A stretch of DNA of 47,334 nt from Calditrichia bacterium (GTDB lineage: Bacteria > Calditrichota > Calditrichia > RBG-13-44-9 > J075), in contig JANQQU010000037.1 in the NCBI GenBank assembly GCA_028284905.1, positions 1 through 47,334 on the forward strand, read 5' to 3'. Made by a program: the position numbers and the translations under genes. Within the stretch, counting starts at the first letter, position 1; each line of letters opens with the position of its first letter. Below, one piece after another: positions 1 to 47,334 of this stretch. A model generated the notes under the pieces. That model worked only from the letters and a program-made list of their open reading frames with translations, was not told where the DNA came from and did not search any database.

Positions 1-1
1 T

Positions 2-1660
2 GGTTGGAGTGGTGATTTAAACGGCACATCCAATCAAGCGTCAATAACAATGGACAGCGACAAATCCGTAACTGCAACGTTTACGGAAATTATTCCGGAA
101 TATAACTTAACAGTGTCAGTGGTTGGCGGTGGCTCTGTCGCTGTCGATCCGGACCTTAACGTTTATCCAGCCGGCACAACGGTGACGCTAACTGCTACAC
201 CGCAGCCCGGCTACGAGTTCAGCGGTTGGAGTGGCGATTTAAACGGCACATCCAATCAAGCATCGATAACAATGGACAGCGACAAATCCGTAACTGCAAC
301 GTTTACGGAAATTATTCCGGAATATAACTTAACGGTGTCAGTGGTTGGAGGTGGTTCTGTCGCGGTCAATCCGGACCTTAACGTTTATCCAGCCGGCACA
401 ACGGTGACGCTAACCGCTACACCGCAGCCCGGCTATGAGTTCAGCGGTTGGAGTGGTGATTTAAGCAGTACATCCCATCAAGCATCGATAACAATGGACA
501 GCGACAAATCCGTAACTGCAACGTTTGTAGAAGTGATTCCGCCGGACTATAATTTGACGATAGAAATCGCTGGCAACGGTTCCGTCTCCGTAAACCCTGC
601 CACTGGCCCTTACACGGCCGGGACTGTAGTGACGTTAACGGCAACGCCACAGGATGGATACAAGTTCAGTAGCTGGAGCGGGGATCTGAGCGGTAACGAG
701 AATCCTGCCACAATAACAATGGACAGCGATAAAACTGTTATCGCCACCTTTACACCAATACAAGCACCAACGTATACCTTAACAACAACTGTTAACGGAG
801 CCGGTTCTATTGTATTGGATCCGGATGGAGGCACCTATGATGAGGGAACGGTTGTTACACTGACCGCTCAGCCGCAACCGGGTTATGAATTCAGTGGTTG
901 GAACGGAGATCTATCCGGCAATGCCAATCCTGCGACAATCACAATGGACAGCGACAAATCTGTGACGGCAAATTTTACGGAGGTGATACCGCCGACATAC
1001 AATCTGACAGTTGAAATCGTTGGGAACGGCAGTGTTTCTGTAAATCCGGAAAATGGTCCGTACTTGGCGGGAACGACGGTCACCTTAACCGCGACGCCAC
1101 AGGAGGGATACCAGTTCAGTGGCTGGAGCGGGGATTTGGCCGGCAATACCAATCCGGCCGCATTGCAAATGGATAGCGATAAAACTGTCAGTGCAGTATT
1201 TACAGAAATCCCTCCAACGCAATATGAATTGACTGTTCAGGTTAGTGGTGATGGTGACGTAATGCTGGATCCGGAAGGTGGTATGTATAATGCCGGCCAG
1301 GAAGTGATGATGACTGCAATGCCCCAGGCTGGTTTCGAGTTTATCGGCTGGAGTGGGGATATGAGCGGTAATACCAATCCGGAAATGGCCTATATGACCA
1401 GCAACAAATCCGTGACGGCCACATTTGCCCCAATTCCACCACCACAGTATAATTTAACGGTTGGGGTTGTTGGCGGAGGCACTGTAACACTGGATCCGGC
1501 CGGCGGCACCTACGACGAAGGAACAGTTGTCACCCTGACGGCAACGCCGGATGATGGCTATACATTTCTGCGTTGGGCAGGAAGCTTAAGTGGCACATCC
1601 AGCCCGGCAACGATTACCATGGACGCGCATAAAACCGTGGGTGCCATTTTCGAAGCTATT
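2..1660 (+). repeat. Tandem in-frame 222/225-bp repeat array inside the surface protein gene
   Basis: Eight copies of the Gly/Arg/Ser-Trp codon pair are spaced 222, 222, 225, 225, 225, 225 and 225 bp. The first three units are almost identical at DNA level (differences such as gtcgatccgg/gtcaatccgg), while later units are conserved mainly at protein level. This indicates recent duplication at the upstream side of the array; further copies may continue outside the window. Confidence 0.9.
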
Positions 1661-2674
1661 CCGGTGACCAACATAACCCGGGAAGAAATTGAACTCGGTA
1701 GCTCAACTAACTCATCCAGTGTTAGTACCAGCAGTAACCTTACCGCAGCCGGTGAAGATGTTTATCTGGCAACAGTTTCTATGAATAAATACCAAATAGT
1801 GTCCAGAGTCGACGGACTTGGTCTAAGCTGGGAATTGGTTAAGGAAATTTGCTCCGGTAGAAGCAATAGTGGCGTTTCGGTTTGGGTAGGGCGTGGCACA
1901 GCCAGTCAGAACGGAAGAGTGACTGCCCGTATGCAAGGCCGTGCAGAGAGTGCTGTTATTTCGGTTGTCCGGTATAGTGGTGTTTATCAGGATTATCCGA
2001 TTGGGGCGCGCATCGCGGTAAATACTAATGGCACAAATGGTAGCTGCCTGAACGGTGGTGCCACCAGTGGTTTTGAGAATACAATTAATACGCCGGTAGA
2101 TAACTGTGTGATCTTTAATGCTGTTGCGGTCCGCCATCGAACATTAATACCGGGAACCGGATATGAGAAAATTGTAGAAACATATCGCGGTTCAGGTGGC
2201 AGCACTGCCGGGCTTGCCATACAGGAGCATTTGGCAGCAAATTCCGGAACAATATCAGTTAATGCGGCTCTGGACAATATGGTCGATTGGGCCCATATTG
2301 CACTGGTGCTTATCCCGGACAACCCGGTTGAAGGCGGAACACTGAGTCGAATTGATATGAATTTGAACACCGATGATAATCTGAGAGTGCTTCCGGAAAC
2401 AATTCAGTTGCAGCAAAATTACCCCAATCCATTCAACGGAGGAACAACCATCCAGTATGCATTACCGGAGCAAATGTCTGTTCAACTGAAAATTTATGAT
2501 ACCGCTGGCAGAGAAATTCTCACCCTGGTTAACGAGTCTCAGGATGCCGGTATTTACAGTTATCGTTGGAATGGGCATGCATATAATGGAACTCCGGTAA
2601 GCTCCGGTTTTTATTTTGTTCGACTAACGGCAGGCGCCCATAGCCATGTTAAGAAGATGATTTACCAAAAATAA
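2..2674 (+). CDS. Surface protein with InlB-type repeats and C-terminal sorting tail (5' end outside window)
   Basis: The reading frame is open from the left edge, so the N-terminus lies outside; 891 codons including the stop are visible. It begins with at least seven full tandem beta-repeats of 74-75 residues, each with a 'GWSGDL.G..NPA.ITMDSDK.V.A.F' pattern, as in the Listeria InlB B-repeat/Flg_new families of secreted and cell-wall proteins. The Trp of each unit recurs every 222 or 225 bp (codons at 2, 224, 446, 671, 896, 1121, 1346, 1571). A non-repeat domain of about 220 residues follows (1663-2330), rich in Ser/Thr/Asn, which I do not recognise. The last ~85 residues ('LQQNYPNPFNGGTTIQYALP', then IYD...G, ending KKMIYQK) are a type IX-like sorting tail. 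Probable role: a long extended cell-surface or secreted adhesin; the ligand is unknown. Confidence 0.9.
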   Translation, partial: GWSGDLNGTSNQASITMDSDKSVTATFTEIIPEYNLTVSVVGGGSVAVDPDLNVYPAGTTVTLTATPQPGYEFSGWSGDLNGTSNQASITMDSDKSVTATFTEIIPEYNLTVSVVGGGSVAVNPDLNVYPAGTTVTLTATPQPGYEFSGWSGDLSSTSHQASITMDSDKSVTATFVEVIPPDYNLTIEIAGNGSVSVNPATGPYTAGTVVTLTATPQDGYKFSSWSGDLSGNENPATITMDSDKTVIATFTPIQAPTYTLTTTVNGAGSIVLDPDGGTYDEGTVVTLTAQPQPGYEFSGWNGDLSGNANPATITMDSDKSVTANFTEVIPPTYNLTVEIVGNGSVSVNPENGPYLAGTTVTLTATPQEGYQFSGWSGDLAGNTNPAALQMDSDKTVSAVFTEIPPTQYELTVQVSGDGDVMLDPEGGMYNAGQEVMMTAMPQAGFEFIGWSGDMSGNTNPEMAYMTSNKSVTATFAPIPPPQYNLTVGVVGGGTVTLDPAGGTYDEGTVVTLTATPDDGYTFLRWAGSLSGTSSPATITMDAHKTVGAIFEAIPVTNITREEIELGSSTNSSSVSTSSNLTAAGEDVYLATVSMNKYQIVSRVDGLGLSWELVKEICSGRSNSGVSVWVGRGTASQNGRVTARMQGRAESAVISVVRYSGVYQDYPIGARIAVNTNGTNGSCLNGGATSGFENTINTPVDNCVIFNAVAVRHRTLIPGTGYEKIVETYRGSGGSTAGLAIQEHLAANSGTISVNAALDNMVDWAHIALVLIPDNPVEGGTLSRIDMNLNTDDNLRVLPETIQLQQNYPNPFNGGTTIQYALPEQMSVQLKIYDTAGREILTLVNESQDAGIYSYRWNGHAYNGTPVSSGFYFVRLTAGAHSHVKKMIYQK

Positions 2675-2720
2675 ACCGCGGAACGTTTCTCCCTCCGGAA
2701 TGTTTCGTGTTGACAAAGAT

Positions 2721-2757
2721 AAAAGGCTGTCAATATTTTGGCAGCCTTTTATCTTTT
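2721..2757 (+). terminator. Rho-independent terminator after the repeat surface protein
   Basis: A 9-bp perfect stem (aaaaggctg / cagcctttt, 2721-2729 and 2742-2750) with a 12-nt loop is followed by atctttt. It lies 47 bp after the stop codon at 2674. Confidence 0.75.
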
Positions 2758-2988
2758 AATAAGTTTTCTACCATTATAAAAATGGCCCTAAAATAATAAA
2801 TTTTAACCTTTTCCCTCCTTGGCGTTTGCATAAAAAAATGGTTTTCAGTAATTTCTTTCCAGGTAACATGTATTGTTTCCTGCGAGATGTTAAGGCGATG
2901 TAGATGATGCCTGAAAAATTTCTCGCCAGGTTACAAAAAGCGTGAAAAAATATTCTCCTTGTTCTGGATGCCTAAACCGGGTCGCTCA

Positions 2989-3939
2989 ATGAGCCAATCA
3001 CAAAATGAACGTTTCGCGAAAATCGAGAAAGAAAATCAAGCCCTGGAGAGCAAAGTAGAAGCGCTGTCCAGTGAATTAAGCGAAAAAAACAATATTCTGG
3101 AAAATACATTTTCCGAGCTGAAGCGTATCCAGGACCAGCTCATTATGCAGGAAAGACTGGCATCGTTAGGCGCGTTGACTGCAGGCATTGCCCATGAGAT
3201 AAAAAACCCGCTTAATTTCGTTAATAACTTCGCAGTTCTCAGTGTCGATCTTGCTAAGGAGCTGGAAGAAGAGCTGTCGACTCAGCAGAACAAACTTGAT
3301 GAAGAAGCCTATTCTTACATTCTGGATATTCTGAAAGATATTATATCCAACGCCGCAAAAATTTCCGAGCATGGCGCCCGGGCAGACAGTATTGTCAAGG
3401 GAATGCTTGCCCATTCCCGGGGGAGCCAGGAGGAAATGGAGTTGACCGATTTTAATTACCTGGTAGAGGAATATATTAATCTGGCATACCATGGGATGCG
3501 CGCAAAAGAATCCAGTTTTAATGTGAAAATTGAAAAAGATCTTGATGAGGCAGTTGGGGAGGTCAGCTTAAATCCCCAGGCATTCAGCCGGGTATTGCTC
3601 AATATTGCTAATAATGGATTTTATGCGACTCACTACAAAAACAAACGTGCCGGAAGTGATTATCATCCGGAAATCAGTTTCAGCACGCGCAATTTGGGCG
3701 ATAAAGTTGAGTTGAAGATTCGCGACAACGGTCCGGGCATTCCGGAAGAAGTACGTGCGCAGATTTTCAACCCATTTTTTACCACCAAACCAACCGGCGA
3801 CGGCACCGGGCTTGGGCTTTCCATCAGCTATGATATCGTCACGCAAATGCATGGTGGCGATATTCAGGTTGAAACAGCAGATGGCGAATTTACGGAATTT
3901 ATTATTACCCTTCCGAAAGAACATCTCCCGAAAGACTAA
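2989..3939 (+). CDS. Soluble sensor histidine kinase
   Basis: A 316-residue protein with no membrane segment. Residues ~1-50 are a charged coiled coil; the phosphoacceptor H-box follows ('[17 protein letters not shown]', His about residue 69), then a four-helix dimerisation region and a HATPase_c domain with an N-box (NIANNGFYA), G1 (DNGPGIPEE), F-box ([19 protein letters not shown]) and a C-terminal GG. It lacks PAS, GAF and receiver domains, so it probably gets its signal from a partner protein. No response regulator is adjacent. Three in-frame starts are possible (TTG 2959, ATG 2968, ATG 2989), none with a clear Shine-Dalgarno; I chose ATG 2989 because the coiled coil begins there and the extra ten residues look non-homologous. 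The gene converges on the next gene with a 5-bp gap. Confidence 0.88.
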
Positions 3940-3944
3940 TACCG

Positions 3945-4997
3945 CTAGATAACAACTTCCCGTCCGCTTTCGCTGGATTCATAAACAGCGTCGAGAATCT
4001 TTTGCACGGTTAGTGCCTGATCGAGCGTGACGCAAAGTGATTCTTCATCCAGAATTGCATTAATAAAATTGTGAAAGCGGTTTTGATGCGGATAAGTCAG
4101 CTCTGCTGAAGGATTTTGGATAACCTGGTATTCTCTCTCCGTATCGCCAAAACGGTACAGCTCAAGGGGAAATACGCTTGCGCCACCCTCAGATCCATAC
4201 ACTTCCAGATTCATGCGATCCGGTTCTTTCTGGTGCATCGCCCAGGTAACATTCAGGCTAATCATTGCGCCATTTTTCAGGCGGATCATCGCGGAGGCAA
4301 AGTCATCAACATCGAATTTATGTTCACCGCGGTCGGACATTCCCCAGCCGCCTTCACCAATTTTGCGATGGCCAAAAGTACGATATGTTTGCCCGCTAAC
4401 CGATACCGGTTGAAAGTTGTCTGTAATGAACAATGCCAGGTCGAGCATATGCACACCAATGTCCAGCAAGGCGCCACCACCGGCCTTGTCTTTTTCGCAA
4501 AACCAGGTGCCAAAACGGGGAATACCGGCTCGCCGGTAGAGATAGGATTTTGCATGATAAATTTCCCCGAGAGTGCCATTGGCAACCAGTGCCCGGACTG
4601 TTTGCGCCGCTTCCGAGTATCGGAAATTCATGCCGAGTGTAAACAATTTTCCACTGCGCTGCACCGCTGCTGCAACTTGTTCTGCTTCCCGTATGTTGAT
4701 TGCAAAGGGTTTGTCCAGGATGACATGTTTGCCGGCATCAAGCGCGGCAATTGCTAATTCGGCATGAAAGGCATTCGGCACTGCAATATAAACTGCATCA
4801 ACATTCTGATCGGCGAATATGTCTTCCGGGCGGGTATAGCCCTGTGGAATGTCGAATGCTTTTTGTAATTCTTTTAGTCGGTTTTCATTAATATCAAAAG
4901 CAGCAGAAATTTCTGCCCGCCCATGTGCCAATATTTCCCTTGATGCGTGGTGGGCAATCATCCCTGCGCCAACCATTCCAATGCGTACGGATTTCAT
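3945..4997 (-). CDS. Gfo/Idh/MocA family NAD(P)-dependent oxidoreductase
   Basis: 350 residues, usual length for the family. The N-terminal Rossmann fold starts at once (VRIGMVGAGMIA, residues 4-15), followed by the 'DKPFAINIREAEQV' motif (family EKP) near residue 95 and the C-terminal alpha/beta domain with 'GGGALLDIGVHMLDLALF' (~residue 170), which carries the Asp and His usually found at the sugar-binding active site. Such enzymes oxidise or reduce a hydroxyl of a sugar, inositol or similar polyol; the substrate cannot be told here. The start is an ATG with a strong gaggag ribosome site 5-10 nt upstream. No sugar transport gene adjoins it, so pathway context is missing. Confidence 0.9.
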   Translation of the reverse strand: MKSVRIGMVGAGMIAHHASREILAHGRAEISAAFDINENRLKELQKAFDIPQGYTRPEDIFADQNVDAVYIAVPNAFHAELAIAALDAGKHVILDKPFAINIREAEQVAAAVQRSGKLFTLGMNFRYSEAAQTVRALVANGTLGEIYHAKSYLYRRAGIPRFGTWFCEKDKAGGGALLDIGVHMLDLALFITDNFQPVSVSGQTYRTFGHRKIGEGGWGMSDRGEHKFDVDDFASAMIRLKNGAMISLNVTWAMHQKEPDRMNLEVYGSEGGASVFPLELYRFGDTEREYQVIQNPSAELTYPHQNRFHNFINAILDEESLCVTLDQALTVQKILDAVYESSESGREVVI

Positions 4998-5065
4998 ATC
5001 TTCTCCTCAAGTTGCTAACGAATGCTTACTCTCTCTCAAAATTAAATGTGGTGTAATAATCTGGA

Positions 5066-5995
5066 TTAACTCAATAAGCTGTAGGTAATAAGTAGTTGCC
5101 CGTCTTTTTTCCACTGAATCCATCCCTGGCCGGTTTTCTGAAAATCGCCATTCAGCATTTCTACTTGCATCCAGTGCTGCCGGATATTGATGGGACGAAG
5201 GAATTCATAATCGCCGTTAACGATGCTTGCATGAGATAATGGTTTGATACGTACCGGATTATCCTGCCGGGTGATCTGTTCCACGCTATTAATATTCAGC
5301 AGAAATTCCGGCCAGTATTGCATGCCGATTTGTGTTCGATCAAGATAGGCCGTTTGCCCGGTATACTCGTTTACACGAACCTCGATGAAATTCTTGCCAG
5401 CGGATATCGCCCGAATCAGAAGTATACCATAATCCATTTTCAGATGTACGGGGGCAAACCAGGGAGGTGCATAGGAAATATCCGGGCCATATTGGGCTGC
5501 CGCAATGACCAGGCTATCGGCCGGCGTCGATGATGCATTTTTCTGGTAGGGATTATTATAAAAATAAATTACCTGTTGATCGCTGACGTTGGGGGCAGCC
5601 ATGCCTATGCCCATAGGAAATTTTTGCTGATCTCCGGTATTGATCGGTGCATGATGCGCAACAGTGGAGACCGGCGGGGATGCCGGTGGGGAAACCACTG
5701 CTTTCTCTTTCCGGGGGCGAAATTTAAGGTAAAGAATAAGGATGGCTAAAATAACCGCCAATATTTTCACAAGTAAAATCACCAGCTCTTTTTTGAAGAG
5801 ATGGACAATCATAATCGCAGCAATCAGCGCGATAAATGAAGCAATAAATCCGTAGCCAACAACAATCGCTGCCCCGGCAAGTCCCTGGTTTTTAGCCATC
5901 CCGAGGACACTGGCTATTGAAGCGCCGCCGAGAAAGGACACCAATATAGATAGCAGGTAAAGCAGTAAGCTGGACGGTTGGAAAAATTTTTTCAT
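5066..5995 (-). CDS. Membrane protein of unknown function, three N-terminal helices
   Basis: 309 residues. Three hydrophobic segments lie near residues 9-32, 39-66 and 71-90, followed by a basic stretch (KFRPRKEK), a Pro/Ser-rich linker and a polar C-terminal region of about 200 residues rich in aromatic residues and beta-prone sequence, ending in a small WIQWKKDGQL-type unit. The topology suggests a membrane anchor carrying a soluble beta domain. I do not recognise the family. ATG start with a gagg ribosome site 6 nt away. It lies 68 bp from the oxidoreductase and 71 bp from the CNNM gene on the same strand; possible co-transcription. Confidence 0.7.
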   Translation of the reverse strand: MKKFFQPSSLLLYLLSILVSFLGGASIASVLGMAKNQGLAGAAIVVGYGFIASFIALIAAIMIVHLFKKELVILLVKILAVILAILILYLKFRPRKEKAVVSPPASPPVSTVAHHAPINTGDQQKFPMGIGMAAPNVSDQQVIYFYNNPYQKNASSTPADSLVIAAAQYGPDISYAPPWFAPVHLKMDYGILLIRAISAGKNFIEVRVNEYTGQTAYLDRTQIGMQYWPEFLLNINSVEQITRQDNPVRIKPLSHASIVNGDYEFLRPINIRQHWMQVEMLNGDFQKTGQGWIQWKKDGQLLITYSLLS

Positions 5996-6066
5996 ATGAT
6001 CCTCAATACAGATTTAAAAACTTAAGGCTTGCCATTTTTTAGATATAACAGTTGCTCATTTGTGTT

Positions 6067-7110
6067 TCATCCCTGCTGTCTGCCACCTCTTTTTAATGCG
6101 CGTTTGCGGGCCAGCTCCTGTAAATCTACCGCCGGGTCGTTTTCGTCAACGATTTCTGTACCGAGCATTGTTTCCAGTAAATCTTCCAGGGTTACCAGGC
6201 CATCCACGCCTTCATACTCATCGGTAACGATGGCGAGATGCTTTCGGTGCTTGAGAAAGTTAAGCAATACGTTCAGACAATTGGTTGTATCCGGAACGAA
6301 AGTAATTGGATTGAGGAAATCCTTCAGGGATTTATCGGTCTGTTCCTGATTACGGGCGGACTGAATTTCCTGGGCAAGTACGTATCCGATGATATTTTCT
6401 TTATCATCCTCATATATCGGCACCCGGGAAAATCCCTGGCCATCGACTGCATTCGCCGCTTCTTCTATCGATAAACTGGCATTCAGCGAAAATATGACTG
6501 TCCGCGGCGTCATGATTTCCCGAACCTTGCGTTCATCCAGGCTGATCAGATTGTGAACGATATTTCCTTCTTCTTTGGAAATTTCCCCCTCGCGGGTGCC
6601 AAGGCGAACCATTGCGAGAATTTCATCTTCTGTAACAGATTGAGATTTTTGTCCGCGGGTGAGTAAAACCGTGAACTTTTCCGTAACAAAAATAAGTGGG
6701 CGCAGGAGGAATTTCATCACCCGCAATGGCCGGACGATATTGGGCCAATAACTTCGCCAGTGAACGGCACCGATGGTTTTCGGGGCGATTTCCGAGAAGA
6801 ACAAAATTCCCAGGGTAAATGCAATTGAAAACGCCGGCACCAGCGAAGCACCTAAAACGTCGAAGGCATACATCCCGGCAAGGGTTGCCCCGGCAGTATT
6901 AGCGATGGTGTTCAGAATGAGGATAGCGGCAATTGGTTGAGAGATATGCAGCTTCATGTTGATCAATTGCTGCGCCAGCTTTTTTTGGGGATGTTTTTTA
7001 GTGGCGGATTCCAGGGTGCCCATTCGTGATGAATAAAGCACCGACTCAAACAATGAGCAGCTGCCGGAAATGAACAGGGTTAAAAAGACGATGACTACTA
7101 AGGTTGTCAT
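6067..7110 (-). CDS. CNNM/HlyC-CorC-type membrane protein (DUF21 plus CBS pair)
   Basis: 347 residues. Residues ~1-175 form the DUF21/CNNM transmembrane domain (FLTLFISGSCSLFESVLYS, then NTIANTAGATLAGMYAF and FFSEIAPKTIGA), followed by a tandem CBS-domain module (~195-325; 'EIMTPRTVIFSLNASLSIEE', 'GFSRVPIYEDDKENIIGYV', 'HLAIVTDEYEGVDGLVTLED'). Members are proposed Mg2+ or Co2+ efflux/homeostasis proteins with nucleotide-sensing CBS domains. The CorC_HlyC domain (about 80 residues) that normally follows is absent: the protein ends about 20 residues after the second CBS domain in a basic tail (ARKRALKRGGRQQG). ATG start with a gggag site upstream. Confidence 0.88.
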   Translation of the reverse strand: MTTLVVIVFLTLFISGSCSLFESVLYSSRMGTLESATKKHPQKKLAQQLINMKLHISQPIAAILILNTIANTAGATLAGMYAFDVLGASLVPAFSIAFTLGILFFSEIAPKTIGAVHWRSYWPNIVRPLRVMKFLLRPLIFVTEKFTVLLTRGQKSQSVTEDEILAMVRLGTREGEISKEEGNIVHNLISLDERKVREIMTPRTVIFSLNASLSIEEAANAVDGQGFSRVPIYEDDKENIIGYVLAQEIQSARNQEQTDKSLKDFLNPITFVPDTTNCLNVLLNFLKHRKHLAIVTDEYEGVDGLVTLEDLLETMLGTEIVDENDPAVDLQELARKRALKRGGRQQG

Positions 7111-7200
7111 GCAAAAAGCTCCCGATTATATAAACGGATAACAGAAAGCAACCAGGACGCCCGACCCGGTTGTTTCCAAAAATTTTCTGCTGCCGGCTTG

Positions 7201-7611
7201 CTAACCGATGGCAATATCCCGCTTCGATACTTTGATCAATACGACAAATCCAGCCAGCATCTCCACCATGGAAATCAGTAAGAGAATAAAAAAGGTCGGC
7301 TCTGCTGCGCGGGCGGAGATCAGTAATTGAACCAAAAATGCCACGAAGGCCAGTACGGAAAGCATTTGTTCTATCATTGCTACATCGGAAGCATTGGTCG
7401 ATTTTAAAATTTCAATCAGCAAAATGATCAGTGCGAAGGCAATAAAAATATGTCCGTAGGTTAAAGACAACACTGCTTTCGACGGCATCGTAATATTGAA
7501 CATTGTGGTGGACCAGAAGGATTGTCCCGCAGCGCCATTGGTTAAGCCGAGAAAATTATAAAGCACCAGAACAACAGCCATTAACGGGATGGAACGGATT
7601 AATTTGAACAT
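7201..7611 (-). CDS. Small membrane protein of unknown function, four helices
   Basis: 136 residues with four hydrophobic segments (about residues 5-25, 45-67, 80-98 and 104-126) and short polar loops. No motif that I recognise. The first loop contains a Gly/Asn/Ser-rich stretch likely on the periplasmic side. ATG start with a cgagg site 6 nt upstream. It lies 90 bp upstream of the CNNM gene on the same strand; a shared transcript is possible but not shown. Confidence 0.65.
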   Translation of the reverse strand: MFKLIRSIPLMAVVLVLYNFLGLTNGAAGQSFWSTTMFNITMPSKAVLSLTYGHIFIAFALIILLIEILKSTNASDVAMIEQMLSVLAFVAFLVQLLISARAAEPTFFILLLISMVEMLAGFVVLIKVSKRDIAIG

Positions 7612-7751
7612 GAAAACCTCGCAGATCTTGTTAATAATGAGTAATTAAAAAATCCCTCGCCCAATTGACTAAATGCCAATCCAGAAAAGATACCGCACGG
7701 AAATGAAGGGGACAAATGTTTGTTGGAAAAATGGGACCGTTCTCGGTCGTT

Positions 7752-7815
7752 CGTTAATCCGTTATCTGTGTAGAGAAAATTCATGAATTTTCTCTACACA
7801 GATAACGGATTAACG
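7752..7815. repeat. Perfect 64-bp palindrome (hairpin element 1)
   Basis: Positions 7752-7783 are the exact reverse complement of 7784-7815. The centre is tcatga. Its 30-bp core (7769-7798) is identical to that of the palindrome at 10740-10823; the arms consist of ~7-8-bp units (tcgttaa, tccgtta; aacggatt on the other side). It starts 2 bp after the stop of the phosphodiester glycosidase gene, which is transcribed away from 9503 towards it. Confidence 0.95.
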
Positions 7816-7817
7816 GA

Positions 7818-9503
7818 TTAACGAATTAAAATCATTTTTTTCTGTTGGAAATGATCATCGAAAATAAATCGGTAAAAATAAATGCCGCTGCTAACCGGCA
7901 AACCATTATCATCTTTTCCGTTCCAGCGGATTTGATGAGAACCGTTTTGCCGGGTTGCATCAAGGAGGGTGGAAATTCGTTCTCCAAGAATATTGTAAAC
8001 CATCAGTTGAACGTGGGCAGTCTCTTTTAACTCAAACGCGATTGTTGTCGAAGGATTAAACGGATTGGGAAAATTTTGAGAGAGCGATGCTTTCAACGGC
8101 AAGGCAGAATTGTTTTCGGAAGAGATACCAACAGTAATCGTCGTATCAAAAGAAACGAAGCGTATGGCATCGGCAACAATAAAATCTCCGCTGGTGGCAA
8201 GGTTGGATATCTGCACGGCGTCGCTGGTATCTCCACTAAAAGTAAAACTGCCCAGTAAATTCCAGCTACTCCCCTGAGTCGTTTGATCCATCCGCACCGT
8301 ATCGATACCATTCATGTGATGAATAATAAATGGCGTGTCCAGACAGCGGTTCGGGGCTGCGACCCACCAGGCATAAACTTCATACTCGCTCATCTGTGGA
8401 AGATTCGGGCGAAAGTGCGCATAACTATCGCCAGTGCCACGCGGGTTCAGTTGCGCCGGAGTGCCGCCCCAGTAACCGGCATTTGCCGAGGGAAACCAGC
8501 CAGGGCCGATTAAGCTGGCACCACCATCCTCGGTATCAATGATTTCCTGGTAAGTTGGCCGGGGCGGTACCGGAATTGAATCGGAATGGACAACGGCCAG
8601 TATTGACGGGATCGGGCGCTGAAAAAATCCACCTTCCGGCCGGTTGATCAGGCTACTCCCGACAGCCATCTGGCTGGAGCCCCCGCCGTCAAGGTTCATC
8701 GCTTCCACGCAGCCGAGGTTAAACAAAATATCCGCCAGCTCGGTCAGGCTGACGCCTTCGCTCCAGGTATTGTCCCGGCCATCGGCAACAAAAAGGATGA
8801 GATGATTGTTCGCGGTAAACCCTACAGCAGTGCGTGGATCACGATTACTGAGGCCAACACCGGATCCCCAGAAAACCTCTTCAGTATAGCTAATGTTTAT
8901 CGCCCCATTATCAATCAGCGCCGGGCCGCCTCCAATACCAACGGCAAGATCGTTGTACTGTTGTCCGTTAGTAGAATCCGGTAGTGCTGCCGGGGAGCCA
9001 ATCGCATTGGGATTCGGTACGGGGAAGGTATATATTCCGGAAACGCTGCTGTTAAAATGATAGATCCAGTCTACCGACATCTGCTTTTCATAATCAACAC
9101 CAAAAAAGCTGCGGGTGAGCGGATATGTGAGATTATCCCGCACGACAGCGGCAATATTCTGCGCGAGCACTTCTTCCGGATAAACCACGCTGGAAACGGA
9201 TGTAGTCCCGGAAAAATAACCTCCGTTAACAGCGGCAAAAGCACCGGCAGAATGGGTAAATTCGCTAATGCCAAGCGGTGTGCCAAGGTAAGGCCGCACA
9301 GCAAGATCGGCGACATTCATATCTACTTCAAGATACCATGCTTTCAGGATCGGCGATTGGCGCTCTCCCTGAAATAGTTGAACACCCGCAGGGAGCGAAT
9401 GTTGACTGCTGATGTTCGTCCAGGTAATTTCCTGAGAAAAGGCTATTGTTGAGAGTAAAAAGAAAAAGCCAAAAATCGCTAAGATTTGCGTCAGAACTTT
9501 CAA
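7818..9503 (-). CDS. Secreted phosphodiester glycosidase (NAGPA domain) with golvesin-like domain and sorting tail
   Basis: 561 residues. A Sec signal peptide (~1-23, ending IAFS|QE) is followed by a NAGPA/phosphodiester glycosidase domain (~55-310) with 'FAAVNGGYF', 'DPRTAVGF', 'LFVADGR' and 'AMNLDGGGSSQMA', the conserved core of the family that includes mammalian uncovering enzyme and bacterial exopolysaccharide-related members. A beta domain follows (~318-455) resembling the golvesin/xanthan-lyase-type carbohydrate-associated domain (EDGGASLIGPGWFPS, GYWGG, YAHFRPNLP). The end (~478-561) is a sorting tail (LSQNFPNPFNPSTTIAFEL, IYFYRF..., QQKKMILIR). Likely acts outside the cell on glycan phosphodiester or phosphoglycan linkages; the substrate is not known. 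The start is TTG (9501-9503), supported by a ggggggac ribosome site directly upstream. Confidence 0.88.
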   Translation of the reverse strand: MKVLTQILAIFGFFFLLSTIAFSQEITWTNISSQHSLPAGVQLFQGERQSPILKAWYLEVDMNVADLAVRPYLGTPLGISEFTHSAGAFAAVNGGYFSGTTSVSSVVYPEEVLAQNIAAVVRDNLTYPLTRSFFGVDYEKQMSVDWIYHFNSSVSGIYTFPVPNPNAIGSPAALPDSTNGQQYNDLAVGIGGGPALIDNGAINISYTEEVFWGSGVGLSNRDPRTAVGFTANNHLILFVADGRDNTWSEGVSLTELADILFNLGCVEAMNLDGGGSSQMAVGSSLINRPEGGFFQRPIPSILAVVHSDSIPVPPRPTYQEIIDTEDGGASLIGPGWFPSANAGYWGGTPAQLNPRGTGDSYAHFRPNLPQMSEYEVYAWWVAAPNRCLDTPFIIHHMNGIDTVRMDQTTQGSSWNLLGSFTFSGDTSDAVQISNLATSGDFIVADAIRFVSFDTTITVGISSENNSALPLKASLSQNFPNPFNPSTTIAFELKETAHVQLMVYNILGERISTLLDATRQNGSHQIRWNGKDDNGLPVSSGIYFYRFIFDDHFQQKKMILIR

Positions 9504-9697
9504 AAATGTCCCCCCGGGTTAATAGTGACTTTACAGGTGAATATGTTGACAAAAAATACAAAGAAATTTGAAAAATCGCAAAACGCTGGCAGTTGAGATC
9601 AATCAGCCGTATTCCTGATTTGCAGGAATTTTTTCTTACTTTATGCGATGGAATAGGGTATCTTGTAAAGAGACAATTTCAACAGAGGAGCAGGATC

Positions 9698-10744
9698 ATG
9701 AGGGATATTCTCGGGGAGATTACCCGCTGGCGGGCGGAAAAAAGATCGTTTGTTTTAGCCCGGGTCACGCAAACCTGGGGATCTGCACCGCGCCGCACCG
9801 GCGCAGCGATGATTATCTCCGACCGTCAGGAAGTGGCTGGTTCGGTCAGCGGGGGATGCATCGAAGGCGCAGTGGTGGATGCCGCCGGCACCGTCCTTGA
9901 GCGAGGAAAACCGGTACATCTCCATTTTGGTGTGACCAACGAAACTGCCTGGTCCGTCGGGTTAACCTGTGGGGGAAAAGTGAGTGTATGGCTTTCCCCA
10001 TATCCGGCGTTATCCGGGGAACGGGACACTCAGAAAATCGGTGAAGCCCTGGAGGAGAATCTGCAGGGAAATCGGCCATGCATTCTCTTAACCCGGCTGG
10101 ATCCGGAAAGCCCGCAGCATTTGCTGGTGTTGCCCGACGGCAGTACAATTGGTGATTGGGGAAATCAGACGGTAGCTGCGGTTCAAATCGCCTTGTCTCA
10201 CTATACACGTCGGCAAAACGGTGAAGCAATACTGGATGAACAGCCGATCTTCGTACACAGTTTTCCCCGCAAACAGCGCCTGTTGATTATTGGCGCAGCG
10301 CATATTTCCATTCCCCTGGTAACGTTTGGGAAGCAATTGGGTTTCGAGGTGATTATTGTTGATCCCCGGCAGATTTTCGGCAACGCTGATCGTTTTCAAA
10401 CGGCGCCGGATGAGATGTATAATCAATGGCCGGATGATATTTTGCCGACCCTTGCGCCGGATGAGGATACCTTTGCAGTACTCTTGACCCATGATCCGAA
10501 AATAGATGACCCGGCTTTACACCTGCTTTTAAAAACGCCGGTCGGCTATATCGGCGCATTGGGGAGTAAAAAGAATCAGGCAAAACGAGTGACTCGTTTA
10601 CAGGAAGCCGGATTTGACATGAATGAGATAAAACGTATTCATGGACCAGTAGGATTGGATATCGGTGCAAAGACCCCGGAGGAAATTGCCCTGAGCATCA
10701 TCTCGCAAATTGTGCAGGTGCGGGAATCGCGGAAAAATCGTTGA
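9698..10744 (+). CDS. xdhC: XdhC-family protein, molybdenum cofactor maturation for xanthine dehydrogenase-type enzymes
   Basis: 348 residues. The N-terminal XdhC/CoxI domain has 'TWGSAPRRTGAAMII' and 'GSVSGGCIEGAVVDAA' (~24-70) and 'VGLTCGG' (~88); the C-terminal Rossmann domain starts 'RLLIIGAAHISIPLV' (~190) and contains 'VVDPR'-type and 'YIGALGSKKN' motifs. XdhC proteins bind molybdenum cofactor, take part in its sulfuration and deliver it to hydroxylases of the xanthine dehydrogenase family. The ATG at 9698 is preferred to the in-frame TTG at 9593 because a strong gaggag site lies 7-12 nt before it. The next gene is its probable client. The stop codon (10742-10744) lies within the left arm of an 84-bp palindrome. 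Confidence 0.9.
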   Translation: MRDILGEITRWRAEKRSFVLARVTQTWGSAPRRTGAAMIISDRQEVAGSVSGGCIEGAVVDAAGTVLERGKPVHLHFGVTNETAWSVGLTCGGKVSVWLSPYPALSGERDTQKIGEALEENLQGNRPCILLTRLDPESPQHLLVLPDGSTIGDWGNQTVAAVQIALSHYTRRQNGEAILDEQPIFVHSFPRKQRLLIIGAAHISIPLVTFGKQLGFEVIIVDPRQIFGNADRFQTAPDEMYNQWPDDILPTLAPDEDTFAVLLTHDPKIDDPALHLLLKTPVGYIGALGSKKNQAKRVTRLQEAGFDMNEIKRIHGPVGLDIGAKTPEEIALSIISQIVQVRESRKNR

Positions 10745-10823
10745 TCGTTGATCGTTGATTGGTGGTTGTAGAGAAAATTCATGAATTTTCTCTACAACCA
10801 CCAATCAACGATCAACGATCAAC
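10740..10823. repeat. Perfect 84-bp palindrome (hairpin element 2)
   Basis: Positions 10740-10781 are the exact reverse complement of 10782-10823. The centre has the same 30-bp core as the 7752-7815 palindrome (here 10767-10796), but the arms are made of 7-bp units gttgatc, gttgatc, gttgatt. The outer end includes the xdhC stop codon. It lies between xdhC and the molybdenum hydroxylase, 110 bp before the latter's start, so it could attenuate or process the shared transcript. Confidence 0.95.
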
Positions 10824-10933
10824 AAATCCCCCCACAAAAAATTTGATTTTCTCCCCCATCTATCGTAAGATAAAATTAAACCGTTCTCGATATTATGCAT
10901 CCACTTGAGTTGTCTGGAAAGGAGTTCAGCGAA

Positions 10934-13498
10934 ATGATCAAATTTACCCTCAATGGCGAAGCGAAAACCTTTGAAGGCGATCCGAAAACCCCGTTGTTGA
11001 ATTATTTGCGGGACGATGCCGGAATCATTTCTCCGAAAGATGGATGTGCGCCACAGGCGGCCTGCGGCTGCTGCGCCGTTATGCTGAACGATCGTGCCGT
11101 ACTTGCCTGTGCAATTACCATGAGTAAAGCTGCCGAAGGCGCCGTTACGACTATCGAAGGCCTTGACACAGAACGGCAGGCAACCTTCGCTAATGCCTTT
11201 CTGAAGAAGGGCGGCGTACAGTGCGGGTTTTGCATTCCCGGTATCGTGATGCAGGCAAATGCCCTGATTGAAAAAAATGATGACCCCAGCCGGGAAGAAG
11301 TTCGTAAAGCACTAACCCCGCATCTTTGCCGCTGCACCGGCTATAAAAAAATTGAAGATTCCATCCTGCACGCCGCGGAGGCGGTCCGGGAAGCACAACC
11401 GATCAGTGCACCGAACGGTGCCGGGAATATCGGCACCCGCCTCGCTAAATACGACAGCTATGATGTCGTGCTGGGACGCCGCCCCTATGTCGATGACATT
11501 CGCCTGGAAGGAATGCGTTACGGCGCACTTAAATTCAGCGATCATCCCCGGGCGAAAGTGGTATCGATTGATACAGCCGAAGCGGCAGCATTGCCGGGAG
11601 TTATCCGCGTTTTTACCGCCGGGGACATTCCGGGGAAACGCAATACCGGGTTGATCGTTCAGGACTGGCCGGTGATGGTCGCCGAGGGCGAAGATACCCG
11701 CTACGTTGGTGATGTGCTCGCATCTGTGGTGGCAGAAACAGAAGCGATTGCCCGGCAGGCTGTTGAGTTAATTAAGATTGAATACAAAGTAAAAACGCCA
11801 ATTGCCGATATGCATGAAGCTGCGAAGCCGGATGCGCCGAAAATTCATCGCAAAGGCAACATTCTCTCGGAAACAGTTATCGACCGCGGTAACGTAAAAA
11901 AAGCACTGAAAAATTCTGCGTATGTTTCCCGGGGGACTTACCAGACGCAGACCATCGAACATGGTTTTATGGAGCCGGAATGCTGCATCGCCCGCCCAAA
12001 AGGAAGCGGTGTCGAAGTGCTTTCCCAGGGCCAGGGCATCTATGAAGATCAAAAAGCAATTGCCCGAATGTTATCCTTGCCGGAAGATGATGTCGAAGTA
12101 GTGCTGATCCCTAATGGCGGTGGCTTCGGGGGAAAAGAAGATCTTTCCGTGCAGGGTCATGCGGCTATTTGTAGCTACCACCTGCGCGAGCCGGTAAAAG
12201 TTCGCCTTACCCGGGACGAATCCATTCGGATGCATCCGAAACGTCATCCCCTGCATATGGAATATGTCGTTGCCTGCGACGAAAATGGCATGCTAACTGC
12301 CCTTGCCGCCAAAATCCTTGGCGATACCGGCGCCTATGCCTCAGTGGGAATGAAAGTGCTGGAGCGCGCGGCTGGTCATGCCACCGGCGCCTATGCCGTG
12401 CCGAATGTTGCTGTCAATAGCCGGGCGGTGTATACCAACAATATTCCCAATGGCGCTATGCGCGGATTCGGCGTTAACCAGGTTACCTTCGCACTGGAGA
12501 GCTGCCTGGATGACCTTTGTGAGCAGGGCGGATTTGACCGCTGGCAATTCCGCTACGATAATGCCCTCAAAGAAGGAGATATGACTTCTACTGGACAAGT
12601 GCTTACCGGAGGCGTTGGCATCCGGGAAACGCTGCTGGCAATTAAAGAGCAGTTCTATGCCGCAAAATTTGCCGGTATCGGCTGCGGTCTGAAAAACACC
12701 GGTATTGGCAATGGTATGCCGGATGCGGGGGCGGTAAAGGTGATTGTTGAATCCCCGGAAAAAGTCATCGTTCATCACGGTTGGACGGAAATGGGACAGG
12801 GCGTGAACACTATGGCCGTGCAATTCCTGGCGCAGGAAACCGGTATCGATCCGAATCTCATCGAAGTGCGTGTGGAGACCACTGGGAAAGCCCCGGCGGG
12901 GATGACCACCGCTTCCCGGGCTACTTCCCTCATTGGTAATGCCATTATCGATGCCGGGGAAAAAATTCGCGAAGATTTGCAGCGAAAGACCCTGGCCGAC
13001 CTAACCGGTAACGTTTACGAAGGGGAATGGGTTTGCGACTGGACGACCAAACCCGGGAAAGATACCGATAAAATCGAAACCCATTATTCCTACAGCTACG
13101 CCACTCAACTGGTGACCCTCGACGAGGATGGACAGATTGATACCGTCTTCGCCGCGCACGATGCCGGAAAGATTATTAATCCAACTTTGTTTGAAGGGCA
13201 GATCGAAGGTTCGATCCATATGGGACTGGGCTATGCCATCAGCGAAGATATGGTTTATGAGAATGGCGTTCCAAAATCGACCCGCCTGCGCAAGTGCGGT
13301 ATTCTCCGCGCCAAAGAAACTCCCAAAATGGTCGTAATAGGCGTAGAAGTGCCGGATCCGCATGGACCATATGGGGCGAAAGGCGTCGGTGAAATCGGCC
13401 TGGTACCCACTGCCGGCGCAGTCGCTAATGCACTCTACCAATTCGATAAAGTGCGCCGCTACGAACTGCCGATGCGCATTAAACGTCGGCGAGGATGA
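10934..13498 (+). CDS. Xanthine dehydrogenase-type molybdenum hydroxylase with fused [2Fe-2S] domain
   Basis: 854 residues in one chain: a plant-type [2Fe-2S] domain (Cys38, 44, 47, 59), a second all-helical [2Fe-2S] domain (CGFC at 97-100, CRC at 132-134), then the molybdopterin domains (~155-854). Mo-site motifs are intact: 'GGGFGGKE' (395-402), 'AMRGFGVNQ', 'WTEMGQG', 'TTASRATS' and 'GAKGVGEIGL' with the catalytic Glu at about 820. No FAD domain is present. This architecture and length match aldehyde oxidoreductase (Mop) and the selenium-dependent xanthine dehydrogenase family; the neighbouring XdhC and a purine permease favour a purine hydroxylase. It would need a separate electron acceptor. 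The ATG at 10934 is chosen over the upstream in-frame start at 10895 because of an aaaggag site 9 nt before it. Confidence 0.9.
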   Translation: MIKFTLNGEAKTFEGDPKTPLLNYLRDDAGIISPKDGCAPQAACGCCAVMLNDRAVLACAITMSKAAEGAVTTIEGLDTERQATFANAFLKKGGVQCGFCIPGIVMQANALIEKNDDPSREEVRKALTPHLCRCTGYKKIEDSILHAAEAVREAQPISAPNGAGNIGTRLAKYDSYDVVLGRRPYVDDIRLEGMRYGALKFSDHPRAKVVSIDTAEAAALPGVIRVFTAGDIPGKRNTGLIVQDWPVMVAEGEDTRYVGDVLASVVAETEAIARQAVELIKIEYKVKTPIADMHEAAKPDAPKIHRKGNILSETVIDRGNVKKALKNSAYVSRGTYQTQTIEHGFMEPECCIARPKGSGVEVLSQGQGIYEDQKAIARMLSLPEDDVEVVLIPNGGGFGGKEDLSVQGHAAICSYHLREPVKVRLTRDESIRMHPKRHPLHMEYVVACDENGMLTALAAKILGDTGAYASVGMKVLERAAGHATGAYAVPNVAVNSRAVYTNNIPNGAMRGFGVNQVTFALESCLDDLCEQGGFDRWQFRYDNALKEGDMTSTGQVLTGGVGIRETLLAIKEQFYAAKFAGIGCGLKNTGIGNGMPDAGAVKVIVESPEKVIVHHGWTEMGQGVNTMAVQFLAQETGIDPNLIEVRVETTGKAPAGMTTASRATSLIGNAIIDAGEKIREDLQRKTLADLTGNVYEGEWVCDWTTKPGKDTDKIETHYSYSYATQLVTLDEDGQIDTVFAAHDAGKIINPTLFEGQIEGSIHMGLGYAISEDMVYENGVPKSTRLRKCGILRAKETPKMVVIGVEVPDPHGPYGAKGVGEIGLVPTAGAVANALYQFDKVRRYELPMRIKRRRG

Positions 13499-13799
13499 TG
13501 GAAGGGGATTAGGCCGAAGGCAATTAGGCTGAAGGCTAAACATACCTACCTTAGGCCTAAAGCCTAATCCCCTAAAGCCTTTTAAATAAAGAATTTACCC
13601 TTTTTGTTTATTCCTGTTTTCCCACCTTACGTAGTGCAAAATTTGCATATTTTCCGAAAAACGACTAATATCTTCCCAGAAAAGGCGTTGGCGGGAGTGT
13701 GGATTCTGCTTCTTCAGTATTTTTATGTTTTGCGATTTAACAGTGTTTCACTTAAACGCAATAGCAGCATAACCTCACTTAAATTGAAGGAGATGTATT
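13499..13799. other. Intergenic region 13499-13799
   Basis: 301 bp without a supported gene. The first part holds the attagg hairpin. The rest is AT-rich and should contain the promoter and leader of the small membrane protein gene at 13800. An open frame at 13604-13876 has no ribosome site and overlaps that gene out of frame, so it is not called. Confidence 0.6.
13503..13573. repeat. Inverted repeat of attagg-type units after the molybdenum hydroxylase (hairpin element 3)
   Basis: A perfect 12-bp outer stem (aggggattaggc 13503-13514 / gcctaatcccct 13562-13573) encloses further copies of the same motif (ggcaattaggctgaaggctaa, ttaggcctaa). It begins 4 bp after the stop codon at 13498 and is followed by aaagccttttaaat, so it may also end transcription. 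The same attagg/ctaat unit family recurs at 39541-39659. Confidence 0.85.
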
Positions 13800-14210
13800 A
13801 TGGATGCGAAGAAGTTAACGCTGGGTTCACTGGCAGGCGCAGTTGCGTTGTTTCTGCTGGGTTATGTTTTTTATAAGTTGTTGTTGGACAATTTCTTTGC
13901 CGAAGCAGCGGGATCTTCCGCTAGCGTTATGCGGGCAGATCCAGTACTATGGTCAATCTTTGTTGGTGAATTGTTAATGGCCGGTATGTTGGCTACAGTT
14001 TTTTTGCGCTGGGCGACGATCAGCACTTTTATGGGCGGTCTGAAGGGCGGCGCATTAATTGGTGGCCTGGCTGGCCTGGGATTTGCTTTTGTTATGTTTG
14101 GCACTACTTCAACGATGTCTTTGCCGTCAGTGCTGGTAGAAGGCGTTGTATCTGCTATTCGTTATGGCCTTGCCGGCGGTGTTATCGGTTGGGTACTCGG
14201 CCGGGATTAG
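13800..14210 (+). CDS. Small Gly/Ala-rich membrane protein of unknown function
   Basis: 136 residues with four hydrophobic segments (about 7-29, 49-70, 77-100, 108-133) rich in Gly, Ala and Phe; only short polar loops. The middle has GGLKGGALIGGLAGLGFAF, a glycine-zipper-like helix. Resembles small uncharacterised inner-membrane proteins of the DUF1761 kind, but I cannot assign it. The ATG has a clear aaggag site 7 nt upstream. It is followed 20 bp later by a strong terminator, so it is the last gene of its transcript. Confidence 0.75.
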   Translation: MDAKKLTLGSLAGAVALFLLGYVFYKLLLDNFFAEAAGSSASVMRADPVLWSIFVGELLMAGMLATVFLRWATISTFMGGLKGGALIGGLAGLGFAFVMFGTTSTMSLPSVLVEGVVSAIRYGLAGGVIGWVLGRD

Positions 14211-14230
14211 AAATTTAGATTGAAAAGTTG

Positions 14231-14263
14231 TCAGCCGCTGCTATGGAGCCAGCGGCTGATTTT
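14231..14263 (+). terminator. Rho-independent terminator after the small membrane protein
   Basis: A perfect 10-bp GC-rich stem (tcagccgctg 14231-14240 / cagcggctga 14250-14259) with a 9-nt loop is followed by tttt (14260-14263). Confidence 0.85.
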
Positions 14264-14273
14264 AAATGAATTT

Positions 14274-14412
14274 GCCACGGATTTCAAGGACGGGCCGTGC
14301 ATTTTCAACAGCCTATTTATCTTGTGTTTTTTGTTTGCGGATTTCTGCAAACAGCATCGGATAAGCGGCTTTTCCCGGAAAATCCGGTCCGAAAAACTGC
14401 GAAATCCGTGGC
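14274..14412. repeat. Long inverted repeat with gccacggatttc arms (hairpin element 4)
   Basis: gccacggatttc at 14274-14285 is the exact reverse complement of gaaatccgtggc at 14401-14412. The interior repeats related pieces (gcggatttctgc, ccggaaaatccggtccg). It lies in the 260-bp gap between convergent genes, after the terminator at 14231. Confidence 0.7.
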
Positions 14413-14470
14413 TTTATTTTTTCCTGTATCAATCGGAATCAGATGATTCCGTTAAGGGTTGTCATTCCAA

Positions 14471-15679
14471 TTATTTTTCTGAAAAACGAATAACAGCAAT
14501 TTCCGCCGATGCGCGATAGCGAATCGGGGAAAGCGTGCGTCCCACACCATTGGTCACCAATGTCGTGAGGTTGCCATAGTGGTATACACCGCTGTAGAAG
14601 AGGTTCTCGAAACGCGTGGGCGTCAGGGATGTACCAAACGGACGAAAAACCATCTGTCCACCATGTGTGTGGCCTGCCAGCAATAAATGATACCCATAAG
14701 CTTCCGCTGTACGAATAACCAGCTGAGACGGCTGGTGCACCAATAATATTTTCAAATCCGCCTCCGGTGCGGTTTCCAGGAGATGGGTCAACTGCCGTTG
14801 GGAAATACGCTGGCTGTAAATATAAGTGACACCGGTAACGAGCACTTTACTGCCATTGAAATCGAGCACCTGATGATCGTTTTCCAAAAATGACCAGCCG
14901 CAGTCTCTTAGTCCGGCAGGAATGGTTCGGGGATTCGCCCAATAATCGTGGTCTCCCATGCAAGCAATTTTAGCTAACGGCGCTTCGTGCCGGCAAAGTA
15001 CTTCCTGCCCCTGTTTGATGAAATATTCTCCGGATGTCACCAAATCTCCGCCAAAGAGAATTAAATCGCTGCCTGCTTCATCAACCGCCTGCTGATATCT
15101 TTCCAGTTTCGCGCCCTGGGTGTATCGATCTACCTGTACATCCGAGGTGAAAGTGATCTGGAAATCTTTCAACGCTTCAGGCAATCCCTCCACGGCTATG
15201 GTCGCTTCCCGGCGATCGATGTGGTAGGTATCGACATAGATGCGATAACAGGCAAACAGGGTGAAAAAGACTACCACGCCAATTGTTAGCCAGGCCTGCC
15301 ACACTGGCCACTCCGGCCAGCGATTGCCGGGTAAAAAACGAACAATCAGCCCGACGATATCAATGGCTAAAATATAAAATAGCGATTCAAAAATGATGAC
15401 CATGCCTATCCAGAATGGGAAGTTCATCCAGTAGTCTGCTGGTTGCAGGCTGGTTTTGTTCAGAAAAAATTCACTGCCACCACTGCCCTGGTTCTGAAAT
15501 ATGATATATAACGGCAGGAGGTTGAGGAAGAGGATCACCAGCAACGTCACCCCGCGAACCGTCCAGGCAGAAAGAGATGAAACTTGCAGCAGCGCTGATG
15601 AAAATCGCCAGCCCAGGTAGAGATATGCAATTAGTAAAACCGGGAAAATTCGTAAGGTCATTCGTACTGCCCAGGACAT
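14471..15679 (-). CDS. Membrane-anchored metallophosphoesterase (YkuE-like)
   Basis: 402 residues. The N-terminal ~155 residues hold four or five transmembrane segments; the rest is a calcineurin-like phosphoesterase. Motifs in order: 'FTSDVQVDRYT' where the family normally has D-x-H, 'LFGGDLVTSGE', 'MGDHDYW' where GNHD is normal, 'LVHQPSQL', and 'LAGHTHGGQM'. The remaining metal ligands (Asp, Asp, His, GHTH) are present, so a dinuclear site is plausible but altered. Relatives hydrolyse phosphoesters such as UDP-sugars or phospholipids at the membrane face. I chose the ATG at 15679, which has a gagg site 5 nt upstream, over the GTG two codons earlier. Confidence 0.85.
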   Translation of the reverse strand: MSWAVRMTLRIFPVLLIAYLYLGWRFSSALLQVSSLSAWTVRGVTLLVILFLNLLPLYIIFQNQGSGGSEFFLNKTSLQPADYWMNFPFWIGMVIIFESLFYILAIDIVGLIVRFLPGNRWPEWPVWQAWLTIGVVVFFTLFACYRIYVDTYHIDRREATIAVEGLPEALKDFQITFTSDVQVDRYTQGAKLERYQQAVDEAGSDLILFGGDLVTSGEYFIKQGQEVLCRHEAPLAKIACMGDHDYWANPRTIPAGLRDCGWSFLENDHQVLDFNGSKVLVTGVTYIYSQRISQRQLTHLLETAPEADLKILLVHQPSQLVIRTAEAYGYHLLLAGHTHGGQMVFRPFGTSLTPTRFENLFYSGVYHYGNLTTLVTNGVGRTLSPIRYRASAEIAVIRFSEK

Positions 15680-16003
15680 TGGCACCTCGTTGATCGTTGA
15701 TCGTTGTTAGTTGTTCGTTATTCGTTGATTGTTTTCGGTTATTCTTAAAATTCCGTTCCGCCGTTTTAATCGCCGAGAAAATTTATGCTTTTTTATACGA
15801 TTAAAACATTCGCCGTCAAAAATCCGATTTACGAACAACGAACAACGAATAACGGTCTTTCAGCATTTAAGGTTTGTTTTCCGCAAAACATGGAATTAAT
15901 ATTTTGCTTCTGTATTTGTCAACTGTATTCTTTGAACTTTCTGAATAATCCGGCGTTCGATCGGCAGTAAGCTAACGAAACCGGTAAATGGGATGTGCTG
16001 ATT
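15680..16003. other. Divergent intergenic region 15680-16003
   Basis: 324 bp between divergent genes, so promoters for both must lie here or upstream of the hairpin. About half is the heptamer hairpin (15688-15854). The remaining ~150 bp is AT-rich with no recognised operator. Confidence 0.5.
15688..15854. repeat. Imperfect long hairpin of cgttgat/cgaacaa heptamers (hairpin element 5)
   Basis: The left side contains tandem 7-mers cgttgat, cgttgat, cgttgtt, agttgtt, cgttatt, cgttgat (15688 onward); the right side contains acgaaca, acgaaca, acgaata (15831-15854). An inner stem is cgttttaatcg (15762-15772) with cgattaaaac (15798-15807). The loop begins gagaaaatttatg, resembling half of the core shared by the palindromes at 7752 and 10740. 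It directly precedes the ribosome site of the metallophosphoesterase gene. Confidence 0.8.
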
Positions 16004-17209
16004 ATGTCTAAGAATGTCTATCGCTTTAAAGGTAATTTTAAAAGTTTCCTCTTTGCTCTGGCAGTGGTTATTACGTTGGGATTTTTATATTATACACAGA
16101 TGCTGGTGCAGGATTTACAGAATCAGTCCCGCGAATATCTCAAGTTTAAAGTAAGCATTTTCGAACAAAGCCTGAATAACGAAGAAGTCACCGACCTCAG
16201 CTTTTTCTTCAATAACGTTATACAGACTGCAGATTACCCGATCATTACCACCGATACCCGCAAAAATCCCCAATTTTGGAGAAATATTGGCATTTCTGAT
16301 ATGAGCAATCGGATCCCTTCCGCAGATACACTAAAGATGATTCGGCGGATGGTTGATGAGTTTGGCGAGGTGAACACGCCAATTCCGATTATGTATCAGG
16401 GAGATACACTCAGCTTCTACTATTATGGTGAATCCGGCCTGATAAAGCGATTGCGCTGGTTACCGGTGGTAGAGATTATCGTCGTTGGAATGTTCATCCT
16501 GATTGGCTACGCCGGCTTTCATTCTATTAAAAAAAGTGAGGAGCGTTTGATTTGGGTCGGGATGGCGAAGGAAACCGCCCATCAATTGGGAACGCCACTT
16601 TCTGCACAGATGGGTTGGCTGGAATATCTGAAAGTTGCCCCGGAGCAACTCCCGAAAGTGATACCGGAACTGGAAAAAGATCTGGAAAGATTACAGGTGG
16701 TTACCAATCGTTTTTCCCAGATTGGCTCCGTGCCGGATTTTAAGCCGCAAAACCTTAATCAGATTATCGAGAAAACTGCCACGTATTTTCGGAGCAGAAT
16801 TCCGCAGAAGAATAAAAACACCCGACTGGAAACCCGTCTTTCCGAAAAGCTGACCATGGTGAAACTGAACGAGTATCTCTTCTCCTGGGTATTGGAAAAT
16901 CTGATAAAAAATGGATTGGATTCCATGGAGAATAAAGGTGGGGAAATTGCTATTGAGACAGGGAAGCTGCATAATCAGCAAATTTATATTGATGTTTCCG
17001 ATACCGGAAAAGGAATTGAGAAAGCAAATAAGAAGAACATCTTTAATCCTGGTTTTAGCACCAAAAAACGCGGTTGGGGATTGGGACTCAGCTTGGCAAA
17101 ACGGATTATTGAAGAATACCATGGCGGCAAATTGATCTTGAAAAACTCGCAACCCGGTGAGGGCTCTACGTTTCGGATTATTCTAAATGAATTGCCGGAG
17201 CGAAAGTAG
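16004..17209 (+). CDS. Membrane-bound sensor histidine kinase
   Basis: 401 residues. A transmembrane helix (~11-31), a periplasmic region of ~120 residues, a second helix (~149-171), then a HisKA-like region with 'MAKETAHQLGTPLSAQMGWL' (His about 193) and a HATPase_c domain with 'ENLIKNGLDSM', 'VSDTGKGIEK', 'FNPGFSTKKRGWGLGLSLAK'. The H-box spelling HQLGTPLSA is typical of kinases from Bacteroidota and relatives. The periplasmic part shows no known sensor motif. No response regulator gene adjoins it. GTG at 15995 and ATG at 16004 are both possible starts with weak ribosome sites; I took the ATG. Confidence 0.88.
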   Translation: MSKNVYRFKGNFKSFLFALAVVITLGFLYYTQMLVQDLQNQSREYLKFKVSIFEQSLNNEEVTDLSFFFNNVIQTADYPIITTDTRKNPQFWRNIGISDMSNRIPSADTLKMIRRMVDEFGEVNTPIPIMYQGDTLSFYYYGESGLIKRLRWLPVVEIIVVGMFILIGYAGFHSIKKSEERLIWVGMAKETAHQLGTPLSAQMGWLEYLKVAPEQLPKVIPELEKDLERLQVVTNRFSQIGSVPDFKPQNLNQIIEKTATYFRSRIPQKNKNTRLETRLSEKLTMVKLNEYLFSWVLENLIKNGLDSMENKGGEIAIETGKLHNQQIYIDVSDTGKGIEKANKKNIFNPGFSTKKRGWGLGLSLAKRIIEEYHGGKLILKNSQPGEGSTFRIILNELPERK

Positions 17210-17240
17210 GTATCGTTTTTCGTCCAATTAAGATATGGTA

Positions 17241-17313
17241 GTTGACAGTTATCAGTGATCAGTAATCAGTTAACAGTTATCAGTAACCAGTGACTAGTAA
17301 TTAGCAACCAGTG
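17241..17313. repeat. Tandem cagttat-type heptamer array (element 6)
   Basis: Consecutive degenerate 7-mers run cagttat, cagtgat, cagtaat, cagttaa, cagttat, cagtaac, cagtgac, then taattag and caaccagtg. Unlike most other elements here no inverted second arm is seen. It begins about 31 bp after the histidine kinase stop and ends about 60 bp before the permease start. Confidence 0.9.
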
Positions 17314-17373
17314 CTCTCCTATTTTGATCTTTACCTGGAATCGATTATTTTTCCTTTTTGAAAGGAGCATGCT

Positions 17374-18696
17374 GTGCTGGAAAGATACTTTCGACTTCAG
17401 GAAAATAATACCACGATACGCCAGGAAGTGACCGGTGGCGTTACTACCTTTATGACCATGGCTTACATCATTTTTGTGCAGCCGGTGGTGCTGTCTGCGG
17501 CTGGGATGGATGGGGGAGCGGTATTTGTCGCCACCTGTATCGCCAGCGCTGTCGGAACGCTGTTGATGGGATTACTGGCAAATTATCCTATCGCCCTTGC
17601 CCCGGGGATGGGCCATAATTTTTTCTTCAGCTTTGTGGTCGTGCTGACGCTCGGCTACAGTTGGCAACAGGCGCTGGGGGCGATTTTTATTTCCGGCGTT
17701 TTATTTATTGTCCTCGCTTTTTTCGGCTTGCGGGAGAAGCTGGTCAACGCGCTGCCGGGCTCGCTGCGTAGCGGCATTGCCGTAGGCATTGGGCTGTTGA
17801 TTGCCATGATCGGTCTGCAATGGAGCGGCATTGTGGTTGATGATCCCGGAACCTTGGTTGGCCTGGGCGATCTCGCCTCCCCGCCGGTGATTCTTTCCCT
17901 GTTTGGCCTGATTATTATCACCGTATTATTAGTACTGAACATACCTGCAGCAATACTTCTCGGAATTGTAGCAACAATGGTCGCCGGATTGGTTTTCGGA
18001 ATGGTCGAATATCACGGCATCGTTGGAGCGATTCCTGCTGTTTCCCCGACCCTCTTTCAGTTGGATGTCGCCGGGGCGCTGCAAACCGGGATGCTTTCGA
18101 TCATTTTTGTTTTTTTCTTCCTCGATATGTTCGACACAGTCGGAACACTGGTGGGCATTTCCCAGGAAGCCGGATTTATCAAGGAAGATGGGAAATTACC
18201 GCGTGCTCGCCAAGCCTTACTGGCCGATGCAATCGGGACCATCGTCGGGACGTTGCTCGGCACCACAACGGTAACCAGCTACGTAGAAAGCTCCGCCGGC
18301 GTTTCCAGTGGTGCCCGTACCGGCTTTGCCAGTATTGTCACTGGCCTGCTCTTTCTGCTGGCGCTCTTCTTTTCGCCGTTGTTGGAAATGGTCGGAGGCG
18401 GGGTTGAAATTAGTGAAGGTGTGCGCTTGTATCCGATTATCGCACCGGCGTTGATCGTTGTCGGTTGCTACATGATGAAAAGCGTGCGCTTCATTGCCTG
18501 GGACGATTTCAGTGAAGCCATCCCGGCCTTTCTAACCATCATTATGATGCCGTTGACCTTTAGCATCACCGAAGGCATTGCCTTTGGCTTTATCGCTTTT
18601 ACTGTGCTGAAAGCAGTACAGGGGAAGCTAAAAGAAGTGCCATTATTGATCTCCATTTTTGCTGTGCTCTTCATCCTGCGCTACGCATTTCTATGA
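17374..18696 (+). CDS. NCS2-family purine/guanine/hypoxanthine permease
   Basis: 440 residues, the normal size for AzgA/AdeP/GhxP-type permeases, with 12-14 hydrophobic segments. Diagnostic parts: the N-terminal 'RQEVTGGVTTFMTMAYII', 'LAPGMGHNFFFSF' (normally APGMGLNAYF), 'FFFLDMFDTVGTLVGISQEA' and 'GTTTVTSYVESSAGVSSGAR'. It would import purine bases by proton symport. The Gly-His-Asn in the APGMGHNFF motif differs slightly from the usual Gly-Leu-Asn. GTG start at 17374 with an aaaggag site 6 nt upstream. With XdhC and the molybdenum hydroxylase nearby it suggests scavenging or oxidation of purines, although other genes lie between. Confidence 0.9.
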   Translation: MLERYFRLQENNTTIRQEVTGGVTTFMTMAYIIFVQPVVLSAAGMDGGAVFVATCIASAVGTLLMGLLANYPIALAPGMGHNFFFSFVVVLTLGYSWQQALGAIFISGVLFIVLAFFGLREKLVNALPGSLRSGIAVGIGLLIAMIGLQWSGIVVDDPGTLVGLGDLASPPVILSLFGLIIITVLLVLNIPAAILLGIVATMVAGLVFGMVEYHGIVGAIPAVSPTLFQLDVAGALQTGMLSIIFVFFFLDMFDTVGTLVGISQEAGFIKEDGKLPRARQALLADAIGTIVGTLLGTTTVTSYVESSAGVSSGARTGFASIVTGLLFLLALFFSPLLEMVGGGVEISEGVRLYPIIAPALIVVGCYMMKSVRFIAWDDFSEAIPAFLTIIMMPLTFSITEGIAFGFIAFTVLKAVQGKLKEVPLLISIFAVLFILRYAFL

Positions 18697-18785
18697 TCAA
18701 TGGAAATTCGATTTTCGAGAAACAACAAATTTTCAACAGATAAGAGGGATAGTGTTGTAGTGCTAAAGAAGTAAAGTTGAAAACT

Positions 18786-18872
18786 GTCATCGCGAGGCGC
18801 TTTTTGCCGAAGCGATCCCTTTGTTGCATGCATCTTTTGAGATTGCTTCGTCGTTGCACTCCTCGCAATGAC
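18786..18872. repeat. Dispersed palindromic repeat, gcgaggagtgcaacgacg family, copy A
   Basis: Outer arms gtcatcgcgagg (18786-18797) and cctcgcaatgac (18861-18872) pair at 11 of 12 positions, with second arms gaagcgatccc and gattgcttcgtc inside. The same family recurs at 33975-34062. Sequences of this type are found dispersed in many bacterial genomes as REP-like intergenic elements. Confidence 0.85.
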
Positions 18873-18898
18873 AAATACAGTTAGCACTTAAAAAAGAA

Positions 18899-18931
18899 AT
18901 CCCCGACAGAAAACTGCCGGGGATAATCTTT
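18899..18931. terminator. Bidirectional Rho-independent terminator between permease and HD-GYP genes
   Basis: Stem atccccg (18899-18905) with cggggat (18918-18924), extended inside by cag/ctg across one mismatch and a short aaaa loop. On the plus strand aatctttt follows; on the minus strand the stem is followed by ttctttttt. It serves the permease (+) and the convergent HD-GYP gene (-). Confidence 0.85.
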
Positions 18932-18968
18932 TAGACATTATCATGTCCTGTGCAATGTGTTTTGTTTA

Positions 18969-20000
18969 TCAGAAGGATTCTTCCTCGGAAATTTCGTAGA
19001 GGTCGGATTCGCCGAATTCGCGGATGACGCTGTTTGCCAAACCGCTGTTCATCGCCTGGGAAAAGATTTTTACCAGTTCCGGGTCGAAGTGAGTGCCGGC
19101 ATCTTTTTCCAGCATTGCCAGCGCATCTTTTTTGCTATGTCCTTTGCGGTAAACCCGATCGGACACCAATGCTTCATAGCAATCTACAATAGCGAGAATC
19201 CGTGCAAAGAAAGGTATCGCTTCCCCTTTCAGTCCATCCGGATAGCCGGTGCCGTCAAAGCGTTCGTGATGATGGCGGACAATCGATGCCACTTCAGAGA
19301 GTTCGTTGATTTCGCCAATAATATCACTACCGATCACCGGGTGATCTTTTGCAATATCATATTCGAAATCTTCCAGACTTTCCGATTTCTTCAGGATGCC
19401 GTCCGGCATTCCGATCTTACCTATGTCGTGAAGGTAAGCGCCAAGGTGCAGGGTATATTTCTGTTCGGCGTCCAGGCCCAAAACTTCGGCCATTAGCATC
19501 GCCAGGGCAGCGACCCGGTGGGAGTGACCGCAGGTGTAATGATCTTTGGCATCGAGTGCCCGCATCAAGGCTTTCAGCGCCTTCAACAAGGTTTCTGCCT
19601 TATTTTCCTGCAGCTGCTTCGAAACCAGCCGGCTGCGCTCGAAACTTTTTTCGAGCACCACCGGCAGCTCATCAAGTTTTATCGGCTTCACCAGATAATC
19701 GCTGACGCCCAGTTCCAGTGCCCGTTTGATCAAATTAAGATCATCGAGGCCGGTGATGAGGATCAGCGGAATATCCAGGTACATCTTCATTAGTTTTTCT
19801 GCGAGCTGGATGCCGTTGGTGCTGGGCATATTGATGTCGCTGATAATTAAATCCAGCTTGCATTTACGGATAATATCCATCCCGCCGGTGGCGGAATAGG
19901 CCAGATGCGTTTCATAACCGAAATGCTGTAACGCGTCCTTTAATATTTCTCCGTATTGAATATCATCTTCAATGATTAAAATCGTCTTCTTCCTTGACAT
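18969..20000 (-). CDS. Response regulator with HD-GYP output domain (probable cyclic-di-GMP phosphodiesterase)
   Basis: 343 residues. Receiver domain ~1-125 with acidic pair Glu11/Asp12, phosphoacceptor Asp55 (LIISDINMPS) and Lys in DYLVKPIK. A helical linker leads to an HD-GYP domain (~140-310) with 'YLHDIGKIGMPDGIL', 'KDHPVIGSDI', 'VRHHHERFDGTGYPDGLKGE' and 'ILAIVDCYEAL'. All metal-binding His/Asp and the GYP signature are present, so an active phosphodiesterase for cyclic di-GMP is expected. No GGDEF protein or partner kinase is adjacent. ATG start with an aaaggaagg site upstream. It ends next to a bidirectional terminator. Confidence 0.92.
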   Translation of the reverse strand: MSRKKTILIIEDDIQYGEILKDALQHFGYETHLAYSATGGMDIIRKCKLDLIISDINMPSTNGIQLAEKLMKMYLDIPLILITGLDDLNLIKRALELGVSDYLVKPIKLDELPVVLEKSFERSRLVSKQLQENKAETLLKALKALMRALDAKDHYTCGHSHRVAALAMLMAEVLGLDAEQKYTLHLGAYLHDIGKIGMPDGILKKSESLEDFEYDIAKDHPVIGSDIIGEINELSEVASIVRHHHERFDGTGYPDGLKGEAIPFFARILAIVDCYEALVSDRVYRKGHSKKDALAMLEKDAGTHFDPELVKIFSQAMNSGLANSVIREFGESDLYEISEEESF

Positions 20001-20025
20001 AAGTACCTTCCTTTTAGCCGAAAGT

Positions 20026-21195
20026 TTAGCTGAAGGCAGGAATACCGGTAATGTCCGAGCCGATGATCAATGTGTGGATGTCGTGAGTACCTTCGTAGGT
20101 TTTCACGGTTTCCAGGTTGCACATATGACGCATGCTCTGGTATTCTGCCGTAATACCGTTTGCTCCCAGGATGTCTCTGGCCTGACGGGCAATTTCCAGC
20201 GAGTGGTAAACATTATTCCGCTTTGCCATAGACACTTGAGTAAATTTGAACTTCTTGTCGTCTTTCAAGCGACCCAATTGCAGGGAGAGCAATTGCATCT
20301 TGGTAATTTCGTTGACCATGTAAACCAGTTTCTGTTGGACCAATTGAAAAGAAGCAATCGGTTTATCAAACTGGATACGGGTTTTTGCATAATTCAATGC
20401 TTCATCATAACAAGCCATTGCAGCCCCGATAACGCCCCAGGAAATACCATAGCGTGCCTGGGTAAGGCAACCGAGCGGTGATTTTAAACCACCGGATTCC
20501 GGGAGCAGATTTTCTGCGGGAATTCGGCAATCCTGAAAAATCAACTCGGAAGTGATCGATGCGCGTAAAGAGTGCTTATCGTGCATCTCCGGTGCGGAAA
20601 ATCCTGGTGTACCCTTTTCGACCAGGAAGCCGCGAACCACGCCGTCGAGCTTCGCCCAAACAACTGCAACGTCTGCAATCGTGCCATTGGTAATCCACAT
20701 CTTTGCGCCGTTGAGGATGTAGCTGTCACCATCCTTCACCGCAGTGGTTTTCATACCACCGGGATCGGAACCGTGATCGGGCTCTGTCAATCCAAAGCAT
20801 CCGATTTTTTCGCCGGTGGCCATCTTCGGCAGCCAGTGTTGCCGCTGCTTCTCGGTACCATAAGCAAAGATCGGATACATCACCAGTGCGCCTTGCACGG
20901 ACGCAAAACTGCGAATGCCGCTATCGCCGCGTTCCAGTTCCTGCATCATCAGTCCGTATGCGACGTTATTGACGCCGGCACAACCGTATTTTTCCGGAAG
21001 ATTCGCACCATACAATCCCAGTTCAGCCATTTCGGTGATCAATTCCCTGGGAAAAGTGGCGCTTTGATAAGATTTTTCAATGACGGGCATTATTCTCGCG
21101 TCTACCCACTCACGAACGGAGGAACGAATCATTTTTTCTTCATCGCTCAACATTCCGTCAATATCCATATAATCAGGAGATTCAAATTTCTTCAT
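20026..21195 (-). CDS. gcdH: Glutaryl-CoA dehydrogenase (decarboxylating type)
   Basis: 389 residues with the full acyl-CoA dehydrogenase fold: N-terminal helical domain, beta domain with 'GCFGLTEPDHGSDPGGM' and 'WITNG', C-terminal helical domain with 'TRIQFDKPI' and 'DILGANGITAEY'. Residues typical of glutaryl-CoA dehydrogenase are present: Glu88, Arg95 and Ser96 in 'ELERGDSGIRSFASVQ' for the substrate gamma-carboxylate, and Tyr367 with the catalytic base Glu368 in 'TYEGTHDIH'. It would convert glutaryl-CoA to crotonyl-CoA plus CO2 in lysine, tryptophan or aromatic degradation, passing electrons to an ETF not in the window. ATG 21195 is chosen (agagg site 8 nt upstream) over an upstream in-frame start at 21231. 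Confidence 0.9.
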   Translation of the reverse strand: MKKFESPDYMDIDGMLSDEEKMIRSSVREWVDARIMPVIEKSYQSATFPRELITEMAELGLYGANLPEKYGCAGVNNVAYGLMMQELERGDSGIRSFASVQGALVMYPIFAYGTEKQRQHWLPKMATGEKIGCFGLTEPDHGSDPGGMKTTAVKDGDSYILNGAKMWITNGTIADVAVVWAKLDGVVRGFLVEKGTPGFSAPEMHDKHSLRASITSELIFQDCRIPAENLLPESGGLKSPLGCLTQARYGISWGVIGAAMACYDEALNYAKTRIQFDKPIASFQLVQQKLVYMVNEITKMQLLSLQLGRLKDDKKFKFTQVSMAKRNNVYHSLEIARQARDILGANGITAEYQSMRHMCNLETVKTYEGTHDIHTLIIGSDITGIPAFS

Positions 21196-21454
21196 TTTGC
21201 CAACCTCTTTTTTATTGTTCAAGGCGGACAATTTATCCTACGGAAAGTAGTTTGGCAAGAATCAAAAAATTTCTGGTGAGTAGAAATGAGAGATAAGGTC
21301 TGCAATTTCAAATAGCGATATGATTAACACTTCTCAGAATAAGAATTTGTGGGCAGATTTATTGTGAGCGATGTGGGAAAATGGGGATTTTGAATTTTTG
21401 GGGAAAACGTTTGAAAAGTTCTCATTTACTCCTATGGTTTTGCTCAAAGTCTTT

Positions 21455-21486
21455 AATTCGGAATTCCGAATTCGGAATTCCGAATT
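21455..21486. repeat. Perfect 32-bp palindrome of aattcgg/aattccg heptamers (hairpin element 7)
   Basis: Four 7-bp units alternate (aattcgg, aattccg, aattcgg, aattccg, then aatt) and the whole 32 bp is its own reverse complement. GAATTC occurs three times at exact 7-bp spacing (21461, 21468, 21475). Flanking ctttaa and ttaaag add a bulged outer stem. It lies 7 bp after the metG stop. Confidence 0.95.
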
Positions 21487-21493
21487 TTAAAGA

Positions 21494-23557
21494 TTAGCGG
21501 ACAGTCTTCCCGGAGGCAACCGGTGCTTCCGGGGAAATAACTGTCATCTTACCGTCTTCTTCCACAGCGAGAAGCATACCCTGGGATTCGACCCCACGAA
21601 TGACCGCCGGCTTCAGGTTTGCGACGATCACGACGGTTTTTCCGACGAGGTCTTCCGGGGCATAATGCTCTGCCAACCCGGCGACCAGCTGCCGTTTTTC
21701 CCGGCCGACTTCGATCTGCAGTTTCAGGAGCTTCTTCGCTTTTTTGACCTTTTCCGCTTCGAGTACTTTTGCGGTCTTTAACTCGACCTTCATGAACTCA
21801 TCGAAAGTGATTTGCGGAAGTCCCGGTTCCGGTGCTTCTTCTTCCGCCGGTGCCAGCGCTTTTTGCAGCTTCTCGATTTCCGCCTGAATGACGGCATCAT
21901 CGATTTTCTGGAAAAGGATGACCAGTTCACCGATTTGATGCCCGTCCGCTAAATGCAACTCGCCAACCGCATCCCAGGATGCTTCCTCGGGCGCGCCTGC
22001 CAGTTGGAGCATCTGCCAGAGCTTGTTGGATGCAAAGGGGATGAACGGGTTCATCAAAACAGCCAATGCATGAGTGACCTGGGCGCAGATGTTCAGCGTC
22101 GTAGCGCAGGTTTCCAAATCATCTTTACGGGTTTTCCAGGGTTCTTTATCATTAAAATATTTGTTGGCAAAACGAGCCAAATCCATAAAGCGGCGAATCG
22201 CTTCTTTATACTGAAATTTGTCCAGATGGAAGCCAACCGCATCTCGTGCCTCGGCGATGCTTTCGATCATTTCCTGATCGAGATCATCCAGCTTGCCTCG
22301 CGTGGGCAAAGCACCATCAAAATACTTTTTGATAAAGGTAAAAGTGCGATTGACGAAATTACCGAGAATATCCGCCAGCTCGTTATTATGCCGCGCCTGG
22401 AAATCCTGCCAGGAAAAATCCGCATCGCGGGTTTCCGGCATGTTGCTCGCCAGGGCATAACGGAGCGAATCCGGATCATGCGAATCGAGATAATCATTCA
22501 ACCAAACCGCATAATTCCGGCTGGTGGAAAATTTATTGCCTTCCAGGTTAAGAAATTCGTTCGCTGGCACATTCATTGGCAATACGTAATCGCCGTGCGC
22601 CATCAGCATGGAGGGGAAAATGAGGCAGTGAAAGACGATGTTATCTTTCCCGATAAAGTGCACCAACTTACTATCCTTGTCCTGCCAGTAAGGCTTCCAT
22701 TTTTCCGGATCGCCTTGCTGCTGCGCCCATTCCCGCGTGGCGGAGATGTAGCCAATCGGCGCATCAAACCAAACGTAGAGCACCTTGCCATCCGGCTCGA
22801 TGCCGGCGCTTTCCGCAATTTCTTCCGGAATACGCACGCCCCAGGGCAGATCGCGCGTCACTGCACGGTCCCGCAAGCCATCCTTAAACCAGCTCTGGAT
22901 TTGCCCCATCACGTTGGAGCGCCATTCCGGATGGGCATTGATCCACGCTTCCAGCTTCGGCTGAAAATCCGCCAAAGGGAGATACCAGTGAATCGTTTCC
23001 TTATCAATTGGCTCGGCGTCGGTAATCGCACTGCGTGGATTGATCAGCTCTTTCGGACTCAGTGAAGTGCCGCAATTTTCGCACTGATCCCCGTAGGCAT
23101 CTTCATAACTGCAATTCGGGCAGGTGCCGCGAATAAAGCGATCAGCGAGAAACATCTTCGCTTCCGGATCATATAATTGCTTGTCCTTCTTGGTGACGAA
23201 AACATCTTTCGCAGCGAGATTGCGAAAAAACTCCCGGCTGGTTTCGTGATGCACTTTCGAGGAGGTGCGGCCATAATAGTCAAACGTCATGCCCACGCGC
23301 TGAAAGCTGTCTTCGATAATCGCATGGTAACGATCGACGATTTCCTGGGGATGAACGCCTTCGTCGCGGGCACGAAGCATAATCGGCACGCCGTGCTCAT
23401 CGGAGCCGCAAATATAAACGACGTCGCGGTCTTTCAACCGGCAGTAACGGGCAAAAATGTCGCCCGGCAGGTAGGCGCCTGCCAGATGTCCCAGGTGAAT
23501 CGGACCATTGGCATAAGGTAGGGCGCTGGTCAGCATGTATCTTTCTCGCTTGGCCAA
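21494..23557 (-). CDS. metG: Methionyl-tRNA synthetase
   Basis: 687 residues, the long two-part form. Class I catalytic domain with HLGH (21-24, HIGH motif), zinc knuckle Cys146/149/159/162, 'WFDAPIGYISATREW' and KFSTS (342-346, KMSKS motif); anticodon-binding helical domain (~390-555); a charged linker; and a C-terminal tRNA-binding OB fold (~585-687, 'VELKTAKVLEAEKV', 'ANLKPAVIRGVESQGM') as in MetG dimers. It attaches methionine to initiator and elongator tRNA-Met in the cytoplasm. I chose a TTG start at 23557 (LAKRERYMLTSALPY) because a gagg site lies 8 nt before it and family alignment begins there; upstream in-frame residues look non-coding. Confidence 0.95.
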   Translation of the reverse strand: MAKRERYMLTSALPYANGPIHLGHLAGAYLPGDIFARYCRLKDRDVVYICGSDEHGVPIMLRARDEGVHPQEIVDRYHAIIEDSFQRVGMTFDYYGRTSSKVHHETSREFFRNLAAKDVFVTKKDKQLYDPEAKMFLADRFIRGTCPNCSYEDAYGDQCENCGTSLSPKELINPRSAITDAEPIDKETIHWYLPLADFQPKLEAWINAHPEWRSNVMGQIQSWFKDGLRDRAVTRDLPWGVRIPEEIAESAGIEPDGKVLYVWFDAPIGYISATREWAQQQGDPEKWKPYWQDKDSKLVHFIGKDNIVFHCLIFPSMLMAHGDYVLPMNVPANEFLNLEGNKFSTSRNYAVWLNDYLDSHDPDSLRYALASNMPETRDADFSWQDFQARHNNELADILGNFVNRTFTFIKKYFDGALPTRGKLDDLDQEMIESIAEARDAVGFHLDKFQYKEAIRRFMDLARFANKYFNDKEPWKTRKDDLETCATTLNICAQVTHALAVLMNPFIPFASNKLWQMLQLAGAPEEASWDAVGELHLADGHQIGELVILFQKIDDAVIQAEIEKLQKALAPAEEEAPEPGLPQITFDEFMKVELKTAKVLEAEKVKKAKKLLKLQIEVGREKRQLVAGLAEHYAPEDLVGKTVVIVANLKPAVIRGVESQGMLLAVEEDGKMTVISPEAPVASGKTVR

Positions 23558-23865
23558 AATATTTTCCTCATTTCTTTCAGTAGTCAGGTATAGATGTATC
23601 AAAAACAGGAAGGCCAATTTACAAAATTATCACAGAAAGCCAAATGGGAATATTATTCGGGGAGAATGCTTTGTAAGTGAAAAACATTGAAAGAATGTTG
23701 AATGTCCAATATTTAATTTCCAATGTAAAAGTGTATAATCTGCCTTATTTGGAAATTCGATATTAATTATTGGACATTGGACATTTTATGGGACATTACG
23801 CTTGTTGTAAACATTTTTAGTCGATAATATAAATGATCATCAAATTGAAACCGCTGGATAATCGA
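23558..23865. other. Divergent intergenic region 23558-23865
   Basis: 308 bp between metG (-) and the first M61 lipoprotein gene (+). It holds the heptamer hairpin at 23701-23785; otherwise AT-rich sequence where promoters for both genes are expected. No T-box or SAM-type leader was recognised before metG. Confidence 0.5.
23701..23785. repeat. Inverted array of aatgtcc/attggac heptamers (hairpin element 8)
   Basis: Left arm 7-mers aatgtcc, aatattt, aatttcc, aatgta (23701-23726); right arm ends attggac, attggac, att (23769-23785), with ggaaattcgatattaatt between. The arms are imperfectly complementary and could form a long hairpin between divergent metG and the first M61 gene. Confidence 0.85.
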
Positions 23866-25683
23866 ATGAACAAATACTGCCTCTTCCTCCTGCTCTTACT
23901 GAGTGCCTGCAGCAAGCCGCTGGTGAAGCCGGTTGTCGATGTCGGAGAACGAACGTTTCGCAGCAATTATTATATCGACCTGACCGGGCCGGTGCGCGAT
24001 CAATTTGATGTGGTGATGTCTGTAAATAATCTAACTGCTGAAAATGACACCTTCAATTTTGCCGCAGTTTATCCCGGTTCTTACAGCCTGAAGAATTTCG
24101 GCCGCTTTGTACAGAAATTTGTCGCTTTGGATGCTGTTGGTGAAGAAGTCGCTACAGAAAAAGTGAATGTCAATCAATGGTGGCTGAGCGACCCGAGGCG
24201 AATTGCCCGCATCGAATATACTATTCAGGAAACCTGGGACCATCCGAGGGTTGTGCAGCGCATTGCCGAGATGGGGGGCAGTGCGATTGAGCCGGACTTT
24301 ACTTTTATCAATGGCCCAAGTGTTTTTGGCTATATCAACGGCTTACGGGATGCCCCGCTGCGGATTCATCTGCGGCACCCGCCAGACTGGCGTCGAGGGA
24401 GTGATCTTGATCTTGTGCTGGCAGAAAAAGATCGCTCGGATTTCATCGCGGAAAGTTTTGATGATTTAAATAATGCCCCCTTGCTGCTCGGGGAACTGGA
24501 TTACCATGCGGAAGAAATTCTCGGCACCAAAGTTTATATGTATGTCTATTCCCGCACCGGGAAAATTGCTGCCCGACCGGTATTTGATATCGCCAAAAAG
24601 GTATTGCTTTCCGCTGCCGAATTCATGAATGGACTGCCGGCGCCGGAATATAGTTTTCTTTTCATGTTTGGGGATAGATCCGCCGGCGCGCTGGAGCATC
24701 CCGGCAGCTCTGCCTATGTGATTAGGGAATTACCGCTTGAACGATTGGAGATGTATCTTCGTGATGTGATGGCGCACGAATACTTTCACATCGTTACACC
24801 ATTGAGCGTGCGCAGCACTCCGATTAATGATTTTGATTTCCAGCGGGCGCAACCAACCGCGCATCTCTGGTTCTTCGAGGGCGTTACCGAGTGGGCCTCG
24901 CACATCATGCAACTGCGTAGTGGATTAAAAAGCCAAACAGAATTTTTCACCCGTTCTTTGCGCCAGATGATTTTGCAGGAAATGGTGCGTCCTGCCCCGA
25001 AAAGTTTGCAGGAGATCAGTCTGAATTCCTATGAAGCGCCGGAAAACTTTCGCCATATCTATACCCAGGGCGCGCTCACTGCTTTTCTCCTGGATATTCG
25101 CATTCTCGAACTAAGCGATGGGAAAAAGGGGTTGCGGGAAGTGATCGAGCAACTCCGGCAGGAATATGACCGGGAACGCCCATTCGCGGAAAATGCTTTT
25201 TTTCAACGGATCGTCGATCTCAGTTTTCCGGAAGTGCAGGCATTTATCGATGATCATATTATTGGGAATAAACCGTTGCCCTTTGAAGAATACCTGGCCA
25301 AAATTGCCACGGTATATATGCCCCATTATGAGCCTGAGGAGGCGCGCAGCGAAGCGGGCATTTATCTTGATATCCGCGAGAATGTGGTAAAAATCCTTTG
25401 GCTGGATGCGGATATGACCTCCAGCGGCATCCAGCGCGGTGATGTACTGAAGCAATTCAATGATGTCGAAATCTCTATCGCGAATTATCAGGATTTCTAT
25501 GAGTTGATCAGTACCCTGGAGGTCGGTGAAAGCTATACCCTGATCGTTGAGCGGGATGGTGAAGCAGTGCAGCTCAATTGCCAGACGATTCCTTTTCGGG
25601 TGCGCCATGCCTTTCAACCCATGGAAAATCCCGGCCAGGCTGCGCGGGCGTTGAAGGCAGCGTGGTTGCGCAATTTACCGTAG
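23866..25683 (+). CDS. M61-family (glycyl aminopeptidase-like) peptidase lipoprotein, first of a tandem pair
   Basis: 605 residues. A lipoprotein signal peptide (Met1-Ala14) ends at lipobox LSAC with Cys15. A beta-rich N-terminal region (~25-200) precedes the catalytic domain with 'MAHEYFH' (His304, Glu305, His308) and 'WFFEGVTEWAS', whose Glu338 lies 30 residues after the second His, the spacing I recall for M61 peptidases. A PDZ-like domain (~490-590, 'GIYLDIRENVVKILWLDADM', 'IQRGDVLKQFND') closes the protein. It is likely a zinc peptidase tethered to the outer or inner membrane. I chose ATG 23866 because the signal peptide starts there; the in-frame ATG at 23833 would add 11 charged residues. 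Neither start has a clear ribosome site. Confidence 0.87.
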   Translation: MNKYCLFLLLLLSACSKPLVKPVVDVGERTFRSNYYIDLTGPVRDQFDVVMSVNNLTAENDTFNFAAVYPGSYSLKNFGRFVQKFVALDAVGEEVATEKVNVNQWWLSDPRRIARIEYTIQETWDHPRVVQRIAEMGGSAIEPDFTFINGPSVFGYINGLRDAPLRIHLRHPPDWRRGSDLDLVLAEKDRSDFIAESFDDLNNAPLLLGELDYHAEEILGTKVYMYVYSRTGKIAARPVFDIAKKVLLSAAEFMNGLPAPEYSFLFMFGDRSAGALEHPGSSAYVIRELPLERLEMYLRDVMAHEYFHIVTPLSVRSTPINDFDFQRAQPTAHLWFFEGVTEWASHIMQLRSGLKSQTEFFTRSLRQMILQEMVRPAPKSLQEISLNSYEAPENFRHIYTQGALTAFLLDIRILELSDGKKGLREVIEQLRQEYDRERPFAENAFFQRIVDLSFPEVQAFIDDHIIGNKPLPFEEYLAKIATVYMPHYEPEEARSEAGIYLDIRENVVKILWLDADMTSSGIQRGDVLKQFNDVEISIANYQDFYELISTLEVGESYTLIVERDGEAVQLNCQTIPFRVRHAFQPMENPGQAARALKAAWLRNLP

Positions 25684-25783
25684 AGAAATACTTCGGTTTT
25701 TTCAGCGTCAGTCATTGATTTTTGCTTCTAGTAAATTCATACGCTTTATTGTTTAATAAATAATTTAGCCAAAAAGGTGGCAT

Positions 25784-25878
25784 GCCACGGATGACAGAGA
25801 TTCTCACTGTTTTTTAAATACAAAAGTTTTGTATCTTTTAGAGAGTTTTATCAGTGTAAATCTGTGATAATCAGTGGC
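25784..25878. repeat. Imperfect inverted repeat with inner palindrome between the M61 paralogues (hairpin element 9)
   Basis: gccacggatgacagaga (25784-25800) pairs imperfectly with tctgtgataatcagtggc (25861-25878); in between atacaaaagttttgtat (25818-25834) is a near-perfect hairpin. The outer motif gccacgga resembles the arms of the repeat at 14274-14412. The right arm overlaps the in-frame extension upstream of the second M61 gene, supporting the later start. Confidence 0.65.
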
Positions 25879-25920
25879 AAAAATAGAATACCCCCAAATT
25901 GGACCAAAGCTGCTTTGAAT

Positions 25921-27732
25921 ATGAAAATACTTTATATAACGATTCTCGCCCTGTTTCTCCTCATCCTCTCCTGCGCGCAACCAACCACCCGACCGGTGAT
26001 AAACAGCGAGCCTTATCGTTTTGCCTGTAAATATTATGTCGACTTAAACGACCGCGCCGATGATCTTTTTAAAGTAACCCTGGAATTGCCGCGGCTGAGA
26101 CCGGCGAATAATCGCTTCAACTTTGCGGCAGTGGGCTCTTTCGCCCGAATGGATTTCGGTCGTTATGTCCGCACATTCAAAGCATTTGACAGCAATGGCG
26201 CCGAAGTGCCGACCCGTCAGGTTTCTACCAATCAATGGCAGTTATCCGAACCATCGCGGGTAAGCAGAATTTATTATGAGATCGCAGAAACCTGGGACAC
26301 ACCTACCAACGGTGGTAAAATCATGGAAATGCTTGGCACGACCCTGGAGCAGGATTTTGCCTTTATCAGCGGGCAGGGTGTTTTTGGCTTCGTATCCGGC
26401 CTGGAAGGCGCGCCGTTAAAAGTAACACTGGACTATCCCAGCGAGTGGACGATCGGCACATCTCATTTGCTCGATACTGATGGCAGTATTCTCTGCCCGA
26501 ATTTCGGCGCCCTTTCCAGCGCGCCGATTCTCCTCGGTTACCTCACCCATCAGGCGGAGCGGATTATCGGCAGCGATGTGTATGTCTATTGCTATTCAAA
26601 GAGCGACCGCATCACCACTGATGATGTAATGCCGATGGTGCAGGATGTGCTTACCGCTACTTATGATTTTCTCGGTGATTTACCGATCGATGATTACACC
26701 ATGCTTTTTATCTTCGAAGATACCGATGCCGGCGGGGTGGAATATCACAACAGCTCTGCCTTCGTTTTCCGCGAAGATGAGTTCTCGAAAGTGCGTCGAC
26801 GCGTTCAGGATGTCATCGCGCACGAATATTTTCACCTGATTATTCCCTTTTCGATCCGCAGCGATATTCTCGATAAATTCAACTTCTTCAAACCGACACC
26901 AACGCAACATCTCTGGTTCTTTGAAGGCGTCACCGAATGGGCCTCGGATATTATCCAGCTGCGTGGCGGCTTAAAATCTATGGATGATTATATTCTGCAG
27001 GATTTTCGACAGAAACTCTTTCAGGAAGATGTCTACGGTGCGGATATCAGTCTGCGGGATATTAGCCTTACCTCTCATCAAAATCAGGAAGAATATCTTA
27101 ATGTATACAGCCGCGGCGCATTGGTGGCAGCCTTGCTTGATATTCATCTGCTCGATCTCACGCATGGCCGCCGTGGTTTGCGGGATGTGATTGTCGATCT
27201 TAGTAAGGATTATGGTAAAGAACGACCGTTGCCAGAGGAAAAATTCTTCGAAATTCTTATCGATTATTCCGGCCCGGAAGTGGAAGATTTTATTCGCAAA
27301 TACATCATCGGTAATGCCCCCTTACCGACCAAGGAAGTGCTGGAAACAATTGGTATTATTTATGATGAAGAAATTCCGGCGAAAGAGCAGCGTAGTGATC
27401 TTGGGATGCTCTTTTCGAATAATCCCGGCCCGGTAGAGGTGTTGTGGGTAAACGAGCGGGTTGCCGATATGGGCATCAAAAAAGGAGATGTTGTTCAGCG
27501 CTTTAACGGACGGGCAGTGCATCATCGCAATTATTCCAATCTGCTCTATCGGGATGTATTTCGGATGGATATCGGGGACAGCTACGAAATGGAAATCCTT
27601 CGGGACGGCCGCCCGATGAAGATTGTTGGGGAAACCATCGAAAACCTTATTCGCCACGCGTTCTCACTGCCAAGGATGCTCACCCCGCAGCAGCAAAAAG
27701 TTCGTATGGAGTGGTTAAACATTCGACCTTGA
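25921..27732 (+). CDS. M61-family peptidase lipoprotein, second of a tandem pair
   Basis: 603 residues, clearly paralogous to the preceding gene over its whole length (shared 'Y.D...', 'NQW.LS.P.R..RI.Y.I.ETWD', 'HEYFH', 'HLWFFEGVTEWAS', 'IIGN.PLP'). Signal peptide ends at lipobox LSC with Cys18. Zinc ligands His301, Glu302, His305 and Glu335, again 30 residues after the second His. C-terminal PDZ-like part ('VEVLWVNERVADMGIKKGDV'). Sequence divergence is high enough that the duplication is old. Probably acts with its sister on peptides in the periplasm or at the surface. ATG 25921 starts the signal peptide; the upstream in-frame ATG at 25864 lies in repeat sequence and is rejected. Confidence 0.87.
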   Translation: MKILYITILALFLLILSCAQPTTRPVINSEPYRFACKYYVDLNDRADDLFKVTLELPRLRPANNRFNFAAVGSFARMDFGRYVRTFKAFDSNGAEVPTRQVSTNQWQLSEPSRVSRIYYEIAETWDTPTNGGKIMEMLGTTLEQDFAFISGQGVFGFVSGLEGAPLKVTLDYPSEWTIGTSHLLDTDGSILCPNFGALSSAPILLGYLTHQAERIIGSDVYVYCYSKSDRITTDDVMPMVQDVLTATYDFLGDLPIDDYTMLFIFEDTDAGGVEYHNSSAFVFREDEFSKVRRRVQDVIAHEYFHLIIPFSIRSDILDKFNFFKPTPTQHLWFFEGVTEWASDIIQLRGGLKSMDDYILQDFRQKLFQEDVYGADISLRDISLTSHQNQEEYLNVYSRGALVAALLDIHLLDLTHGRRGLRDVIVDLSKDYGKERPLPEEKFFEILIDYSGPEVEDFIRKYIIGNAPLPTKEVLETIGIIYDEEIPAKEQRSDLGMLFSNNPGPVEVLWVNERVADMGIKKGDVVQRFNGRAVHHRNYSNLLYRDVFRMDIGDSYEMEILRDGRPMKIVGETIENLIRHAFSLPRMLTPQQQKVRMEWLNIRP

Positions 27733-27791
27733 GGCAAATGGGCAAATGGGCAAATGGGCAAAAATACTAATCTGCCCATTTGCCTATTTGC
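27733..27791. repeat. Inverted array of gcaaatgg octamers (hairpin element 10)
   Basis: ggcaaatg units repeat three times with 8-bp period (27733-27760) and pair with tgcccatttgcctatttgc (27773-27791). It begins immediately after the stop codon of the second M61 gene (27730-27732) and ends 6 bp before the stop of the convergent alkaline phosphatase gene, so it could act as a shared transcript end. Confidence 0.92.
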
Positions 27792-27796
27792 AAAAC

Positions 27797-29053
27797 TTAC
27801 TCACTCTGCGAATCGTTTTCCCAAAACTCCCCAATCCCCATCAAACGTGCAATCTTTTTCGGAATATCAGTATTATCCATGACACCGGTAAACTCAATTG
27901 CACCGGGGCCAAAGGCATAAATCGGGACCATCTGGCCGGTATGGCGATTGTTGGACCAGTTAACGTCAACTTGATCGGGAGGCGCGCCAAGGGATTCGAA
28001 GAAAGTCATTCCACCGGTTTCATGATCAGAGGTAACCAGTACGAGCGTGTTCTTTGAACGCAGAGCAAATTCTAGGGCGCGATGGATGGCATCATCCAGG
28101 CGCTTGAGATGATCAGTGACATACTGTTGGCGATTTACATGTCCGCCGGTGTCGGTGGCTTCTTCTTCAACCAGCAGAAAAAATCCCTCCGGATCTTTTG
28201 AAAGGCGATCAATCGCGACAGTGGTCATCTCTGCCAGCGTAGGACTCTGTGGATCAAAGTTTACACCGTCTGCGTCCGAATCGGCAGCCATGCGGGGGAG
28301 GTGGGCCAGAATGTATGGATGAGCGCTGTCTGCGGCCGTCGGTGCACTTTCCATAAACTGATAACCATGATCGCGAATCCGTTGAATGCCCGCTTTCCGG
28401 TCAGTTTTCCCATCAAATAAAAACATCTCACTGGCATCGCCGGCGAGAAAATTAACCCCTGCTGTTAACATCTGGCGGGAAATCTCCTCCTTTGAATCAC
28501 GATGCTTAACATTTACTGCAAAGGCGGCAGTGGTAGCATCACCGATATCATCGGTTGTTATAATGCCAGCACTGAGGCCACGTCGCTGCAGGATTTGTAG
28601 TATGCCCGGATGCGCTTTGCCATCCGGTGTTACCCCGAGCATTTTGTTGTTGGTCTTTTTCGCGATTGCCATGGCGGTGGCGCCGGCGGCGGAATCTGTG
28701 ATTAGATTATTCGCGGCATGCGTGCTGACCAGACCGGTGACCGGCATCCGCTCCATATGCATACGACCATCTGCCCCAAAATGACGGATCCGTGTCAGGG
28801 TAATCTGGCCCAGGCCAATTCCATCACCAATAATCAGAATGACGTTTTTAACCGTCGTATTCGGCAGAAAAGGATAAGTCTCGCCACTAATAGTGGTCGT
28901 CTCACTGGCCTTAATGGGGAGGCGGGCGCCACGATGAACGATGCCAAAATTTAAGAAGTATAAGGTGCCCAAAACAACGATCGTACCGCTCACGATACTT
29001 AGTACAACAAAAACTAAAATTCTAAAAAGCGATTTTTTTTCTAATCCCTGCAC
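27797..29053 (-). CDS. Alkaline phosphatase (PhoA family), membrane-anchored
   Basis: 418 residues. One N-terminal transmembrane helix (~10-33) anchors a PhoA-type domain: 'NVILIIGDGIGLGQ' (first Asp ligand), 'DSAAGATAMA' (nucleophile Ser), 'DDIGDATTAAF' with the Asp-Ala-Thr found at the Mg site of the E. coli enzyme, 'KHRDSKEE' (phosphate-binding Arg), 'EEEATDTGGH' (Glu/Asp/His ligands), 'TSDHETGG' and the last His in 'RHTGQMVPIYA'. All catalytic residues seem intact, so it should release phosphate from phosphomonoesters outside the cytoplasm. GTG start with aggaa upstream. It lies 25 bp after a methyltransferase gene on the same strand and is probably co-transcribed. No Pho box was identified. 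Confidence 0.9.
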   Translation of the reverse strand: MQGLEKKSLFRILVFVVLSIVSGTIVVLGTLYFLNFGIVHRGARLPIKASETTTISGETYPFLPNTTVKNVILIIGDGIGLGQITLTRIRHFGADGRMHMERMPVTGLVSTHAANNLITDSAAGATAMAIAKKTNNKMLGVTPDGKAHPGILQILQRRGLSAGIITTDDIGDATTAAFAVNVKHRDSKEEISRQMLTAGVNFLAGDASEMFLFDGKTDRKAGIQRIRDHGYQFMESAPTAADSAHPYILAHLPRMAADSDADGVNFDPQSPTLAEMTTVAIDRLSKDPEGFFLLVEEEATDTGGHVNRQQYVTDHLKRLDDAIHRALEFALRSKNTLVLVTSDHETGGMTFFESLGAPPDQVDVNWSNNRHTGQMVPIYAFGPGAIEFTGVMDNTDIPKKIARLMGIGEFWENDSQSE

Positions 29054-29078
29054 AACTCTTATTTCCTGTTCTTCAATT

Positions 29079-29918
29079 TCAAGCTTCTTTCTTGCGAGCG
29101 ACGAAAATCATCCGGCGGCTATTATATACGAACTCACTTTTATCATAATGACCGTAAATATTCTCAACGATAAACCCCGCTTTTTCCAGCAGTAATTCCA
29201 TCTCGTAACGAAAGACGTAGCGAATGGGTAATACATTGGTCTTTCGGGCAATGAGAATACCGTCACGATCAGTAATTTCATGTACGTAAACATGTAAACC
29301 GGTTTGCACGGAAGGATCGTATCCCCGGGCGATATAGCGGGTAATAATCCGGTCATTCTTCTTGTCTTCAAATATCCCTTCATACTTCAGGGGCATGGAA
29401 TGTCCCCAGCGGGTAATCTCATTACCTTCCAAAGATACACGTTCTTCCCGGGGATCCCAGTTACTCATGCCAATAATTAGCAATCCATTTTTTTTAAGAT
29501 GTTTGCGAATTGCGCTCAACGCCTGTAATTGCCGTTTCGGTTCAAATACATGGGCAAACTCGCCGTAGGGCATCAGGGCAAGTGCGTATTTGCCGGGAAC
29601 ATCAAGGTGGCTCATATCCTGTTTTTTCATGCGGATGCGATCCTGGACAGCTTTCGGGAGTGTTTTTATCTTTTTTCGGGCAATTTTTAGCATGTTTTCC
29701 GAAACATCGATGCCAAATACCCGATAGCCTTTTTCCGCGAGAAAAATCGCAACGCGACCGGTGCCGGAGCCAATATCCAACACTGGCGGGCCGGTTTTTT
29801 TTGCATATTCGAGGTAGAGGGAAAGGTCGTCACCCTTGCCGCTATGGGTTAATTCGTATATTTCGGCAAAATCCGCAAATGGATCGATGAATTCCTGTTT
29901 ATCATTCTTGCCCATATC
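29079..29918 (-). CDS. Class I SAM-dependent methyltransferase
   Basis: 279 residues. Rossmann methyltransferase core with motif I 'VLDIGSGTGRVAIFLAEKG' (~46-64), 'VFGIDVSENML' (motif II), 'LALMPYGEFAHVFEP' and 'KKNGLLIIGMSNWDP'. The C-terminal half has beta-strands ending 'ENIYGHYDKSEFVYNSRRMI', typical of small-molecule methyltransferases of the UbiE/Tam group. Substrate unknown. The ATG at 29918 is chosen since aaaggag lies 8 nt before it; the in-frame ATG at 29933 is itself just 5' of that ribosome site. First gene of a likely two-gene unit with alkaline phosphatase. Confidence 0.87.
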   Translation of the reverse strand, partial: DMGKNDKQEFIDPFADFAEIYELTHSGKGDDLSLYLEYAKKTGPPVLDIGSGTGRVAIFLAEKGYRVFGIDVSENMLKIARKKIKTLPKAVQDRIRMKKQDMSHLDVPGKYALALMPYGEFAHVFEPKRQLQALSAIRKHLKKNGLLIIGMSNWDPREERVSLEGNEITRWGHSMPLKYEGIFEDKKNDRIITRYIARGYDPSVQTGLHVYVHEITDRDGILIARKTNVLPIRYVFRYEMELLLEKAGFIVENIYGHYDKSEFVYNSRRMIFVARKKEA

Positions 29919-30276
29919 ATTAGCTCCTTTCATATAATCATCGATAGTAATACCAATAATAATCGAAAATAAGTGAATTTGTAAGAGTTTTCCTTGTTAG
30001 GTAGATGATTCGTATTTTTGGGCAATATTTATGTCATCGACACGCTATTAAATTAGAATAACAGCGAAGAAAGAGTGGGACATATTCTCAAAAGCGACGA
30101 AGAACAATTTTTTTCCCGCGGAAAAGTCTATTTTTAGGATTATAAAGCATTTGCTTATTGAAGGATGGAATGATATTTTCTGTTCGATTTTTGAAAAAGT
30201 TTGTAGGAAAAAGTGAGCTTTGTGTTGCAAAGTAGTTTGTGTGTAGCTATATTGATTCATTATTTAAGGAGCTTTA
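29919..30276. other. Divergent intergenic region 29919-30276
   Basis: 358 bp of AT-rich sequence between divergent genes. It should hold promoters for both. A 70-codon open frame on the minus strand (30048-30260) has low-complexity composition and no ribosome site and is not called. No repeat of the heptamer type was seen here. Confidence 0.5.
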
Positions 30277-30936
30277 ATGATTGCCAATCACATTCATCAC
30301 GCCCTGGCGCAAGTGCGCGATTTACAGCAAAAAATTCTGGATAGCCAACGCTTTAAAGGATACTCCGGAAGAGCGCGCGCAATCGGTGGTACCCTCGCAC
30401 TGGTTTCTGCATTCGTGATGAGTTCTGCATATTACCCTCAAACAACACCAGCACACGCACTCGGGTGGGGCGCTGTTGCCCTATTTGGCGTGTTACTAAA
30501 TTTCGGCGCATTGATTCACTGGTTTCTCTTTGATCCTGGCGTGCAACGGGACATCCGCCGCCTGAAGCCAACACTGGATGCACTGCCTGCAATTTTAGTT
30601 GGCGGTGTCTTAACCATGATTATGCTTTCGGAAGGATTGCATCAATACCTGTTTGGGATTTGGATGGCGTTGTTTGGTTTGGCAAATCTGGCATCTCGCC
30701 ACGTCCTCCCAAAGCGCATTTGGATGATTGGTTCCTACTACATTCTTTGCGGCGTTATCTGCCTGCTCTATCCCGGTGATGATCTCTTCCGAAATCCCTG
30801 GCCGATGGGGCTGGTATTTTTTATCGGTGAATGGATGGGAGGCGTCATTCTTCATTTCGGTGATGGGCCGGTTTCATTAAGCAATTTAATCAGTATTTTT
30901 AATATAAAGGAGAGAAAGCATGCCCAGCAAATCTGA
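30277..30936 (+). CDS. Multi-pass membrane protein of unknown function, paired with a regulator
   Basis: 219 residues: a cytoplasmic N-terminal amphipathic part (~1-33) followed by about six hydrophobic segments (34-51, 63-84, 99-117, 122-140, 148-164, 174-195). No enzyme motif seen. The gene overlaps the following winged-helix gene by 17 bp, a strong sign of translational coupling; membrane protein plus small MarR-like regulator pairs of this sort are common in FCB genomes but their function is not established. ATG with a taaggag site 6 nt upstream. Confidence 0.78.
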   Translation: MIANHIHHALAQVRDLQQKILDSQRFKGYSGRARAIGGTLALVSAFVMSSAYYPQTTPAHALGWGAVALFGVLLNFGALIHWFLFDPGVQRDIRRLKPTLDALPAILVGGVLTMIMLSEGLHQYLFGIWMALFGLANLASRHVLPKRIWMIGSYYILCGVICLLYPGDDLFRNPWPMGLVFFIGEWMGGVILHFGDGPVSLSNLISIFNIKERKHAQQI

Positions 30937-31303
30937 TAATCCGTTTACCTCCTTAAAACGGATTTTTCATGAACCCAATCGCCTGGCGATTCTATCTGCC
31001 CTCTGCAGCGCGGCAAACGGATTGACCTTTCGGGATCTGAAAGAGCAATGCGATTTGACCGACGGTAATTTAAGCCGTCACCTCAAGGCATTAGAAGAGG
31101 CCGGCGTTATTGATATCGAGAAAAAATTTGTCGGTGTAAAACCACAAACCACTGTTTTGTTGACCGATAAGGGACGGAAAAACTTTATCGAATATCTGAA
31201 AGCCCTGGAAGATGTGCTGAAGAAAGCAGCTGATGCAGTTTCCAGTGGAGAAGAAGGGGAAGCACTGCCTTTTGAATGGATAAAACCTTTAGGGGCGCAA
31301 TAA
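30920..31303 (+). CDS. Winged-helix transcriptional regulator (HTH_34/MarR-like)
   Basis: 127 residues. A single winged-helix domain (~8-95): 'FHEPNRLAILSALCSAANGL', recognition helix 'TDGNLSRHLKALEEAGVIDI', wing 'KKFVGVKPQTTVLLTDKGR', then a C-terminal dimerisation helix (EYLKALEDVLKK) and an acidic tail. Such proteins bind DNA as dimers and often regulate their own operon. Effector not evident; no cysteine or metal site is visible. ATG 30920 with an aaaggagag site; it starts inside the preceding membrane protein gene (17-bp overlap), implying joint control. Confidence 0.88.
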   Translation: MPSKSDNPFTSLKRIFHEPNRLAILSALCSAANGLTFRDLKEQCDLTDGNLSRHLKALEEAGVIDIEKKFVGVKPQTTVLLTDKGRKNFIEYLKALEDVLKKAADAVSSGEEGEALPFEWIKPLGAQ

Positions 31304-31666
31304 TGAATCAGCCTGATTATGCAGGGAAAATACTTTCGGTAAATACATCTTTTATTAAACGTGAAAAAAATTTACCGAAGTGCTTTGTTGAGCAAAGCCC
31401 TTTGTTTGTAGCTTTCCCAGGCAATTCCCGCTTCATACAAAAAGAGGTTGAAGCGATAATCCGGCAGGGATAAAGAAATAAATAAAATGCCAATGCTATG
31501 TATAACCATACAATTGAAGCCGATCTTTGGCGGTGCTAATCAAAAAAAAGTTACCGGAAAGTGTGAGGTCGATATCTTCGCAATAATTGATAAGGCCTTA
31601 ATTATTGGCTTCTTATGGGGTTAAAATAGAGACACGAATGAGAATTATTAAAGACAGGGGCCAGCT
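31304..31666. other. Intergenic region 31304-31666 with inverted repeats
   Basis: 363 bp. A 10-bp inverted repeat ttcggtaaat (31335-31344) / atttaccgaa (31370-31379) is followed directly by a small hairpin gctttg-ttgag-caaagc (31382-31398) and a T-rich stretch, probably ending the membrane protein/regulator transcript. The rest is AT-rich leader for uppS. A 56-codon frame (ATG 31303-31473) overlaps these structures and is not called. Confidence 0.55.
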
Positions 31667-32449
31667 ATGATCCGTTCCATGAACCGACTAAATACAAAAG
31701 AAGAAAAGTTAAATCGCTTAATAGAAGCAGGACATGAATTACCCAGACATATCGCAATCATCATGGATGGTAATGGCCGTTGGGCCAAACGCCGGGCACT
31801 GCCAAGAGCCGCCGGCCATCGGGAAGGTGTAAAATCCGTTAAGAAGATTGTTGAGGCTGCCGGCAGACTGGGAGTGGAGTATTTAACTTTATATACTTTC
31901 TCCAAGGAAAACTGGCAAAGACCGCAGAACGAAGTATCTATGTTGATGAAGTTGCTCGTCTCTTCGCTGAAAAACGAGATTGACGAACTGATGGAGAAAA
32001 ACGTCCGCCTTCATGTGATTGGGGATTTGAATGATCTGCCGGAATTTGCCCGCGGCGAAATGCTTGAGGGCATTGAGCGCACCCGCCATAACACTGGTTT
32101 GAATCTGGTGCTGGCGTTAAGCTACGGCTCCCGGGCAGAGATCGTCAATGCCATGCGTGAGGTTGCCCGTCAGGTGAGAAACGGGGAACTTCACCTGGAA
32201 GATATTGATGAGGAAACAATTTGTAGCTCACTATATACCCGCGATATTCCCGATCCAGATTTACTGATTCGCACCAGCGGTGAACAACGTATCAGCAACT
32301 TTTTGCTGTGGCAGTTGGCTTATGCGGAAATCTACATTACCCGCACTTGCTGGCCGGGTTTTCGTTCCGAGAATCTTTGTGAAGCGATCCTTAGTTATTT
32401 GCAACGGGAGCGTCGTTTCGGGAAAGTCAGTGAACAACTAATGAAGTAG
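31667..32449 (+). CDS. uppS: Isoprenyl transferase (undecaprenyl diphosphate synthase)
   Basis: 260 residues, usual family length. Conserved: 'HIAIIMDGNGRWAKRR' (catalytic Asp34, pyrophosphate-binding Arg), 'TLYTFSKENWQRP', 'LALSYGSRAEI' and the C-terminal 'LIRTSGEQRISNFLLWQLAY' / EIYITRTCWPGF. It condenses isopentenyl diphosphate with farnesyl diphosphate in cis to make the C55 carrier lipid for peptidoglycan and other wall polymers, at the inner membrane face. An aggggcc site precedes the ATG. The usual neighbours cdsA and dxr are absent; it stands alone between a regulator and the kelch gene. Confidence 0.95.
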   Translation: MIRSMNRLNTKEEKLNRLIEAGHELPRHIAIIMDGNGRWAKRRALPRAAGHREGVKSVKKIVEAAGRLGVEYLTLYTFSKENWQRPQNEVSMLMKLLVSSLKNEIDELMEKNVRLHVIGDLNDLPEFARGEMLEGIERTRHNTGLNLVLALSYGSRAEIVNAMREVARQVRNGELHLEDIDEETICSSLYTRDIPDPDLLIRTSGEQRISNFLLWQLAYAEIYITRTCWPGFRSENLCEAILSYLQRERRFGKVSEQLMK

Positions 32450-32458
32450 ATGTCAGTT

Positions 32459-32503
32459 GCAGTGGCAGATGGCAGTAAAAATAAGACTGTCTTCTGCTAC
32501 TGC
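32459..32503. repeat. Inverted repeat of ggcagt-type units after uppS (hairpin element 11)
   Basis: gcagtggcagatggcagt (32459-32476) pairs at 15 of 18 positions with actgtcttctgctactgc (32486-32503), loop of 9 nt. Begins 9 bp after the uppS stop and ends 14 bp before the stop of the convergent kelch gene. Confidence 0.85.
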
Positions 32504-32517
32504 TTAATGCTGCTATC

Positions 32518-33840
32518 TTAGCGTGTTAATAACATTTTCTGTGTAATTGCATATCCTGCCGATTCGATCCGATAAAAATAAACGCCACTGCCAACCTGTT
32601 GTCCCAATTGATTTGTGCCATCCCACTGTTCAGTGTAATTTCCAGGTAAGCGATTTTCACTCACCAGTGTTTTTACCCGTTTGCCGGAAACATCATAAAT
32701 ATCCAGAGTAACAAACCCGAAATCCGAAATTCGAAATCCGATATTGGTCGCGGGGTTAAACGGATTCGGATAATTCTGTGCCAGGGTAATCTGCGTCGGC
32801 AGGCGTTGTTCATCCAGGTCGGAAATTGACGTCGGCTGGGAAAGGTTGTTCAGGGACCATAAATCGTTCAGATAGTTTCCTGCTCTACCACCAAAGACAA
32901 CCATGCGATTTTCCCCGGGCACATAAATGCCGCTGGCGCCCGCACGATTTGGGGGCAAAGATCCAGCAGGTGTCAATTCTTCCCAAAGATTCTCGTTAAG
33001 ATCAAATGCCCAAAGATCATTGGACGTGGAAGCGCCAACTGCATTTCCACTGAAAACTAATACGCGATGATTGCCGGCATCGTAGGCTGCGACAGTAAAA
33101 TAACGCCCCGGAGGTGTGCTGGCTGGAGTGAGATCCGTCCAGGTTTGCTGGGCTAAATCAAACACCCAGATGTCGCTGAGGCGCCCGGCATTATTGATTC
33201 CACCATACATGATCATGCGATGATGCAACGTATCGTAAACAGCGGTATGCAGACACCGTTCACCGGGACTCCCCTGGGAAGGGGTAATTTCGTTCCATTG
33301 CGGATTATTAATGTCAAATGCCCAGGTGTCCTGAAAGCGCCCCTGGTCGGTAAAACCGCCGAAGGTGACCAGGTGACCGGCGGCCGGGTCCAGAACCGAT
33401 ACAGCACCGTAGCGGATTTCCGGCAACGTTCCATCAGGATTGTAGGCGGTCCATTCATTGCCGCTGAAGTCAAATCGCCAGGTATCATTATAAAAAGCTG
33501 TTCCCAAACCGGACCACATAACAATTTGATGATTCGCAGCATCATAGACCATATTCGGGGTGCGACGGGGCGCGGGAGACATACCAATTACAGGGGTGAG
33601 GTTCTCCCAGCTGTTACTGACGAAATCAAATGCCCAGATGTCATTGACCCGGCCGGCGCTGGTTTCGCCACCAAAAACAATCATGCGATGTCCCTGGGCA
33701 TCATATACAGCATCCGCGTTTCTCCGCCCGGGGGGAATCTCTCCTGCTGAAGGTGTAATTTCCGACCAGTCCTGCGACTGAAGATTCGGGGGAAATAAAA
33801 ACAGTGCTAATAGTAAAAAAATAGTGTGCAATCTTTTCAT
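32518..33840 (-). CDS. Secreted kelch-repeat beta-propeller protein with sorting tail
   Basis: 440 residues. Signal peptide ~1-22 (LLALFLFPPNLQSQ). About six kelch units (~30-345) with the pattern 'R..A..VYD...HRMIVFGG....R.ND.WAFD...W..LTP', forming a beta-propeller. A sorting tail follows (~355-440; 'LAQNYPNPFNPATNIGF', 'VTLDIYDVSGKRVKTL', 'GSGVYFYRI', KMLLTR). Likely secreted to the cell surface as a binding protein; partner unknown. Within the tail, codons at 32713-32740 form a 7-bp tandem repeat (aaacccg, aaatccg, aaattcg, aaatccg on the plus strand) that encodes RISDFGF-like residues in place of the usual turn. ATG start with only a weak ggat site. Confidence 0.9.
   Translation of the reverse strand: MKRLHTIFLLLALFLFPPNLQSQDWSEITPSAGEIPPGRRNADAVYDAQGHRMIVFGGETSAGRVNDIWAFDFVSNSWENLTPVIGMSPAPRRTPNMVYDAANHQIVMWSGLGTAFYNDTWRFDFSGNEWTAYNPDGTLPEIRYGAVSVLDPAAGHLVTFGGFTDQGRFQDTWAFDINNPQWNEITPSQGSPGERCLHTAVYDTLHHRMIMYGGINNAGRLSDIWVFDLAQQTWTDLTPASTPPGRYFTVAAYDAGNHRVLVFSGNAVGASTSNDLWAFDLNENLWEELTPAGSLPPNRAGASGIYVPGENRMVVFGGRAGNYLNDLWSLNNLSQPTSISDLDEQRLPTQITLAQNYPNPFNPATNIGFRISDFGFVTLDIYDVSGKRVKTLVSENRLPGNYTEQWDGTNQLGQQVGSGVYFYRIESAGYAITQKMLLTR
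32713..32740. repeat. In-frame heptamer array within the kelch gene's sorting tail
   Basis: Four 7-bp units aaacccg, aaatccg, aaattcg, aaatccg lie inside coding sequence. The unit is close to the aattcgg/aattccg units of the palindrome at 21455-21486. Three heptamers equal seven codons, so an array can stay in frame. Confidence 0.85.
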
Positions 33841-34261
33841 TTTCTATCCAGCGGTTTATCATGTTTTTTAGTAAAAATTAGATGCACTATATAACCACTC
33901 TGCCGATCCGGTGGCAGTAGACTGTCTTACAGAATTTAAAAATTGATAGTGTTAAAGAAGTATTGCTACAAGCTGTCATCGCGAGGAGTGCAACGACGTG
34001 GCGATCTTTCTGTAGATGTAACTTATGGGATTGCTTCTCCCGGCAGCCGGGATCACAATGACGAGGCAAACAACATTACATGATTAATACTATCTAAAAA
34101 ATAAGGTGTTTTAAATTTATGTTCTGATAATTCGGAACAATCTTAAAAAGAGTTTGCCACTTTAAAAAAACTGATTATATTTCTGCGAGTTATTTATATT
34201 TAAGGAAAGATACTTACCCCCGGCCTTCCCCGATAATCTGTTTATTTCTGGAAATTTTTTA
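33841..34261. other. Divergent intergenic region 33841-34261
   Basis: 421 bp between the kelch gene (-) and folC (+). It contains the dispersed repeat copy B (33975-34062) flanked by AT-rich sequence that should carry both promoters. No gene or RNA was recognised. Confidence 0.55.
33975..34062. repeat. Dispersed palindromic repeat, gcgaggagtgcaacgacg family, copy B
   Basis: Left arm gtcatcgcgaggagtgcaac, continuing gacgtggcgatc (33975-34006), matches closely the reverse complement of the right arm of copy A (18841-18872). The right side (gggattgcttc... cacaatgac, ending 34062) is degenerate and contains an extra small hairpin cccggcagccggg. Confidence 0.82.
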
Positions 34262-35620
34262 ATGAAACCGTCTTCAGCATCCCGCTATCAAGCTATTACC
34301 GAATACCTGTTTGCATTGCAGCGTGTAGGCATCAAACTGGGTTTCGATAATATTAATGCTTTGTTGGATGCCATCGACCATCCGGAAAAAAAGTTTCCGG
34401 CAATTCATATTGCCGGCACTAACGGGAAGGGATCCACTGCGGCAATCCTGGCATCCATCCTGATGACCGCCGGTTACCGGGTTGGTTTATATACCTCTCC
34501 GCACCTTGTTGATTTCAGCGAGCGCATCCGCATTAACCAGCAAGCGATAGACCGGGAAACGGTTATTCGCTTTACTGAAAAACATCGTACGCTTATCGAT
34601 GAATTGCAACCCTCCTTTTTTGAGGTGACGACTGCGCTGGCGTTTCAATACTTCGCTGATCATCAAGTCGATATTGCCATTATCGAAACCGGGATGGGCG
34701 GCCGCCTGGATTCCACCAATGTGCTGACACCCCTGTTGTCGATGATTACCCCGATAGGCATGGATCATCAAAATTACCTTGGGGAAACTCTGCAAGAGAT
34801 CGCTGGGGAAAAAGCCGGGATCATCAAACCCGGTATTACCTGCCTAACCAATAACCGTAATGAAGAAGTGCTCTCAGTACTTTCCGCGACTGCAAAAGCA
34901 CGAAAAACGCCGCTGATAAATGTGTTAAATGAAGGCAATCATTATCAAATTCGTGAGATGAAATTAAATGGCAGCTCTTTCGATTTGCAGATCGGTCACA
35001 ATTTCTACGAAAACTTATTCCTAAATTTGCCGGGCGAACACCAACTGGAAAACGTTTTACTGGCAGTCAGCACTGTATATCAGCTTCGCGGGAAGTTTCC
35101 GGTCAGCGATGCCGATATCGCCAGCGGGTTGGGTTCGGTTATCTGGAAAGGGCGAATTCACCAAATTTCAAAATCTCCGAATATCATTGCCGATGTCTCT
35201 CATAACCCAGCCGGTGTTTTAAAAACCTGTGAATTTCTGCGGAGATTTTTTCCGAAAACGGCAATTAATGCGTTCGTCTTTTTGCAGGCGGATAAAGATG
35301 CTGTGGAGATTGCCAAAATCCTGAATCAGCAAGTAGCAAGCATTCATATTGTAGAATTACAGGCAGGCAAACCCTATCCGTTGGAAACCTTACGGGAGAC
35401 AATGCGTCTATCAGGAGCGGGTGCATCAGTATTACCTTCCGTTGCTGCAGCAAAGCAGCTGATTTACCGGGAGAATTCTTCAGAGAAATTATGGCTGTTC
35501 ATCGGCTCTCATTACTTGGCAGGTGAGGTCTATTCCCATTTTAAGGAAGATGCAGTAGCGAAACCAGGGAGCAATTCGCTTCATTTCAGTGAGAATATAC
35601 TTTCAAAGGCTTCCGGCTAA
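34262..35620 (+). CDS. folC: Bifunctional folylpolyglutamate synthase/dihydrofolate synthase
   Basis: 452 residues, normal for FolC. Mur-ligase-like fold: ATP-binding loop 'HIAGTNGKGSTAAILASIL' (GTNGKGS 52-58), 'YTSPHLVDFSERIRIN' (folate and ATP contacts), 'IIETGMGGRLDSTNV', 'GMDHQNYLGETLQEIAGEKA' with the carbamylatable Lys, and 'GRIHQI... DVSHNPAG' at the start of the C-terminal glutamate-ligase domain. It adds glutamate to dihydropteroate and to folates, keeping them in the cytoplasm. ATG 34262 has no strong ribosome site. It lies 248 bp before rho. Confidence 0.94.
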   Translation: MKPSSASRYQAITEYLFALQRVGIKLGFDNINALLDAIDHPEKKFPAIHIAGTNGKGSTAAILASILMTAGYRVGLYTSPHLVDFSERIRINQQAIDRETVIRFTEKHRTLIDELQPSFFEVTTALAFQYFADHQVDIAIIETGMGGRLDSTNVLTPLLSMITPIGMDHQNYLGETLQEIAGEKAGIIKPGITCLTNNRNEEVLSVLSATAKARKTPLINVLNEGNHYQIREMKLNGSSFDLQIGHNFYENLFLNLPGEHQLENVLLAVSTVYQLRGKFPVSDADIASGLGSVIWKGRIHQISKSPNIIADVSHNPAGVLKTCEFLRRFFPKTAINAFVFLQADKDAVEIAKILNQQVASIHIVELQAGKPYPLETLRETMRLSGAGASVLPSVAAAKQLIYRENSSEKLWLFIGSHYLAGEVYSHFKEDAVAKPGSNSLHFSENILSKASG

Positions 35621-35868
35621 TGCGAGGCAATCTTCGGACAGTTATCAGCCAAATATGTTAATGGATATAAAAAATAACGGATAATCTATCATAAGAACGG
35701 ACATTTATCTTGATTTTAGCGGATAGGGCTTTTATATTCCCCCATCCAACAAAACTTCAATTTACTTCCTTGCCTCTCCACCCTCAGGTAACCCGAGGCA
35801 TTTCTTGAGAAAAATAATGAAAAATTTTATAATAATGACCAAATCTAACAAAACGGGGAATTCGAATT

Positions 35869-37119
35869 ATGCTTGATCTAGAATCTCTAAAAACGCTAAA
35901 AATAGCGGAATTGAACCAGGTTGCCCAGGAATTGGGGATTCAGGGCACATCCGGCCTGAAGAAACAGGAACTGATTTTCAAAATATTGGAAGAACAAACC
36001 ACTCAGGAAGGGTTAATCTTCTCGCAAGGTGTTTTGGAAGTGTTACCGGATGGTTACGGCTTTTTACGCTCTCCAAGGTTCAATTATCTCCCCGGCCCCG
36101 ATGATATTTATGTTTCTCCCTCACAGATCAAGCGTTTTGATCTCCGCACCGGGGATACCGTTAGCGGACAAATTCGCCCCCCGAAAGATAACGAGCGTTT
36201 CTTCGCTTTATTACGGGTGGAAGCGGTTAACTTTGAGAGCCCCGACAAAAAACGGGATACGAACCTCTTCGATAACCTGACCCCGATCTATCCGACCGAA
36301 CGTCTGGATATGGAAAACAATCCCAAAGAATATACGATGCGTATTATGAACCTGCTGAGCCCGATCGGTAAAGGGCAGCGTGGTTTGATTGTATCGCCGC
36401 CGCGTGCCGGTAAAACGGTAATTATGCAGAAGATTGCTAACTCCATTACCGATAATCATCCGGAAACCGTAATGATCGTGTTACTGATCGACGAACGACC
36501 GGAAGAAGTTACCGACATGGAGCGCAACGTAAAAGCGGAAGTCGTGTCCTCGACATTTGACGAGCCGCCGGAGCGTCACGTGCAGGTCGCCGAGATGGTG
36601 CTGGAAAAGGCTAAGCGCCTGGTTGAGTATGGCAAAGATGTGGTTATCCTTCTCGATAGTATTACCCGTCTGGCCCGTGCTCATAATACCGTCGTGCCCC
36701 ATAGTGGGAAAATCCTCTCTGGTGGTGTGGACTCTAACGCATTACGCCATCCGAAACGCTTCTTCGGTGCCGCGAGAAATATTGAAGAAGGCGGCAGTCT
36801 GACGATCATCGCTACGGCGTTGGTGCAAACCGGATCGCGGATGGACGAAGTAATTTTCGAAGAATTTAAAGGAACCGGTAACATGGAAATTGTGCTCGAT
36901 CGTCGCCTTGCTGATCGCAGAATTTTCCCGGCTATCGATATCAACAGCTCCGGTACTCGTAAGGAAGAATTACTCCTTACCAAGAAAGAACTCTCGAGAG
37001 TTTGGGTGCTTAGAAAACTGTTGAATGAGATGAATCCGATCGAAGCGATGGAATTTCTCCTGAGCCGGATGCGCAACACCCGTTCCAATGATGCATTCCT
37101 GGATAGCATGAGCCGATAA
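35869..37119 (+). CDS. rho: Transcription termination factor Rho
   Basis: 416 residues. N-terminal Rho_N helix-extended-loop domain (~1-45, '[20 protein letters not shown]'), OSB-fold RNA-binding domain (~50-120, '[20 protein letters not shown]', '[15 protein letters not shown]'), then the RecA-like ATPase with Walker A PPRAGKT (177-183), '[10 protein letters not shown]', Walker B '[14 protein letters not shown]' and the Q-/R-loop '[20 protein letters not shown]'. Hexameric RNA translocase that ends untranslated transcripts. No insertion in the N-terminal region. A gggg site lies 10 nt before the ATG. First of rho-rpmE2-prfA-prmC, an order seen in many bacteria. Confidence 0.97.
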
Positions 37120-37200
37120 AACGATCTTACTTGGCACTTGCATTCGGAATCTTTTTTTTATATCTTTGCCCGATTTGAAAGAAAAAGGAGCTATAAGGCT

Positions 37201-37449
37201 ATGAAAGAGAATATTCATCCCAAATACGGTTTTGTCGTCTTCAAGGACATTTCTACCGATCATGCGTTCTTGACTCGTTCCACCGCAACCTCGAAAGAGA
37301 CGATCAAGTGGGAAGATGGCAATGAGTATCCGCTGGTTAAAGTTGAGATTTCCAGCTCTTCTCATCCGTTTTACACTGGCAAGCAGCATCTCGTAGATAC
37401 CGCTGGCCGTGTTGAGAAATTCTTGAAGAAATATGGTGATCGCCGATAA
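37201..37449 (+). CDS. rpmE2: 50S ribosomal protein L31, type B (zinc-free form)
   Basis: 82 residues. Type B signature '[12 protein letters not shown]', '[12 protein letters not shown]', '[20 protein letters not shown]', 'FYTGKQ... GRVEKF'. It contains no cysteine, so it is the zinc-independent form. ATG 37201 is preceded by aaaggag; an in-frame start further upstream at 37138 would add 21 residues foreign to L31 and is rejected. It lies between rho and prfA and is followed 18 bp later by a strong terminator. Confidence 0.95.
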
Positions 37450-37466
37450 ACGAATTTTTCAAATTT

Positions 37467-37509
37467 AAAAAAACGGAATACCTTGCTTTAACGGGTATTC
37501 CGTTTTTTA
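37467..37509 (+). terminator. Rho-independent terminator after rpmE2
   Basis: Stem aaacggaatacc with ggtattccgttt (about 37471-37482 and 37494-37505) followed by a T run (37503-37508). It separates rho/rpmE2 from prfA. Confidence 0.9.
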
Positions 37510-37596
37510 TTGGTAATAGCCATATATGTTCGGGGCAGAAATGTCTAAAGATTAAAATCCGAACATACCATTGTAAAAATTAAAAAGTATACCATC

Positions 37597-38682
37597 ATGC
37601 TGGACCAGTTAAAAAAAATCGCTGAAAAGTTTGAAAAGATCGCCGAGAAAATGGCCGATCCGGACGTTGCTTCCGACCATGCCAAGTATACCGAGCTGGC
37701 GAAGGAATATTCCGAGCTGGAGGTCATCGTCAAGCAATATCGCCGTTACGAAACGGTGCTGGGGCAAATGGAAGAGGCGCGCAGTCTTTTAGACGAAAGC
37801 GATGATGAAGAATTACTGGAACTGGCCCGGGAAGATTTGGGTCTTCTCGAAGCGGAATCCAAGCAGTTGGAAAAAGATATTCAGCGCCTGATGGTACCAC
37901 CGGATCCGAATGACTCCAAAAATACGATTCTGGAGATTCGCGCCGGCACCGGTGGTGATGAAGCCGGTATCTTTGCCGGAAATCTCTATCGAATGTATGA
38001 GAAGTTCTGTGAAAACAATCGCTGGAAAACGGAATTGATCAGCGTTAATGAGGCGGAACACGGCGGATTTAAGGAAATCATCTTTCTGATTAATGGAAAA
38101 GGCGCTTTTGGCCGTCTGAAATACGAGAGCGGTGTGCACCGGGTGCAACGGGTACCCAGCACCGAATCCCAGGGAAGAATTCATACTTCTGCGGCGTCTG
38201 TGGCGGTGTTGCCGGAGGCGGAAGAGGTGGCGGTAGATGTGCCGGAAGCTGATATTCGTATCGATGCGTTCCGGGCATCCGGTAATGGTGGACAGCACGT
38301 AAATACCACCGACTCGGCGATCAGAATTCTTCATATTCCCACCGGATTGATCGTTTCCTGTCAGGATGAAAAATCTCAGCTGAAGAATAAAGCAAAAGCA
38401 ATGAAAGTATTAAAAGCCCGTTTGTATGATCTGGAAATGCAAAAGCAAATGGATGAAATTTCCAGTCAGCGACGGGGGATGATCCGCAGCGGTGACCGCT
38501 CGGAAAAAATCCGGACTTACAATTTTCCGCAGGGACGGGTAACCGATCATCGGATCAATCTTACCCTTTATCGTTTGGATGAAGTAATGAATGGTGATCT
38601 GGATTTGCTGATTAACGAATTGCAAATAGCGGATCAGGCGGAACGCCTGCAGGAGAGCGGGCTCGAATTAGCAGATGAATGA
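37597..38682 (+). CDS. prfA: Peptide chain release factor 1
   Basis: 361 residues. N-terminal helical domain, the tripeptide anticodon PST (187-189, PxT motif of RF1 that reads UAA and UAG; RF2 has SPF) in '[20 protein letters not shown]', and GGQ (231-233) in '[16 protein letters not shown]' that triggers peptidyl-tRNA hydrolysis. The GGQ glutamine is the target of the enzyme encoded by the next gene, which overlaps by 8 bp. The ATG has only a weak upstream site. Cytoplasmic, acts on the ribosome. Confidence 0.96.
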
Positions 38683-39556
38683 CATTTGGACATTGCAGAA
38701 GGTCCTGAAGTGGACCATCGATTATTTTTCCTCCCATAATATTCCTGAAGCAAGATTAGGTGCAGAATTATTGCTCGCGCAGGTGCTCGGTTGCCGGCGC
38801 ATTGATCTTTATGTACAGTTTGAGCGAGTGCTGAGTAAAGAAGAGCGGGCCGCTTACCGGGGGATGGTTCAGCGCCGGGCGAAGCGGGAACCGGTGCAGT
38901 ATATCCTCGGGGAAACCGAGTTTATGGGGCTGCCATTTAAAGTGACGCCGGATGTGCTCATTCCCCGCCCGGATACGGAACATCTGGTGGATAAGGTTGT
39001 CGGTTTTCTACGCGAGGAGCAACTGACTGCGCCGGCTATTTTGGATGTCGGCACAGGCAGTGGTTGTATCGCTATTTCCCTGGCACACCTCTTCCCGGAT
39101 GCGAGAGTGACGGCAGTCGATATTAGCGAAACAGCTTTGGCTATCGCCGGAGAGAATGCCCGGAAAAATGACACGGCAATAACATTGAAAGCCGGAGACA
39201 TATTTGAGCTGATGCCGCAGTTCGAAAATGCATTTGATGTTATGGTGAGTAACCCACCCTACATCTCCGGAAAAGATTGGCCGACGCTCGAACCGGAAGT
39301 GAAAGAATTCGAACCACGTCAGGCGCTCTATGGTGGGGAGAGTGGGCTGGATTTTTATCAGCGGTTCGTACCGGCTGTTAAAGGGCTGCTTAAACCCGGG
39401 GGAGCAGTATTTCTGGAAACCGGTTATGACCAGGCGAAAATAGTTGGGGAAATGTGCCGGCAGCAAGATTTTCATATCGAAGTTCACAAGGATTATCAAC
39501 AGATTGAACGGATTGTTGCCGCTTATATGGAGGAAAGGGAAAGATTAGGGGATTAG
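38675..39556 (+). CDS. prmC: Release factor glutamine N5-methyltransferase
   Basis: 293 residues. N-terminal helical RF-binding domain (~1-85), then a SAM-methyltransferase domain with '[20 protein letters not shown]' (~121-140) and the substrate-Gln-binding NPPY (193-196, 'MVSNPPYIS'). It methylates the GGQ glutamine of RF1/RF2. ATG lies within the end of prfA (8-bp overlap), implying coupled translation. The last codons (RLGD and the TAG stop) lie inside the attagg repeat array at 39541-39659, so the natural C-terminus may have been replaced by repeat sequence. Confidence 0.95.
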
Positions 39557-39659
39557 GTAATTAGGGGGCTAGAGCGTTTGAGGGATGCTGGTTATCTAAC
39601 AGCTTCACTCAGAGTTGCTTTGCCTAATTCCCTAATCTCCTAAGCCCCTAAATCCCTAA
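39541..39659. repeat. Inverted array of attagg-type units overlapping the prmC stop (hairpin element 12)
   Basis: Left arm units gattagg, ggattagg, taattagg (39541-39570); right arm units ctaattcc, ctaatctcc, taagcccc, taaatccc (39622-39659); about 50 bp between. It shares unit sequence with the hairpin at 13503-13573. The prmC stop codon TAG (39554-39556) is inside a unit. Confidence 0.9.
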
Positions 39660-39706
39660 AATTAAAAAATATCAAAATTAGTACATTAGAATGAAAGTAG
39701 TAACTT

Positions 39707-41872
39707 ATGAGTCATAAAAAATCGAATAGGGAAAAGAATCCCTATCTGAAAAGAATAGTCAAATTTTTAAAAAACAATCCGAGAAAAACTTACAAGAAAA
39801 AAGAAATATCCCGGGCGTTGGAAGTCCATAAAGATGAATATTACCTCTATCGGAAAGCGCTTGGCGCGTTGGTCGATGCAGGTAAAGTGGCTCGTCTGAA
39901 AGGCGGCGTTTACGGATTGCCCAGACCGAAAAAAGTCGTTGCAAAAAGGGATCTTGAAGGCCCGATAATGATGACCCGGAAAGGATTTGGGTTCATTCAC
40001 AATCCGGAAACCGGTGAAGATGCATTTATCGCCGGCAGTAATTTGTATACCGCATTGGACGGCGACATCGTTTCTGCCCGCTTGTTTAAATCTTCCCGCG
40101 GAAAAAGCCAGGAAGCCCAGGTGGTCGAAATACAATCCCGCGCCCGCACATCGTTTGTCGGCACCTATAAAAAGAGCGGATATTATGGTTTTGTAATCCC
40201 TGATAATCCAAAAGTTTATCGGGACTTTTTTATCCCGGAAGGGGCCAGTCTGAAAGCGAAAAGTGGTCAAAAGGTTGTCGTTCAATTGGACCATTGGGAG
40301 CCCGGTGAATTAAACCCCGAAGGCAGCATCACGAAAGTGCTCGGTTTTCCCGGCGATCCCGGCGTGGATGTTGAATCTGTGGTGATGGGCCATGGACTCG
40401 AGCTGAATTTCGAGAAACAGCTGGAAGCAAATACCGCCGCAATGACCCTCGATATCAGCAAGCAAGAAGTTGCCCGCCGCCTGGACTTGCGGGATGAAAT
40501 GATTTTCACGATTGATCCGCCGGATGCGAAGGATTTCGATGATGCAATTTCCCTGAAGCAGCTGGAAAATGGCAACTACTACCTCGGCGTGCACATCGCC
40601 GACGTTAGTCACTTTGTGAAAGCCGGTTCGCCACTGGATGAAGAAGCGTTGAACCGTGGCACCAGTATCTACCTGGTTGATCGGGTTGTGCCGATGCTGC
40701 CGGAACATCTCTCCAACAAACTTTGCAGCCTGCAGCCCCACGAGGATCGTTTTACCTTCAGCTGTTTTATGGAAGTGAATGGCGGTGGCCGTGTGGTCGA
40801 TTATCGCATCGTTGAATCGGTTATTAACAGCAAACGGCGCTTTACCTATCAGGAAGCGCAGGATATTATTGATGATGAGAAGAGCAAGGATCCATTTGCG
40901 TCGCTCTTAAAGGATATGCACAAGTTTAGCCGAATGCTCCGCGGCAAACGGCAAAAGGCCGGTTCTGTCGACTTTAGCACACCGGAAGTCCGCTTTATAC
41001 TGGATGATAAAGGACAGCCGGTGGACATCATTCCGGTGAATACCCTTCATACCAATGAGATGATTGAGGAGTTTATGCTGATGGCGAATAAAACCGTTGC
41101 CCGCCATATTCGCGAGACGGATCCGGAAAGCAATCCTTTACCGTTCGTCTATCGTATTCACGAAAAGCCGGATATGGAAAAGCTGCAGAAGTTTCGTAAC
41201 TTCATGCATGCCCTTGGCCATAAAATTGAAATTCGCCAGAATATCACCCCGGCGGCTTTTCAGAAAATCCTGAAGGAAGTGGAAGGCGGTGCGGATGAAA
41301 AGCTCATCAAGGAAGTTGCACTGCGAACCATGATGAAAGCGGTTTATTCCATTAATAATGCCGGCCACTTTGGACTGGCATTTAAGGATTACACCCATTT
41401 TACTTCCCCGATTCGCCGTTATCCGGACTTGATCGTTCATCGCCTTTTGAAGGAATACGCCGCGGAAAAGCCAGGATTTAAGCGGATTCGCACCTTGAAG
41501 AAACATTTAAAACATGTTTGCCAGGTGTCTTCGGATATGGAGCGAAAAGCGCAGGAGGCAGAACGGGAAAGTATTCGCCTGAAGCAAGTCGAGTGGATTG
41601 CCAAACATCAGGATCAATCCTTCGATGGAGTTGTATCCGGGGTGACCGCTTTTGGCATTTTTGTCGAGACGATTCCTTACCTGATTGAGGGACTGGTACG
41701 CGTCGAGCGAATGACCGAGGATTACTACATCTTCGACGAGAAAACTTTTTCGATGATCGGAAAAGACACCGGCCAGGTTTTCCGCCTTGGAGATCCGGTA
41801 AAAGTTCGCGTGTCGAATATTGATCATGCCCGGAATGAAGTAGACTTTGAATTTGTGGATGCGGATTTTTAA
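39707..41872 (+). CDS. rnr: Ribonuclease R (RNB-family 3'-5' exoribonuclease)
   Basis: 721 residues. N-terminal winged-helix (~10-70), two cold-shock domains (~80-225; 'MMTRKGFGFIHNPETGEDAF', 'SGYYGFVIPDNPKVYRDFFI'), the RNB catalytic domain (~255-580) with the Mg-binding 'IDPPDAKDFDDAISLK' and 'YTHFTSPIRRYPDLIVHRLL', and an S1 domain (~640-718, 'GVVSGVTAFGIFVETIPYLI'). It lacks the long basic tail of the E. coli enzyme. Degrades structured RNA from the 3' end and takes part in rRNA and trans-translation-linked decay. ATG at 39707 (gtaacttatg) has no strong ribosome site. Hairpin arrays such as those in this window would be natural barriers or substrates. Confidence 0.95.
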   Translation: MSHKKSNREKNPYLKRIVKFLKNNPRKTYKKKEISRALEVHKDEYYLYRKALGALVDAGKVARLKGGVYGLPRPKKVVAKRDLEGPIMMTRKGFGFIHNPETGEDAFIAGSNLYTALDGDIVSARLFKSSRGKSQEAQVVEIQSRARTSFVGTYKKSGYYGFVIPDNPKVYRDFFIPEGASLKAKSGQKVVVQLDHWEPGELNPEGSITKVLGFPGDPGVDVESVVMGHGLELNFEKQLEANTAAMTLDISKQEVARRLDLRDEMIFTIDPPDAKDFDDAISLKQLENGNYYLGVHIADVSHFVKAGSPLDEEALNRGTSIYLVDRVVPMLPEHLSNKLCSLQPHEDRFTFSCFMEVNGGGRVVDYRIVESVINSKRRFTYQEAQDIIDDEKSKDPFASLLKDMHKFSRMLRGKRQKAGSVDFSTPEVRFILDDKGQPVDIIPVNTLHTNEMIEEFMLMANKTVARHIRETDPESNPLPFVYRIHEKPDMEKLQKFRNFMHALGHKIEIRQNITPAAFQKILKEVEGGADEKLIKEVALRTMMKAVYSINNAGHFGLAFKDYTHFTSPIRRYPDLIVHRLLKEYAAEKPGFKRIRTLKKHLKHVCQVSSDMERKAQEAERESIRLKQVEWIAKHQDQSFDGVVSGVTAFGIFVETIPYLIEGLVRVERMTEDYYIFDEKTFSMIGKDTGQVFRLGDPVKVRVSNIDHARNEVDFEFVDADF

Positions 41873-41921
41873 ATAATCCGCATTCAAAAACTGTTTTTGT
41901 TCACAAACGGACGCATCTTTT

Positions 41922-41959
41922 CTGGTTACTTTCCTGATCTGAAATGGAAAAGTAACCTG
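41922..41959 (+). promoter_or_regulatory. Hairpin in the leader of the VLCAD-like gene
   Basis: ggttactttcc (41924-41934) pairs with ggaaaagtaacc (41946-41957) with one bulged base; an 11-nt loop separates them. No T run follows; the ribosome site agagg and ATG 41974 come directly after. It may influence translation or stabilise the rnr 3' end. Confidence 0.5.
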
Positions 41960-41973
41960 CAAAAGAGGATAAT

Positions 41974-43746
41974 ATGAAAGCAGCGTCTGCGGTGATTGAA
42001 GAAGCGGTTCTTCCCCCATTAGTAACAACTGAAACAGTTCAACCGCAACAGTTGGCGCTCAGTTGCCGCTTTTTGACTGAACCGGAGAATTCCGTAGATA
42101 ACCCGGCGTTGTTTGATAATCCTGCCTCCAGAGATTTTATCTCCCTGTTAAAAGATTTCACCGACAAAGAAATTGCCGCTCGCCTGATTACCATCGAGAA
42201 ACAATACTCAGCTAAAATTTTTGATCTGATCTCAGTCGGAGGTGCAATTAATCTCCCCGGGGTGAATATTCCGGAAAGGATTGGTGGTCAGGGGCTCCCA
42301 AATGGTATGGGCTTCCAGGTATTGGAAAAAATTGCCGGTGCAGGTAGTGTTAGCGCAATTAGCACGCTGGCGGCGCAATATGACAGCGCCATTTTACCCC
42401 TTTTATTTTTCGGCAATGCGTCTCAGCAGTCGGATTGGCTGCCCGGGTTGGCCGATGGTTCGAAGATTGTCGCTTGTGCACTCCGCGATGTGGCAGCGCC
42501 GGAATCTGCAACTACAGCTGTGCTCTCCGAGGATGGCAAAAGTGTCATTCTAAACGGAAGCAAGCGGCATGTTTTTAATGGCTCCAAAGCTGGGCAGTTT
42601 GTTGTTTTGGCGCATCTTCAGGGAAAAGGGCCAACCCTGTTTTTTCTCCCGGAAAAAAAGAAAGGGATTAGAATAGGTAAAAATCTGCGGCGTCAGCATC
42701 TGAAAGGATGTTTCATTTCAGATATCACTTTTAAGAATGTTGAAATTCCCCTTGAGAATGTGCTTGGCATGCCCGGACGGGCCACAAAGCTGACGGAAGC
42801 GATAAAATGTTATACCCGCTTAAGCAGTATTGCCAGCATTACCGGTACCCTGAAAAAGATTTTACGGGATTTTCTGGACTACTCGCAAACTGCATTGCGA
42901 CAAAGTCGGCCATTAGCTATCCAGGAAGACGTGCAATTAACCGTTTATGAAGTAGCCAAACGCGTTGGGATACTGGAAGGGATGTTGCAAGATGTGCTTG
43001 AGATGATCGGCAATACTTCCCGCCCGGAAAAATTTGCGGTCGAAACGGCGATTCTTTGGCGCTTCGCTTTTCAGCAAATGACTGAAATTCCGGCAATGCT
43101 GCAGGCACGATTGACAATTAATGATGCTGAATTTCAGGAAACCCTGGGGAAGCTACAGGCCAATTTGCAGGCTATGGTTTTCTATCGGAACGGTGAAGGC
43201 CAATTGCCCGGGAATATCAGTTACCTATTGCTGAACAGGGCCCTGGATGAATCCGTGTCATTAAGGTTGACAATGCAACGGGAAGCAGCATTTAAGGAAA
43301 TTAAACTCCCGAAAATCGATGGGGAATTTGTCGTTGAAAGGCGGGCCCTTACTATTGGTCGGGATGTGTGGCAGGTACTTTTTAATCTTGCAGTAATGGC
43401 AAACGGCAAGGATATACGTCATCGCCATCAATTGGCGGGAATGTTGGAGGAAATGGTTGCTGGCCTGTATGCCTGTGATTGTATTTTGTCTCAAACAATC
43501 CAGGCAATGGATAACAAAAGAGAACACCTGCTGCCGCAGTTAATGGTGCACGATTTCTGCATTGCGCAGATTGATCGTTTCTGGCAATTGACGTATAGTG
43601 TTGTTGTGGAACTGCTTAGTGGAACTGCACTCAAAAAGGCGCTTTCCCGACTGGAAAAACTGGAATTGTCGATTGTAATGGAAACCCCTTCATTGTTGGA
43701 AAAAAGTGAGATTGTTACCAGAATTTATCGCACACACCATTCATGA
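41974..43746 (+). CDS. VLCAD-like acyl-CoA dehydrogenase homologue, probably catalytically degenerate
   Basis: 590 residues, the long architecture of VLCAD/ACAD9-type enzymes: N-terminal helical domain (~45-160), beta domain (~165-270), C-terminal helical domain (~280-430) and an extra C-terminal helical domain (~460-590; 'HQLAGMLEEMVAGLYACDCI', 'MVHDFCIAQIDRF'). Key motifs are lost: the flavin-contacting T-E-P...GSD is replaced by 'CALRDVAAPESA', W-(I/V)-T-N-G by 'HVFNGSKAG', the R-x-Q-F-G flavin-arginine region by LRQSRPL, and no GG-x-G or catalytic EGT-type Glu is visible in the C-terminal part. The frame is intact, so it is unlikely to be a recent pseudogene; a structural or regulatory role is possible. 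ATG with an agagg site 5 nt upstream. Confidence 0.82.
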   Translation: MKAASAVIEEAVLPPLVTTETVQPQQLALSCRFLTEPENSVDNPALFDNPASRDFISLLKDFTDKEIAARLITIEKQYSAKIFDLISVGGAINLPGVNIPERIGGQGLPNGMGFQVLEKIAGAGSVSAISTLAAQYDSAILPLLFFGNASQQSDWLPGLADGSKIVACALRDVAAPESATTAVLSEDGKSVILNGSKRHVFNGSKAGQFVVLAHLQGKGPTLFFLPEKKKGIRIGKNLRRQHLKGCFISDITFKNVEIPLENVLGMPGRATKLTEAIKCYTRLSSIASITGTLKKILRDFLDYSQTALRQSRPLAIQEDVQLTVYEVAKRVGILEGMLQDVLEMIGNTSRPEKFAVETAILWRFAFQQMTEIPAMLQARLTINDAEFQETLGKLQANLQAMVFYRNGEGQLPGNISYLLLNRALDESVSLRLTMQREAAFKEIKLPKIDGEFVVERRALTIGRDVWQVLFNLAVMANGKDIRHRHQLAGMLEEMVAGLYACDCILSQTIQAMDNKREHLLPQLMVHDFCIAQIDRFWQLTYSVVVELLSGTALKKALSRLEKLELSIVMETPSLLEKSEIVTRIYRTHHS

Positions 43747-43873
43747 TCGGATTTGTTCGTCTGTTGAGGTTTTTGCTGTAATTATTGCTCACCATTTTTT
43801 ATCCCCCATTAAAATGTAGTTTTCTGATTGCCGAAGCGGTATTATTATTAATAGCATCTAAAAGGAGATAAGA

Positions 43874-44509
43874 GTGGACGTTATTAGTATTGGCATTGTA
43901 GAAGACGATAATGATATCCGGAATGTGATCCAAAAATATCTGGATAGCCTGCCGGGATTTATGTGCGACATCGCTGTCGATTCCGTTGAGGCAGTTTTGC
44001 CGAAACTGCAGGAAGAAATATTACCGGATGTGGTATTGATGGATATTGGCCTGCCGGGCATGTCCGGCATTGATGGCATTCGTTTGATTAAGGAACGCTA
44101 TCCGGAAATCGATATCGTGATGCTGACCATTTATCACGATTCCCAGAAAATTTTTAACTCCCTCTGCGCCGGTGCCTCCGGCTATCTCCTGAAGAATACC
44201 CCCTTACCGGAAATCAAAAGCGGGATTGAAGGATTACGTGCCGGTGGCGCCCCAATGTCCCCACAAATTGCCCGGAAAGTGATTCAGTACTTTGGCCCCA
44301 ATCAGAAAGCCCGCAAGACATCGCCGCTCACCCCGAAGGAGAAAGAAATCGTCGTTGGCCTGGTGGATGGATTGAGCTATAAGATGATCGCCGCCCGTAT
44401 GAATATTTCCGTAGAAACGGTTCGTTTTCACATCAAGAATATTTATCAAAAGTTGCATGTGCATTCGAAGGCGGAAGTAATTACGAAATCTTTGCGGGGA
44501 GAGATTTGA
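43874..44509 (+). CDS. NarL/FixJ-type response regulator (receiver plus LuxR helix-turn-helix)
   Basis: 211 residues. Receiver ~1-122 with acidic Glu10/Asp11/Asp12, phosphoacceptor Asp57 (VVLMDIGLPG), Thr in 'MLTIYHD' and Lys in YLLKNTP; LuxR-type helix-turn-helix ~145-208 ('LTPKEKEIVVGLVDGLSYKM', 'MNISVETVRFHIKNIYQKL'). It binds DNA when phosphorylated. No histidine kinase adjoins it; the next gene, convergent, is a Ser/Thr kinase. Start is GTG at 43874 with an aaaggag site 7 nt upstream. Confidence 0.92.
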   Translation: MDVISIGIVEDDNDIRNVIQKYLDSLPGFMCDIAVDSVEAVLPKLQEEILPDVVLMDIGLPGMSGIDGIRLIKERYPEIDIVMLTIYHDSQKIFNSLCAGASGYLLKNTPLPEIKSGIEGLRAGGAPMSPQIARKVIQYFGPNQKARKTSPLTPKEKEIVVGLVDGLSYKMIAARMNISVETVRFHIKNIYQKLHVHSKAEVITKSLRGEI

Positions 44510-44537
44510 CCTTCAAGGTTGTTTCAGGATTGACTTA

Positions 44538-47042
44538 CTAAGGAAGTTTGCGTTGATAAAATGCGGCTTCTGTTGCTTTGCCGGTTTCGTTATAAATACG
44601 CACCAAATATTGCAGCGCTTGTATTTGGAAATCCTGGAACTGCAGACTTTTGTACGCAGCAAGGGCCTCGTACCCCTTTAAAAAATGATATTCTGCCTCC
44701 TTAATGCGCTTTAAATTATACGCAGATTTCCCCAATTCGATATTTATTACAGCAGCATAAGATGAATCATCATATGTTTCATAAGTAAACTTAGCGAGAT
44801 TTAGATATTTGCTAGCACTATCCGACTCTTCTTTGGCATTCAGGATTTGGCCGAGGTCAAAATAAGCCGTTGCAAGGCTATGATGGACCACCCCATCCGC
44901 TTTCCGCCATTTTTTCCAGACGTAAATGCTTTCACGAATTTGCAATTCGGCTTGTTCAAGTAGTCCTTGCCGATAACTGATTTTGCTTTTTCTGTTTAGA
45001 ACGCCATGGATTATTTCATCCCGGTCATAATCGGAGACTTCAGATGATCTCCTTAGATTTTCTTCGGCATGTTGTATAATCATTAGTGCTGAATCCAGCT
45101 CACCTTTTCCAATGGCGATGTCGCTCATTTTTAAGGTGATGCCAATGTTACTTAAATGGTCGGGACCATATACTTTTTTGAAATATTCACTGGCTTCACG
45201 AACGATTGGTTCCGCAGCTTCAGGATCGTTTTTATGAATGAGGAACAGGCTGGAAAGCGCATTCAGCGCGTGAGGCATATACACATTTCCCTCATTTTTG
45301 GGTAGGCGTAACATGCGTATTGCTTTCTCTAATGATGCAATTGCAGCATCATATTCTGCCGTACTGCCTTGTGCAATTGCCAGATAATAGAGGCTTTCAA
45401 TGAAAGATGGATCTTCTTCGGAATACAGTTGGCTACGCAGTTTGTACGCCTGCTCAAAATGGTGTATGCATTCATCATTTTTGCCGAGTGCCTGATAGGT
45501 AATTCCCATCGTCATGTGGAGATCCGCCTTTACGGATGGGAGTTCATCCATTTCGTTATCCAACTGGGTGGAGGCTTCATCCAATACTTCCAAAACAGTA
45601 ACATCCGGTCCTTTTACTTTTCGGTTAACAAACCAGCGCGGGTTGGCGGACGCAAGAATTTGCTGAAAAAAATCGTTAATTCTTTCTGCCTTTTGTTGTG
45701 CCATAAGGGCTTTATCTCGTTCCCGGGCAGCAATGTTGGCTTGCCAGGCAATTGTAAATATTCCGGAGATCAGGATCAGTAGGGCCAACACTCCGGCAGC
45801 GAAGAGGCCTCTGTGGCGGCGGATGAATTTTCCGGCAAGGTAGGCAAAAGTATCGCGGCGAGCAGTGACTGGCCTACCACTGAGGTAACGATGAATGTCT
45901 TCGGAAAATTGATCCACGGTTGCATAGCGGCGCTGGGGTTCTTTGCGAAGGGCCATAAGGATTATCTTATCCAAATCGCCGGATAATTCCCGGCGCAACC
46001 GCGATGGCGAGATTTGCCGGGCAGCACTTATTTCTTCTGCTGATTGTATTGCCTGTGATGACTCCCGGGTATTGTCCTTCGCGGAAAGCATTATTGAGCC
46101 GCTTGGAAGTGATGGCATTTCCTTGCAGATAACTCGCTCGATTTCATCCCTGGAAAAATTTTTGAAAGAATATGCCCGTCGCCCACTTAGCAGGCGATAC
46201 AGGAGAAGCCCCAGGGAATATACATCACTGGTTGTTGTCATTGGCAAACCCTGAATTTGTTCGGGGCTTGCATATTGTGGTGTAACAAAGCGGCTCTCTG
46301 CAATTGTAAATTCGCTGGTAGTATCTACCTGCGTGGATTGAAGCAGTTTGGAAATGCCAAAATCCAACAGTTTCGGTTCGCCGTTTGTGGCAACCAAAAT
46401 ATTCCCCGGCTTTAAATCGCGATGAATCACCAGGTTTTGATGGGCATAGCTAATCGCATCGCATACTTTCCGAAATAAGCGCAAGCGTTGCGGAATCGTC
46501 AATTGGTGTTTGTCGCAGTATTCTATGATTGGCAATCCTTCGATATACTCCATCACGAAATAAGGCAAGCCATCTTCGTTGGAACCGGCATCATGAAGGC
46601 GGGCAATATTAGGGTGATTGAGCGCTGCCAGTGTATTTCTTTCCTGACGAAAACGTCGGAGAACAGCCGCGGAGTCCATACCCCGTTTAATAAATTTAAT
46701 CGCTACTTCCCGCTGAAAAGCATCATCATCCCGTAAGCCCAGGTATACGATCCCCATCCCGCCTTCCCCGATGACTTTCTCAATCCGATAAGCACCAACT
46801 CGTTTCCCGATAAACTGATCTTCATCAGGTGATATACCTTCGATGATGTCATTAAAATCCGATTGTGGGTTTTCCAGAAAGTCTGCGGAATTGTAGTGCG
46901 CATCAATCATTTCCAGGACAAAACTTTGCAATTCAAGCGCATCATTACAAGCCGAAATGAGATAGGCGCGTTGCTGATCTCGCGGAAGTAGTATTGTTGC
47001 CTGGAAAATTTCCTTGGCTTTTTGCCAGCTTTCAATATTCAT
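44538..47042 (-). CDS. Transmembrane Ser/Thr protein kinase with TPR repeats
   Basis: 834 residues. A helical N-terminal region (~1-75) precedes a PknB-type kinase domain (~85-395): glycine loop 'IGEGGMGIVYLG' (91-102), Lys116, 'HRDLKPGN' (207-214), DFG (227-229), 'TPQYASPEQIQG' activation segment, and an insertion near 290-345. A transmembrane helix (~412-434) follows, then ~390 residues of TPR-like helical repeats (e.g. 'MGITYQALGKNDECIHHFEQ', 'LYYLAIAQGSTAEYDAAIAS') on the far side of the membrane. This layout is common in Acidobacteriota and FCB bacteria. Likely senses or scaffolds through its TPRs. ATG 47042 with an aagg site 5 nt upstream. Converges with the NarL-type regulator gene with a 28-bp gap. 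Confidence 0.93.
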   Translation of the reverse strand: MNIESWQKAKEIFQATILLPRDQQRAYLISACNDALELQSFVLEMIDAHYNSADFLENPQSDFNDIIEGISPDEDQFIGKRVGAYRIEKVIGEGGMGIVYLGLRDDDAFQREVAIKFIKRGMDSAAVLRRFRQERNTLAALNHPNIARLHDAGSNEDGLPYFVMEYIEGLPIIEYCDKHQLTIPQRLRLFRKVCDAISYAHQNLVIHRDLKPGNILVATNGEPKLLDFGISKLLQSTQVDTTSEFTIAESRFVTPQYASPEQIQGLPMTTTSDVYSLGLLLYRLLSGRRAYSFKNFSRDEIERVICKEMPSLPSGSIMLSAKDNTRESSQAIQSAEEISAARQISPSRLRRELSGDLDKIILMALRKEPQRRYATVDQFSEDIHRYLSGRPVTARRDTFAYLAGKFIRRHRGLFAAGVLALLILISGIFTIAWQANIAARERDKALMAQQKAERINDFFQQILASANPRWFVNRKVKGPDVTVLEVLDEASTQLDNEMDELPSVKADLHMTMGITYQALGKNDECIHHFEQAYKLRSQLYSEEDPSFIESLYYLAIAQGSTAEYDAAIASLEKAIRMLRLPKNEGNVYMPHALNALSSLFLIHKNDPEAAEPIVREASEYFKKVYGPDHLSNIGITLKMSDIAIGKGELDSALMIIQHAEENLRRSSEVSDYDRDEIIHGVLNRKSKISYRQGLLEQAELQIRESIYVWKKWRKADGVVHHSLATAYFDLGQILNAKEESDSASKYLNLAKFTYETYDDSSYAAVINIELGKSAYNLKRIKEAEYHFLKGYEALAAYKSLQFQDFQIQALQYLVRIYNETGKATEAAFYQRKLP

Positions 47043-47054
47043 AAAAACCTTATC

Positions 47055-47123
47055 GAATTCGGAATTTGGAATGCGGAGTTTAGAATGTCTTTTATTTAGT
47101 CATTCCGCATTCGCCATTCGCCA
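47055..47123. repeat. Inverted array of ggaatgc/cattcgc heptamers (hairpin element 13)
   Basis: Left units cggaatt, tggaatg, cggagtt, tagaatg (from 47055) and right units cattccg, cattcgc, cattcgc, ca (47101-47123); the inner perfect stem is gaatgcgga (47069-47077) / tccgcattc (47104-47112). It lies 12 bp upstream of the kinase start codon and ends where the transposase-like frame begins to look coding. Confidence 0.88.
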
Positions 47124-47154
47124 AGCTCATGTTAACATAAATGAGTTACTTTCA

Positions 47155-47334
47155 TTGATACCGGATACTCTATTAACTGAATTAACAGAAACCTACAAGT
47201 CAGATAAGTGGGTTTCGAAATTAAAAACTGCCAGTATGTTCAAATTAGTGCTCTACAGTCTGCTTCGCAGTAATCGTTTCAGCCTGCGCCAAATGGCTGA
47301 GAATTACAGCACTCCTTTCTTTCGAATAATAGAC
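47155..47334 (+). CDS. N-terminal fragment of a probable IS4-type transposase (3' end outside window)
   Basis: The plus-strand frame is open to the right edge. From about 47128 it reads like the N-terminus of IS4-type transposases known from Bacteroidota and relatives: 'NINELLSLIPDTLLTELTE', a charged stretch 'YKSDKWVSKLK', then 'MFKLVLYSLLRSNRFSLRQM' and AENYSTPFF. I recognise the layout (L-x-K...F-x-L-L-L-Y-x-L-L...S-x-R...) from memory, without an alignment. The start is unresolved: similarity begins before the TTG at 47155 used here, and ATG 47236 is the first ATG. No terminal inverted repeat could be defined. Any target gene beyond the edge is unseen. Confidence 0.5.
   Translation, partial: MIPDTLLTELTETYKSDKWVSKLKTASMFKLVLYSLLRSNRFSLRQMAENYSTPFFRIID

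Follow-up and report, generated by a model that had tools for sequence, protein, structure and literature searches.

A putative double-foot REP centred in inverted heptamer arrays at gene ends of a Calditrichia bacterium

Introduction

Heptamer repeats between genes constitute the STRR of cyanobacteria, and the SDR elements of Nostoc, ascribed to Elhai et al. 2008 (cited in PMC4390886), are reportedly 21-27 nt long, show compensatory changes and are often embedded in tandem heptamers. The TAACTGA arrays of Beggiatoaceae are direct repeats with a single inverted one (PMC4679880). Among REPs, the sections of Quentin et al. 2018 (PMC6006769) that treat TnpAREP subclass 2.4 give as its trait a double foot together with insertion inside the gene of the REP-associated tyrosine transposase (RAYT), and they present the fusion of an inverted dimer as a possible origin of the double-foot unit. 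RAYT action on single-stranded DNA has been studied as well (PMC8266576). Quasipalindrome correction, according to the abstracts of PMC7202029 and PMC8794818, proceeds by template switching in which one arm templates the other and an imperfect palindrome becomes perfect. Here, we describe two palindromes that touch on all of these systems.

Results

The window, by which we mean the whole stretch of DNA analysed (47,334 nucleotides of contig JANQQU010000037.1 from a Calditrichia bacterium), contains two palindromes that a first-pass annotation had described as perfect over 64 and 84 bp. A recheck of the sequence bore this out, with 7752-7815 and 10740-10823 each an exact self-reverse-complement. 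The features are as follows.

7752..7815, no strand: 64-bp perfect palindrome, with imperfect symmetry out to 7743-7824; its end lies 3 bp from the stop of a minus-strand gene
7752..7769, plus strand: left arm of the 64-bp palindrome, 18 bp, CGTTAATCCGTTATCTGT
7770..7797, no strand: 28-bp core, putative double-foot REP, identical to the core at 10768-10795
7798..7815, minus strand: right arm of the 64-bp palindrome, an exact inverted copy, with an extra CGTTAATC unit just outside
10740..10823, no strand: 84-bp perfect palindrome, overlapping the stop codon of the XdhC gene
10740..10767, plus strand: left arm of the 84-bp palindrome, 28 bp, heptamer array (GTTGATC)n
10768..10795, no strand: 28-bp core, putative double-foot REP, GTAGAGAAAATTCATGAATTTTCTCTAC, with 39 own-genome copies and the same core within RAYT genes
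10796..10823, minus strand: right arm of the 84-bp palindrome, the exact inverted copy of its left arm
15685..15856, no strand: two heptamer arrays in inverted orientation, forming a hairpin that has no intact REP
21455..21486, no strand: 32-bp heptamer palindrome without a REP core

The annotated 30-bp core is indeed identical at 7769-7798 and 10767-10796, but conservation across all copies covers 28 bp (7770-7797 and 10768-10795); the T/A pair outside these is simply the one seen most often in that position, with T in 57% of own-genome flanks. Gapless palindromes with arms of at least 16 number only three in 447 kb of the own genome, the two in the window and 21455-21486, and a chance origin of the window palindromes is therefore excluded. 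Folded as single-stranded DNA, the two reach -46.9 and -32.0 kcal/mol (z about -16). An Rfam scan of the window gave no match. Within the hairpin at 15685-15856, positions 15772-15799 may be a decayed core, given a weak match by eye of 17 of 28 bases.

Both window copies stand at the 3' ends of genes, one for a secreted NAGPA-domain protein and the other for XdhC, the latter followed by a xanthine dehydrogenase-type gene, and such gene ends are the usual setting for REPs. Across the own genome, copies lie between co-directional (18), convergent (11) and divergent (3) gene pairs and within ORFs (4). Profile searches placed no Y1 transposase on the window contig (C43). Elsewhere, the window holds tandem paralogous genes 2046 bp apart (24658-24930 and 26704-26976) and a protein gene with internal repeats of 222-225 bp (2-1428).

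The 28-bp core follows the formula GTAGAGA-NN-ATTCATGAAT-NN-TCTCTAC. Searching the 8.55-Mb own genome for GTAGAGA-N14-TCTCTAC returned 39 places on many contigs, compared with 1 for the reversed pattern; all 39 copies have the 5' GT[AG]G and 3' C[TC]AC ends that delimit subclass 2.4, as the pattern itself, which demanded GTAGAG...CTCTAC ends, required of them. Outside the own genome, more than 110 contigs carry an identical core, with Bacteroidota, Cyanobacteria, CPR lineages, Planctomycetes, Ignavibacteria and Desulfobulbaceae among the lineages represented, and of 40 relatives 16 have a related core such as GTAGAGACGTTGCATGCAACGTCTCTAC. The two bases 3' of GTAGAGA are AA, CG, CA or TG and are nearly always matched on the opposite side; over only 9 distinct alignment rows, the stem covariation score was 0.175 versus 0.073 in shuffled alignments, with 0 of 500 shuffles scoring as high. 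The copies have a long, nearly perfect stem with compensated changes, and four own-genome cores carry unpaired ones. Being one gapless 28-bp unit, the core is not composed of two separate inverted REPs with a spacer, as a REPIN is. A relaxed search of the own genome found few half units, and in view of this rarity we rejected the idea that half palindromes dispersed in the genome had folded to give the full ones. Core sequence strings in literature text had only unrelated matches among those listed.

Other repeats were seen alongside. In Microcystis (L231, L243), a tandem array of the palindrome's own 14-bp half (GGAATTATCCCTAC) follows the palindrome, and arrays of 21-23 bp at own-genome loci L054 and L060 are similar to these half-unit arrays. 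The own genome (G000) also has another REP type, GTAGGGGCGATCAAATGATCGCCCCTAC, at L275:2991-3018 (C69), and a GTAGAGACGGATC hairpin between inverted heptamer arrays at L281:2240-2380 (C39).

Locus-versus-locus comparison exposed a conserved gene spanning the core that encodes a Y1/HUH transposase. At L072, L124, L134 and L148 the in-frame translation of the core is VEKIHEFSL, placed right after the HuH motif PNHIHLII, and in many genomes the palindrome lies in frame between the HuH and Y motifs of the RAYT gene. Matches to NCBIfam REP_Tyr_transpos have E values of 1e-7 to 4e-19, under the strict cut-off of the family, and profile searches found a RAYT gene in 24 of 31 genomes. Many of these matches hold a lineage-specific double-foot palindrome at a comparable position, mostly in the same reading frame (RAYTs of Microcystis, Roizmanbacteria, own-class relatives and others), and the own genome, G005 and G031 each have, within or next to the RAYT gene, a palindrome of the type dispersed across that genome. 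The annotation had proposed the core as a possible recognition site, naming a REP-associated tyrosine transposase, and both its 39 copies and its in-frame position inside RAYT genes support this. On sequence grounds, we assign the core to the double-foot REPs of TnpAREP subclass 2.4 / RAYT group 4, because a double foot combined with in-gene insertion is the mark of that subclass in PMC6006769.

For an active system, an intact cognate RAYT with the motifs NH[IFV]H, WQ and YIxNNP is expected, which is not required of a REP copy. In the own genome, C13 carries a 145-aa RAYT remnant that has lost its 3' half past the palindrome it contains and that has a second such palindrome upstream, and on C73 a RAYT reads nearly full length (NHFH, WQ, YILNN) with no REP nearby. 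An intact RAYT with this palindrome was found neither in the own genome nor in the high-copy genomes G042, G045 and G046, most assemblies being fragmented; this limits what can be claimed on present activity and leaves the assignment to kind unaffected.

Outside the 28-bp core, the symmetry of own-genome copies continues for 0 to 28 bp, with little or none in most. Every sampled copy in one Saprospiraceae genus has arms of 4-8 bp, and in MAG-117 a symmetric arm was present in 0 of 18 sampled copies. Inverted likeness of the flanks exceeded the control in 14 of 39 own-genome copies and direct likeness in 1 of 39; in several, the inverted arms end 3-40 nt before the core. Identical cores bear differing arms, so the arms belong mostly to the locus, and for the same reason we rejected, for most copies, the idea that arms and core move together as a unit. 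A few Saprospiraceae copies have flanking repeats of 80-180 nt in common. Heptamer arrays at 10735-10768 and 10799-10827 give the arms of the 84-bp palindrome tandem 7-bp repeats, and at 7752-7815 the arms show no more than a loose periodicity (7/8 nt). An inverted partner lies within 300 bp of 20 of 33 surveyed own-genome heptamer arrays (control 1%) and a direct partner of 6, and the inverted arrays are mostly without the REP core. The idea of a modular cassette with exchangeable heptamer arms was thus not upheld; we take the arms to be locus-specific flanks, here 7-mer arrays.

At the MAG-117 loci (L079-L141), the first flanking bases were unmatched in 18 of 18 (0.75^18 = 0.006 by chance), and the flanks often have a one-base direct repeat instead. 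Between genes of the window there are further a GCAAATGG heptamer hairpin (27734-27791), a TGTCCAA-type inverted repeat (23694-23785), a TGTCATCGCGAGG hairpin (18757-18875, with a second copy at 33947-34013) and TAACTGA-type heptamers (17246-17291).

Orthologous copies change symmetrically. At L094, three congeners in one Saprospiraceae genus each have a perfect palindrome (CGTTT-GTAG..CTAC-AAACG, CGTTT-ATAG..CTAT-AAACG and CGTTTT-GTAG..CTAC-AAAACG), the differences being a symmetric foot change (G:C to A:T) and one base gained in each arm (+1/+1). At L128/L306, in the same genus, a core A:T pair has become C:G on both sides, and Microcystis copies differ by a symmetric change at the centre (CATG versus CCGG). 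Such events are few, numbering four, and single unpaired changes also occur (L306 left arm, L223), so that arm pairs, which the annotation asked to be checked for invariable covariation, do undergo symmetric double changes at orthologous loci but not always. Because of these double changes, the arms appear to have been corrected against each other, most simply via hairpin template switching. Symmetry in the ATAG/CTAT allele, which has lost the foot, is better accounted for by copying than by selection for recognition by the transposase. Of the two readings offered earlier, arm-to-arm copying or very young elements, the former gains from orthologous change on both arms and youth is not required, as copies persist between congeneric species.

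At the L094 spot, the more distant genomes G052 and G051 have heptamer arrays and no REP; at L126, an inverted cassette of about 180 bp with a central REP is missing whole in two related genomes. A search for clean empty sites among G044 congeners and in Microcystis yielded only the whole-unit absence at L126 and the REP-less heptamer spacer at L094, neither of which settles the order of events. When L088 (G044) is compared with L223 (G042), the latter genome is seen to have some 2 kb of additional DNA that starts exactly at the CGAT-arm edge of the orthologous REP, as if a break had happened there.

Discussion

We consider it probable that the palindrome is a double-foot REP centred in inverted 7-mer arrays at a gene 3' end, spread by a RAYT and with arms made by template switching. 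This model starts from what can be read directly: the copies, the foot motif, the compensated stem, the palindrome inside RAYT genes, the inverted heptamer flanks and the symmetric changes in orthologs. In the model, a RAYT would have spread the REPs in the form of single-stranded hairpins, and this RAYT is probably the one that survives as a broken gene in the own genome. Replication would then switch template and turn back at the REP hairpin, the nascent strand folding back to copy its own arm, and this copying would make or repair a perfect arm of variable length starting exactly at the core. Against this explanation stand the failure to find an intact RAYT with this palindrome in the own genome, G042, G045 and G046, the unpaired single changes and the small number of symmetric events. 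Moreover, the arms are no necessary product of insertion, since all 18 sampled MAG-117 copies are without a symmetric one, and the range of 4-8 bp in the Saprospiraceae genus is narrower than free template switching predicts.

It is plausible, if somewhat short of probable, that the REP instead entered the tip of a pre-existing heptamer hairpin, making the arms older than the core and independent of it. Heptamer hairpins without a REP are common, G052 and G051 have heptamer arrays and no REP at L094, and own-genome arms that end 3-40 nt off the core look as if the REP sat in a loop; both window copies, however, are symmetric right up to the core with zero spare loop bases, and the L126 cassette is missing whole in two relatives. 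A long hairpin in RNA or DNA, acting as a terminator or protecting mRNA ends, could be under selection, with symmetry kept by independent compensatory mutations. This would fit the covarying stem pairs and the location of copies mostly at gene 3' ends, but we regard it as unlikely in view of the symmetric +1/+1 change and the loss of the GTAG foot on both sides inside one genus, the absence of a T-run after the window palindromes and the many armless copies. The annotation had itself raised an assembly artefact, for example from foldback reads, together with a core confined to two sites, as grounds for discarding its claim. We found no evidence in support, and an artefact is scarcely credible when 39 copies on many contigs share one core that recurs in many independent assemblies, at orthologous positions conserved in related species.

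Extending the template-switching model, we tentatively propose that REP hairpins might seed self-templated palindromes, with replication turning back repeatedly at the REP, copying the flank inverted and keeping the arms identical, and that REPs and heptamer arrays together could build long intergenic hairpins in many phyla. Three curiosities that are usually treated separately, REP palindromes, heptamer arrays and perfect palindromes, are in this way tied to one testable process, and the orthologous loci supply examples of both arms of a natural palindrome changing together. How a repeat this small spreads or stays constant across phyla is a further question, posed by the presence of one and the same 28-bp core in CPR bacteria, Cyanobacteria, Planctomycetes and Bacteroidota.

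Among known systems, the Nostoc SDR elements are alike in size, compensatory changes and heptamer setting, a likeness at the level of description. Intergenic tandem 7-mers are shared with the STRR and Beggiatoaceae arrays and are common to Cyanobacteria, Bacteroidota and Beggiatoaceae, the window even having a TAACTGA-type word at 17246-17291, but inverted pairs prevail here, unlike in Beggiatoaceae (PMC4679880). Similarly to the GTAG REP families of Di Nocera et al. 2013 (PMC3733652), the core is a GTAG-tagged short palindrome between genes, at times inside a longer one; those families have an unpaired GTAG at one end and share a single consensus of the outer palindrome within each family, whereas here a GTAG foot stands at both ends and the outer arms differ by locus. 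Arm-templated symmetry recalls quasipalindrome correction, the abstracts of which (PMC7202029, PMC8794818) make no link to REPs. The closest likeness is to TnpAREP subclass 2.4 / RAYT group 4 as treated in the relevant passages of PMC6006769: a palindrome that opens with GTAG and closes with the reverse complement, a long stem, in-frame insertion in the RAYT between the HuH and Y motifs, and a distribution scattered over many phyla. The present case differs in that the palindrome-bearing RAYT is broken in the own genome and in its locus-specific symmetric arms, inverted heptamer arrays around the REP and concerted arm change, which do not figure in those passages. What is unusual relative to known double-foot REPs is thus that the REP is seated in hairpin arms of 7-base repeats and that these arms change jointly in related genomes.

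Follow-up and report, generated by a model that had tools for sequence, protein, structure and literature searches.

A tandem array of 7-bp units occupies a fixed position in the coding sequence of the first β-hairpin of T9SS type A sorting tails of a Calditrichia bacterium. It recurs among the tails at constant length and is a property of the DNA, relatives carry a second class of unit at the same site, and modules are common to the tails and to kinase genes. The best explanation, to which we give a probability of about 0.55, is that dispersed heptamer-repeat DNA has been recruited into the coding sequence of the sorting-tail hairpin. The window, i.e. the whole stretch of DNA that was analysed, comprises 47,334 nucleotides and is one contig (C43) of the 93 that make up the 8.55-Mb genome.

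The Array in the Kelch Sorting Tail

The array lies at 32713..32740 on the minus strand, within the gene for a kelch β-propeller protein of 440 residues (32518..33840, minus strand; ORF and domain search). The sorting tail of this protein runs from PNPFN to the stop codon (32518..32769, minus strand) and matches TIGR04183 with 41.1 bits, above the curated cut-off of 23, and PF18962 with 28.3 bits (cut-off 27). The sequence-only reading had described four heptamers here, and they are found exactly so: aaacccg (32713–32719), aaatccg (32720–32726), aaattcg (32727–32733) and aaatccg (32734–32740), in agreement with TRF, which run on the window returned a repeat of period 7 at 32713–32741 with 4.1 copies and a score of 44. 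The coding strand reads CGGATTT CGAATTT CGGATTT CGGGTTT, in frame (AT)C GGA TTT CGA ATT TCG GAT TTC GGG TTT, and encodes GFRISDFGF.

The 100-residue tail was modelled with AlphaFold2 (50 sequences), giving a mean pLDDT of 84, six strands of at least three residues and, with locally high confidence, strands at tail residues 25–31 and 35–42. The predicted first β-hairpin (strand 1, turn and strand 2; TNIGFRISDFGFVTLDIY) corresponds to 32695..32748 on the minus strand, and in the model the part encoded by the array begins midway through strand 1, takes in the turn and ends early in strand 2. The best PDB match returned by Foldseek was a moderate one to PorU (6za2; E 6.3e-4, TM-score 0.63 by query length), with further matches to FlgD and to T9SS complex chains; judged by the model and these matches, the tail is predicted to be a C-terminal Ig-like β-sandwich. 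The domain that hosts the array is the T9SS type A sorting domain (TIGR04183, PF18962). In the sorting-tail structure of RgpB, motif A consists of strands 1 and 2 (PMC4804311), and by the model it is this motif that the heptamer array covers.

The lag-7 identity of the window array is 18/21. When synonymous codons were drawn from the genome usage (20,000 draws), this tail taken singly gave P 0.007, a modest value; it is the other tails in the genome that make the case decisive. The tail has the standard 18 residues and no net insertion. Full-length kelch orthologues with 49–52% identity are present at G005:C70 and G006:C587, and three DNA patterns aimed at the tails of these two orthologues matched no tail DNA.

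Recurrence among the Sorting Tails of the Genome

Two further sorting tails of the window have the same hairpin without an array, namely that of the surface protein at the left edge (2420..2674, plus strand; IQYALPEQMSVQLKIYD; ORF list and TIGR04183) and that of a phosphodiester-glycosidase protein (7818..8070, limits approximate, minus strand; IAFELKETAHVQLMVYN; ORF and profile matches). A TIGR04183 profile search of the genome gave 150 scored matches among 357 candidates, and the pattern NPFN...[YF][DN] gave 296 matches, with 7 in a reversed control; some 300 NPFN sorting tails in the 8.55 Mb of this genome (G000) amount to a very large predicted set of T9SS substrates.

The regions surrounding tails and arrays, 2.6 Mb in all, were examined, and 226 PNPFN tails were read there together with their context. 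Absence of 7-bp periodicity from other tails had been named beforehand as grounds for rejecting the sequence-only reading; at the same hairpin site, 16 of the 226 tails (7%, or about one in fourteen) have a lag-7 identity of at least 15/21, with 21/21 at C26:147 (P 0.00005) and 19/21 at both C67:38886 (P 0.00015) and C7:214847 (P 0.002). The distance from PNPFN to the IYD position is exactly 18 residues in 209/226 tails, the kelch tail included, which bears out the earlier statement that the array segment has the same length as its counterpart in other tails. Longer tails with arrays are three on C20 that have five extra residues (PPGGR). The earlier reading went further and held that the repeat replaced the strand-turn rather than lengthening it; the constant length agrees with this, and the replacement event is deduced from that length rather than seen.

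These tails could descend from one founder that gained, or drifted into, a CGGATTT array and was spread by gene or tail duplication, so that the present arrays would be decaying copies with no exchange between them. We consider this unlikely, and it is the most probable of the rivals. Array tails resemble each other as a family, many of them having the flank YDISGRLVKTLVNENR in common, and they are clustered on a tree of 206 tails calculated from 68 columns with the array columns left out, a tree of low resolution on which the array label needs 11 changes, as against a mean of 14.6 when shuffled, with 0/500 shuffles as low. At least three of those 11 changes are forced by supported branches. 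An AU test in which the 15 array tails were held as one clade gave p 0.20, so that one clade is not rejected; we dropped the claim of many origins inside the window's genome, where a single capture may have been followed by tail duplication. The tandem paralogues at C69:92740 and C69:90783, with and without a clear array, are also what decay predicts. Plain decay fails, however, on the synonymous codons: among 23 tails picked by protein motif only, codon identity within the array is 0.68 (0.41 expected), far above that of the flanks after the array, which at 0.37–0.47 (0.28–0.41 expected) is close to background. In addition, some array tails have different flanks (C26:147, C12:223811), and the sister genera spell the same site with a different unit, which overall calls for two origins or more.

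The Periodicity as a Property of the DNA

The 23 tails picked by protein motif were tested for lag-7 periodicity, which bears on an explanation by protein convergence, in which selection acts on the residues GFRISDFGF and these, together with codon bias, would produce the 7-bp periodicity as a side effect. The hairpin protein pattern alone does give a lag-7 baseline of about 9–11 of 21, and the window tail taken singly departs from the codon null no more strongly than stated above. The 23 tails, however, have a lag-7 sum of 335, whereas 2000 synonymous shuffles averaged 232 and never exceeded 264, and the controls were clean: the downstream control segment of the same tails gave a sum of 188 with 185 expected (P 0.33), and for the remaining 179 ungapped tails the sum was 1553 with 1547 expected (P 0.38), with no excess in either. 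By this last result, repeat writing is not a general route of sorting-tail diversification.

The codons tell against convergence as well, since for one and the same amino acid codon choice is biased within the array, whereas just beyond it the codons are evenly used. In the 23 tails the two array glycines are GGA in 27/31 cases (background 18%), and the glycine just downstream of the array is GGT, GGA, GGC or GGG in 5, 6, 6 and 6 cases; the array serine is TCG in 9/15 (background 9%). Adjacent units also tend to have variants in common at the same phase (18 same and 10 different, counts that are not independent), and such neighbour-unit variants, e.g. CGGATGT CGGATGT and CGGATGG CGGATGG, alter different residues. 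The excess over synonymous shuffles, the null controls and the difference between array and downstream glycine codons together establish that the 7-bp periodicity belongs to the DNA and is limited to a discrete subset of tails. Convergence of the protein is thereby largely refuted and is very improbable as the source of the arrays.

Dispersed Arrays in Intergenic DNA, Kinases and an NRPS

Arrays with a lag-7 identity of at least 17/21 number 159 in the 2.6 Mb, of which 90 are intergenic, 36 lie at ORF edges and 33 lie within coding sequences; tandem 7-bp units at so many loci form a dispersed heptanucleotide repeat family. The 33 arrays within coding sequences are divided among histidine kinases (21), tails (9) and all other ORFs (3), and in-frame heptamer repeats are thus found in unrelated genes, i.e. 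in tails, in histidine kinases and in one NRPS adenylation domain. In the last of these (L181, C67:67765-72386) a CGGAATT array codes for NPNSEFRIPNSPKGQ near the start of the domain.

The window itself has a palindromic intergenic array of the unit CGGAATT at 21455..21486 (no strand assigned; TRF; AATTCGGAATTCCG), which has a 24-bp block in common with C22:50381. Its unit is one base apart from the tail unit CGGATTT, and the near equality of the two that was remarked upon earlier is therefore correct. CGGATTT is the majority unit of seven tail arrays and four kinase arrays (2.6 Mb, at least 17/21) and of none of the intergenic arrays in the 2.6 Mb, where tail and intergenic arrays with an identical unit were accordingly not found. 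Of the proposal that the same heptamer process extends into a gene for an exported protein, the association stands, in the form of 16/226 tails, DNA-level periodicity and shared modules; full identity of the tail unit with the intergenic unit does not, CGGATTT being the majority unit of no intergenic array in the 2.6 Mb. At a threshold of 19/21 the CGGATTT arrays had appeared to be confined to tails, a notion that was dropped when the threshold of 17/21 added the four kinase arrays. Further arrays of the window lie at 10737-10764 with 10800-10823, at 15687-15744, at 17246-17312 and at 47055-47087; with that at 21455-21486 they represent several families (ATCGTTG, CAGTTAT, CGGAATT), mostly intergenic and some as inverted pairs, so that at least three families occur in one window.

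Within the kinases, the arrays are located either in a HATPase_c loop or in the linker that leads to the receiver domain. Several reading frames and both orientations are represented, and arrays are present in 8/15 long loops and 0/5 short ones. The kinases that carry them are hybrid, AraC-type two-component histidine kinases in which the HATPase_c loop or the HATPase-receiver linker is lengthened; in L141 (C39:131011-132912), L091 (C12:232011-236216) and other kinases the in-frame peptides are NSEFRIPNSEF, NAELGMRNAEL and DSYQLSVNSYQL. A kinase HATPase_c loop contains, on the opposite strand, an exact 27-bp match to the window array, both variant units included. This match favours the copying of blocks, without proving it, and is weaker than it looks because imperfect blocks of at least 24 bp are common to many arrays.

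A 22-bp compound module, made up of CGGA(A/T)T, a palindrome of the type CCCC(nnn)GGGG and CAGGT, is present in nine copies, three of them in the C20 tails, which are neighbours and read it as PPGGR (L113; C20:102711, 106127 and 109440), and six in kinase genes (C1:44705; C9:36465, 36487 and 36847; C66:63422 and 63444). The two sides of its palindromic core change together (CCCCGAAGGGG, CCCCCTGGGGG, CCTCCTGGAGG), and twice it occurs in tandem.

A Second Heptamer at the Same Site in Relatives

We searched 40 genomes of the phylum with a protein-level pattern (NPFN, then T.I[SN][FY]QLS and V), the relatives being covered through their pattern matches. This yielded 43 tails of a second class (I[SN][FY]QLS), mostly spelled in AGCTATC or AGCTTTC heptamers (AGCTATC giving ISYQLSAIS), most of which score 16–19/21 where null means are around 10. 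G039 has 12 of these tails, G006 has 11 and G005 has 5, and the same protein pattern found none in the window's genome. Of tails of the first class (GFRISDFGF type, strict pattern), the window's genome has seven, and G001, G005 and G006 have one apiece.

The dispersed arrays differ between the genomes in a similar manner. There are 78 hits of CGGAATT arrays in the window's genome and at most one in every other genome of the 40-genome set, and hits of AGCTWTC arrays number 20 in G006, 16 in G005, 15 in G037 and seven each in G034 and G039, with none in the window's genome. Among the AGCTWTC/AGCTATC hits of G005 and G006 beyond the matched tails, some fall within tails too, and the association of tail unit and dispersed unit across genomes is therefore not an independent one. 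The second class is also partly seeded by the protein, ISYQL or ISYQLP being naturally close to a double AGCTATC heptamer. The serine codon that follows the leucine in these tails is TCA in 20/43, compared with about 9% in the tail proteins of the window's genome, a bias that exceeds the seed given by the protein.

A survey of 80 named loci included several tails from other phyla at 14–16/21, raw scores without codon nulls that serve as leads only. A Neomarinimicrobiota protein has an in-frame array of AATTATC heptamers (L275:1814-1851; YNDQLSIINDQLIPG), which suggests in-frame heptamers in further phyla. Three loci (L205, L220 and L242) of a record (WYBG01) named Deltaproteobacteria bacterium PRO9 have tails identical to those of G006, which belongs to the same family as the window's genome; the name of the record looks wrong.

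The occurrence of the arrays in relatives and in kinases bears on the possibility that the heptamers function as DNA or RNA, as binding sites or as translation-pausing elements placed early in the coding region of the tail. Their fixed position in tails would fit such a role, but they are present in only about 7% of tails, the kinase arrays lie in several frames and both orientations and the relatives use different units at the same site, all of which makes this explanation very improbable. Least probable is local slippage, in which an array would have grown in place, by 7-bp duplications and compensating deletions, from a two-unit seed such as natural tails have (e.g. ATCAGCTATCAGCT): the variants that adjacent units have in common agree with it, but a 7-bp step shifts the frame, so that the near-invariant lengths (209/226) would call for three-unit steps and exact compensation, and the compound modules common to tails and kinase genes would go unexplained.

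Discussion

Under the favoured explanation, the recruitment of dispersed heptamer-repeat DNA into the tail hairpin, short array blocks would be copied between sites by templated repair or by template switching at microhomology. Partial matches, e.g. ATCnGnTTTC or ATCAGCTAYCAGCT, are already present in the DNA of the ordinary tail hairpin, which codes for I-x-[FY]-x-[LI], and (CGGATTT)4 in its one observed frame reads G-F-R-I-S-D-F-G-F, an alternating hydrophobic strand 1 with a turn of the right length. Because this frame keeps both the strand-1 pattern and the length of the turn, a four-unit block could replace an older hairpin at unchanged length; elsewhere in coding sequences the arrays persist by adding residues to kinase loops and linkers. 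We infer copying as the mechanism, its direction, the replacement event and its harmlessness to secretion, and any benefit that tail arrays may have would stand on the same footing. A more far-reaching view is that the heptamer arrays are a continuing sequence-writing system, in which blocks are copied among intergenic arrays, kinase loops and tail hairpins and each lineage has its own heptamer; this we regard as distinctly doubtful.

Heptamer arrays are frequent in bacterial intergenic DNA and little understood. Those described here are like the dispersed TAACTGA heptanucleotide repeats of Beggiatoaceae and cyanobacteria (PMC4679880) and the tandem GGGACCG heptamers of Geobacter metallireducens (PMC2700814) in being multicopy tandem repeats of a 7-bp unit that lie for the most part between genes, with some in ORFs. 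Indeed (CAGTTAT)n, which belongs to the TAACTGA family and reads LSVISYQ, is close to the class-2 tails. In Beggiatoaceae the copies in ORFs are mostly peripheral within proteins that are unrelated or hypothetical, whereas the tail arrays occupy a fixed hairpin in a sorting domain that is conserved; they are in frame, leave the length constant and recur in many paralogues.

In-frame repeat DNA within unrelated genes, at presumed fold-compatible sites, also recalls the Rickettsia palindromic elements, which insert some 150 bp into protein-coding genes (Ogata et al. 2000, 2002, reviewed in PMC10969869). A net insertion of that kind is absent from the window tail, which has a 28-bp array in the standard 18 residues, and unlike the Rickettsia elements the heptamers lengthen the protein only in kinase loops and in the three C20 tails. 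What sets the tails apart from both the Rickettsia and the TAACTGA cases is that there is no net insertion, that the array keeps to one structural position and that its unit depends on the lineage. In another dispersed DNA repeat with an amphipathic translation, found in membrane-targeted proteins, units of 25 residues make up whole domains, whereas here a 7-bp unit makes up one hairpin. A search of one literature library found no report of DNA tandem repeats coding for part of the T9SS type A sorting domain, and a search for the peptides NSEFRI, LSVISYQ and ISDFGF found nothing beyond the TAACTGA paper (PMC4679880).

Short repeat DNA seems here to have been recruited into a working protein. 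In many paralogues the heptamers make up, in frame and at constant length, a portion of a secretion signal that is both structured and conserved, and the unit differs by sister lineage. With hundreds of tails per genome, the sorting tails offer a countable system in which to follow how repeat DNA enters proteins, whether arrays move by being copied and which folds tolerate them. If the arrays are a writing system, the copying of repeats would be a source of variation for sensor kinases and for the surface of a secretion signal.
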